From positions 1-38,495 of IMG/VR virus record IMGVR_UViG_3300027782_000169: 38,495 nt of DNA. The stretch is one strand, 5' to 3'. Position numbers and translations under genes: made by a program. Below the pieces are notes generated by a model. The model saw nothing but the letters and a program-made list of their open reading frames with translations, was not told the origin of the DNA and ran no database searches. Origin of the DNA: a virus. Positions 1 to 38,495 of this stretch are shown here, in pieces (position 1 is the first letter of the stretch; the number at the start of each line of letters is the position of its first letter).

Positions 1-1436
1 TTGGTATTGGAACCACAAATCCAGAAAAACCTTTACATTTATTAACTTCTGTTGCAACTCCACTTATTATACAAAGAATAGCAACCAATAATAGTGCAGC
101 AGAATATAGAAATAGTACTTCTTCTATGTGGGCAGGTCTTGCTGGTAATGCAAATGGATGGGGTGTCGGTGCAACTGCAAATTTAGGTACTGATGCACAG
201 ATTTTAGTTACAAGAACTGGCGGAGAATTATTAGTAGGAAGTGTATCAACAACGGGAACCGCATCACAAAGACTTCAAGTATCTGGTGGTGCTTATGTTT
301 CTGGTTCTGTTGGTATAGGAACCACAAATCCAACATCAACACTTACAGTTGTTGGAAATGGACTGTTTAGTGGAACTGGTATTGTAACTGCTACTACTTT
401 TATAGGAGGTCTTACTGGTATAGCATCAACTGCTACAACTGCTCTTGGATTCTCTACAACTGCTAGTATCAATACTTCTGGTATTGTAACTGCTTCTAGT
501 TTTGTGGGTACAGCATCTACAGCAACTACTGCTCTTGGTTTCTCTACAACTGCTAGCATTGATACTACAGGTATTATAACTGCTACTGGAGGTTTTGTAG
601 GAACTCTTACTGGTACAGCATCTACAGCAACTACTGCTCTTGGTTTCTCTACAACTGCTAGCATTGATACTACAGGTATTATAACTGCTACTGGAGGTTT
701 TGTAGGAACTCTTACTGGTACAGCATCTACTGCTACAACTGCTCTTGGATTCTCCACAACTGCTAGTATTAATACTTCTGGTATTGTAACTGCATCACAA
801 TTAGATTTGTCGGCAAACGCATCAACAGATGATAGTGTCCTTTATTTGTCTGGTGCTCCTCTTGGAACAAGTACTAAGAATGGTCTGTTGGGTATAGGAC
901 AACTGAGTTTTAGTGATACTGATATCATTGCGAACTTCGTTCACAATGTAAATGGTTATGCACAAATAGTTGTACAAAATAAAAATAGTGGAGCAAGTTC
1001 TTCTGCCGATATTATTGTTAATAATGACCGAACTGCTGGTACAACTTATTATGGTGACTTTGGTATTAACGGAACCACTTTCTCTGGTGGTGGTGTATTT
1101 GGAGATGTTGATGGTACTTATCTTTATGCTGCTGGTGGTACTCTTACATTAGGTTCTTTGAATGATTATGCTGTTAAAATTGCTACAAACAATACAGAAA
1201 GAGTAAGAGTTAATGCAACTGGTGTTGGTATAGGAACCACAAATCCAGCATACACTTTACATGTTCAAGGTAATGCAAGAATTACTGGTGCTTTTAGAGA
1301 TTCCACAGACTCCACAGGAACACCAGGTCAAGTTCTTCAATCGTCTACAGGTGGAACTCAATGGACTACTATTTCTACTAGTGGAACATCTATAGGACTT
1401 GTAGTTGCGTCTACATATAATATGTTTATGCCTTAA
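1..1436 (+). CDS. Tail fibre protein, 5' end outside window
   Basis: The frame is open from base 3 with no start before the window edge, so only the C-terminal part is seen (about 477 residues). It holds three GIGTTNP segments, near codons 1, 62 and 370, each followed by a hydrophobic V-x-G-N/L-x-x-x-G stretch. This is the repeat style of long cyanophage tail fibres. The middle is Thr/Ala/Ser-rich tandem repeats (421-800), which suggest a trimeric beta-structured shaft. Near the end a DSTxSTGTPGQVLQS segment is followed by GTQW; the fibre at 9182 has the same element. No catalytic motif is visible. The role (host recognition or a structural fibre of the virion) is inferred from the repeats and from the adhesin-like genes downstream. 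An antisense frame at 293-757 is a shadow of the repeats. Confidence 0.85.
   Translation, partial: GIGTTNPEKPLHLLTSVATPLIIQRIATNNSAAEYRNSTSSMWAGLAGNANGWGVGATANLGTDAQILVTRTGGELLVGSVSTTGTASQRLQVSGGAYVSGSVGIGTTNPTSTLTVVGNGLFSGTGIVTATTFIGGLTGIASTATTALGFSTTASINTSGIVTASSFVGTASTATTALGFSTTASIDTTGIITATGGFVGTLTGTASTATTALGFSTTASIDTTGIITATGGFVGTLTGTASTATTALGFSTTASINTSGIVTASQLDLSANASTDDSVLYLSGAPLGTSTKNGLLGIGQLSFSDTDIIANFVHNVNGYAQIVVQNKNSGASSSADIIVNNDRTAGTTYYGDFGINGTTFSGGGVFGDVDGTYLYAAGGTLTLGSLNDYAVKIATNNTERVRVNATGVGIGTTNPAYTLHVQGNARITGAFRDSTDSTGTPGQVLQSSTGGTQWTTISTSGTSIGLVVASTYNMFMP
421..800 (+). repeat. Tandem repeats of about 105 bp inside the fibre gene
   Basis: Four in-frame copies start at 421, 511, 616 and 721, with spacings of 90, 105 and 105 bp. 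Copies two and three are almost identical in DNA. Each encodes a unit beginning ASTATTALGFSTTASI and continuing D/N-T-x-G-I-x-T-A. The repeat number is probably variable through slippage or unequal recombination, which would change the shaft length. Confidence 0.85.
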
Positions 1437-1460
1437 ATAATATAAAGGAGATTAAAAATT

Positions 1461-1904
1461 ATGCCTGCTAATACCTCACCAATTTTTAGTGAAACCCCAA
1501 GAGTTTCTTCTGTGAGAGTTAGTGCTGCTCAAACAGCATCTGATGGAACGGGAACTGTTGGAACAAATGTGTTTCTTGCTTTTACTCCAGGTATAGATGG
1601 AAGTTATCTTCAAAGAGTTAGATTTTCACTTTCAGAAAGCACAATGTCTACTGCATCTGCTGCGGCAACATTAAGAGTTTCTATTGCAACAACAAACACA
1701 GGAACACTCACAACAGCAAATACTTTCTTATATCAGGAGATTAATGCTGCTGCACAAACTCCAACAACAACTGCATCATCATATCCAATTGACATTCCAT
1801 TAAACTTTGCCATTCCATCAAATCAATATGTAATGGTTTCTACAAGTGTTGCAGCAAACGCAAACACTGCTTGGGTTGCTACTGTATTTGGTGGAGATTA
1901 TTAA
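1461..1904 (+). CDS. Small fibre-associated structural protein (hypothetical)
   Basis: A 147-residue protein with a good ribosome site (AAGGAG at 1445-1450) 10 nt before the ATG. It is rich in Thr, Ser, Ala and Val with a regular hydrophobic alternation, as expected for a beta-sandwich, and has no signal peptide or membrane segment. It follows the fibre gene by 24 nt, and its stop overlaps the next start (TAATG), so it belongs to the fibre operon. A virion role such as fibre tip, baseplate attachment or fibre chaperone is inferred from position only. I do not recognise a named family. Confidence 0.7.
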   Translation: MPANTSPIFSETPRVSSVRVSAAQTASDGTGTVGTNVFLAFTPGIDGSYLQRVRFSLSESTMSTASAAATLRVSIATTNTGTLTTANTFLYQEINAAAQTPTTTASSYPIDIPLNFAIPSNQYVMVSTSVAANANTAWVATVFGGDY

Positions 1905-2848
1905 TGCTTGATTTTGGTCATTTATCCAAACCACTAACTGGAACAGTAGATTACTTCCCAGGATTTTCTGATACTTCTGGGGGTTCTTGGGAAATTTGGA
2001 ATAAACCAAGAGGTTGTACTTTCATCCGAATTTTATGTATTGGAGGTGGAGGTGGAGGAGGTGCTGGTGGAGGTGGCACAGGAGGAGCTGGAGATAGTGC
2101 TGGTGGAGGAGGAGGAGCTTCTGCAGGAATGACGTATGTAACAATACCAGCAGTTTTTCTTCCAGATCGTCTTTATGTTTCTTCTGGTCGTGGTGGACCT
2201 GGATCTAGTTCGGCAGTTGCTGGAACTGGAGGTATTGCTTCTTATGTTTCTATTGCTCAAAGTACAGCAGCAATTTATGCAGTTTGTTATGCAAATGCTG
2301 GTTCTGGTGGTGGTACTGGATCCAGTTCATCATCGACAACTGGTGGAAGTCAAGGATCTGGTGCGTCCGTTGCTGCAATAACAAGTGCATTACAAGGTTT
2401 TCAAGGACATTTTTTTGCTTTAGCTGGACAGTTTGGTGCTACGGGTGGTAATAGTGCTGGAAATGGGGGAGCAATCACTTATCCAACAACTGGAATTTTA
2501 CTTTCTGGTGGTGCTGGTGGTGGATGTTTTCAATCTGGTACTCCAACTAATGGTGGAGCCATTACAGCACCAGCATCACAATCTGCCGTTTATACTTTAT
2601 TCAATACAGTTACTGGAGGATCTAGTGGCACTAATGGTTCTGGTGGTGGCACTGGAGTAGAACTTTATCAACCATTTCTTTCTACTGGTGGTTCTGGTGG
2701 TGGTGCTGGTTCTAGTACTGGTGGTACTGGTGGTGCTGGTGGTTTTGGTGCTGGTGGAGGGGGTGGTGGTGGTGCATCTAGTACTGGTGGTACTCGTGGT
2801 AATGGTGGTAATGGTGGTCCTGGTTTAATAGTTATTCAAACTTGGTAA
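1904..2848 (+). CDS. Glycine-rich tail adhesin-like protein, paralogue 1
   Basis: The start is the ATG at 1904, overlapping the upstream stop; an upstream TTG at 1871 is less likely because the two sister proteins begin with the same MLD(F/Y)xHLxKxxxG sequence. The protein has about 314 residues. After an N-terminal VDYFPGFSDTSGGSWE segment and a W-NKPRG motif comes an I-x-I-GGGGGGG block. It then alternates poly-Gly runs with short beta strands (LYVSSGRGG, ASYVSIAQS) and ends in a Gly-rich tail and a final strand LIVIQTW. This matches glycine-rich phage tail domains; poly-Gly sandwiches are known in the host-binding tip adhesins of some T-even phages. Receptor binding is inferred from that resemblance and from the fibre context. 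Confidence 0.7.
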   Translation: MLDFGHLSKPLTGTVDYFPGFSDTSGGSWEIWNKPRGCTFIRILCIGGGGGGGAGGGGTGGAGDSAGGGGGASAGMTYVTIPAVFLPDRLYVSSGRGGPGSSSAVAGTGGIASYVSIAQSTAAIYAVCYANAGSGGGTGSSSSSTTGGSQGSGASVAAITSALQGFQGHFFALAGQFGATGGNSAGNGGAITYPTTGILLSGGAGGGCFQSGTPTNGGAITAPASQSAVYTLFNTVTGGSSGTNGSGGGTGVELYQPFLSTGGSGGGAGSSTGGTGGAGGFGAGGGGGGGASSTGGTRGNGGNGGPGLIVIQTW

Positions 2849-2854
2849 AGAAAA

Positions 2855-3796
2855 ATGCTTGATTTTTTACATCTCCCAAAACCTCAAAATGGTTATATTG
2901 ATTACTTTCCAGGATTTTCCACTTCTTCTGGAGGACAATGGGAAGTGTGGAATAAACCCAGAGGTATAAATTTTATTAAGATTATTACTATTGGTGGTGG
3001 TGCTGGGGGAGGAGGTGGTCGTTCTTCAGCAACTACTAATGCAAGAGGTGGTGGAGGTGGTGGTTCATCGTCATCTATAACAACTATAATGATGCCTGCA
3101 ATTTTTCTTCCAGATATATTGTATGTTTCTTCTGGTAAAGGTGGGATTGGTGGTGCTCCTCTCAATAATGGAATTACTGGCAGTGCATCTTATGTTAGTA
3201 TTGTCCCAAGTAATGCGGCAATTTATACAGTTTGTGTTGCTTTTGGTGGTAATGGGGGATCTCTTGGTGCTGCTGGTAGTGGTGGTTCTGGTGGTAGTGC
3301 TGCATCTGTTTCAGCATTATCAAGTGCATTAATGTCAGGACAAGGTATCTTTACTTCAATTGCAGGACAATCTGGTGGCACTGGAGGAGCACAAACAGGG
3401 GCAGTAGGAACTTCCATCACTTATCCAGTTACAGGGATTTTACTTTCTGGTGCTGGAGGAGGTGCTGGGGGAGCAGGATTTGCTGGTGGGAACATCACAG
3501 AACCAGCATCACAAACTTCCACATACACTATTTTTCCGACACTTACAGGTGGAGTAGCAGGAACTGCAGGTTCTCTTGCTGGTGGTGTTGGAAATCCAGG
3601 AGTAAATAATACACAACTTCTATTATTCACTGGTGGTTCTGGTGGTGGTTCTGGGTTTGATGGAACTGCCGGTTCTGTTGGTGGTAGAGGTGGTGACGGT
3701 GGTATTGGATGTGGTGGAGGTGGAGGAGGTGCAGGAACCACAGGAGGTACTGGTGGTGATGGTGGTCCAGGTTTAGTTATAATCAGTTGCTGGTAA
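2855..3796 (+). CDS. Glycine-rich tail adhesin-like protein, paralogue 2
   Basis: A 313-residue paralogue of the proteins at 1904 and 3803, starting 6 nt after the previous stop. Same order of elements: MLDFLHLPKPQNG, DYFPGFS, W-NKPRG, a Gly-rich block, IPA/MPA-IFLPD-LYVSSGKGG, a middle YPVTGILLSGAGGG segment, a T-GG loop region, then a Gly-rich end closing with LVIISCW. The conserved strands and the variable loops between Gly runs suggest one scaffold presenting different surfaces. Several proline-rich antisense frames here are the complement of GGN codons and are not genes. Confidence 0.7.
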   Translation: MLDFLHLPKPQNGYIDYFPGFSTSSGGQWEVWNKPRGINFIKIITIGGGAGGGGGRSSATTNARGGGGGGSSSSITTIMMPAIFLPDILYVSSGKGGIGGAPLNNGITGSASYVSIVPSNAAIYTVCVAFGGNGGSLGAAGSGGSGGSAASVSALSSALMSGQGIFTSIAGQSGGTGGAQTGAVGTSITYPVTGILLSGAGGGAGGAGFAGGNITEPASQTSTYTIFPTLTGGVAGTAGSLAGGVGNPGVNNTQLLLFTGGSGGGSGFDGTAGSVGGRGGDGGIGCGGGGGGAGTTGGTGGDGGPGLVIISCW

Positions 3797-3802
3797 AAAA
3801 CA

Positions 3803-4690
3803 ATGTTAGATTACTTACATCTTCCAAAACAACAAAACGGAAATATAGATTATTTTCCAGGATTTTCAAATACTTCTGGAGGTTCTTGGGTTGTATGGGA
3901 AAAACCAAAAGGAACTCAAATGATACGCATTACTTGTATTGGTGGTGCTCAAGCAGGTGGTGATGGTACTTATGTTTCCAGTTCTTCTGCTACTGGTGGT
4001 CAAGGAGGAGGAAGTGGTGGAGTAACAATTTTAACTATTCCTACTTATGTTGTTCCAGATATTCTTTATGTAAGTGCAGGTGTTGGTCAAACTAACACTG
4101 CTCAAAATATATCTGCTGCTGGTTCTTATGTTGGTATTGCTCAAACTACAGGAGCAATTTATACTATTTGTTATGCCAATGGAGCAAGTACTGGATTAAC
4201 TGGTGCTACTGTTGCAACACAAGCAAATATGCTTTTATCATCTTATGGAAATTTTAATGCTCTTGCTGGACAAAATGGTGCTGCTTCATCTGGAACTGAT
4301 ATTACTTATCCAACCACAGGACTTTTAGTATCTGGTGGAGCAAGTGGAGGTAGTGCTCTCACAAGTTCTGGACTAAATGGTGGAGGAATTACTGCACCAG
4401 CATCGCAGACAAGTGTTTATAATATATTCCAAACAATTACTGGTGGTACTGGTAGCACTTCTGGTACTGTTACTGGTGGTGGAGCAGGTCATGAAATTTA
4501 TCAACCTTTATTGTCTTGTGGTGGAGGTGCAGGTGGAGGAAGTTCCAACGGAACTGCTGGTAATGGTGGTTCTGGTGGATTTGGTTCTGGTGGTGGAGGT
4601 GGTGGTGGATCTAGATTTGCATCAGGACCAACATTCCAAGGTATTGGTGGAAAAGGTGGTAATGGTTTAGTCGTTATTCATTCTTGGTAA
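3803..4690 (+). CDS. Glycine-rich tail adhesin-like protein, paralogue 3
   Basis: A 295-residue third copy, 6 nt after paralogue 2. It starts MLDYLHLPKQQNG and keeps YFPGFS, the W-x-x-KPKG motif, PDILYVSAG, YPTTGLLVSGG and a final LVVIHSW. It is shorter because loops between the Gly blocks are reduced. Tandem triplication with loop divergence fits a host-range module. After the stop come 52 nt with a late promoter box before the next gene, so this is probably the end of one transcription unit. Confidence 0.7.
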   Translation: MLDYLHLPKQQNGNIDYFPGFSNTSGGSWVVWEKPKGTQMIRITCIGGAQAGGDGTYVSSSSATGGQGGGSGGVTILTIPTYVVPDILYVSAGVGQTNTAQNISAAGSYVGIAQTTGAIYTICYANGASTGLTGATVATQANMLLSSYGNFNALAGQNGAASSGTDITYPTTGLLVSGGASGGSALTSSGLNGGGITAPASQTSVYNIFQTITGGTGSTSGTVTGGGAGHEIYQPLLSCGGGAGGGSSNGTAGNGGSGGFGSGGGGGGGSRFASGPTFQGIGGKGGNGLVVIHSW

Positions 4691-4694
4691 GATA

Positions 4695-4701
4695 ATAAAT
4701 A
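4695..4701 (+). promoter_or_regulatory. T4-type late promoter box
   Basis: ATAAATA in the intergenic gap, 42 nt before the ATG at 4743. It matches the core of the TATAAATA late promoter of T4-like phages, which is read by the gp55/gp33/gp45 system. Confidence 0.5.
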
Positions 4702-4742
4702 ATCCCAAATACAAACTAATATAAAAAATTGATCAAATCATT

Positions 4743-5717
4743 ATGAGTTTTGCAAAACTTGCATTAGAAAATGGTGGAAGTATTCATCCATTGATTATTC
4801 CAGCAGAAAAAAATAATGGATTGGGATTGATGAATCCATCTATTTACATAGACAATGGTAAAATATTAGTCAATCTTCGAGCAGTCAACTATACATTTTA
4901 TCATTCTGAAAAGAAGCTTTTTCAACATAAATGGGGTCCATTAACATACGTTCATCCAGAAAATGATTTACATTTAAGAACTGTAAATTATATTTTGGAG
5001 TTAAATGATAATTATGAGATTATACGAACAGATAAAATAGACACATCTGAATTTGATACATATGAACCATTATGGGAATTTGTAGGTTTGGAAGATGCTC
5101 GTATCTTTCGATGGGATGGAAAACTTTATACTTCTGGTGTTCGTAGAGATTTGGACAATATTGGTACTGGAAGAATGGAACTTTGTGAAATTAAAGTAAC
5201 TGAAAATTCAGTTACAGAAGTTTCTAGATTTCGTATTCCTCCACCAAATGATCCAAATTCTTATTGCGAAAAGAATTGGATGCCTATTTTAGATTTACCG
5301 TATCATTATGTAAAGTGGGGAAATCCAACAGAAGTTGTTAAAGTAAATCCAGAAACAAAATCTTGCGAAACAGTTTTTCTTGGAGAACATAAAAACATTC
5401 CAAGAGATCTTAGGGGTGGATCACAAGTCCTTTCTTGGAAAGATTATTATATTGCAATTACTCACGAAGTTGATTTGTTCAATAGTGAAGTGGGTCGCAA
5501 AGATGCTGTTTATCGCCATCGTTTGATTGTTTGGGATAAAAAATGGAATATGATAAAATGGTCTGATGATTTTTCACTTATGGATGGGCACGTAGAATTT
5601 TGTGTTGGACTTGCTCAACAAGGAAGTAACTTTCTAATGACCTTTGGATTTCAAGACAATGCAGCATATTTAATTAAATTTCCAGAATTTTTAATCGAGA
5701 ACTTTATCAATGAATAA
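4743..5717 (+). CDS. Five-bladed propeller protein, glycosidase (GH130-like) or glycosyltransferase-associated
   Basis: A 324-residue soluble protein. Evenly spaced motifs suggest a five-bladed beta-propeller of the GH43/GH130 type: MNPSIYIDNGKILVNLRAV near residue 30, WEFVGLEDARIFRWDGKLY near 115, the EKNWMPI motif near 178, RGGSQVL with ITHEV near 225, and VGLAQ with FGFQDNAAY near 298. The GLEDAR and EKNW-P elements recall GH130 phosphorylase/mannosidase motifs, so a sugar substrate is likely, but catalytic acids cannot be assigned by eye. It stands behind a late box and overlaps the next gene by 8 nt. Action on fibre-linked or host-surface glycans is an inference from position. Confidence 0.6.
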   Translation: MSFAKLALENGGSIHPLIIPAEKNNGLGLMNPSIYIDNGKILVNLRAVNYTFYHSEKKLFQHKWGPLTYVHPENDLHLRTVNYILELNDNYEIIRTDKIDTSEFDTYEPLWEFVGLEDARIFRWDGKLYTSGVRRDLDNIGTGRMELCEIKVTENSVTEVSRFRIPPPNDPNSYCEKNWMPILDLPYHYVKWGNPTEVVKVNPETKSCETVFLGEHKNIPRDLRGGSQVLSWKDYYIAITHEVDLFNSEVGRKDAVYRHRLIVWDKKWNMIKWSDDFSLMDGHVEFCVGLAQQGSNFLMTFGFQDNAAYLIKFPEFLIENFINE

Positions 5718-8562
5718 TCACACACTTGTAGAACTTTTAAATAATTTTATCAAAGATTCAGAAAATGCGGATAATAATATTCGTCTTGCTGTTTATTATT
5801 ATAATAATGGGCATACTGCATCTGCCGTTTCATATTATCTTCGAACAGCAGAAAGAACTGAAAATGATAAAGTAAAATATGAGTGCCTTCTTGGCGCCGC
5901 CATGTGCTTTGAGCAACAAGGAACTCGAAATTTTACTGTTAAAAGTTTACTGCAGAATGCTCTTACAGTATCGGCAAATCGTCCAGAGGCATATTATTTA
6001 CTTAGTAAATTTTATCGAAAAGAAGGAAACCATTATGATGCATATCTGTTAGCATCTATTGGTGAAAAAGTTGCAGAAAAAAATCCAGAACCTTTGGATT
6101 TTTATATTGGATATCCTGGATTTTATTCGATCATACTAGAAAAAGCGGAGTCAGCATATCCTTGTGGATTGTGTGATGAATCTAGAAATTTATTTTTTAA
6201 ACTTAAAGACGAATATATTTCTGATATGACTGAAGAAGATAAGAATTATTTGCAGGATAAACTGAGTAGTTTGGGTGCTCATGGTCCATCGTATCAATTT
6301 AGAACATATGAAAAGAAAGATCACTCTGAATTGAGATATAAGTTCAAAGGATCTGAAAATATTCAGAATAATCATTCTCAAGTATTTCAAGACATTTTTA
6401 TTCTTTCTATGTTGGATGGAAAGAGGGATGGAACTTTTCTTGAGATTGGTGGGGGATTTGCCTATCATAAAAATAATACGGCACTCTTGGAAAGAGATTT
6501 TGGATGGAAAGGAGTTTCAATTGAATTCAATGAAACTTGTGTAAATGACTATAAGACCTATAGACCAAATACTAATGTCTTACATGTCAATGCATTATTG
6601 ATTAATTATTCGAGATTAATCAAAGAGTATTTTGGGGATGAAAAAGTTCTTGATTATTTACAACTTGATATTGAACCATCTGCAAATACTTATGAAGCAT
6701 TACTTTCAATTCCTTTTGATGAGTATAAGTTTAGAGTAATTACTTATGAGCATGATCATTATGTAGATGTGTCAGGTTCTTATAGGGACAAGTCGAGAGA
6801 ATATCTTGCTAAAATGGGATATGAACTTGTAGTTTCAAATGTTGCCGAAGATGATGAGTCTTCTTTTGAGGATTGGTGGGTTCATCCAGATCTTATTGAT
6901 TCATCTATCCTCAATATTATGAAAGCAACTGATGATTCTGTTAAAAATGCAGGAAAATATATGCTAGGTGGTGAAGTCTTTTTGCAAGAAACTCCAAAGG
7001 AAGAAAAAATGAATGAAGAGTGGGAATGGGATTGGGGAGAAATTGGTCAATTAGAATGGTTCAAACACAGTATTATTGAAGAAGTGTTTGAACATGATAT
7101 CTATCAAAAACATTTCAGAGTGAATGAGGGTGATGTTGTTTTAGACATTGGAGCAAGTTGTGGACCATTTACTTATAAAATTTTAGATCAAAAACCATCC
7201 AAAGTTTATTGTTTTGAACCTCATAAGAGTTTATTTAAAACAATGCAACACAATCTTCAAGGAAAGGATAATGTTGTTTTAATTAATAAGGCTCTTACCA
7301 ATGTAGATTCCGAATATATTACTGCCGGACTTTTTGATATTACCTGCACAGAAACTTGGGAAAAAGAAAACCTTGCTGATGGTATTAGATTTGATACTTT
7401 CATTAGAGAGAATGATATTCAAAAAGTAGATTTTATTAAAATCGATGCGGAGGGTGGAGAATATGATCTTTTCTCTGAGGAGAATTTGCCTTGGGTAATT
7501 AAAAATGTTAAAAAGGTTGTTGGGGAATGGCATTTATCTAATGACTATTTAAAAAATAAGTTCAGAGAATTTAGAGATAACGCTTTAGTCCATTTCGATA
7601 AGACAAAGGTTAAAGCTTATGAGTGTGCATCCGAGAAAGAAATTTCAGACTTAATTTGGGAAGAAACTATTTTCTATTATCGTGAAATTATTTTATACAT
7701 TGATAATAGTGGTGAACCAGAAAAATTTTGGGATATGACTCCTTGTCCAACAATGGAATTCACAACTTCTGTTCCCAAAAAGGGATGTGTAGTTGATTGC
7801 GTATATTGTCCACAAAGGATTTTAGAAAAATCATATGTTGATGAGGAGAGGTATCTTACATTAGATAACTTTAAGAGAGCAGTAGATAAACTGCCCCAAA
7901 ATGTTAGAGTGACTTTTGCAGGATTTACTGAACCTTGGTTGAACAAAGATTGTACGGACATGGTTTTGTATGCCCAAGAAAGGGGTCATCCAATTGCAGT
8001 ATTTACAACTGGAATTGGAATGAAAGTTGATGATGTCTATAGAATCAAAAATGTCCCTTATGATTTGGGTCCGAATGGTAAATTTGTTCTTCATCTTCCA
8101 GATAATGAGAGAAGGGCAAAGCATCCTATAACTAAAAATTACATTGAAGTTTTGGAGGCATTCAAACAAGTCCATCAAGAAATACAAGGTTTTTATACAA
8201 TGGCTATGGGAACCGTTCATGATGAAGTTAAACATCTTTTCCCAGAAGCAGTTGTTCCTGCATTCTGGTCTAGAGCAGGTAATTTGGTAGGAGAAGCAAT
8301 GTTAAAACCAGAACTTCTCAATCTTCAGAGTGAATATAAGTCAATATATCATGGTGAAGAACCAAGAACTTGTGGATGCGATGAGCATCTTTATCACAAT
8401 ATAATGCTTCCTAATGGAGATGTTTCTCTGTGCTGTATGGATTATAGTCTCAAATTTATTATTGGAAATTTACTGGAACAGTCATATGAAGAAGTTGCAC
8501 CCAAACCTCAATCTTGTTATGATATTTGTAGATTTTGTGAAAATGGAGTCAAACCACAATGA
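5710..8562 (+). CDS. TPR / two methyltransferase domains / radical SAM-SPASM fusion protein
   Basis: A 950-residue multidomain enzyme. Residues about 1-170 are helical TPR-like repeats (AVYYYNNGHTASAVSYYLRT). Residues about 215-400 look like a FkbM-type SAM methyltransferase, with FLEIGGG at 243-249 and LQLDIE around D320. Residues about 470-640 are a second FkbM-like domain, with LDIGAS at 478, FEP in the next strand and IKIDAEGGE at about 577. Residues about 680-880 are radical SAM: C693-x3-C697-x2-C700 (CVVDCVYC) is the 4Fe-4S ligand motif. A C-terminal Cys cluster (C888, C890, C908, C909, C936, C940, C943) fits a SPASM/twitch auxiliary cluster. Such a protein could modify a peptide or glycan. 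The substrate is unknown; fibre modification is a guess from context. No frameshift is visible. Confidence 0.8.
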   Translation: MNNHTLVELLNNFIKDSENADNNIRLAVYYYNNGHTASAVSYYLRTAERTENDKVKYECLLGAAMCFEQQGTRNFTVKSLLQNALTVSANRPEAYYLLSKFYRKEGNHYDAYLLASIGEKVAEKNPEPLDFYIGYPGFYSIILEKAESAYPCGLCDESRNLFFKLKDEYISDMTEEDKNYLQDKLSSLGAHGPSYQFRTYEKKDHSELRYKFKGSENIQNNHSQVFQDIFILSMLDGKRDGTFLEIGGGFAYHKNNTALLERDFGWKGVSIEFNETCVNDYKTYRPNTNVLHVNALLINYSRLIKEYFGDEKVLDYLQLDIEPSANTYEALLSIPFDEYKFRVITYEHDHYVDVSGSYRDKSREYLAKMGYELVVSNVAEDDESSFEDWWVHPDLIDSSILNIMKATDDSVKNAGKYMLGGEVFLQETPKEEKMNEEWEWDWGEIGQLEWFKHSIIEEVFEHDIYQKHFRVNEGDVVLDIGASCGPFTYKILDQKPSKVYCFEPHKSLFKTMQHNLQGKDNVVLINKALTNVDSEYITAGLFDITCTETWEKENLADGIRFDTFIRENDIQKVDFIKIDAEGGEYDLFSEENLPWVIKNVKKVVGEWHLSNDYLKNKFREFRDNALVHFDKTKVKAYECASEKEISDLIWEETIFYYREIILYIDNSGEPEKFWDMTPCPTMEFTTSVPKKGCVVDCVYCPQRILEKSYVDEERYLTLDNFKRAVDKLPQNVRVTFAGFTEPWLNKDCTDMVLYAQERGHPIAVFTTGIGMKVDDVYRIKNVPYDLGPNGKFVLHLPDNERRAKHPITKNYIEVLEAFKQVHQEIQGFYTMAMGTVHDEVKHLFPEAVVPAFWSRAGNLVGEAMLKPELLNLQSEYKSIYHGEEPRTCGCDEHLYHNIMLPNGDVSLCCMDYSLKFIIGNLLEQSYEEVAPKPQSCYDICRFCENGVKPQ

Positions 8563-9149
8563 TGTTTAATCTTCATGAACAAAAACTTAATGATTTCCCA
8601 AAATCTACAGTAATTGTTGTTGATAATTTTTATAATGATCCAGATATGGTTCGTCAATTTGCTTTAAGTTTGGATTATCATTTTTCAGATTATCATCGAG
8701 GGAGAAGAACAGAACATCAATATTTTATTCCAGGAACAAAAGAAGTATTTGAAAAAATTCTTAATAAAAAAATTACACAGTGGGGAGAAACTTACGGAAT
8801 GTGTGGTCGTTTTCAACATTGCACTTGCGAAGATGCTCTTGTTTATCATGCAGATTCGCAAACTTGGGCGGCAACAGTATATCTTACTCCAAATGCTCCA
8901 TATGAATGTGGAACTTCATTATTGTCTCACAAAAAGACTGGTATTCGTCACGTAGATGTAGAAGGATCTGATATTATATGGGAAAATAAACATTTAGACC
9001 CTACACCTTGGGAACATATTGATGTGATTGCAAATGTTTTTAATCGTTTGGTAATTTGGGATGCAAAATGTCCTCATAGTGCTTCAAAGTATTTTGGGTA
9101 CGATAAATACGATTCACGTTTATTTCATATGTTTTTCTTTGATACTTGA
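8559..9149 (+). CDS. 2OG-Fe(II) oxygenase-like protein, DUF6445 type
   Basis: A 196-residue protein starting at the ATGATG that overlaps the previous stop by 4 nt. It opens with IVVDNFYNDPDMVRQFAL, typical of DUF6445-like cyanophage oxygenases, and has a candidate facial triad H97-x-D99 (YHADSQ) with distal H173 (CPHSAS) and a 2OG-binding Arg R187 near the C-terminus (RLFHMFFFD). A GTSLLSHKKTG strand lies between. These enzymes hydroxylate protein or small-molecule substrates; the substrate is unknown here. It closes the operon that begins at 4743. A paralogue lies at 13509. Confidence 0.7.
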   Translation: MMFNLHEQKLNDFPKSTVIVVDNFYNDPDMVRQFALSLDYHFSDYHRGRRTEHQYFIPGTKEVFEKILNKKITQWGETYGMCGRFQHCTCEDALVYHADSQTWAATVYLTPNAPYECGTSLLSHKKTGIRHVDVEGSDIIWENKHLDPTPWEHIDVIANVFNRLVIWDAKCPHSASKYFGYDKYDSRLFHMFFFDT

Positions 9150-9156
9150 ATAAATA
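9150..9156 (+). promoter_or_regulatory. T4-type late promoter box
   Basis: GAATAAATAATAA lies right after the oxygenase stop and 26-32 nt before the fibre ATG at 9182. The box shares bases with the upstream stop codon region. Confidence 0.6.
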
Positions 9157-9181
9157 ATAAAAAAGCCGAGTGTAAACGAAG

Positions 9182-10918
9182 ATGGCTATTCAGGTAGGAG
9201 GAACTACTGTTATTGATAACAGTAGGAATATACAAAATATTGGTGTCGCAACCATTACCAATGGTTTCAACGTAGGGTCTGGTGGCACAGTAATCACCAC
9301 AACTGCTGCTGGTTTGGTTGGTATTGGAACTATAAATCCATCAACAACATTTCACGTTCAAGGTGATGTACTATTCACTGGTATTACAACAGTAGGTTTC
9401 ATTACTGCTACTAATCTTAGAGTTTCTGGTATTACGACAGTAGGTTTCATTACTGCCACAAATCTTCAGGTTTCTGGCATTTCAACAGTAGGTTTTATTA
9501 CTGCCAATAATGCTTATGTTGGAGTTGCGACGGTAGGTGCTCTTAGTGTTACTGGTACTTTCAAAGATTCCACAGGCTCCACAGGAATAACAGGTAAACT
9601 TCTTCAATCTACTGAAACTGGTACTGAGTGGATTACTTATATTCCTGTCGTTATTGGTGGAAAATTTGATGCAACGATTGATAATGTACTTTATATTCAA
9701 CCAACAGGAACCTTAGATATTGTTGGAGTAGGTACAACAACATCTCAAATCACAACACTTCCTGGTGGTTCGAATGAATATATTATTCATTCAATGCACG
9801 TTACGAACGTATCCAATGGTGATGCAGAAATCACTGCTGGTTTTCTAATGAATGCAAAAAAAGTTCCAGCAACTATTAGTATAGGTGGTGGTGCAGGTAT
9901 TAATACTATTACAGTTAGCTCTGCAAGTAGTATTACTGTCGGTATGGCTGTTACAGGACAAGGAAATATTGGAGAAACAACAGGTATTGGTTCAACTGCT
10001 GGATTCCAGTTTAATACTTATGTGACCAGTGTAGATAGTAATAGAATTACATTAAGCAAACCAATAGCAGGTGCTTCTGTGAGTGGTACTGCTTGGTTCT
10101 CACCTGTTACAAAAGTTTCATCCAGACTTCCAGTTCCTGTTGGTTCTGCAGTTGAACTCTTAAAACAACCAATGATTCTAAATGCATTGGATAGCATTGT
10201 GTTACAATCTACTGGTGCAAGTTCTGGTATTAGTTCAACATCAGAAGCATTAATTTCACAAACAGCAGGTTCTAATATATTAACGGTTTCTGCTGGTTCC
10301 GCAATTACAAGTTTTGTTGCAGCAGGTCAATTAATTCAAGGAACTGGAACTAATACTGGTATTCAAACCAATACATTTGTGAGTGTTGGATATACTGGTT
10401 ATACTTCTGGTTCATTATCAATTCCTATGACAAGACCAGCAACAGTATCACTTGCATCTACAATACTTTCATTCACAGAAGTCGTTGCACCACAAGACGG
10501 TGCATTGCAAGCAACGATTGTTTACCAATCAACAACTGATACTTCATATATTAATGGAACTGGAACTGTTGCTGGAATTTCTACAAATACTACATCAGTA
10601 ACTGCAGGTCTTTCTGTGATTCCAGTTGCTTATTATTCAACTGGAAATTCATTCCCATCAGTTATTCAATCTATAAGAGTTTCTAATATTTCTGATGCTA
10701 ATATCTATCCTGGTGGTGATTATCCTGTATCTGTAGGTATTGGTAATGCTGATACAATATTTACCTGGTTAGCATATAATATGGTAATTCCAAAGAACTC
10801 TTCAATTGAACTTTGCGAATCACCAAAGAGATTGAATATTGGTCAATCAATTTTTGCGATTGCCAACACACCATATACAATTGATATAACAATCGCAGGA
10901 AAACAAAAAACTACTTAA
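9182..10918 (+). CDS. Tail fibre protein
   Basis: A 578-residue fibre with N-terminus MAIQVGGTTVIDNSRNIQNIG, a common opening of cyanophage fibres. GIGTINPSTTFHVQG follows near residue 55, then three near-identical ITTVGFITATNLRVSG repeats (about 9378-9505) and a FKDSTGSTGITGKLLQST / GTEW element that the fibre ending at 1436 also has. The C-terminal 400 residues are Ser/Thr/Gly-rich beta structure with repeated YxSTGxSxPxVIQSIRVSNISDA-type elements (positions about 160-200 and 490-530 resemble each other), so the tip may hold two related domains. Expected in the virion as a receptor-binding or baseplate-attached fibre. The next gene starts 3 nt downstream. Confidence 0.8.
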   Translation: MAIQVGGTTVIDNSRNIQNIGVATITNGFNVGSGGTVITTTAAGLVGIGTINPSTTFHVQGDVLFTGITTVGFITATNLRVSGITTVGFITATNLQVSGISTVGFITANNAYVGVATVGALSVTGTFKDSTGSTGITGKLLQSTETGTEWITYIPVVIGGKFDATIDNVLYIQPTGTLDIVGVGTTTSQITTLPGGSNEYIIHSMHVTNVSNGDAEITAGFLMNAKKVPATISIGGGAGINTITVSSASSITVGMAVTGQGNIGETTGIGSTAGFQFNTYVTSVDSNRITLSKPIAGASVSGTAWFSPVTKVSSRLPVPVGSAVELLKQPMILNALDSIVLQSTGASSGISSTSEALISQTAGSNILTVSAGSAITSFVAAGQLIQGTGTNTGIQTNTFVSVGYTGYTSGSLSIPMTRPATVSLASTILSFTEVVAPQDGALQATIVYQSTTDTSYINGTGTVAGISTNTTSVTAGLSVIPVAYYSTGNSFPSVIQSIRVSNISDANIYPGGDYPVSVGIGNADTIFTWLAYNMVIPKNSSIELCESPKRLNIGQSIFAIANTPYTIDITIAGKQKTT

Positions 10919-10921
10919 TTT

Positions 10922-11575
10922 ATGAGTATCCTTATATCATTACCTTGTTATGGTGGATTGGTGAATGAAAAAACCACGACATCACTATTTAATCTTGGTA
11001 AACTTTTAGTTCGTAATAATATAGACCACGGCATAATGACTGTGGCAAATGAGTCCTTGATTACTCACGGACGGTCAAGAATTGCTAATTTCTTTATGAA
11101 TAATACAGAGTTTGAGTATCTGTTCTGTCTGGATGCTGATGTTGCATTTCAACCAGAAGATATGTTGAAGTTATATTCGTATCAAAAACCAATTGTGTCT
11201 GCATCATATCCTATGAAGACACTACCAATAAGACACTGTTATGAACTTTATAATCCTGTAAAGTTATGTGGAAATCTGGTAAAGATTGGTGGAATTGGAA
11301 TGGGTTTTGTGTTAATTCATAGAAGTGTGTTTGAGAAACTAAATAAGTATTATAGTGAATTAAAGTATTTTCCAGGGTTGAATAATTCAAACTATCCAAT
11401 TACTGAAAAAGAATATCATAATTCATATCACTACTTTGCAGAAATGAATAAGGAAGGAAAATACTTGGGAGAAGATATGAGTTTCTTTCATCGTGTAAGT
11501 GATATTGGTTATGATGTTTGGATGGATACAAGTATAGAATTACAGCACATCGGTTCTCACGTATTCGGTAAGTAA
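10922..11575 (+). CDS. GT-A fold glycosyltransferase (GT2-like)
   Basis: A 217-residue cytoplasmic enzyme. It opens MSILISLPCYGG as the first Rossmann strand. It has ANESLITHGRSRIANFF (a nucleotide-sugar contact loop common in these enzymes), the D71-x-D73 metal site in FCLDADVAF, IGMGFVLIHRSVFE near residue 125, and the acceptor-side E184-D185 in LGEDMSFFHRV with a late His in ELQHIGSHVF. The length is normal for a single-domain GT2-like enzyme. It sits between a fibre and a Kelch-like protein, with starts 3 nt and 1 nt from its neighbours' ends, which suggests glycosylation of virion or host-surface structures. Donor and acceptor are unknown. Confidence 0.75.
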   Translation: MSILISLPCYGGLVNEKTTTSLFNLGKLLVRNNIDHGIMTVANESLITHGRSRIANFFMNNTEFEYLFCLDADVAFQPEDMLKLYSYQKPIVSASYPMKTLPIRHCYELYNPVKLCGNLVKIGGIGMGFVLIHRSVFEKLNKYYSELKYFPGLNNSNYPITEKEYHNSYHYFAEMNKEGKYLGEDMSFFHRVSDIGYDVWMDTSIELQHIGSHVFGK

Positions 11576-11576
11576 A

Positions 11577-13484
11577 ATGGCAATTGGAGTATTTGGTCTA
11601 CAAGTTGCTTATAGATTGAAGAGACTTGAGGTGATGAGTACTGATAATACTCACGGTTGGTTTGGTGGTGGAAATCCTTTTCCAGGATATTCAACAGTAG
11701 AACGTATAGATTTTTCTAATGATTCTGCAACTGCATCAGTTAGAGGTCCATTAAGTTCAGTAAGATATATTTTATCCGCAACAGGAAACTCTAATTATGG
11801 TTGGTTTGGTGGTGGGTCTTCTCCTGGACGAGTATCAACAGTAAACCGCATAGATTTCTCTAATGATTCGGCAACAGCATCAGTAAGAGGTTCATTAAGT
11901 TCTGCAAGAAGTAATTCAGCAGCAACAGGAAACTCTAACTATGGTTGGTTTGGTGGTGGATATAATCCTACACCAGCAAGAGTATCAACAGTAGACCGTA
12001 TAGATTTCTCAAATGATTCTTCAACGGCATCACCAAGAGGTCCATTAAGTTTAGAAAGAAGTACTTTAGCAGCAACAGGAAACTCTAACTATGGTTGGTT
12101 TGGTGGTGGTTTTCCAGGACCATTATCAACAGTAGACCGTATAGATTTCTCTAATGATTCTTCCACGGCATCAGTTAGAGGACCATTAAGTTCGGCAAGA
12201 GGATATGTAGTAGCAACAGGAAACTCTAACTATGGTTGGGTTGGTGGAGGACAAGGACCATTATCAACAGTAGAGCGTATAGATTTCTCTAATGATTCTT
12301 CAACAGCATCTTCAAGAGGTCCATTAAGTTTAGCAAGATCTAGTCATGCAGCAACAGGAAATTCTAACTATGGTTGGTTTGGTGGTGGTAATGGTCCATC
12401 AACAGTAGACCGTATAGATTTCTCTAATGATTCTCCCACGGCATCAGTAAGAGGTCCATTAAGTTTAGCAAGAAATAATTTAGCAGCAACATCAGGACAG
12501 GCAAAAGGACCAGCAATCAAACTGCAAAAGTCAGGGAATTATGGTTGGTTTGGTGGTGGTCAAGGTGACAGTCCAGTTGTGATATTAGCAACAGTGGACC
12601 GAATAGATTTTTCCAATGATACTCCAACAGCATCACCAAGAACTGGAACTTTAAGTTTAGCAAGAATGAGATTAGCAGCAACAGGAAACTCTAACTATGG
12701 TTGGTTTGGTGGTGGTTATGGACCTTTAATACATCAAAAAATAGTAGATCGCATAGATTTTTCTAATGATTCTGCATCAGCATCAGTTAGAGGTCCATTA
12801 ATTACGGAAAGATCCAACTTAGCAGCAACAGGAAACTCTAACTATGGTTGGTTTGCTGGTGGAAATAGTGGACTATCCTCTGTTGTTACTTCTCAACCAG
12901 AGTTAGCAGTAGTAGAACGTATAAATTTCTCTAATGATTCTGTATCAGCATCAGTTAGAGGTCCATTAGGTTTAGGAAAAAGAACTGGACTAGCAGCAAC
13001 AGGAAACTCTAACTATGGTTGGTTTGCTGGTGGTCGTGCAACAGTCCCACCATCACCGAGCATATATTATTCAACAGTAGAACGTATAAATTTCTCTAAT
13101 GATTCTCCTACGACATCACCAAGAGGACCATTAAATCAAGGAAGACATTCTTTTGCAGCAACAGGAAACTCTAACTATGGTTGGTTTGGTGGTGGTTTAA
13201 ATCCAGCATACACACCAACAACTTTATCATCAATAGACCGCATAGATTTTTCAAATGATTCTGTGTCAGCATTGGCTAGGGGTTCGTTGAGTGCAATAAG
13301 ATATAGTATGGGAGCAACAGGAAACTCTAACTATGGTTGGTTTGGTGGTGGAAAAACTCCAACATCTTCTACCAATAATGTTTATCGTATAAATTTTTCC
13401 AATGATTCTGTAGCAACATCATCAAGAGGTCTATTAAGTTCAGCAAGATATCGTCACGCAGCAACCTCCAACACCCCAACATAA
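11577..13484 (+). CDS. Kelch-like repeat protein 1, two predicted six-bladed propellers
   Basis: A 635-residue protein made almost wholly of about 50-residue repeats: GWFGGG, a variable loop, V(D/E)RIDFSNDS, TAS-x-RGPLS, a variable loop, then AATGNSNY. Aligned to Kelch, GGG ends strand 2, VDRIDF is strand 3, RGPLS strand 4 and AATGNSN strand 1. I count 12 VDRIDF units: six, then an AATSGQAKG...QKSGNYGW linker, then six more ending AATSN. Each half begins at strand 2 and ends at strand 1, the circular closure expected of a propeller. The first 30 residues (MAIGVFGLQVAYRLKR) are non-repeat. Probable virion or receptor-binding protein. Paralogues are at 14957 and 18591. Confidence 0.75.
   Translation: MAIGVFGLQVAYRLKRLEVMSTDNTHGWFGGGNPFPGYSTVERIDFSNDSATASVRGPLSSVRYILSATGNSNYGWFGGGSSPGRVSTVNRIDFSNDSATASVRGSLSSARSNSAATGNSNYGWFGGGYNPTPARVSTVDRIDFSNDSSTASPRGPLSLERSTLAATGNSNYGWFGGGFPGPLSTVDRIDFSNDSSTASVRGPLSSARGYVVATGNSNYGWVGGGQGPLSTVERIDFSNDSSTASSRGPLSLARSSHAATGNSNYGWFGGGNGPSTVDRIDFSNDSPTASVRGPLSLARNNLAATSGQAKGPAIKLQKSGNYGWFGGGQGDSPVVILATVDRIDFSNDTPTASPRTGTLSLARMRLAATGNSNYGWFGGGYGPLIHQKIVDRIDFSNDSASASVRGPLITERSNLAATGNSNYGWFAGGNSGLSSVVTSQPELAVVERINFSNDSVSASVRGPLGLGKRTGLAATGNSNYGWFAGGRATVPPSPSIYYSTVERINFSNDSPTTSPRGPLNQGRHSFAATGNSNYGWFGGGLNPAYTPTTLSSIDRIDFSNDSVSALARGSLSAIRYSMGATGNSNYGWFGGGKTPTSSTNNVYRINFSNDSVATSSRGLLSSARYRHAATSNTPT
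12532..12656 (+). repeat. 125-bp exact repeat, copy 1 (Kelch 1 unit 7)
   Basis: Identical to 19930-20054. It spans the inter-propeller linker end, GWFGGGQGDSPVVILATVDR and the next strands. The shared synonymous variants (GTGGACCGAATAG instead of the usual GTAGACCGTATAG) show recent exchange between paralogues, not only protein-level selection. Confidence 0.85.
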
Positions 13485-13487
13485 ATA
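13481..13487 (+). promoter_or_regulatory. T4-type late promoter box overlapping a stop codon
   Basis: ATAAATA, where the TAA stop of the Kelch-like gene (13482-13484) is part of the box. The downstream ATG is at 13509. The same arrangement and nearly the same leader occur at 20846. Confidence 0.65.
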
Positions 13488-13508
13488 CCTCAAACTACAT
13501 TATTGCTA

Positions 13509-14120
13509 ATGAAGCAGAACATTATTATTGTTGATAATTTCTATGAGAATCCATATGAAGTTCGTCAATACGCACTGAACCTGGAATATCCACAACCACA
13601 AGACGGTTATACATATCCAGGTAGAAACTCCAAAGGAACTTTTTACAACAAAGAGATTCACGATAAGTTTGAGAATCTCATTGGAAGACATTTAGTTCCT
13701 GCTGATTGTGGTAATCACGGAGATTTTAGATTATCATTAGAAGCAGATACATATCAACAAGATATTCATATTGACCCAATCTGGGAATGGGGTTGTGTTC
13801 TTTATATGAATCTACCACATCAGTGTATTGATGATGCGGGAACATCTTTTTGGAAACATAAGAAACTGGGATGGGAAAGATGCCCTGAAAGAGAAGAAGC
13901 ATCTTGGTTTGGTTATACGTCTTATGATGAAATTCGTGATGGTATTATCTATGGTGATGGACTTGACCGTTCCAAGTGGGAGAGATACTGTCTTGCGAAT
14001 ATGAGGTATAATAGAGCAGTTATATTTGATCCAAAACTCTGGCACTCGCACGGAGCAAACTTTGGAGATAGTTTAGAAAATGGTAGATTAGTTCAATTGT
14101 TCTTCTTTAATAATGCATAA
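13509..14120 (+). CDS. 2OG-Fe(II) oxygenase-like protein, DUF6445 type
   Basis: The ATG at 13509 is preferred over a TTG at 13503 because the product then starts MKQNIIIVDNFYENPYEVRQYAL, matching the related protein at 8559. The protein has 203 residues. Candidate iron ligands are H87-x-D89 (DIHIDPIW) and a distal His in LWHSHGANFG (H179 or H181), with R-L-V-Q-L-FFF as the C-terminal 2OG-binding strand. A GTSFWKHKKLGW segment corresponds to the GTSLLSHKKTG of the paralogue. It is transcribed from a late box and its stop overlaps the next start by 8 nt. A role in hydroxylating fibre proteins is inference. Confidence 0.7.
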   Translation: MKQNIIIVDNFYENPYEVRQYALNLEYPQPQDGYTYPGRNSKGTFYNKEIHDKFENLIGRHLVPADCGNHGDFRLSLEADTYQQDIHIDPIWEWGCVLYMNLPHQCIDDAGTSFWKHKKLGWERCPEREEASWFGYTSYDEIRDGIIYGDGLDRSKWERYCLANMRYNRAVIFDPKLWHSHGANFGDSLENGRLVQLFFFNNA

Positions 14121-14952
14121 TATGAATAAAGATTACATTTTTGTTTCTGGACTTCCAAGATCAGGAAGCACCTTATTTAAAGCAATATTAAATCAAAATC
14201 CAGATATTCACGCAGGAGCAATCTCACCAGTTCTTGAAGTGATGTATTATACGGAACAATATTTTAATGAATCAGAGCAGGCACTTGCATATCCAAAACC
14301 ACCTCAACAACATAAGATTATTTCAAGTGTGATTGATAATTATTATAGTGATATTGATAAACCAATTATAGCAGATTGTTGCAGAGCTTGGCCTAATAAC
14401 ACCGATAGAATTCAAGAATACATTACAAAGACTCCAAAAATTCTGTGTCCTGTGAGAGATGTAGTAGAGATTCTTGCATCTTTTATTCAAATGATTCATC
14501 GCAATTCTAATCAAGTATCATTCGTAGATAAGGCACTCATAGATAAAGGATATACACCCACAGACGACAATCGTTGTGACTACCTAATGTGCCCCGAAGG
14601 TATCGTGGATCAGTCTCTGTATGCCTTTGGAGAGGGTTTCAGGAAGGGTTGTGAGAAGTATATGCATATGGTTGAGTATAATGACTTGGTGAATCGTCCA
14701 GAAGAAACGATGCATAAGGTTTATAAGTTCTTAGAGATTCCTGAATACAAACACGACTTTGGTAATGTGAGTCATAAATACCGTGAGAGAGATGATGAGG
14801 TTTACGGATTGAGTGATATGCACGAAGTTCGTAAGCAAGTGAAAAGAACTTCTAAAAGACCTGAAGAAGTTTTGAGTGATTATGTATTGAATAAGTATTC
14901 TGGTATGGAATTTTGGAGAAAGGCAAAACAACCCATCAGTCTTTTCATATAA
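14113..14952 (+). CDS. Sulfotransferase family protein
   Basis: A 279-residue protein (start 14113, or 14122 three codons later). The PAPS-binding P-loop is S12-G-L-P-R-S-G-S-T20 followed by LF, the standard 5'-phosphosulfate loop. The CPVRDVVEILASFIQM segment near residue 115 carries the 3'-phosphate-binding Arg and Ser. A C-terminal YNDLVNRPEETMHKVYKFL is the usual sulfotransferase helix. The enzyme moves sulfate from PAPS to a hydroxyl or amine. It sits between an oxygenase (which can create a hydroxyl) and a Kelch-like fibre gene, so hydroxylation then sulfation of a virion component is a reasonable but untested idea. Confidence 0.85.
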   Translation: MHNMNKDYIFVSGLPRSGSTLFKAILNQNPDIHAGAISPVLEVMYYTEQYFNESEQALAYPKPPQQHKIISSVIDNYYSDIDKPIIADCCRAWPNNTDRIQEYITKTPKILCPVRDVVEILASFIQMIHRNSNQVSFVDKALIDKGYTPTDDNRCDYLMCPEGIVDQSLYAFGEGFRKGCEKYMHMVEYNDLVNRPEETMHKVYKFLEIPEYKHDFGNVSHKYRERDDEVYGLSDMHEVRKQVKRTSKRPEEVLSDYVLNKYSGMEFWRKAKQPISLFI

Positions 14953-14956
14953 GTAA

Positions 14957-16840
14957 ATGACAATCAATAATAACAATATATTTGGAGCATTTACACTTGG
15001 AGAGGTTCGTAGTGGACGACTGACTGGTGAGTGGTTAAATAAAGAATCCGTTGCGAATTATGGTTGGTTTGGTGGTGGTTATGTTTTTCCATCAAATCCA
15101 TCTCCATATAAGTCAACAGTAGACCGTATAGATTTTTCCAATGATTCAATAACAGCATCAGTTAGAGGTTCATTAACTTCACAAAGAAGAGAATTAGGAA
15201 CAACAGGAAACTCTAACTATGGTTGGTTTGGTGGTGGCACTATTGTACCAGTAATAATTGTATCAACAGTAGACCGTATTGATTTCTCAAATGATTCTTC
15301 TACATCATTGGCAAGAAGTCCATTAAATTCGCCAAGAAATCAATTAGCAGCAACAGGAAACTCTAACTATGGTTGGTTTGGTGGAGGCACTACTCCAACA
15401 ACAGTATCAACAGTAGACCGTATAGATTTCTCTAATGATTCTTCTAATTTATTACCAAGAAGTCCATTAAGTTTAGCAAGAAGTTCTTTAGCAGCAACAG
15501 GAAACTCTAACTATGGTTGGTTTGGTGGAGGATATTTTCCAACACCAGCAACATATTCAACAGTAGACCGTATAGATTTCTCGAATGATTTAGCACAAGC
15601 ATCACCAAGAAGTCCATTAAGTTCAGCAAGAGGATATTTAGCAGCAACAGGAAACTCTAATTATGGTTGGTTTGGTAATAGTTCAAGAGTAGACCGTATA
15701 GATTTCTCAAATGATTCTTCAACAGCATCAGTTAGAGGTTCATTACTTTCATCAAAACAGAGGTCAGCAGCAACAGGAAACTCCAACTATGGTTGGTGGG
15801 GTGGTGGTTTCCCAGCAGTAGCAACAGTAAACCGTATAGATTTTTCGAATGATTCTTCAACAGCATCACCCAGAGGTGCATTGAGTGCAGCAAGATATGG
15901 TTTAGCAGCAACATCAGGAGTTCTCAATATTCGCAGACAAAAAGCAGGGAATTATGGTTGGTTCGGTGGGGGTTCTCCTGGCCCATTAGCAACAGTAGAC
16001 CGTATAGATTTTTCTAATGATACTGTTACTGGACCATCATTAATAAGAGGTCCATTAACTTCAGCAAGATATAGTTTAGCAGCAACAGGAAACTCTAACT
16101 ATGGTTGGTTTGGTGGAGGTGCCACACCAACAACAGATAGAGTAGAACGTATAGATTTTTCAAATGATTCTTCAACAGCATCAGTTAGAGGTCCATTAAG
16201 TTTAGTAAGAACTGATCACGCAGCAACAGGAAATTTTAACTATGGTTGGTTTGGTGGTGGTTTTTCACCATTCTTATCAAACACAGTAGACCGTATTGAT
16301 TTCTCAAATGATTCTTCTACATCATTGGCAAGAAGTCCATTAAGTAGTGTGGGAAGATCTAATCAAGGAGCAACAGGAAACTCTAACTATGGGTGGTTTG
16401 GTGGTGGTTTTCCAGGACCATTATCAACAGTAGACCGTATAAATTTTGCAAATGATTCTTCAACAGTATCAGTTAGAGGTCCATTAAGTTTAGTAAGATA
16501 TCATTTAGCAGCAACAGGAAACTCCAACTATGGTTGGTTTGGTGGAGGTGAAAATCCAGCAAACATACCAGCAACAGTAGCAACAGTAGACCGTATAGAT
16601 TTTTCCAATGATTCTGTATCAGCATCAGTTAGAGGTCCAATAGGTGCAGCAAGATATAGAGCAGCAGCAACGGGAAACTCTAACTATGGTTGGTTTGGTG
16701 GTGGTAATATTCCAGGACCATCAGTAGTAGCAACAGTAACTCGTATAGATTTCTCCAATGATTCGGTAACAGCATCAGGAAGAGGAGCATTAAGTGCAGC
16801 AAGACAAAGATTAGCAGCGACATCAAACACTAACAAATAA
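14957..16840 (+). CDS. Kelch-like repeat protein 2, two predicted six-bladed propellers
   Basis: A 627-residue paralogue of the proteins at 11577 and 18591. After a 38-residue leader (MTINNNNIFGAFTLGEV) come 12 VDRIDFSNDS units, again split six and six by AATSGVLNIRRQKAGNYGW. Unit 4 ends GWFGN and unit 5 has the shortest strand 2-3 loop, while unit 6 opens GWWGGG; the rest keep GWFGGG. Variation is concentrated in the loop after GGG and in the loop after RGPLS, the two loops expected on one rim and side of a Kelch propeller. Units 2 and 9 share a long identical DNA stretch, pointing to gene conversion inside the gene. Confidence 0.75.
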   Translation: MTINNNNIFGAFTLGEVRSGRLTGEWLNKESVANYGWFGGGYVFPSNPSPYKSTVDRIDFSNDSITASVRGSLTSQRRELGTTGNSNYGWFGGGTIVPVIIVSTVDRIDFSNDSSTSLARSPLNSPRNQLAATGNSNYGWFGGGTTPTTVSTVDRIDFSNDSSNLLPRSPLSLARSSLAATGNSNYGWFGGGYFPTPATYSTVDRIDFSNDLAQASPRSPLSSARGYLAATGNSNYGWFGNSSRVDRIDFSNDSSTASVRGSLLSSKQRSAATGNSNYGWWGGGFPAVATVNRIDFSNDSSTASPRGALSAARYGLAATSGVLNIRRQKAGNYGWFGGGSPGPLATVDRIDFSNDTVTGPSLIRGPLTSARYSLAATGNSNYGWFGGGATPTTDRVERIDFSNDSSTASVRGPLSLVRTDHAATGNFNYGWFGGGFSPFLSNTVDRIDFSNDSSTSLARSPLSSVGRSNQGATGNSNYGWFGGGFPGPLSTVDRINFANDSSTVSVRGPLSLVRYHLAATGNSNYGWFGGGENPANIPATVATVDRIDFSNDSVSASVRGPIGAARYRAAATGNSNYGWFGGGNIPGPSVVATVTRIDFSNDSVTASGRGALSAARQRLAATSNTNK

Positions 16841-16845
16841 TTTTT

Positions 16846-18579
16846 ATGAAATCAGGAGCAAGTGAAAGTTCTTATGTCTTTCTTGAAGAATATTATAAGT
16901 TTCCAGAAAACATTATAGTTTCTCATTTACCACAAGAACTTCAACAATCAAATAAACCAGTCAAAGTATTGTGGTCGCAACATTCTTACGACCAACCAGT
17001 TTATCTTAATTTTGATTTTTCAATTTGTGATTTAATTGTCTCTCCATCTAACTGGTGTAGAGAGCAGTTCATTAAGTATCATCATATTCCAGAAGATAAA
17101 ATCGTCACAATTCCAACAGGAGTATCAAAGAAATTCACATACTCATCAAAAAAATCAAAGACATTTATCTATACCTCCATTCCTTATAAAGGTCTTGAAG
17201 TATTAGCACAAATCATTCCACATATTCCAGAGGCAACCTTCAAGATTTTCTCTGCGATGAATCTTTATGATATTGAAGAAGACCCATACACCGAACTTTA
17301 TGAGTATCTCAAATCACTTCCAAATGTCATCTACTCACCAGCAGTAGACCAAGCAGAACTGATAGAGCACTTACAAGATGCAGCATTCTTTATTCATCCT
17401 AATATCTGGGAAGAAACATTCTGCGTTTCATTAGCAGAAGCAATGTCTTGTGGATGCTTTCCAATTCTTACAGATATTGGAGCACTACCAGAAGTATCAA
17501 ATGAGATTGCGAATATTGTTCCTATGGAAGGAACAAGAACATCAAAAGGATATGAAGTTACAGACAACTTCCTAAATAACTTTATAGATGCCTGTAAGTC
17601 TGCGTTATATTTCTTTGATACTGATAGGCAATACTACGACCAAATTTCACAATCTGTTTCACATTATGCTACTGAAACTTATGATTGGAAAAAAATTGCA
17701 AACGTTTGGAAACAAACATTAGAACCATTTAGTAAACAAACTATGACTGAAAATTGTAACCAACTGCAAATTATTTCCCCAGAGGAAGCAGTAAATAACG
17801 AAGAATATCTAAAACAAGCATTTCAAGAAGTGCTTCGTTGGGAAGAAGCAGACAAAGAACTCGCACAGGGAAGAACTAATTTCCAGATTGAAAAGTTCTT
17901 TCTGTTAGAGCAATACACAGTTCCAGCAGCATTCCAGGCGGCAATTAAGAATCGTCGTATTCTTGCCGAAGGTTATATGCAGAAACTGATTGAGATGAAA
18001 GAGAAGGTTCGTGAGTTTGAGTATCGTTGGAAAGATAAGAATACTGATGAACCTGTGGAGTGGCACACTTCTGGACCTAATGGTGGTTCAACAAAACTCT
18101 ACTGGCACGATTTGGATTCAATTTCAACTCAAAACTACTTGAAGTCTTGTGAGCTGGAGATTCGTGACCGCATTCAACAAATGAATTTCTTTGATAAGAT
18201 TATTAATCGTTTGATTGAACTGAATGGTGGTAAGACGGTCACCAAAGAACAATTTGAGAATGAGGACCATATCTATTGGGAACGCAGATTTGCAGAGCAA
18301 TCTCTGGATGAAATGGTAAGTTCTAAGACTGGTATCAGTATCGGTAATCTTCACTCTATGAGAAGAGGAACTGCTCCTACATTAGTGAGTGATGATACCA
18401 ACCGAATTAAGAATGGTTATGGAGCACTTGCTGATGCGATTAATGACCCCGATAAATTCCTAAATACTCTGCAAGAGAAAGTTCTTCGTGGTATTGAAGA
18501 AGTGACGAATACTGATCTGGGTTTGATTGCACCTGGAGCAGAACAACATCAACAACTTTTAGAATCCAGAAACTCATAA
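16846..18579 (+). CDS. GT4-like glycosyltransferase fused to a C-terminal helical domain
   Basis: A 577-residue protein. Residues 1-290 resemble a GT-B, GT4-family glycosyltransferase: DLIVSPSNWCREQF and ITIPTGV-type (IVTIPTGVSKKF) mid-region, FIYTSIPYKGLEVL at the start of the second Rossmann domain, and the EX7E donor site E190/E198 in EETFCVSLAEAMSCG, followed by GALPEV. The N-terminal half is short, so the acceptor domain may be reduced. Residues about 300-577 form a charged helical region (RTNFQIEKFFLLEQYTVPAA, EMKEKVREFEYRWKD) that I do not recognise; it may bind a virion protein. It starts 5 nt after Kelch 2 and has a clear ribosome site for Kelch 3 at its end. Confidence 0.7.
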   Translation: MKSGASESSYVFLEEYYKFPENIIVSHLPQELQQSNKPVKVLWSQHSYDQPVYLNFDFSICDLIVSPSNWCREQFIKYHHIPEDKIVTIPTGVSKKFTYSSKKSKTFIYTSIPYKGLEVLAQIIPHIPEATFKIFSAMNLYDIEEDPYTELYEYLKSLPNVIYSPAVDQAELIEHLQDAAFFIHPNIWEETFCVSLAEAMSCGCFPILTDIGALPEVSNEIANIVPMEGTRTSKGYEVTDNFLNNFIDACKSALYFFDTDRQYYDQISQSVSHYATETYDWKKIANVWKQTLEPFSKQTMTENCNQLQIISPEEAVNNEEYLKQAFQEVLRWEEADKELAQGRTNFQIEKFFLLEQYTVPAAFQAAIKNRRILAEGYMQKLIEMKEKVREFEYRWKDKNTDEPVEWHTSGPNGGSTKLYWHDLDSISTQNYLKSCELEIRDRIQQMNFFDKIINRLIELNGGKTVTKEQFENEDHIYWERRFAEQSLDEMVSSKTGISIGNLHSMRRGTAPTLVSDDTNRIKNGYGALADAINDPDKFLNTLQEKVLRGIEEVTNTDLGLIAPGAEQHQQLLESRNS

Positions 18580-18590
18580 GGAGAAAGTAG

Positions 18591-20849
18591 ATGCCAGCAG
18601 GAGACGTATTTGGTCTTGATGGATTTTTTCTAAACAAATCAAATCCTGTTACGGTTTCTACGATAGGTATTAACTCAACGGGTTCTTCTGCTGGTATTGA
18701 GGTTGTGAGTGGAACTTTTAGTTCTGGAACTGTAACTCTTACTTTTGCTACTGGTGCTGGTATTACAACAACACCTTTTTATACTGGTACAAAGATTGCA
18801 GTTTCTGGACTTTCAAATGATTCTGGTGTAGCACATACTGGATATAATGGAACTTTTGTAGTCACAGGATTTACAACAACAACTACAGTTTCTTATGCGA
18901 CTACTGGTTATGTTGGTAGTGTATCTGCAAGTATTACAGCTCTCGGTTTGGTAATGTTAGTGACTGATACGGCAGTCACAAATACCACTTGGACTAGTGC
19001 TCAAACTCACGGTTGGTTTGGTGGTGGACAAATACCAGCAACAGTATCAACAGTAGACCGTATAGATTTTTCTAATGATACTGGAACTGCAAATATTAGA
19101 GGTCCATTAACTTCAACAAGATACAAAACAGCAGCAACAGGAAACTCTAACTATGGTTGGTTTGGTGGTGGTGGTCCAGGACCAGTATCAATAGTAAACC
19201 GTATAAATTTCTCAAATGATTCTACAACAGCAGCACCAAGAGGTTCATTAAGTTTATCAAGACAATATCTAGCAGCAACAGGAAATTCTAACTATGGTTG
19301 GTTTGGTGGTGGTGCTCCTGCAACAGCAATAGTAGACCGTATAGATTTCTCGAATGATTCGGGAGTATCATTAGTTAGAGGTTCATTAAATGCTCCAAAT
19401 GGAAGATTTGGATTAGCAGCAACAGGAAACTCCAATTATGGTTGGTTTGGTGGTGGATTTAATACACTAGCAGCAGTATCATTGGTAGACCGTATAGATT
19501 TTTCTAATGATTCTCCATCCGCAACACCAAGAGGTGTATTATCTCAAGCAAGATGGTATTTGACAGCAACAGGAAACTCTAACTATGGGTGGTTTGGTGG
19601 TGGAACTACAACTGGAACATCAGGGGTAGTAACCATAGACCGTATAGATTTTGCAAATGACTCTTCCACAGCATCATCGAGAGGTTCATTAAGTGCTGGA
19701 AAATATTTTCTAGCAGCAACAGGAAACTCTAACTATGGGTGGTTTGGTGGTGGTGCTAATCCAACACCAGCAGTAGTATCAACAGTAGAGCGTATAGATT
19801 TTTCAAATGATTCTGTATCAGCATCACCAAGAGGTCCATTAAGTTCTCCATCTCCATCTCCCGCAGGAAAAATTGATTTAGCAGCAACATCAGGACAGGC
19901 AAGGTCTTCAAGTATTCGTCTACAAAAAGCAGGGAATTATGGTTGGTTTGGTGGTGGTCAAGGTGACAGTCCAGTTGTGATATTAGCAACAGTGGACCGA
20001 ATAGATTTTTCCAATGATACTCCAACAGCATCACCAAGAACTGGAACTTTAAGTGCTGCAAGATATCAATCTGCAGCAACAGGAAACTCTAACTATGGTT
20101 GGTTTGGTGGTGGTTTCGCTGGTGGACTTCCATCAGCAGCAATAGTAGACCGTGTAGATTTTTCTAATGATTCTATATCAGCATCTGTTAGAGGTCCATT
20201 AAGTCAGGCAAGATTTGGAGCATCAGCAACAGGAAATTCTAACTATGGTTGGTTTGGTGGTGGGAGACTTCCTGGTTTAAATTTTTATTCAACAGTAGAC
20301 CGTATAGATTTTTCAAATGATTCTGGAACAGCATCACCAAGAGGAGGACCATTAACTGCATTGAAAGCAAAACCAGCAGCAACAGGAAACTCTAACTATG
20401 GTTGGTTTGGCGGTGGTTATTCTCCTTCAATTCCAGGTGAAACAGCATCAATAGACCGTGTAGATTTTTCTAATGATTCTATATCAGCATCTGTTAGAGG
20501 TTCATTAAGTCTGGCAAGATTTGGAGCATCAGCAACAGGAAATTCTAACTATGGTTGGTTTGGTGGTGGTAGTCCAACAACAGCAACAGTAAACTGTGTA
20601 AATTTTTCTAATGATTCTGTAACAGTATCAGTAAGAGGTCCATTAAGTCAGGGAAGATATAATTTAGCAGCAACAGGAAACTCTAATTATGGTTGGTTTG
20701 GTGGTGGCCAGATTAATTCGCCTACATATGTATCAAGAGTAGACCGTATAGATTTCTCCAATGATTCTGCAACTGCATCCGTAAGAGGTTCTATAACACC
20801 AGCAACGGGAAGAGGTCGATTAGCAGCAACCTCCAACAGCACCAGATAA
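18591..20849 (+). CDS. Kelch-like repeat protein 3 with N-terminal beta domain
   Basis: A 752-residue protein with a ribosome site AAGGAG just before its ATG. Residues 1-140 (MPAGDVFGLDGFFLNKSNPV, then a Thr/Gly/Val-rich beta domain ending TAVTNTTWTSAQTHGW) are not Kelch-like and probably attach it to the virion. Residues 140-752 hold 12 VDRIDFSNDS units in two sets of six, split by AATSGQARSSSIRLQKAGNYGW. Unit 7 is identical over 125 bp to unit 7 of Kelch 1. Units 8 and 10 are near copies of each other (IDRVDFSNDSISASVRG). The DNA of the GNSNYGWFGGG segments is almost invariant across all three paralogues. Confidence 0.75.
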   Translation: MPAGDVFGLDGFFLNKSNPVTVSTIGINSTGSSAGIEVVSGTFSSGTVTLTFATGAGITTTPFYTGTKIAVSGLSNDSGVAHTGYNGTFVVTGFTTTTTVSYATTGYVGSVSASITALGLVMLVTDTAVTNTTWTSAQTHGWFGGGQIPATVSTVDRIDFSNDTGTANIRGPLTSTRYKTAATGNSNYGWFGGGGPGPVSIVNRINFSNDSTTAAPRGSLSLSRQYLAATGNSNYGWFGGGAPATAIVDRIDFSNDSGVSLVRGSLNAPNGRFGLAATGNSNYGWFGGGFNTLAAVSLVDRIDFSNDSPSATPRGVLSQARWYLTATGNSNYGWFGGGTTTGTSGVVTIDRIDFANDSSTASSRGSLSAGKYFLAATGNSNYGWFGGGANPTPAVVSTVERIDFSNDSVSASPRGPLSSPSPSPAGKIDLAATSGQARSSSIRLQKAGNYGWFGGGQGDSPVVILATVDRIDFSNDTPTASPRTGTLSAARYQSAATGNSNYGWFGGGFAGGLPSAAIVDRVDFSNDSISASVRGPLSQARFGASATGNSNYGWFGGGRLPGLNFYSTVDRIDFSNDSGTASPRGGPLTALKAKPAATGNSNYGWFGGGYSPSIPGETASIDRVDFSNDSISASVRGSLSLARFGASATGNSNYGWFGGGSPTTATVNCVNFSNDSVTVSVRGPLSQGRYNLAATGNSNYGWFGGGQINSPTYVSRVDRIDFSNDSATASVRGSITPATGRGRLAATSNSTR
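19930..20054 (+). repeat. 125-bp exact repeat, copy 2 (Kelch 3 unit 7)
   Basis: Identical to 12532-12656 base for base, flanked on both sides by diverged repeat units. Confidence 0.85.
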
Positions 20850-20852
20850 ATA
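20846..20852 (+). promoter_or_regulatory. T4-type late promoter box overlapping a stop codon
   Basis: ATAAATA containing the TAA stop of Kelch 3 (20847-20849), 22 nt before the ATG at 20874. The flanks, including a CAACTACATTATT leader, nearly repeat those at 13481. Confidence 0.65.
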
Positions 20853-20873
20853 CTTTCAACTACATTATTACTA

Positions 20874-21524
20874 ATGAATTTATTATCAAAAGTTTTGATT
20901 GCACCAAAAGTCATCAGTCAAGAAGGTATTGATGCTCTGGTAAATCATATGAAAACTTCAAGAACAGAAGACCTTTCAGTATTTGACCCAGACAAATCCA
21001 ATCAGACACGAGGAACTGAATGGATTACTGATAAGAGAACAAGAGATACTCAAATTGCACCAATTGAACCTGTATTTCCACAGGTCAATGAACTGATGCA
21101 TCATATTGTAAAGCAAGTCATCAACCCTTTTTATCAGTTTGAAGTGGATAGTAGTGAGGTTCCACAACTTCTTTGTTATGATGTAGGAGGGCACTACCAA
21201 CCTCATATTGATGGTGAAGGTGTATGGACTGCACCAGACCAAACACAACTTTGGAGAAAAACAGTAGACCGTGATTTGTCTATGGTCTTATATCTGAATG
21301 ATGGGTTTGAAGGTGGAGATTTTGTATTTCCAGACCTTCATATTCGTGTTCGTCCTGAACCTGGACTTCTAGTATGCTTTCCTTCCAATCGGTATTATAG
21401 ACACGGTGTAGAACCAGTCACGAAAGGAAACAGATATTCTATGGTGACTTGGATGACAGTCAAAGGATTTGAGAGTATGGAAACACAATCTAATAACCTC
21501 AAAGCTAAATATGGAGTATGCTAA
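20874..21524 (+). CDS. 2OG-Fe(II) oxygenase, prolyl 4-hydroxylase-like
   Basis: A 216-residue enzyme with a full 2OG-Fe(II) signature: H111-x-D113 in GGHYQPHIDGEG, LSMVLYLNDGFEGGDFVFPDL as the central jellyroll strands, distal H177 in YYRHGVEPVTKG and R187 in GNRYSMVTW. This is the prolyl 4-hydroxylase-like type common in cyanophages, distinct from the DUF6445-like pair at 8559 and 13509. It would use 2-oxoglutarate and O2 to hydroxylate a residue, possibly Pro in fibre or adhesin proteins. It is late-transcribed and is followed after 6 nt by a small gene. Confidence 0.85.
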   Translation: MNLLSKVLIAPKVISQEGIDALVNHMKTSRTEDLSVFDPDKSNQTRGTEWITDKRTRDTQIAPIEPVFPQVNELMHHIVKQVINPFYQFEVDSSEVPQLLCYDVGGHYQPHIDGEGVWTAPDQTQLWRKTVDRDLSMVLYLNDGFEGGDFVFPDLHIRVRPEPGLLVCFPSNRYYRHGVEPVTKGNRYSMVTWMTVKGFESMETQSNNLKAKYGVC

Positions 21525-21530
21525 AGAAGA

Positions 21531-22046
21531 ATGATTACTTATACTTGGAGTATTTCTAAACTAGATTGTGCCCCAGCAGAAAATGGACTGACTAATATTG
21601 TAAAAATCATTCACTGGGGACTTACAGGAGTAGATGAGAATGGTGTATCCGCATCTATGAGTAACTCTTATCCTCTCCCCTCACCAAGTCCAGAAGGATT
21701 TACTGATTATTCAACTCTCACAAAAGAAACTGTGATTAGTTGGTTGGAAAGCAACCTTGATGTTGGTTATATAAAAACAAGACTATCAAATGAAATCGCA
21801 TCACAATATAATCCTCCTATCACTTCATTACCTCTTCCTTGGATAAGAGTAGAAGAACCTGTTGTAGTTGAAGAAGAAACTACAACTACTGAAGAAACTA
21901 CAACTACTGAAGAAACTACAACTACTGAACAGACACTAGAAGAAAAGATTGCTGATGGGTATAATCCTGATGCAATAGATGGTGATGGAGATGGTATAGT
22001 TCAAGAAGGAACTAAATGGGAAAGACCTGTAAATACTGAGCTATAA
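21531..22046 (+). CDS. Hypothetical protein with TTTTEE repeats and an Asp-rich loop
   Basis: A 171-residue protein. The N-terminal half (ITYTWSISKLDCAPAENG, IHWGLTGVDENGVSAS) is a small beta domain of a kind seen often in cyanophage structural regions. It is followed by a Pro-rich stretch, an acidic linker with three tandem EETTTT units (DNA repeat ACTACAACTACTGAAGAA at about 21879-21930), and a DAIDGDGDGIVQEGTKWERP tail that looks like a calcium-binding EF-hand/dockerin loop. It is probably a virion accessory protein, the last gene of the fibre/enzyme block. Function is unknown. Confidence 0.6.
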   Translation: MITYTWSISKLDCAPAENGLTNIVKIIHWGLTGVDENGVSASMSNSYPLPSPSPEGFTDYSTLTKETVISWLESNLDVGYIKTRLSNEIASQYNPPITSLPLPWIRVEEPVVVEEETTTTEETTTTEETTTTEQTLEEKIADGYNPDAIDGDGDGIVQEGTKWERPVNTEL

Positions 22047-22068
22047 CTTATCTTCAAACCCAACAGAG

Positions 22069-22118
22069 TGATTTTAGGCAGTTTTTGATATCTTGTCAAC
22101 ACTTGACACCTAAAATCA
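22069..22118. repeat. Nested inverted repeats at a promoter
   Basis: An outer 10-bp inverted repeat, TGATTTTAGG (22069-22078) and CCTAAAATCA (22109-22118), encloses an inner TGTCAA-CAC-TTGACA hairpin (22094-22108). The inner right arm is the -35 box of the promoter below. It could be an operator or a terminator of the late unit upstream. Confidence 0.5.
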
Positions 22119-22131
22119 TTTGATGTATGAT
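22103..22131 (+). promoter_or_regulatory. Consensus sigma-70 promoter
   Basis: TTGACA, a 17-nt spacer, and TATGAT, a near-perfect vegetative promoter pointing to the peptidase/VWA gene. Transcripts would begin near 22138 and then meet two hairpins (22172-22193, 22209-22234) before the second promoter. Confidence 0.65.
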
Positions 22132-22171
22132 GTATAAGTCTTCATAACTTTGTATCTTTGAGTTGTAAGAC

Positions 22172-22193
22172 CCGTCCTTGTGGTGGTGGACGG
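22172..22193 (+). terminator. Hairpin, possible terminator or leader structure
   Basis: CCGTCC and GGACGG form a 6-bp stem around a 10-nt loop, followed by TTTCTAT. The T-run is weak. Confidence 0.35.
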
Positions 22194-22208
22194 TTTCTAT
22201 GGTGGTAC

Positions 22209-22234
22209 AAGGGGGGCAACTGCCCCCTTTTTTT
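22209..22234 (+). terminator. Rho-independent terminator
   Basis: GGGGGC-AACT-GCCCCC, followed by a run of seven Ts. This strong hairpin separates the late fibre unit from the CobT/CobS region. It also lies downstream of the 22103 promoter, so it could attenuate it. Confidence 0.8.
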
Positions 22235-22235
22235 C

Positions 22236-22256
22236 TGCTATGATTACAGAGTAGTC
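22236..22256 (+). promoter_or_regulatory. Extended -10 promoter with palindrome
   Basis: TGC-TATGAT extended -10 box (22236-22244) overlapping the inverted repeat GATTAC-AGA-GTAGTC (22242-22256) at the expected start of transcription. The same arrangement is at 24465 and 34780. Confidence 0.6.
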
Positions 22257-22269
22257 AAAAGCACCCCCG

Positions 22270-24417
22270 ATGCCCGTTAATTTAGAAGTTAAAGGAATGC
22301 TGGCTAAATGCCTTGCGATGGAAAATATTATCATTGAGCATAAAAAAGTTCCAACTGCTATGTTTGATGTAGACCGTAGGGTATTAACTTTGCCGACTTG
22401 GGATAAAGCAAGCAATATTGTATATGACCTTTTAGTCGCGCATGAAGTAGGCCATAGTCTCGCAACTCCTAATGTAGACTGGACTAAAGATTACCCAGAA
22501 GTCCCCAAAGATTTTGTAAATGTCTTGGAGGATGTGCGGGTAGAAAAACTAATGAAGAAAAAGTATGCTGGTCTTTCTAGGACTTTCTTCAATGGTTATA
22601 ACGAACTCAATAGTGATGATTTCTTCTCCACAAAAGAAGAAAACCTTGATGAACTGTCTTTTATTGACCGTATCAATCTTTATTACAAGATTGGAGCATT
22701 TCATAACATTGCTTTCAACGATGATGAAGACCAGTTTCTAACTCGTGTTGGTCAAACCGAAACGTTTGATGAGGTGCTAAAACTTGCTCGTGAGATTGTA
22801 GAGTTTGTAAAACATAAACAGGAGAAACCAAATCTTCCTGAAAATGATACGGAGCAATCTTCTAGTGCTGATGGACAAGAACCAAACTCTTCACAATCTT
22901 CTCAAGGTTCTGGTAGTAATACTGAAAACAATCAAGAAGGTGAGGGAGAGGGAGAAGGAGAAGGTCAGGGTGAAGGAGATGAACTCTCTAAATCTATGGA
23001 AGCACCTCAAGGTGGTGGAAATGGAGTTGACCCAAGTAATCAGCATGAAGAAAGGAATGAGTTGGAGTCTAAAACTTCAAAGTCTTTTGATGAAAAATCC
23101 AAAGACCTTGTAGATAGGTATTCCCAGGAAACCAACTATGTGGAACTTCCTGAAATGATTCTTAAGAATATGATTATTCCTAATGAGTTCATTCATAGGA
23201 AAGCAAAGGAAGAGTATTCTAGGAATGATGTGAATAAGGATCACTTTGCTCTTGCTTGTAAAGAGTATGCTACTTATAAGAAATCAGCAGAGAAAGAAGT
23301 ATCTTATCTGGTGAAAGAGTTTGAGTGTAAGAAGTCTGCTGATCAGTATGCTCGTGCCTCTACTGCCCGCACAGGAGTTCTAGACACGCAGAAACTTCAT
23401 ACCTATAAGTTCAACGAGGACTTGTTTAAGAAGGTCTCTGTGGTCCCTGACGGCAAGAATCACGGTCTAATCTTTATCCTAGATTGGTCTGGTTCTATGT
23501 CTAACTTCATTCTAGATGCTTATAAGCAACTGTTGAATTTGGTTTGGTTCTGCCGTAAGGTAAACATTCCTTTTGAGGTTTATGCTTTCACTTTGGATTG
23601 TAGTTCTTATATGGAACTACAACCAAATCATCCTCCTATTTACAACAAAGTAGCAGGTGTTGTAGCACCAGAAGCATCATTCCGTTTGATGAACTTCTTT
23701 ACCAGCAAAACGAATAATCGTGTTCTGGAAGAGCAACTCAAGAATATCTGGACTGCTTGTTATGCTTATCAAAATCATAGGGGTGTTGTCCCTCGTCATC
23801 TTGAACTCTCTGGTTCTCCTATTGGTGAAAGTATTATGGCTCTTCACTCTTTGATTCCTGATTTTCAGGCAAAGAATAAACTTCAAAAGGTTAATGTAAT
23901 CTTCTTGACTGATGGTGAAGGATACCAGAATGCTGTAACCAAAGAGAAGAAAGGTCACTATGATGATACTTATATTGGTATGACGAAACATTCCAAGACT
24001 TCTATTCGTGACCGCAAAAGTGGTCGTGTGTATCGTAGTTTTGATTACAATGGTTTCCCACAATATGCTAAAATTCTTCTGGAAACGGTGAAGGATAGGT
24101 TCCCTACTGTAAATCTTATCAACTTCCGTATCACTCCTAGTCGTGATTTCCAAAGCTGCTACCGTTGGTATGGTAATGGATATGATAATTATGAGAGTGC
24201 GAAAGTAGAATACAAGAAGAACCAATGTATCAGTTTCAACAATACTGGTTTTGACCAGTTCCATGTGATTGCTGCTACTTCTCTCGCACAGGATGAAGAC
24301 TTCAAAGTAGAAGAAGGTGCTTCCAAAGCACAGATAAAATCAGCATTTGTGCGAATGCTAGGTAAGAAAAAGACCAACAAAAAACTCTTGGGTTCTTTTG
24401 TTGACCTGATTGCCTAG
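22270..24417 (+). CDS. CobT-like metallopeptidase/VWA protein
   Basis: A 715-residue protein. Near the N-terminus H58-E-V-G-H62 with E87 in NVLEDVRVEKLM forms a zinc-peptidase-like site. Residues about 195-245 are a low-complexity acidic linker (GEGEGEGEGQGEGDE). The C-terminal half is a von Willebrand A domain with the MIDAS motif D405-W-S-G-S409 and a later FLTDGEG strand. VWA proteins of this type work with MoxR/CobS-type AAA+ ATPases, and the next gene is one. Cobalt insertion into B12 is the namesake role of CobST, but a remodelling or chaperone role in assembly is equally possible because no CobN is seen in this window. Its own promoter lies just upstream. Confidence 0.75.
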   Translation: MPVNLEVKGMLAKCLAMENIIIEHKKVPTAMFDVDRRVLTLPTWDKASNIVYDLLVAHEVGHSLATPNVDWTKDYPEVPKDFVNVLEDVRVEKLMKKKYAGLSRTFFNGYNELNSDDFFSTKEENLDELSFIDRINLYYKIGAFHNIAFNDDEDQFLTRVGQTETFDEVLKLAREIVEFVKHKQEKPNLPENDTEQSSSADGQEPNSSQSSQGSGSNTENNQEGEGEGEGEGQGEGDELSKSMEAPQGGGNGVDPSNQHEERNELESKTSKSFDEKSKDLVDRYSQETNYVELPEMILKNMIIPNEFIHRKAKEEYSRNDVNKDHFALACKEYATYKKSAEKEVSYLVKEFECKKSADQYARASTARTGVLDTQKLHTYKFNEDLFKKVSVVPDGKNHGLIFILDWSGSMSNFILDAYKQLLNLVWFCRKVNIPFEVYAFTLDCSSYMELQPNHPPIYNKVAGVVAPEASFRLMNFFTSKTNNRVLEEQLKNIWTACYAYQNHRGVVPRHLELSGSPIGESIMALHSLIPDFQAKNKLQKVNVIFLTDGEGYQNAVTKEKKGHYDDTYIGMTKHSKTSIRDRKSGRVYRSFDYNGFPQYAKILLETVKDRFPTVNLINFRITPSRDFQSCYRWYGNGYDNYESAKVEYKKNQCISFNNTGFDQFHVIAATSLAQDEDFKVEEGASKAQIKSAFVRMLGKKKTNKKLLGSFVDLIA

Positions 24418-24426
24418 ACCACTTCA

Positions 24427-24448
24427 AGGGGTGTCCCAAGGGCACCCC
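24427..24448 (+). terminator. Hairpin after the VWA gene
   Basis: GGGGTG...CACCCC arms with an inner CCC/GGG, but no T-run behind it, so termination is uncertain. It may instead stabilise the mRNA end. Confidence 0.35.
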
Positions 24449-24464
24449 AAACCCCCCAAATCCC

Positions 24465-24485
24465 TGCTATGATTACGGAGTAATC
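24465..24485 (+). promoter_or_regulatory. Extended -10 promoter with perfect palindrome
   Basis: TGC-TATGAT (24465-24473) overlaps the perfect inverted repeat GATTAC-GGA-GTAATC (24471-24485), 11 nt before the cobS-like ATG. No -35 box is visible. Confidence 0.6.
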
Positions 24486-24496
24486 AACCAAACACT

Positions 24497-25591
24497 ATGA
24501 CCGACCAAGCACTGATTATCTTGAAAGAAAAATTCGGCACTGAATTTGGTGCTGATGCTGTGAAAGAAGTAGCAGCACAACTGAATACTTCTTATGCTAC
24601 TCTTTCCAAGTACCTAAACCAGTATAAGGTTAGTCGTGGTAAATGGAACTTGGAAGCAACTGTTCAAGATCTAGAAGATACTTATAATTCTCCTGCTGTT
24701 GAGGGTGTTGCTACTATGTCTGCTGTTGTTCAAAACCTTATTCCTGAAAAAGATGATACCTTCGTCAGCTTTGGTAACTTTAGTGATGTTAAAAAGGTTG
24801 TTCAATCTCGGTTGTTTTATCCTACCTTCATTACTGGTCTCTCTGGTAATGGTAAAACTTTTGGTGTGGAGCAATCTTGTGCCCAACTTGGTCGGGAACT
24901 TATTCGTGTGAATATCACGATTGAAACCGATGAGGATGATTTGATTGGTGGTTTCCGTCTTGTCAACGGAGAAACTGTATGGCATAATGGTCCTGTGGTT
25001 GAAGCAATGGAACGTGGTGCTATTCTTCTCCTTGATGAGATTGACTTGGCATCTAATAAGATTATGTGTCTTCAATCTGTTCTGGAAGGTAAAGGTGTCT
25101 TCCTGAAAAAGATTGGTGTTCACATTGCTCCCAAGGCAGGTTTCAATGTCTTTGCGACTGCGAATACCAAAGGTAAGGGTAGTGATGATGGTCGTTTCAT
25201 CGGCACTAACGTGTTGAATGAAGCATTCCTGGAACGTTTCCCGATTACCTTTGAGCAACAGTATCCTACGATTGCGATTGAAACCAAAATCTTGACAAAT
25301 GTTGCTCAATCACTTAAAATTCCTATGATTGGTGAGCACACCGATTTCATCAAGCACCTGTGTAATTGGTCTGACATTATCCGTAAGACCTTTGCTGATG
25401 GTGGTATTGATGAAGTAATTTCTACTCGTCGTCTGGTTCATATTATCAAAGCATATTCTATCTTTGGTAAGAAAGACAAAGCACTTAAGGTTTGCCTTAA
25501 TCGTTTTGATGATGAGACGAAAGCAACATTTGTGGAACTCTACGACAAAATTGACGCAGAGTTTCAACAAAACAACACAGAAGAGGGGTAA
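24497..25591 (+). CDS. cobS: CobS-like AAA+ ATPase (MoxR family)
   Basis: A 364-residue ATPase. After about 100 residues of a small helical, DNA-binding-like N-terminal part (NTSYATLSKYLNQYKVSRG) comes Walker A in TGLSGNGKTF at 113-122 (K120). EDDLIGGFRL near 143 follows, then Walker B LLLDEIDLA with D180/E181, a sensor FATANTKGKG near 216, and the arginine-finger region LNEAFLERFPITFEQ. cobS-type ATPases are a conserved gene of T4-like cyanophages. Pairing with the VWA protein upstream suggests an AAA+/VWA remodelling complex. The name describes family resemblance; a role in cobalamin synthesis is unproven. Confidence 0.85.
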   Translation: MTDQALIILKEKFGTEFGADAVKEVAAQLNTSYATLSKYLNQYKVSRGKWNLEATVQDLEDTYNSPAVEGVATMSAVVQNLIPEKDDTFVSFGNFSDVKKVVQSRLFYPTFITGLSGNGKTFGVEQSCAQLGRELIRVNITIETDEDDLIGGFRLVNGETVWHNGPVVEAMERGAILLLDEIDLASNKIMCLQSVLEGKGVFLKKIGVHIAPKAGFNVFATANTKGKGSDDGRFIGTNVLNEAFLERFPITFEQQYPTIAIETKILTNVAQSLKIPMIGEHTDFIKHLCNWSDIIRKTFADGGIDEVISTRRLVHIIKAYSIFGKKDKALKVCLNRFDDETKATFVELYDKIDAEFQQNNTEEG

Positions 25592-25639
25592 TTCCCTTTT
25601 CTGTGATATATAGAACAACCTTTGCCACTTTTTCTTCCT

Positions 25640-25774
25640 ATGACACAACTTTTTCTAGATAAAGACGCAGATACAATCTACGATGAGCTTCAAGAAGGCT
25701 ATGCCGAAGAGAGTCCAGAAGAAGACTATAGAGAGGATAGAATGGACCAAATGATTTCAAGGTATGGGTACTGA
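25640..25774 (+). CDS. Small acidic hypothetical protein
   Basis: 44 residues: MTQLFLDKDADTIYDELQEG, then an Asp/Glu-rich region ending ISRYGY. Strongly acidic and probably helical. It lies 48 nt after cobS and 1 nt before the next small gene, so it is likely co-transcribed. Not recognised. Confidence 0.55.
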   Translation: MTQLFLDKDADTIYDELQEGYAEESPEEDYREDRMDQMISRYGY

Positions 25775-25775
25775 T

Positions 25776-25931
25776 ATGACAGACACAAACATTGCTAATC
25801 AGGAAACAAGACAGTCCATTAAAAAAAGAGAAGATTTTGAGCAGTTTGCCAAATATCTTGGTTTAGATTACGATGACTACATTGCTTTTTACGAAGAAGG
25901 AGTCATTGACTTTGACGATTACTCAAAGTAA
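25776..25931 (+). CDS. Small acidic hypothetical protein
   Basis: 51 residues: MTDTNIANQETRQSIKKRED, then FEQFAKYLGLDYDDYIAFYE and an acidic end. It is probably a helical bundle with no membrane segment, directly following the 44-residue gene. A hairpin with T-run at 25938 ends this short unit. Not recognised. Confidence 0.55.
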   Translation: MTDTNIANQETRQSIKKREDFEQFAKYLGLDYDDYIAFYEEGVIDFDDYSK

Positions 25932-25937
25932 AATGTA

Positions 25938-25957
25938 AGAGGGAACTTTCCCTCTTT
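25938..25957 (+). terminator. Terminator-like hairpin before tRNA-Arg
   Basis: AGAGGGA-ACTT-TCCCTCT followed by TT. The 7-bp stem lies between the small genes and the tRNA. Confidence 0.55.
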
Positions 25958-25960
25958 ATG

Positions 25961-26030
25961 GGCTCATAGTTAAATGGACATAACCCGATTCTTCTAAAAT
26001 TGTATTCTTGGTTCGATTCCAAGTGAGCCT
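25961..26030 (+). tRNA. tRNA-Arg (anticodon UCU)
   Basis: Acceptor GGCTCAT pairs with GTGAGCC (one G-U). The anticodon stem CGATT/AATTG encloses the loop CTTCTAA with anticodon TCT. The T arm CTTGG-TTCGATT-CCAAG is perfect. CCA is not encoded. It reads AGA, a codon used heavily in this AT-rich phage, so it likely supports phage translation. Confidence 0.85.
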
Positions 26031-26039
26031 GCTTGTTTA

Positions 26040-26048
26040 TGTTATAAT
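26040..26048 (+). promoter_or_regulatory. Extended -10 promoter (TGTTATAAT)
   Basis: A perfect TGn-TATAAT just after tRNA-Arg. The expected start of transcription is about 26055, at or just past the next gene's ATG (26053), so either the mRNA is leaderless or this box serves the genes further down. Confidence 0.5.
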
Positions 26049-26052
26049 GCTT

Positions 26053-26211
26053 ATGAACACTGACGGATACATTAGTAGTGATGGAACTTGGGCAGCAGTG
26101 CCCTGGTACGGTAAAAAGTACATCTCCATTTATAATGGTGAGCAGATTTGTGTTCATCATAGCCTTGAAACCGCAAAGAAATTTATTCAAAAGGAAATTC
26201 GTAAAAAATGA
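26053..26211 (+). CDS. Small hypothetical protein
   Basis: 52 residues from the ATG at 26053 (an ATG two codons earlier is possible; longer upstream frames run into the tRNA). It reads MNTDGYISSDGTWAAVPWYG, then KKYISIYNGEQICVHHSLET and a basic helical end. Compact alpha/beta appearance. Overlaps the next gene by 4 nt (ATGA). Function unknown; the position in a run of tiny genes behind extended -10 boxes suggests an early, host-directed role. Confidence 0.55.
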   Translation: MNTDGYISSDGTWAAVPWYGKKYISIYNGEQICVHHSLETAKKFIQKEIRKK

Positions 26212-26471
26212 TTAGTCTAATTGAAACCATTGAACGAAATGGAAATGAAATTTATGTTCGTGGTGTGATGGAAGATGTGATTGAAATTTATCCAGCAACA
26301 TTACAAGACCCACCAGAATATGGTCCTGCTCTTTGTGAAGCAAGTTTTGAACTGGATGAAGATGAAATTCTACCAGAAGGTGAAGATGATTTACTTGATT
26401 ATATCAATGAACTTTATCTTGATTGGAAAATTATAGATACTAGTGATTATAATCACGGATTTACTGAATGA
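26208..26471 (+). CDS. Small acidic hypothetical protein
   Basis: 87 residues, strongly acidic in the C-terminal half (ELDEDEILPEGEDDLLDYI). The N-terminal MISLIETIERNGNEIYVRGV looks like a beta hairpin. Start overlaps the previous stop by 4 nt and its stop overlaps the next start by 4 nt, so translation is coupled. Not recognised. Confidence 0.6.
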   Translation: MISLIETIERNGNEIYVRGVMEDVIEIYPATLQDPPEYGPALCEASFELDEDEILPEGEDDLLDYINELYLDWKIIDTSDYNHGFTE

Positions 26472-26710
26472 CTTCCTACTACTTTTGGTTTGGAATCTTT
26501 ATGTTTGTTGGATACTTAATTGTAACTGATATTAGTGTTGCTTATGCTTTCACGTTAGTATCAAAACTCATAAGATTTCAATACGAAAAACAAAAGTGGT
26601 GGTTGTTGAATAATCCACGCAACATTATAGTTCGTTGGATGATGTATAGAAACTCTATGAGAATGGCAGAGGAACTTATGAAAGAGTTTGCAGAAAAGGA
26701 AAAAAAGTGA
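26468..26710 (+). CDS. Small membrane protein
   Basis: 80 residues. Residues about 4-32 (YYFWFGIFMFVGYLIVTDIS and on) form a transmembrane segment. The rest is a basic, probably cytoplasmic amphipathic helix (WWLLNNPRNIIVRWMMYRNS) with a charged tail EFAEKEKK. No signal peptidase site. The TGA stop is part of the extended -10 box of the next gene. Inner-membrane location is likely; function unknown. Confidence 0.6.
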   Translation: MTSYYFWFGIFMFVGYLIVTDISVAYAFTLVSKLIRFQYEKQKWWLLNNPRNIIVRWMMYRNSMRMAEELMKEFAEKEKK

Positions 26711-26716
26711 TATAAT
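26708..26716 (+). promoter_or_regulatory. Extended -10 promoter overlapping a stop codon
   Basis: TGA-TATAAT: the TGA stop of the membrane protein supplies the TG extension. ATG of the next gene is at 26743. Confidence 0.6.
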
Positions 26717-26742
26717 TAGTATTGTGTTTATTCGCACACATT

Positions 26743-26964
26743 ATGTCTAGAACTAATCGCAATCTTGACGGAATGCATCGTTACGCACTTCGTTTTCCAC
26801 ATACTTTCAACGAAATTAAACAGTTGGATGGAATCTTACACGAAGAAGACTTGGAGGGTCTTCCAGTTTCTGGATTAAATCATATGAAGTCTAGAGAGCA
26901 TAACTTACCAACTGCTTGGGACGACAAAGTGATCTCAGCATATTATGAGGCAGACACACAATAA
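26743..26964 (+). CDS. Small conserved cyanophage-type hypothetical protein
   Basis: 73 residues from the ATG at 26743, chosen over the GTG at 26722 because the promoter at 26708 would start RNA near 26723. It begins MSRTNRNLDGMHRYALRFPH and continues TFNEIKQLDGILHEEDLEGL, a small basic-then-acidic helical protein. I recall similar short proteins in T4-like cyanophages, with no known function. A hairpin follows at 26976. Confidence 0.6.
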   Translation: MSRTNRNLDGMHRYALRFPHTFNEIKQLDGILHEEDLEGLPVSGLNHMKSREHNLPTAWDDKVISAYYEADTQ

Positions 26965-26975
26965 AGTGTCCTTCA

Positions 26976-26999
26976 CCTCTTCCCGTTTTCGGGAGGGGG
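26976..26999 (+). terminator. Strong hairpin
   Basis: A 10-bp stem, CCTCTTCCCG with CGGGAGGGGG (two G-T pairs), around a TTTT loop. No T-run follows; the next extended -10 begins one base later, so it may insulate the two units. Confidence 0.55.
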
Positions 27000-27008
27000 T
27001 GTTATAAT
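27000..27008 (+). promoter_or_regulatory. Extended -10 promoter (TGTTATAAT)
   Basis: A perfect extended -10 box. GGAG at 27023-27026 and ATG at 27032 follow at normal distances, giving a clear start for the operon of tiny genes. Confidence 0.7.
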
Positions 27009-27031
27009 ATAAAGAGAAATTTGGAGCACCT

Positions 27032-27151
27032 ATGACTGAAAAGTACTTGACCCATGAGGAAATGTTAGAGATTGCGGCACAAAGAGAAGCAGCAAACGAA
27101 CAAGCAGAAAAAACTAATGAAGAAACTAATGAAGAAACCACAAACGATTGA
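27032..27151 (+). CDS. Very small hypothetical protein
   Basis: 39 residues: MTEKYLTHEEMLEIAAQREA, then a Gln/Glu/Asn/Thr-rich helical tail with a short TNEE duplication. It has its own ribosome site (GGAG) and promoter. It overlaps the next gene's start (27129) by 23 nt. Not recognised; it may mainly serve translational coupling. Confidence 0.5.
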   Translation: MTEKYLTHEEMLEIAAQREAANEQAEKTNEETNEETTND

Positions 27152-27377
27152 GTTTCCCTACGCACAGTTTCCTATTCTCATTATACATAATGATGGAAAG
27201 GAAATGAAAGACGTTAAGAGATGTTATTTCCAAAGTATGCATTATGCTGACAAGTATATTGTCAAATCCAATTTTAAAAAAGCAGATTACCAACTATTCG
27301 TTAAACCTGGAACAAATGTGGAAACTATGGTCTCTGGCACTCGGAGAAAAAGCACACAAAAGAGATCATCTAGCTGA
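27129..27377 (+). CDS. Small basic hypothetical protein
   Basis: 82 residues from the Met at 27129 (MKKPQTIEFPYAQFPILIIH); the same frame is open upstream but there it overlaps the preceding gene in a low-complexity stretch. A beta-rich N-terminal part is followed by CYFQSMHYADKYIVKSNFKK and a Ser/Arg/Lys-rich end. Overlaps the following membrane-protein gene by about 60 nt. Real status is moderate. Confidence 0.45.
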   Translation: MKKPQTIEFPYAQFPILIIHNDGKEMKDVKRCYFQSMHYADKYIVKSNFKKADYQLFVKPGTNVETMVSGTRRKSTQKRSSS

Positions 27378-27522
27378 TAAAGTTGCGGTTCTTCGCACTG
27401 TTATTTTTGCTACTTATTTAATTACAAATCTTTTTATTGTTGCTGGTGTTATAAGACATTGGAACGATAGTACTACAATTTATATTCAAATTGATGGAGC
27501 TAAACTTGGAACAACTTTATGA
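27316..27522 (+). CDS. Small membrane protein, cyanophage type
   Basis: 68 residues from ATG 27316: MWKLWSLALGEKAHKRDHLA, then DKVAVLRTVIFATYLITNLF forming a transmembrane helix that continues into IVAGVIRH, and a polar C-terminus. The MWKLW-x-x-ALGEKA start and the ITNLFIVAGVIRHW helix are a pattern I associate with small cyanophage membrane proteins. Probably in the host inner or thylakoid membrane. Overlaps both neighbours; function unknown. Confidence 0.65.
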   Translation: MWKLWSLALGEKAHKRDHLADKVAVLRTVIFATYLITNLFIVAGVIRHWNDSTTIYIQIDGAKLGTTL

Positions 27523-27691
27523 TGATACATTCTATGTGGAAAAATGCTCTTGGGGTACTTGGAAGAGTTATGATAAGGACAGGAACGCACTTGTTACTTC
27601 ACTCACACAAGAGACTTGTGTTGCCGCCACTCGTTATTATCTCAAAGGAAAACAGGAAGGTTGGGGGAGAAACCAAAACTTACTCTGGTGA
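27494..27691 (+). CDS. Small hypothetical protein
   Basis: 65 residues from ATG 27494 (a TTG one codon earlier also exists). MELNLEQLYDDTFYVEKCSW is followed by GTWKSYDKDRNALVTSLTQE and then a helix ending GKQEGWGRNQNLLW. A compact domain with two Trp and two Cys and a look seen in other cyanophage small proteins. Overlaps the previous stop by 29 nt. Function unknown. Confidence 0.6.
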   Translation: MELNLEQLYDDTFYVEKCSWGTWKSYDKDRNALVTSLTQETCVAATRYYLKGKQEGWGRNQNLLW

Positions 27692-27706
27692 AGTAGATGG
27701 AAAATT

Positions 27707-27886
27707 ATGATTAATTTTCGTAAGAATATGGGGTATTATAGTATTGAATATCCTGCACTTGACCCATCTACTCCTCATTATGAATTTAATAGTTATGTTG
27801 AGGTTTGTAAGAGTTTAAATAGACCAGTAAGAATTGGTGGATTTATGAGATACCAAGCATATCTTAGAGAAATCGGAGTAGTGTAA
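27707..27886 (+). CDS. Small hypothetical protein
   Basis: 59 residues: MINFRKNMGYYSIEYPALDP, then a middle FNSYVEVCKSLNRPVRIGGF and a basic end. The ATG at 27707 lies 15 nt after the previous stop. Its TAA overlaps the next ATG (TAATG). Not recognised. Confidence 0.5.
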   Translation: MINFRKNMGYYSIEYPALDPSTPHYEFNSYVEVCKSLNRPVRIGGFMRYQAYLREIGVV

Positions 27887-28185
27887 TGTTTAACTGGTTT
27901 AACAGAGTTGTTAAGGATTATTACAAACCTGAAACTTATGAACTTTTAGTTACTGATACTAGTGGAGATAAACATAGTCTTGCTGGACTTTGTGCTTCAC
28001 TTGCAAAAGAAGTTGTAAAACTGTCTAGTTTTACATTAAAACTACAAGAACGCATTACAAAACTGGAAGCAGAGAATGTAGAACTCACAAATTGTTTGTA
28101 TGAAGTTGAGAACAGACTACAAGCACAGATTGACAATATTCATCCAGTGACTTATACTCTTCATAACTACGGACTTGACAAATAA
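27886..28185 (+). CDS. Coiled-coil hypothetical protein
   Basis: 99 residues. The N-terminal MFNWFNRVVKDYYKPETYEL is amphipathic. Residues about 30-85 form a heptad-patterned coiled coil (LCASLAKEVVKLSSFTLKLQ; ERITKLEAENVELTNCLYEV). The end, HPVTYTLHNYGLDK, is polar. Likely a dimer or trimer acting as an adaptor. Joined to neighbours by TAATG overlaps on both sides, in the early-type operon. Partner unknown. Confidence 0.6.
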   Translation: MFNWFNRVVKDYYKPETYELLVTDTSGDKHSLAGLCASLAKEVVKLSSFTLKLQERITKLEAENVELTNCLYEVENRLQAQIDNIHPVTYTLHNYGLDK

Positions 28186-28373
28186 TGTACGAAGATTTAA
28201 CAGCATTTGAAAGGGCACTTGCTCGTTTTGGTGATAAGGTAAGTTTGATTGCTGGACTGGAAGTATCTGATAAGATTTCTCCAGAAGAAGCATACCAGAT
28301 GATTAAAGAAGAATACAAGGAACTTAAGAAACTTCGCAAACAAGAAAAAGATGAATGGGAAGTAGAAGTATGA
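28185..28373 (+). CDS. Small helical hypothetical protein
   Basis: 62 residues: MYEDLTAFERALARFGDKVS, then IAGLEVSDKISPEEAYQMIK and a Lys/Glu-rich helix. TAATG overlap with the coiled-coil gene and a 4-nt overlap with the next gene. All-helical, charged, cytosolic. Not recognised. Confidence 0.55.
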   Translation: MYEDLTAFERALARFGDKVSLIAGLEVSDKISPEEAYQMIKEEYKELKKLRKQEKDEWEVEV

Positions 28374-28540
28374 CAGAAGACTCACTTAAGATTACTGAAA
28401 ATGAAGATGGATCCTTTACAATGGAATGGGATAAGGACGACCAGAAGTGGAACTGGTTGAACGGCAAGACTTCTGCCGAAATATCTGCTATAGTAGAGGA
28501 AGCAATCCAACACCTAATGAATGAAAATGACGGACTATAA
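28370..28540 (+). CDS. Small acidic hypothetical protein
   Basis: 56 residues from the Met at 28370 (the frame opens at 28355 but the ATGA overlap supports 28370). MTEDSLKITENEDGSFTMEW is a beta hairpin of a kind I associate with cyanophage small proteins; WLNGKTSAEISAIVEEAIQH is a helix. Function unknown. Confidence 0.6.
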   Translation: MTEDSLKITENEDGSFTMEWDKDDQKWNWLNGKTSAEISAIVEEAIQHLMNENDGL

Positions 28541-29165
28541 GAAATACGCACTCGGACAAGTTGAGAACTTTCTGTACGATGCGATGAGTTCTGGTGCAAC
28601 ACCACAAGAAATCTATGATGTGATTAAAGGTGTTGTTGAGGACAACTATTATACCTATAAGAAGTGTGCATCAGAAGCATATGAACTTCTTGCTCTTCTG
28701 AATGGTAATGGTGTTGGGCATATCCAAGCATATGATGATTATCTTGAGAAAGGAGAAAATCTTATCTGCGATAAAGAAGATACATCACCTGAATATAAAG
28801 GTGCTTGGAATGACTTTTGGGAAGAAAACTATTACCCAGAAGAACATCAGCAATACACAGAAGAAGAGATGGATGCGATGTGCGATAAAGCAGAAGCAGA
28901 AGAAAAGGCAAAATCTTTAACACACCAACAAGCAATTGATGCTGGTTGGAAAATGTCAGATGAGGGCATTTGGATGTCTCCACAAAAAGAAGACAAAGTG
29001 AAGAAGTGGGTTCTTCCTGTTGAATATATTGATGATGAAAATTTTGTATCTTTACCAGAGGATTTGTTGGAAGCAGCAAATCTAAAAGAAGGGGATGTTG
29101 TAGATTGGATTGATCAAGGTGATGGTTCGTTTAAAATGATTAAAGTAACTAAAAAGGAGAACTGA
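28527..29165 (+). CDS. Hypothetical protein with SpoVT/AbrB-like C-terminal domain
   Basis: 212 residues from ATG 28527 (28521 would add two residues). Residues 1-80 are helical (YALGQVENFLYDAMSSGATP, EIYDVIKGVVEDNYYTYKKC). Residues about 80-150 are very acidic (YPEEHQQYTEEEMDAMCDKA). Residues about 160-205 look like a swapped-hairpin AbrB domain: WVLPVEYIDDENFVSLPEDL, then EAANLKEGDVVDWIDQGDGS and FKMIKV. AbrB domains bind DNA or act in antitoxins, so this may be a transcription factor acting early in infection; the acidic middle may be a decoy or a partner-binding region. Moderate certainty for the domain, low for the role. Confidence 0.6.
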   Translation: MTDYKKYALGQVENFLYDAMSSGATPQEIYDVIKGVVEDNYYTYKKCASEAYELLALLNGNGVGHIQAYDDYLEKGENLICDKEDTSPEYKGAWNDFWEENYYPEEHQQYTEEEMDAMCDKAEAEEKAKSLTHQQAIDAGWKMSDEGIWMSPQKEDKVKKWVLPVEYIDDENFVSLPEDLLEAANLKEGDVVDWIDQGDGSFKMIKVTKKEN

Positions 29166-29166
29166 A

Positions 29167-29391
29167 ATGGCACTAGCAACACAAGTAGAAGAATCAATGA
29201 CTGAAGCACAACAATCACTTCGTAATGCACTTGCATTTGCAGCAAGAACTGAAAGACCAATGGTTTGTGGTGTGATTGCAGATTTGATTAGTCGTATTGA
29301 ATCTGTAATGAGTACTGATTCTTTGTTGGATAAACTTGAATCACGTAAATCAGGAAGTAGTGGAGACTTTGGAGTGTTTTTCAATGACTGA
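29167..29391 (+). CDS. Small helical hypothetical protein
   Basis: 74 residues starting 1 nt after the previous stop, with AAAGGAG just upstream. MALATQVEESMTEAQQSLRN, then ALAFAARTERPMVCGVIADL and ISRIESVMS form two or three helices; the tail is Ser/Gly-rich and ends GVFFND. Overlaps the next gene by 8 nt. Function unknown. Confidence 0.6.
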   Translation: MALATQVEESMTEAQQSLRNALAFAARTERPMVCGVIADLISRIESVMSTDSLLDKLESRKSGSSGDFGVFFND

Positions 29392-29755
29392 AGAAACAAA
29401 AAAACCTAATGAGTTTGGTGCTGCTCTTAACGAATGGTATCAATCTGATTCTTATAAACAACTGCAAGAAGCATCCGAAGCATCGGTTCAAAAAGCAGTA
29501 GGAAAGTATCATATGCTTTCTTCTGAAGATAAGTATGATATGGTCCAAGCAATCTGCTACATTATGTGTGATGCAGAGAAAGAAGGAGTAAGTCATCGTG
29601 GTCTTCAAGATGCATTGGGTATCTACCCTGAAGGATTTTGGATTACTGAACTTATGGATGTTCATAATGCTTTATGGTCCGAGTTTCGCAAACGCAAGAA
29701 TGATGCGGAGTTGGACCGAGAAATCAAGATGTTACAAGACTTTACTGAAACCTGA
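29384..29755 (+). CDS. Hypothetical protein
   Basis: 123 residues from the Met at 29384 (MTEETKKPNEFGAALNEWYQ); upstream in-frame codons run back into the preceding gene. All-helical appearance: KYDMVQAICYIMCDAEKEGV followed by LQDALGIYPEGFWITELMDV and a charged end helix. No known motif. Last gene of the overlapping run that begins at 27032. Confidence 0.6.
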   Translation: MTEETKKPNEFGAALNEWYQSDSYKQLQEASEASVQKAVGKYHMLSSEDKYDMVQAICYIMCDAEKEGVSHRGLQDALGIYPEGFWITELMDVHNALWSEFRKRKNDAELDREIKMLQDFTET

Positions 29756-29792
29756 AGACATTCTTAAGGAAACGTCATATACCTAGATAGTG

Positions 29793-29801
29793 TGTTAGAA
29801 T
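29793..29801 (+). promoter_or_regulatory. Extended -10-like promoter (TGTTAGAAT)
   Basis: One base off TGn-TATAAT. It is followed by a GAGGA ribosome site at 29816-29820 and ATG at 29828. Confidence 0.45.
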
Positions 29802-29827
29802 GCTAACATACCAATGAGGATTTCTAA

Positions 29828-29983
29828 ATGAGTTTGAGTAAAGAAGAGTTTGAGGAAATGGATGTTTTGCGTAAGGCAATCTCACAAAATCCAGCATACG
29901 TTCATCCAGATAGACAAGAAAGATTTACTGAACTTTTTGTAAAATCACTTTCATATGTTAATTCTCCTGCATCTAATAAATAG
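29828..29983 (+). CDS. Small hypothetical protein
   Basis: 51 residues: MSLSKEEFEEMDVLRKAISQ, then NPAYVHPDRQERFTELFVKS and a short polar tail. It has a clear ribosome site (GAGGA) and its own promoter. Helical and acidic. Its TAG stop lies inside the late promoter box of the next gene. Not recognised. Confidence 0.55.
   Translation: MSLSKEEFEEMDVLRKAISQNPAYVHPDRQERFTELFVKSLSYVNSPASNK
29976..29982 (+). promoter_or_regulatory. T4-type late promoter box
   Basis: ATAAATA overlapping the stop of the previous gene, 24 nt before the ATG at 30006. It marks the change from early-type to late-type transcription. Confidence 0.6.
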
Positions 29984-30005
29984 TTGCAGGTCTTTTTGTG
30001 TCTAA

Positions 30006-30686
30006 ATGATTTCCGAAGCAACTAAAAGAGAAAAAGCTGCAAATGCTTTCTTAGCCGCAACGATGGCTCTATCTGCCGCACAATCTCCTAAAGACTTCGT
30101 AAGAACAGGAAATATTGAAAGTCCTGGTGTTGCTCTGATGCAAACTTGGGGAAGAAAGAGAGGAGAAGCGGAAAGAAATCTAGACAGTGGAAGAGTTTCA
30201 CATCCAGCAAGAAATCGTAAGAAAATGAAAACACTCAAAGAGTTTTTAGGAGAAGCATACCTTTACGAGATGCGTAAAGAAGATAAAGTTGCTGGTAAAA
30301 AGAAAACACCACTCACTTTACCTGTAACTACCAAGCACGCTAGAAAGGATGAAAGTGGTAATTGGAAAGTAGAGAAATTAGTCACCCAAAGAGCAAATCC
30401 AGAAGCACAAATGGGTAGATTTAAGCAAGGACGAGGAATGCCTGGAGACCCAGTTCATCATACCTATAGCACCGAAGGTGGAACTAGTCGTGGTCCAGGA
30501 TTTGGATATGTACCACAACCACACGGAGAAGGTGGAGCACTTCGTGGTAAGAAGAAAGTTCCAGGAGAGAAAACTGAACGTGCTTGGAATGATAGAACAC
30601 CTGCAAAGAAGGTTGCTGATAAGAGAGCAAAGGAAGCCTATCGTAAATCCGGTGGATACGACTACAGGAGGGGGTATGGAAGATGA
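30006..30686 (+). CDS. Probable capsid cargo protein with internal capsid-targeting-like motif
   Basis: 226 residues. The first 73 residues (MISEATKREKAANAFLAATM and on) are Ala-rich and helical. At residue 74 (base 30225) an ATG begins MKTLKEFLGEAYLYEM, which matches the T4 capsid-targeting consensus with a gp21-type cleavage point after L-G-E. The remaining 150 residues are very basic and Gly/Pro-rich. Either the true start is 30225 (153 residues) or the targeting motif is internal; the late box at 29976 and a normal leader favour 30006, motif homology favours 30225. Basic, disordered and late-expressed, as expected of an internal head protein. Function unknown. Confidence 0.6.
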   Translation: MISEATKREKAANAFLAATMALSAAQSPKDFVRTGNIESPGVALMQTWGRKRGEAERNLDSGRVSHPARNRKKMKTLKEFLGEAYLYEMRKEDKVAGKKKTPLTLPVTTKHARKDESGNWKVEKLVTQRANPEAQMGRFKQGRGMPGDPVHHTYSTEGGTSRGPGFGYVPQPHGEGGALRGKKKVPGEKTERAWNDRTPAKKVADKRAKEAYRKSGGYDYRRGYGR

Positions 30687-31372
30687 AAACTTTTAGAGAG
30701 TTTATTGCTGAAGCAAATAAACACGGAATTGATGCCGATTTACATTCTAAGTGGTTATCTGATGCAGAGAAAGCATATACAGAGACTGGAACAATTAAAG
30801 GTATATCACAACAAACACATAATGGAATTAATTATGTATTGAGACCAAAAGGTTATTATAAAAATGGAAGACCTAGATTTGCAATTACCCCTAAAGACTC
30901 CAAAAAGGAAACTGAAGAAAAAAGACAAGCAATGATAAAAGATTTATCATCAAAAGATGATATAAAGAAAGCTAATAAAAAAGCCAGAAAGTTATCTGCA
31001 GTCAAACTTGAAGTTCATCATATTACTCCATTAGAAAAATCGGCAGAACTCAAAGCATCTATGAGCCCCGAACAATGGGCAGAACGAGTAAGACGTGATG
31101 CTGAAGAAGGTATATATCATGGACATCATCATAAAAACTTAATGGGCGCAGTAGGACCAAAAACACCAGCAAAAAGAAGAATAAGAACTGCTATTGCACA
31201 TACAGCAGCACACAATTTAGAAAAAGAAGCAGAAGATTTTTTACCTGGACATGTTCATGGTAAAAGTTTACTTGCTGCAGGAAAGAGAAGAGAACTGGAA
31301 AAACATGTTGGACCATTCCAGTCTACTTTACTGAGAAGAGAAAGGGAAAAAGAAAGGGAAGCAAATAAATAA
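30683..31372 (+). CDS. Capsid-targeted HNH-like nuclease
   Basis: 229 residues with a strong ribosome site (AGGAGGGGG) and a 4-nt overlap with the previous gene. MKTFREFIAEANKHG is nearly the T4 internal-protein signal MKTYQEFIAEA; cleavage is expected after I-A-E (residue 10). The core has an HNH-like pattern: L-E-V-H112-H113-I-T-P-L, then GHHHKN with H148-H150 and N152, then H173 and H177 in AHTAAHN. The order His-His ... Asn ... His matches beta-beta-alpha-metal nucleases, though the spacing is unusual. The tail is Lys/Arg/Glu-rich. Packaging a nuclease for injection into the host is the natural reading. Activity is unproven. Confidence 0.7.
   Translation: MKTFREFIAEANKHGIDADLHSKWLSDAEKAYTETGTIKGISQQTHNGINYVLRPKGYYKNGRPRFAITPKDSKKETEEKRQAMIKDLSSKDDIKKANKKARKLSAVKLEVHHITPLEKSAELKASMSPEQWAERVRRDAEEGIYHGHHHKNLMGAVGPKTPAKRRIRTAIAHTAAHNLEKEAEDFLPGHVHGKSLLAAGKRRELEKHVGPFQSTLLRREREKEREANK
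31365..31371 (+). promoter_or_regulatory. T4-type late promoter box overlapping a stop codon
   Basis: ATAAATA with the TAA of the HNH-like gene at 31370-31372; ATG of the next gene at 31386 is close (about 15 nt). Confidence 0.5.
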
Positions 31373-31385
31373 TCAAAAAAGATAT

Positions 31386-32834
31386 ATGAAAACCTTTCAA
31401 GAGTTCATTTTAGAGTGTGAGTTAGTTGAAGGATACGAACCACTTCCAAGTGGGAATAAATATACGGGAATGTTAGGGGCAATAAGTCGTAAATCTCGTC
31501 AAGCTAAGTTGTATGCTCACAAAAGAAGAGTTACTGGTGATGAAGGTAGATTTGGAACTTTGCTTAAGAAAAATGCATCTCAAATTAAAAAACTGAAGTC
31601 TGTGATGAGAAATCACGACCCTATTGTAAGTAGATTTAAAGAACTTGAAAATCAAGATAGAGGAGAAAAAAAATCAAAAACTAAATTAGAAAAAGATTAT
31701 GAACTTTCTTCTGATGGAAAATATCGTAAAAGAAGTAGAGTAAAAGAAGAAGTAGATATTTACGACATAGAAGAAGGTAAAGTGGAGTGGGATAATCCTA
31801 AGAAACCACTTCAATCTGGACTAACTCCAAGAGAAAAGAATAGAGCAAAAAGGATTTCTACTGGAGTTGAAGACCCAAATAGAATTCCAAGTGAAAGAGA
31901 TTTGGAAAGATATGGAAAGTTAAAGATTGCTCACGATGATGAGAAAGGAAAAAAAGTTCCATCAAATAAAAGACATAGATTTGGAAAAGATTTTCAAACA
32001 GACGAAACTGAAGGACAATATAGGAGAAAATGGAACGACCACAAAGATGTTCCTGACTCAAAAAGGAACGAAATTTATCGTAAAAATCTAAAAGAACCAA
32101 AGGAAAGTTTTGAATATGAACTAGAAGAGAGTTCTACTGGTGAAAGGACCAGAGGTAGAGCAACTCTTGCTCGTGGTCGTGGTGCTGATATGGATAAGCA
32201 AGAAAGAACTACAGCATCAGTCGCAAAGAAAGCAGGACTGAAAGGAACTGGTAAGTATTCCACTAAAGATTTGAGAAAGAGAGCAAGAGATTATACGACT
32301 TATGATAGTGAAGATACTGATGATGATTATGGAAGCACAAAGCAAGACCATTTCATTCGCACCTATTCATCAGCAAGAAGAGCAGCAAAAGGTGAAAGAC
32401 TTATCACTAAAATGAAACCAGCAGGAAGAACTCCAAGGGGAATGACTAAACTCAAATCCGCACCTTCAAGTGAAAGTGTAAGAAGAGTGAAAGATTTGAA
32501 AAAACAAATGACTAAATCTGGTGCTTCTAAAACTGGAAGAGTTCATACTGTAGATATTATGCACCGAGATGGTGATGTTGGTAAAGGTGATAGAACCCAA
32601 CAGATGGAAAGAGGTAGAAACTTTATTCAAGCAATCAAAGATACTCCAAAACACTTGAAGAAAGCAGGAGCAAAGAAAGGTGATACTGTAATTGGAAAAC
32701 CAACAGCAGTTATGCCTGGTGAGGATAAGAAAACTGGTGAAGCAAAGAGAGGAAAACTTTATAAGAAAATCTTTGGTAAGAAATCTACCAAAGCATCTCC
32801 CAAAACAGGACTTATGACTGGTAAAGTGGAATAA
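31386..32834 (+). CDS. Large basic capsid-targeted protein
   Basis: 482 residues. It starts MKTFQEFILECELVEGYEPL, a capsid-targeting motif with Glu sites for the prohead protease after I-L-E and L-V-E. The rest is Lys/Arg-rich and mostly disordered. Residues about 122-175 contain VDIYDIEEGKVEWDNPKKPL, then QSGLTPREKNRAKR and TGVEDPN; the protein at 34137 has the same segment. Several E-E-x or L-x-E points could give further cleavages. The net positive charge suggests DNA binding inside the head. Function after injection is unknown. No frameshift seen. Confidence 0.65.
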   Translation: MKTFQEFILECELVEGYEPLPSGNKYTGMLGAISRKSRQAKLYAHKRRVTGDEGRFGTLLKKNASQIKKLKSVMRNHDPIVSRFKELENQDRGEKKSKTKLEKDYELSSDGKYRKRSRVKEEVDIYDIEEGKVEWDNPKKPLQSGLTPREKNRAKRISTGVEDPNRIPSERDLERYGKLKIAHDDEKGKKVPSNKRHRFGKDFQTDETEGQYRRKWNDHKDVPDSKRNEIYRKNLKEPKESFEYELEESSTGERTRGRATLARGRGADMDKQERTTASVAKKAGLKGTGKYSTKDLRKRARDYTTYDSEDTDDDYGSTKQDHFIRTYSSARRAAKGERLITKMKPAGRTPRGMTKLKSAPSSESVRRVKDLKKQMTKSGASKTGRVHTVDIMHRDGDVGKGDRTQQMERGRNFIQAIKDTPKHLKKAGAKKGDTVIGKPTAVMPGEDKKTGEAKRGKLYKKIFGKKSTKASPKTGLMTGKVE

Positions 32835-32836
32835 TA

Positions 32837-32848
32837 TATAAATAAATA
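32837..32848 (+). promoter_or_regulatory. T4-type late promoter, doubled box
   Basis: TATAAATAAATA just after the stop at 32834: a full TATAAATA (32837-32844) and an overlapping ATAAATA (32842-32848). ATG follows at 32871. Confidence 0.7.
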
Positions 32849-32870
32849 CATAATAAAAAGATTTCTAGCA

Positions 32871-33620
32871 ATGAACTCCCAAGACATTTACAATCTTCAC
32901 GAAGCTTATATTGGTGTTTATGCCGACCTCGATGAAGAAAGAGCACCTGGTGTAAAAGAATACCAACCTAGAAAGCGTAATCCACTTCCTAAAGAAAAAG
33001 CACTTTCAGGTGAAAAGGGAGACGGAAGTGGATATGGTGCTGATAAGAAGTTCACTCAAGATACTGACGCGAAGTCATTTAAGCCTGGTGTTGATGTTCC
33101 AAAAGTAAAACAGTTTGGTAGAATTTCAAGAATCATTCCTCACGGTATTGGTGATCACGCAAACAAAACTCAATCAAGAGTTTCTACAATCGTTAGAAAG
33201 GATCCTGGAGCACCAACTTCACAAAAACTTCCACCACAGGAAAAGAAAAAAGCATCAAAGGAAATCGTTAGAAAGACAAAGAATGAAGAAGTAGATATTT
33301 ACGACATCATTCTCTCGCATCTTCTTGATGAAGGATATGCTGATACTTATGAAGCAGCAGAAGCAATTATGGTGAATATGAGTGAAGATTGGAGAGAGAG
33401 TATTGTTGAAGATTTTCCAAATGTATTAAATTTTCCACGCCAGGGGGGATCTAGATCTGGAGATGCTGGCACTAGGGGATTAACTAAAACACCTACTGGA
33501 TATATTAATAGACATAGTAGGGGGGATGATTTACCAGAACCAACAGTTAATAAAATTATGGGTGGAAACTTAATGGTGAAGAACGGCACCAAGAAAAATA
33601 CTAATTCTAATATTGCATAA
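32871..33620 (+). CDS. Probable head cargo or scaffold-associated protein with DIILSHLLDEGYA module
   Basis: 249 residues. The N-terminus MNSQDIYNLHEAYIGVYADL resembles a second type of targeting peptide with a possible cleavage after N-L-H-E. The middle is basic and disordered. Residues about 142-182 hold a conserved helical module DIYDIILSHLLDEGYADTYE followed by AAEAIMVNMSEDWRESIVED, which is repeated in the gene at 37495. The tail is Gly/Arg/Asn-rich. Driven by a strong late box. I recall this module in cyanophage virion-region proteins; its role is unknown. Confidence 0.6.
   Translation: MNSQDIYNLHEAYIGVYADLDEERAPGVKEYQPRKRNPLPKEKALSGEKGDGSGYGADKKFTQDTDAKSFKPGVDVPKVKQFGRISRIIPHGIGDHANKTQSRVSTIVRKDPGAPTSQKLPPQEKKKASKEIVRKTKNEEVDIYDIILSHLLDEGYADTYEAAEAIMVNMSEDWRESIVEDFPNVLNFPRQGGSRSGDAGTRGLTKTPTGYINRHSRGDDLPEPTVNKIMGGNLMVKNGTKKNTNSNIA
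33294..33415 (+). repeat. DIILSHLLDEGYA module, copy in the 32871 gene
   Basis: In-frame helical module of about 40 residues, closely similar in DNA and protein to 38074-38190 and to the partial copy at 38470-38495. A short beginning of it (GTAGATATTTACGACAT) also occurs at about 31752 in the gene at 31386. Confidence 0.8.
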
Positions 33621-33629
33621 GAAGTTTAA

Positions 33630-33653
33630 GACCACTTCCCAAACCGGCACAAG
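33630..33653 (+). repeat. 24-bp intergenic repeat, copy 1
   Basis: Begins GACCACTTCCCAAACCGGCA and is identical to 34732-34755. It sits next to a terminator in both places and partly provides its left arm at the second site. Confidence 0.75.
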
Positions 33654-33676
33654 ACCCCACCAAGGGGTCTTTTTTT
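33651..33676 (+). terminator. Rho-independent terminator
   Basis: AGACCCC-ACCAA-GGGGTCT followed by a run of Ts. Ends the late unit 30006-33620. Confidence 0.85.
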
Positions 33677-33677
33677 A

Positions 33678-33686
33678 TGCTATGAT
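33678..33686 (+). promoter_or_regulatory. Extended -10 promoter (TGCTATGAT)
   Basis: Same box as at 22236 and 24465. The palindrome is degenerate here (GATACTGGAAATC). ATG at 33707 follows. Confidence 0.6.
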
Positions 33687-33706
33687 ACTGGAAATCAAAG
33701 AACACT

Positions 33707-34063
33707 ATGGAACTCACAATCGTTGCTTACAAACTTGAAGATGGACTGTGGGCATTTGACCACCCCCATAATAATACAGTTCAGGAACTACTCCTAAACG
33801 GAACTGAAGAAGCAATTGACGAGCACTTTTACTTTGAAAGTGGACGACACGCAGTTGAAAATGACCAAATGGAAATCATTTTGAATACAGAAGAACCAGA
33901 TGATTATGATACTCTGCTTGTAAAAGAAGTTGGTGATGAAGAAGGAACGACTTATACTGATACAACACTTTGTGCTCCTGTGTGGTTGTGCCCTTGGCTA
34001 CAAGGATACTTTGGTGAAGTTCCAGAGGAAATCTTTGTGAAGGTTCGTCCTATCAATCAATGA
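33707..34063 (+). CDS. DUF6717-like protein
   Basis: 118 residues: MELTIVAYKLEDGLWAFDHP, then HNNTVQELLLNGTEEAIDEH, FYFESGRHAVENDQMEII and CAPVWLCPWLQGYFGEVPEE. The WAFDH-x-HNxTVQELL start and the LCPWLQGYFGEVP end are the features I associate with DUF6717, found in cyanobacteria and their phages. Acidic and soluble. It is an early-type gene set between late cargo genes, with its own promoter. Function unknown. Confidence 0.65.
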   Translation: MELTIVAYKLEDGLWAFDHPHNNTVQELLLNGTEEAIDEHFYFESGRHAVENDQMEIILNTEEPDDYDTLLVKEVGDEEGTTYTDTTLCAPVWLCPWLQGYFGEVPEEIFVKVRPINQ

Positions 34064-34110
34064 CTTACTTGAAGGATTTGTGAATAGGACAGGTATGCGA
34101 GGTCTTTTGA

Positions 34111-34117
34111 ATAAATA
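34111..34117 (+). promoter_or_regulatory. T4-type late promoter box
   Basis: GAATAAATAATAC, 20 nt before the ATG at 34137. Confidence 0.6.
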
Positions 34118-34136
34118 ATACAAAAGTAGTTGTAAG

Positions 34137-34727
34137 ATGAAGACATATAAACAGTTTATAACCGAGGCACGAGAAACATATTTGGATGTTTATGAAGGTA
34201 AAGTGCCTTGGAATGACTCAAAATATCCTTTACAAAGTGGGCATACTCCAGCAGAAAAAAATAAAGCAAAAAGATCAAGAACTGGTGTAGAAGATCCAAA
34301 CAAACATCAGATGGATATAAGTGATAAAGATATGGCTAGATACGGTGGAATGAAGGAAGTTGATGATACTGAAACCTCTAATGCTCCCAAACAAAAGAAA
34401 ACTTTATTGGGTAAAAAGAAACCATTAGAACATAAAACTCCTCCTCACGAGTTTAAAAAAGATAGAAGATTAGATACAACAAGAACTGATAATCAATATG
34501 GTATGAGTCAATCTGCCAAAGGTGGTGGAGGAAATGCTACTAGGGGTCAAGCAAGAAGATACGTAGGAGGAAAGTTTAAAGGCAATGCAGATTGGGCAGA
34601 TAGTAATATCTTTCCATCCCCAATAGAACAAGGTGATACAAGAAAAAGAACTCCTAAAAAATGGGGAGGTCCAAATCCCAAAGAACTAACAAAAAGTCAT
34701 CCAATTGTTAGAAAAACACGCAAATAA
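34137..34727 (+). CDS. Basic capsid-targeted protein
   Basis: 196 residues. MKTYKQFITEARETYLDVYE is a clear capsid-targeting start; cleavage is expected after I-T-E. Directly after it lies EGKVPWNDSKYPLQSGHTPA, then a Lys-rich stretch and TGVEDPNK, homologous to the middle of the protein at 31386. The remainder is Lys/Arg/Gly-rich and disordered (GGGGNATRGQARRYVGGKFK). Late-expressed from its own box. Probably packaged with the DNA; activity unknown. Confidence 0.65.
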   Translation: MKTYKQFITEARETYLDVYEGKVPWNDSKYPLQSGHTPAEKNKAKRSRTGVEDPNKHQMDISDKDMARYGGMKEVDDTETSNAPKQKKTLLGKKKPLEHKTPPHEFKKDRRLDTTRTDNQYGMSQSAKGGGGNATRGQARRYVGGKFKGNADWADSNIFPSPIEQGDTRKRTPKKWGGPNPKELTKSHPIVRKTRK

Positions 34728-34729
34728 TC

Positions 34730-34762
34730 AGGACCACTTCCCAAACCGGCACAAGGTCCTTT
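34730..34762 (+). terminator. Hairpin terminator containing the 24-bp repeat
   Basis: AGGACC (34730-34735) pairs with GGTCCT (34755-34760), followed by only two Ts. The loop is the second copy of the GACCACTTCCC repeat. Confidence 0.5.
34732..34755 (+). repeat. 24-bp intergenic repeat, copy 2
   Basis: Identical to 33630-33653; here it lies in the loop and arm of a terminator hairpin. Confidence 0.75.
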
Positions 34763-34779
34763 CCCAGCACCCCAATCCG

Positions 34780-34800
34780 TGTTATGATTACAAGGTAATC
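34780..34800 (+). promoter_or_regulatory. Extended -10 promoter with perfect palindrome
   Basis: TGT-TATGAT (34780-34788) overlapping GATTAC-AAG-GTAATC (34786-34800). Third member of the set at 22236 and 24465. Confidence 0.6.
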
Positions 34801-34816
34801 AAATGAATGGGGCACG

Positions 34817-35047
34817 ATGGAAGTTCTTGAGATTAGCACCTCTGGTGCGATTGCTAAACTTTCTTTTAATACTGAAACCAGTGAAGTTGGTGTTGCCTAC
34901 ACTTACAAACCTGATAAGTTTTATGTCTTCAAGTGTGATAGCATTGAAGGTTTCAAAGGCAAACTTCGCAACACTTTTAATGCTGGAGAAAGTGTTGGTA
35001 AGATGATTTCTCAAATGAAGAAAGATGGTGTCCTCGTGACTGTCTAG
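34817..35047 (+). CDS. KTSC-like small protein
   Basis: 76 residues from ATG 34817; the other frame starting at 34803 is a shadow. A beta-rich MEVLEISTSGAIAKLSFNTE, then VGVAYTYKPDKFYVFKCDSI and a helix with FNAGESVGKMISQMKKDG. The Y-x-Y-KPDKFYVF strand followed by a helix with GESVGK-x-I is similar to KTSC-type domains, small nucleic-acid-linked proteins. The fit is by eye only. Followed by a T-rich stretch (35050-35060) and tRNA-Met. Confidence 0.55.
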   Translation: MEVLEISTSGAIAKLSFNTETSEVGVAYTYKPDKFYVFKCDSIEGFKGKLRNTFNAGESVGKMISQMKKDGVLVTV

Positions 35048-35062
35048 GTCTTTATTTTTTCT

Positions 35063-35136
35063 GCTCGTTTAGCCATCTGGTTGATAGCGCCCTGCTCATA
35101 ACAGGATATAGACTGGTTCAATTCCAGTAACGAGCA
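35063..35136 (+). tRNA. tRNA with CAU anticodon (Met, or Ile with modified C34)
   Basis: Acceptor GCTCGTT/AACGAGC pairs fully. Anticodon loop CTCATAA between CCTG and CAGG; T arm ACTGG-TTCAATT-CCAGT is perfect. Discriminator A, no encoded CCA. Elongator Met and lysidine-Ile cannot be told apart from the sequence alone. Confidence 0.85.
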
Positions 35137-35138
35137 TC

Positions 35139-35216
35139 GCCGTGGTTCAAAACTTTAGATAAGAGCAGTGGGGCACTTATCAAAAAGATTTGATTTGGAT
35201 TCACAACCACACGGCA
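35139..35216 (+). ncRNA. Structured RNA candidate between two tRNAs
   Basis: A 78-nt unit closed by GCCG-TGGTT and AACCA-(CA)-CGGC (two-base bulge). It contains a long hairpin, with CTTT-A-GATAAG pairing to CTTATC-A-AAAAG across a 12-nt loop. It has tRNA size but no proper T loop or anticodon loop, so it is either a decayed tRNA or a small stable RNA like those next to the T4 tRNA genes. Confidence 0.4.
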
Positions 35217-35219
35217 CAC

Positions 35220-35248
35220 TTGACTATTGTGATTCTTTGAGTTATGAT
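35220..35248 (+). promoter_or_regulatory. Sigma-70 promoter for tRNA-Leu
   Basis: TTGACT, a 17-nt spacer and TATGAT; the tRNA begins 12 nt after the -10 box. Gives the intron-bearing tRNA its own host-type promoter. Confidence 0.65.
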
Positions 35249-35260
35249 AGTCTTATACAA

Positions 35261-35541
35261 GCGAGTATGGTGGAATCGGTAGACACACCAGACTTATGAA
35301 AATTGAGCCTCATTTGGGAAACCTTATGAGTGTAATTCCTCAAATTCGGTGAAACCTGTAAAATGGCAATACCGAGCCAAGCATCGTAAGATGAAGGTGT
35401 AGAGACTAGACGGGGAACATCTAAACCGAAAGGTATGATGAAGGTATAGTCCAGACCACAAACCGAAAGGGTAGTGAAAACTATAGTGGTAAGAAAATCT
35501 GTTGGGCATTGCCCGTGGGAGTTCAAGTCTCCCTACTCGCA
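35261..35541 (+). tRNA. tRNA-Leu (anticodon UAA) interrupted by a group I intron
   Basis: Exon 1 is 35261-35295 and exon 2 is 35494-35541. Acceptor GCGAGTA/TACTCGC pairs perfectly. The D region TGGTGGAATCGGTAGACAC is typical of Leu. Joined exons give the anticodon loop CTTAAAA with UAA, a class II variable arm (TTGGGCATT-GCCC) and the T arm GGGAG-TTCAAGT-CTCCC. The intron splits the anticodon between U34 and A35, exactly as in cyanobacterial tRNA-Leu(UAA). The final discriminator is A. Confidence 0.93.
35296..35493 (+). ncRNA. Group I intron in tRNA-Leu(UAA), 198 nt
   Basis: Follows a U and ends in G, as group I introns do. Conserved elements in order: AATTGAGCC near the start; Q-like ATTCGGTGAAACC (35344-35356); ACCGAGCCAAGC (35371-35382); R-like GTGTAGAGACTAGACGGG (35397-35414); S-like AAGGTATAGTCCA (35441-35453); then a terminal GTAGTGAAAACTATAGTGG hairpin. 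These match my memory of the cyanobacterial (Anabaena-type) IC3 intron, but shorter, with reduced peripheral helices. No reading frame inside. Should self-splice; not tested. Confidence 0.9.
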
Positions 35542-35557
35542 CTTAAAAGGTAAAGTT

Positions 35558-35565
35558 TATAAATA
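35558..35565 (+). promoter_or_regulatory. T4-type late promoter box
   Basis: TATAAATA, full match, 24 nt before the ATG at 35589. Confidence 0.7.
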
Positions 35566-35588
35566 ATAATGTCTTTGCCTTTACCATT

Positions 35589-36053
35589 ATGGGAAAACCT
35601 AGAACTTATACTGATAATCAATTTATTGATGCGGTAAAAACATCTACTAGTGTAAGACAAGTATTAGCAAAACTTGGTCTAAAAGAAGCAGGAGGCAATT
35701 ATAAAATTGCTCAACAAAGAATAGAAAAACTTGGTATTAGTCTTGCTGATGGTGCTAATGGACAAGGATGGAGCAAAGGAAAAAAACTTGGACCTAAAAA
35801 ACCAATTGAATTCTATCTAACAGAAAATTCCCATCACCAATCATACAAACTCAAACTTCGTCTAATTGCCGAAGGAATAAAAGGACATAAATGTGAAGAA
35901 TGTGGTATAATTGAATGGAGAGGAAAACCAACTCCAATTGAATTGGACCATATAAACGGAAATCATCACGACAATCGTTTGGAAAATCTTCGTTTATTAT
36001 GCCCTAACTGCCACGCACAAACTGAAACTTACCGAGGAAAAAACAAAAAATGA
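35589..36053 (+). CDS. HNH endonuclease, probable homing type
   Basis: 154 residues. N-terminal DNA-reading region with VRQVLAKLGLKEAGGNYKIA, a helix-turn-helix-like motif common in free-standing phage HNH enzymes. The C-terminal HNH-zinc domain has C102-x2-C105 (CEECG), then D120-H121-I-N-G-N, N133 (NRLEN), and C138-x2-C141-H (CPNCHA). Catalytic His, Asn and His positions are all present, so it should be active. It sits 48 nt after the intron-bearing tRNA and overlaps the next gene by 4 nt (ATGA). It could help spread the intron or its neighbours, though it lies outside the intron. Confidence 0.85.
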   Translation: MGKPRTYTDNQFIDAVKTSTSVRQVLAKLGLKEAGGNYKIAQQRIEKLGISLADGANGQGWSKGKKLGPKKPIEFYLTENSHHQSYKLKLRLIAEGIKGHKCEECGIIEWRGKPTPIELDHINGNHHDNRLENLRLLCPNCHAQTETYRGKNKK

Positions 36054-36631
36054 TTACCATTGAATATTTGAAAACTGTCTGCGAAATCCAGTGGGATTGG
36101 AATAATATCCTTGGAGCAATAAAAGAAGTATATGCTGACAAAGGATTTAAAAGTAGAGCAGACAATTTCCTTCGTTCTAGAATTGTTGAGTTGTGCTTAC
36201 CTGCTTTTTCTTCAATTATTCATATTGATGAAGATGGTATTGATTTTGAATTAACAGTTGATGGGATGAAAGTATTCATAGAAGGTAAATTCGGGCAAGG
36301 ATATCTCCTAAAAAGAGGAGGAACTAGCAAAATAAAAATGAAAAATTATTATGGAAAAATCAATGATGAAACTTTTGAAAAATTCAAAAGTGAAACAAAA
36401 CTTGATTATTTGATGATTGTTGATACAAAATATTATAAAGTTGCTCTTACTACAAGAGAAATAGCACAAAAATACTATTTTACTTCAGGTGATGGTGTTA
36501 AAACAGTAATTCCAGAAAATGAATTGGTATATTTGGATTTGGATATTTCTAACTTTACATTTCCATCTTCTGGTGTTAAAATTTCTCAAGTATTAAATGA
36601 AGTAATCACGGATTGGATTAAGAACCGATGA
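36050..36631 (+). CDS. Candidate restriction-type nuclease (PD-(D/E)XK-like)
   Basis: 193 residues. N-terminal helices (KSRADNFLRSRIVELCLPAF) are followed by a strand pair with D65-F-E-L-T-V-D-G and F-I-E78-G-K80-F, which is the D...ExK order of PD-(D/E)XK nucleases. KIKMKNYYGKINDETFEKFK is a Lys-rich, possibly DNA-contacting stretch, and LDYLMIVDTKYYKVALTT is a further core strand pair. It overlaps a D12-class adenine methyltransferase by 4 nt, the usual layout of a type II restriction-modification pair. No family name can be given; the match is at motif level only. Confidence 0.5.
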   Translation: MITIEYLKTVCEIQWDWNNILGAIKEVYADKGFKSRADNFLRSRIVELCLPAFSSIIHIDEDGIDFELTVDGMKVFIEGKFGQGYLLKRGGTSKIKMKNYYGKINDETFEKFKSETKLDYLMIVDTKYYKVALTTREIAQKYYFTSGDGVKTVIPENELVYLDLDISNFTFPSSGVKISQVLNEVITDWIKNR

Positions 36632-37467
36632 AACAGTTTCCACTCAAAACTTGCTTGCGTTATCCCGGAGGCAAGAGCAAAGCACTCAAAACTCTTGCTC
36701 CTTGGTTTCCTAGTGATTTCAAAGAGTTCCGTGAACCCTTCTTGGGTGGTGGAAGTATTTCTTTAATGGTTTCGCAGAACTATCCAAAAGTTCCTATCTG
36801 GGTCAACGACAAGTATTTTTACTTGTATAACTTTTGGGTTCAACTTCGTGATAACGGACAAGTTCTCAAAGATAAACTAAGAGCAATCAAAGAAGAAGTG
36901 AATGGTGATGATAACGCACACCAAGAACTCTTTGATGATTACTCTCATACGATTGGTAATCTTGAACCATTAGAACAAGCAGTTGCGTTCTTTGTAATGA
37001 ATAAGTGTTCTTATTCTGGTCTTACAGAGAACTCAACATTTTCAGTTCAAGCATCACGGTCCAACTTCTCATTAGTTGGTATTGATAAACTTCCACGATA
37101 TTCTTATATCATTAAGGATTGGAAGATTACTAATATTGACTATGAAGAAGTGATGAACGCAGAGGGTGATGATGTGTTTGTATTTCTTGACCCACCTTAT
37201 GATATTAAGGATTTCCTTTATGGAACTGGAAGAAAACTTCACTCGTCATTCTCACACGAAAGATTTGCTGATGATGTGGATAAATGCCCTCATCGTTTTA
37301 TGATTACTTACAATCTTAATGATTGGTTGTTAAGTCGTTATAAAGAGTATAATATAGATGAATGGAAGTTGAGGTATTCTATGGTTCATCGTGGTGAAAA
37401 AGGAACACAAGATAATGTGAAAACCGAGTTGCTGATTACGAATTATAAACTTGATACAGTTTTATAA
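36628..37467 (+). CDS. DNA adenine methyltransferase, D12/Dam class
   Basis: 279 residues. Motif order typical of the Dam/DpnM class: Y12-P-G-G-K16 (LRYPGGKSK), E36-P-F-L-G-G-G42 for SAM binding, NKCSYSGLTENSTFSVQASR in the recognition region, and catalytic D188-P-P-Y191 in FLDPPYD. It would methylate N6 of adenine, probably in a short palindrome; the target cannot be read from sequence. It may protect phage DNA from host enzymes or from the neighbouring nuclease. Late-expressed together with the two genes before it. The TAA stop is part of the next late box. Confidence 0.88.
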   Translation: MKQFPLKTCLRYPGGKSKALKTLAPWFPSDFKEFREPFLGGGSISLMVSQNYPKVPIWVNDKYFYLYNFWVQLRDNGQVLKDKLRAIKEEVNGDDNAHQELFDDYSHTIGNLEPLEQAVAFFVMNKCSYSGLTENSTFSVQASRSNFSLVGIDKLPRYSYIIKDWKITNIDYEEVMNAEGDDVFVFLDPPYDIKDFLYGTGRKLHSSFSHERFADDVDKCPHRFMITYNLNDWLLSRYKEYNIDEWKLRYSMVHRGEKGTQDNVKTELLITNYKLDTVL

Positions 37468-37470
37468 ATA
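37463..37470 (+). promoter_or_regulatory. T4-type late promoter box overlapping a stop codon
   Basis: TATAAATA containing the stop of the methyltransferase gene (37465-37467); ATG at 37495. Confidence 0.7.
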
Positions 37471-37494
37471 CTTTGATAGAACTGTAAAAAGCAA

Positions 37495-38495
37495 ATGAAT
37501 TATAGGGACTTACAAAATATTTCAAATCTTTCTCAACAAATCTTAGTTGAGGGAGCAAATGAAGAGCACAACGTGCTGAACCGTTGGCCTTATACTTCTC
37601 CTTATCTCCAAGAAGATTATAATCAGGAAGATTATAAACCTTGGGATTTTGGTCCAAAGCAAAATGCTCAGGCAAAACATGCCGAATTAGCACAAAGAAA
37701 AGCAGCAGGAGGTTCTGCCCCAGGAACTGCGACTAGAGCAAATAAAATTGCTTCTGTTGGTCGTGAAATGAGAACTACTTTGGATAAAGATTCTGCTATG
37801 ACTATGACTACTCCAGCAAAACAAGGATTACAACCATCGACACAAAGACATACTGCTGCTGCTTTACGTGGTGCTGGTGGAGGAATGACTGCCCGCACAA
37901 AATTTGATGTTAAACCTCTTAAATCATCTGGGTCTATTAAAGGTGGAGGGAATTCAGCACAAGGTGTGAAGGATAGTCCAAACTCAGGACCAATATCTGG
38001 TCGTTTGAATGACTATAAGATGATGGGTGGTAGAAGATTTGGAATAGCAGGAGTAGGTCTTGCTGATAGTTATGACCTCTACGACATCATTCTCTCACAT
38101 CTTTTAGATGAAGGTTATGCTGAAACACAAGAACAAGCAGAAGTCATTATGGTGAATATGAGTGAAGATTGGAGAGAGAGTATTATGGAAGAGATTGAGC
38201 AACTTGATGAAAGTTACAAACCGATGACTAAGAAAAAATTAGATAGAATTGAAACAAAATCACAAAAAGAAAAAGATAGAATTGCATCAGGAGAATCTAA
38301 ATCTCCTTGGGGTGGTATTGGAAATCGGAGAACAAATCAAATGGATAGGGTTGTAGATGCGTTTGGAAAACGAGGAATTTATTATTCATCTGGAAGAACA
38401 ATTGGGCCCAAAATATCAAAAGCAAAAGAAAAAGAAAATAGAGCAAGAGGAACACAAAAAGAACAAACAGACCTCTACGACATCATTCTCTCACA
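37495..38495 (+). CDS. Head cargo-type protein with repeated DIILSHLLDEGYA modules, 3' end outside window
   Basis: Open from ATG 37495 to the window edge (333 codons seen). It begins MNYRDLQNISNLSQQILVEG, with a possible prohead-protease site after I-L-V-E. The next 170 residues are Ala/Gly/Lys-rich and disordered. A helical module DLYDIILSHLLDEGYAETQE, then QAEVIMVNMSEDWRESIMEE, follows at bases 38074-38190, and another copy begins at 38470 and is cut by the window end. Late box directly upstream. Same family style as 32871. Likely a packaged or scaffold-linked protein; function unknown. Confidence 0.65.
   Translation, partial: MNYRDLQNISNLSQQILVEGANEEHNVLNRWPYTSPYLQEDYNQEDYKPWDFGPKQNAQAKHAELAQRKAAGGSAPGTATRANKIASVGREMRTTLDKDSAMTMTTPAKQGLQPSTQRHTAAALRGAGGGMTARTKFDVKPLKSSGSIKGGGNSAQGVKDSPNSGPISGRLNDYKMMGGRRFGIAGVGLADSYDLYDIILSHLLDEGYAETQEQAEVIMVNMSEDWRESIMEEIEQLDESYKPMTKKKLDRIETKSQKEKDRIASGESKSPWGGIGNRRTNQMDRVVDAFGKRGIYYSSGRTIGPKISKAKEKENRARGTQKEQTDLYDIILS
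38074..38190 (+). repeat. DIILSHLLDEGYA module, copy 1 of the 37495 gene
   Basis: Shares the stretch GGTGAATATGAGTGAAGATT and its surroundings with 33294-33415 almost base for base, showing recent common origin. Confidence 0.8.
38470..38495 (+). repeat. DIILSHLLDEGYA module, partial copy at window end
   Basis: The last 26 bases repeat the start of the module at 38074 exactly (GACCTCTACGACATCATTCT and on). Confidence 0.8.

Follow-up and report, generated by a model that had tools for sequence, protein, structure and literature searches.

The CTS-nuclease gene and its neighbours

The window analysed here, i.e., the whole stretch of 38,495 bases, is a virus record that represents a fragment. 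It encodes a CobS-like protein sharing 68-71% identity with those of Synechococcus phages, which makes a T4-like cyanophage the most likely identity of the virus. One of its genes encodes a protein whose N-terminus reads MKTFREFIAEA, which an earlier note on this DNA had taken for a capsid-targeting signal (CTS) joined to an HNH-like nuclease. The features of the locus, all on the + strand, are the following:

29975-29982, + strand: late promoter motif of the T4 type (AATAAATA), 23 nt ahead of ORF 30006 and hence ahead of the two-gene unit to which the nuclease gene belongs
30006-30686, + strand: upstream co-oriented ORF, with an N-terminal module (ANAFLAATMALSAAQSPKDF...), an internal CTS (MKTLKEFLGEA) encoded from 30226 on, and a basic part at the C-terminus
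30683-31372, + strand: CTS-nuclease gene, ATG start, 229 aa, pI 9.9
30683-30712, + strand: capsid-targeting signal MKTFREFIAE, with predicted gp21 cleavage after E10
30947-31282, + strand: AHH/HNH-EndoVII-like nuclease domain, residues about 89-200, with H112, H113, N152, H173, and H177 conserved
31364-31371, + strand: another late promoter motif (AATAAATA), which overlaps the stop codon of the nuclease gene and lies 14 nt ahead of the CTS gene that follows
31386-32834, + strand: adjacent CTS protein (MKTFQEFILE), 482 aa, with a very weak Pfam Ntox28 match (E=0.03, below the cut-off)
34137-34727, + strand: protein with a CTS-like start (MKTYKQFITEA)

The start codon of the nuclease gene overlaps the stop codon of ORF 30006-30686 (ATGA), and a good Shine-Dalgarno sequence, AGGAGG, lies about 9 nt 5' of it. 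Values of dN/dS of about 0.14-0.5 for the nearest homologue pairs indicate purifying selection; the all-pairs value (median 0.63) was set aside because near-saturated pairs dominate it. Three more ORFs of the cluster carry such a signal, at 30226 (inside ORF 30006), 31386, and 34137. In the first of these, as in the related loci L001, L036, L041, and L017, a module of about 70 residues (ANAFLAATM.SAAQSPKDFVRTG...) precedes the internal CTS, and the C-terminal domains differ. Since many relatives (e.g., L001, L036, and L041) also have this module ahead of their CTS-nuclease, domains have probably been shuffled between neighbouring genes, with modules, signals, and C-terminal domains apparently being exchanged. 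The 31386-32834 protein, which has a basic domain, is encoded syntenically beside the nuclease in relatives, and a single ORF of L145 contains its domain twice. Distant homologues of this protein occur in tandem in Synechococcus phage S-SRM01, where a nuclease homologue was not detected. Elsewhere in the window, two paralogous large proteins are encoded at 11577-13484 and 14957-16840, both matching phrog_19111 (E about 1e-118).

The ATAAATA core of the late promoter motif is present at 14 sites on the coding strand of the window and at none on the other. Most of these sites are followed by a start codon at a distance of 14-72 nt, among them those at 29976, ahead of the 30006-30683 pair, and at 31365, ahead of the gene starting at 31386. 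Their total number is within chance, as 25 of 100 shuffled sequences reach 14, and it is their strand and position that appear notable. Among relatives, ATAAATA is found within 90 bp upstream of 33 of 50 nuclease ORFs, with about one expected, and this motif suggests that the nuclease is made late. Contigs of relatives with these loci additionally encode the gp21 protease (PF03420, in 6 of 12) and gp23 (PF07068, in 4 of 12); the window fragment itself yielded no head gene, gp21 being seen in relatives only.

The nuclease domain

The pattern reported in the earlier note, HH-x-TPL followed by HHHKN and HTAAH, is indeed present, at residues 112-117 (HHITPL), 148-152, and 173-177 of the protein. 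In an alignment of 51 domains of the same family, which are 20-53% identical to that of the window, H112, H113, G147, and N152 are invariant, and H146, H173, and H177 are conserved in at least 90% of the sequences. The signature of the Tox-AHH family, which has the HNH/EndoVII fold, consists of [AG]HH followed by N, H, H, and Y (PMC3482391). Its [AG]HH, N, H, H part is matched here, with AHH or GHH in many relatives and VHH in the window protein. The proposed HNH-like nuclease is thus supported by residues at the spacing of the AHH branch that are conserved across the 51 domains, whereas the Pfam matches stay below the cut-off. The search of HNH and toxin nuclease families that the earlier note had suggested gave matches for relatives, with Pfam AHH matching 8 and HNH_2 matching 13 of the 51 domains, but not for the window protein, which has no match over threshold in Pfam, PHROGs, or NCBIfam. 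The best AHH match, that of L060 (E=4e-4), scores 20.7 bits against a gathering cut-off of 22.3, and L018 matches HNH_2 at 0.006. Weak PHROGs matches of the window protein are to an internal head protein (0.018) and to HNH (0.077).

In the AlphaFold model, the HH pair ends the first strand, N152 lies just before the second, and H173 and H177 are at the start of the following helix, while a two-helix insert (residues 117-141) separates the two strands. This order of secondary-structure elements and the placement of the residues fit a His-Me finger (beta-beta-alpha); pLDDT is 91-97 in the core as far as strand 2 and about 63-77 in the H173-H177 helix. On an HNH fold, for which the earlier note had looked to structure prediction, the answer is mixed: the predicted secondary structure fits with high local confidence, but Foldseek gave no significant match, either in the PDB or in BFVD. 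One viral Foldseek match had a probability of 0.99, yet with E=0.05 and a TM score of 0.3 it is not significant. Two other candidates were rejected: sequence matches in the PDB to mL86 were weak (0.02-0.05, with one profile) and disappeared with the domain profile, and a PADLOC match to AbiEii (0.005) came from a single member over a helical stretch and was taken as chance.

From its residues and predicted fold, the domain very probably belongs to the HNH/EndoVII superfamily, and membership of AHH proper is probable. The protein is like Tox-AHH (Pfam PF14412; PMC3482391) in its HH, N, H, H pattern and in the sub-threshold Pfam match of its relatives. It differs from it by VHH instead of [AG]HH, by a head-targeting signal in place of a secretion leader, by the two-helix insert of the model, and by its surroundings, as no immunity family was recognized beside the nuclease gene.

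The targeting signal and its pairing with the nuclease

The first 10 residues of the T4 internal protein IPIII suffice for packaging, and experimental mapping of the T4 CTS assigned residues 4 and 7 to targeting and residues 8 and 10 to processing, with gp21 cleaving after L/I-x-E (PMC9026906). The window signal matches these determinants with F4, F7, I8, and E10, and includes a gp21-type cleavage motif followed by a small residue (IAE/A); in relatives this motif is V-x-E, often with L-I-E a few residues further on. F4 and E10 are found in all 35 aligned relatives and neither was demanded by the pattern used to choose these sequences, which did demand E6, F7, and I/L/V8. A CTS-type run at the extreme start of a protein is far beyond chance.

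To keep the choice of sequences independent of the signal, viral contigs were searched with the nuclease domain alone. This yielded 60 loci with 46 distinct homologous ORFs, 43 of which have an intact 5' end, and the strict signal is present in 36 of these 43, which, together with the T4 determinants, bears out the reading of MKTFREFIAEA as a capsid-targeting signal. Among the others, L212 has a variant signal (KTFKEFFEE), in the two-domain protein of L223 the signal lies at the far N-terminus, those of L241 and L242 are degenerate, and any trace of it is absent only in L236, L240, and L245. That the CTS and the HNH/EndoVII (AHH-like) domain form a conserved link, and not a chance association, is therefore well supported by these sequences, and the retention of the pairing in related viruses suggests that a pre-made nuclease is injected with the phage DNA. 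One feature speaks against a packaged nuclease: in many relatives the CTS is internal, after the module of about 70 residues and without a methionine of its own, and in this it differs from the N-terminal CTS of T4.

The genomic setting of the nuclease gene is of at least three kinds. It follows small conserved genes in the window, L036, L041, and L017, and lies beside uvsY/uvsW-like genes in L028 and beside gp43/uvsX-like genes in L059, the gene names in the latter two cases being taken from recognizable sequence. This spread would fit a free-standing homing HNH endonuclease that had inserted by chance behind a CTS start; phages often carry HNH genes as homing elements, and the window itself has an ordinary HNH gene at 35589-36053. 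This explanation is nonetheless ranked low. The CTS stays in frame wherever the gene sits and in nearly every homologue, the phage HNH families of PHROGs are not close relatives of the domain, and late promoter motifs lie upstream of the nuclease. The 35589-36053 enzyme itself (Pfam HNH_3/HNH, above the cut-off) is free-standing and unrelated to the CTS-nuclease. Two individual loci deserve mention. In L069 (identical to L240), the nuclease domain (5230-6597) is encoded on a podovirus-like contig, beside a terminase-like gene and near a transaldolase-like gene, both identified by eye, as in a cyanopodovirus; its glycine-rich N-terminal half, found instead of a CTS, is perhaps another route into the virion. 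Locus L047 (2898-4490) carries two different copies of the nuclease domain.

The CTS proteins as a group are strongly basic, like the T4 internal proteins, with a median pI of 10.1 (9.9 for the window nuclease). A packaged but non-enzymatic protein would share this property, namely an ex-nuclease that binds DNA, condenses it in the head, or acts as a decoy or as a restriction inhibitor in the manner of T4 IPI*, and the best-characterized T4 CTS cargo, IPI*, is precisely an inhibitor (PMC3012670). Such a role is considered unlikely here, as the catalytic-type H, H, N, H, and H are conserved and most of the basic residues are not individually so.

Other cargo, predicted delivery and significance

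A scan for the CTS pattern was combined with the retrieved loci. The 165 distinct CTS proteins obtained in this way fall into about 51 clusters, and their domain types include nuclease, SAM lyase, ART-like, zeta-like, GNAT, and DPBB, some of these matches being weak. According to Pfam, the signal is joined to an S-adenosylmethionine lyase in L179 (2325-2834; about 1e-15), to a lytic transglycosylase DPBB in L116 (7e-11), to a zeta-toxin-like kinase in L183 (E=0.001), to a cytidylyltransferase in L197, and to a GNAT domain in L175, with weaker matches to ART-PolyVal in L120 (0.024) and to GmrSD_C in L098 (0.025). The L120 protein (3965-4420) is, like that of L137 (11022-11570), one of a cluster of 16 CTS proteins that weakly resemble ADP-ribosyltransferases (ART-PolyVal) and are possibly Alt-like cargo. 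Further HNH-like types were recognized by eye behind the signal, one with GHxQPL...N...KKNR (L010, 5403-6143; L015; L016) and one with DHI...N...N (L146, 2660-3208); among the other HNH-like types of L010, L015, L016, L146, and L098, one shares its N-terminal half with the window protein. Anti-restriction enzymes of the SAM lyase type are known from T3, and the L179 protein is apparently an injected enzyme of this kind. Considered alongside the anti-restriction IPI* of T4, this cargo supports the delivery of effectors with the DNA. More generally, the same signal on unrelated proteins (SAM lyase, ART-like, zeta-like kinase, and other HNH types) looks like a shared address for injected cargo.

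The reading favoured here, held with modest rather than firm confidence, is that of a late-made, capsid-loaded, gp21-trimmed AHH-like HNH/EndoVII nuclease that is ejected with the genome and most likely cuts nucleic acid on the host side. The match of F4, F7, I8, and E10, the co-conservation of signal and domain, the catalytic-type residues, and the late motifs all favour it. The protein would be synthesized late in infection, loaded by its 10-residue CTS into the prohead core, and trimmed after E10 by the gp21 prohead protease; it would then be packaged beside the DNA and ejected through the tail with the genome into the next cell. The mature part would act there, from the first moment of infection, as a metal-dependent nuclease, the host chromosome, a plasmid, or a resident phage genome being guesses as to its target. 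Packaging, trimming, and ejection are modelled in this scheme on T4, and the putative nuclease chemistry of the mature part on its family. The release of an effector in the host that the earlier note had envisaged is supported by analogy, as T4 CTS cargo is both packaged and ejected (PMC9026906).

The same note had argued that a nuclease inside a full head would need control. This worry is eased by staphylococcal nuclease fused to the T4 CTS, which enters the head but leaves the phage DNA uncut until calcium is added, the artificial phages remaining infectious until then (PMC9026906, PMC3012670). Self-protection of the cyanophage could come from a shortage of metal in the head, from modification of the phage DNA, or from both. 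A D12-class adenine methyltransferase is encoded at 36628-37467 in the window, 5 kb from the CTS-nuclease, and the distance between D12 methylase and nuclease is 2-6 kb both in the window and in those 7, among 17 contigs of relatives searched, that have the two; six of these seven are apparently syntenic, the other (L059/G003) having a different genomic setting. The methylase is a possible protective partner of the nuclease, as a lead and not as evidence.

Late expression and head targeting would equally place the nuclease in the prohead. There it could work on the phage's own DNA during packaging, by removing branches, trimming ends, or damaging packaged foreign DNA, and not in the next host. 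T4 uses an EndoVII-type enzyme during packaging, which provides a precedent. The distribution of the gene makes this improbable: it is accessory and patchy, and a role in packaging should be more widespread. In 50,697 phage records the search gave no homologue, and S-SRM01 has the neighbouring CTS family without a detected nuclease. Plasmid collections gave no homologue, and neither did 84,980 prokaryotic genomes, which were scanned with one short peptide pattern that distant homologues could escape. Action of the packaged effector on RNA, such as host tRNA or rRNA, is more improbable still. The choice of target cannot be read from the sequence and the neighbouring CTS protein has its weak similarity to Ntox28, but HNH/AHH toxins are treated as DNases.

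Among known systems, the closest to the injected nuclease proposed here are the T4 internal proteins IPI, IPII, and IPIII and Alt (PMC9026906, PMC3012670), with which it shares a 10-residue CTS with the same functional positions, a gp21-type cleavage motif, a basic protein, a late promoter motif, and diverse, poorly conserved cargo. Unlike the CTS-nuclease, the known cargo of T4 either inhibits restriction or is of undefined role, Alt being an ADP-ribosyltransferase; in addition, the signal lies behind a conserved module in many of the relatives, unlike in T4. The natural CTS-nuclease thus looks like a variant of the known T4 internal proteins that differs from them in its cargo. No paper on a natural CTS-nuclease was found in the library searched, and of the papers returned for the phrase "capsid targeting sequence" none deals with cyanophage nucleases, judged by title or abstract. 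The artificial CTS-staphylococcal nuclease of Mullaney and Black, cited in PMC9026906, likewise places a nuclease in the T4 head via the CTS, inactive until metal is supplied; it is man-made, whereas the present one is natural and of another nuclease fold. The gp210 HNH enzyme of phiPA3 is also a phage nuclease that possibly harms a competitor, in interference competition (PMC11620839); it is an intron-encoded homing enzyme, and head targeting is absent from its description in the abstract. MuF toxins combine a head-protein module with exchangeable toxin domains and are predicted to be delivered with phage DNA (PMC5576092, PMC3482391). They are, however, capsid-associated toxins of temperate Firmicutes phages, whereas the trafficking part here is the T4 CTS, in T4-like cyanophages with gp21 and gp23, and no Pfam match to the MuF domain was found in the window protein or its family.

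As in polymorphic toxin systems, one trafficking module is combined with varied C-terminal toxin-type domains across the 165 CTS proteins and their roughly 51 clusters, some of these domain matches being weak. A bolder proposal, offered tentatively and with somewhat less than even confidence, is that in T4-like cyanophages the CTS would be a general address for exchangeable injected effectors, among them several nuclease types, SAM lyase, and ADP-ribosyltransferase-like and zeta-kinase-like proteins, which would make it the capsid-delivered counterpart of such systems. The nuclease would hit host or rival DNA at time zero, and the phage DNA would be spared, perhaps by the D12 methylase.

The internal proteins of T4-like phages are among the least understood parts of the virion, with few having known roles. 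With the CTS as a simple sequence handle, injected effectors can be sought in metagenomes, and the role of internal head proteins becomes directly testable. If the reading of a packaged nuclease is true, aquatic cyanophages would carry ready-made nucleases in the virion head, and the delivery of these would precede the expression of any phage gene. This would bear on the takeover of the host chromosome, the escape from defence, and the exclusion of rivals.
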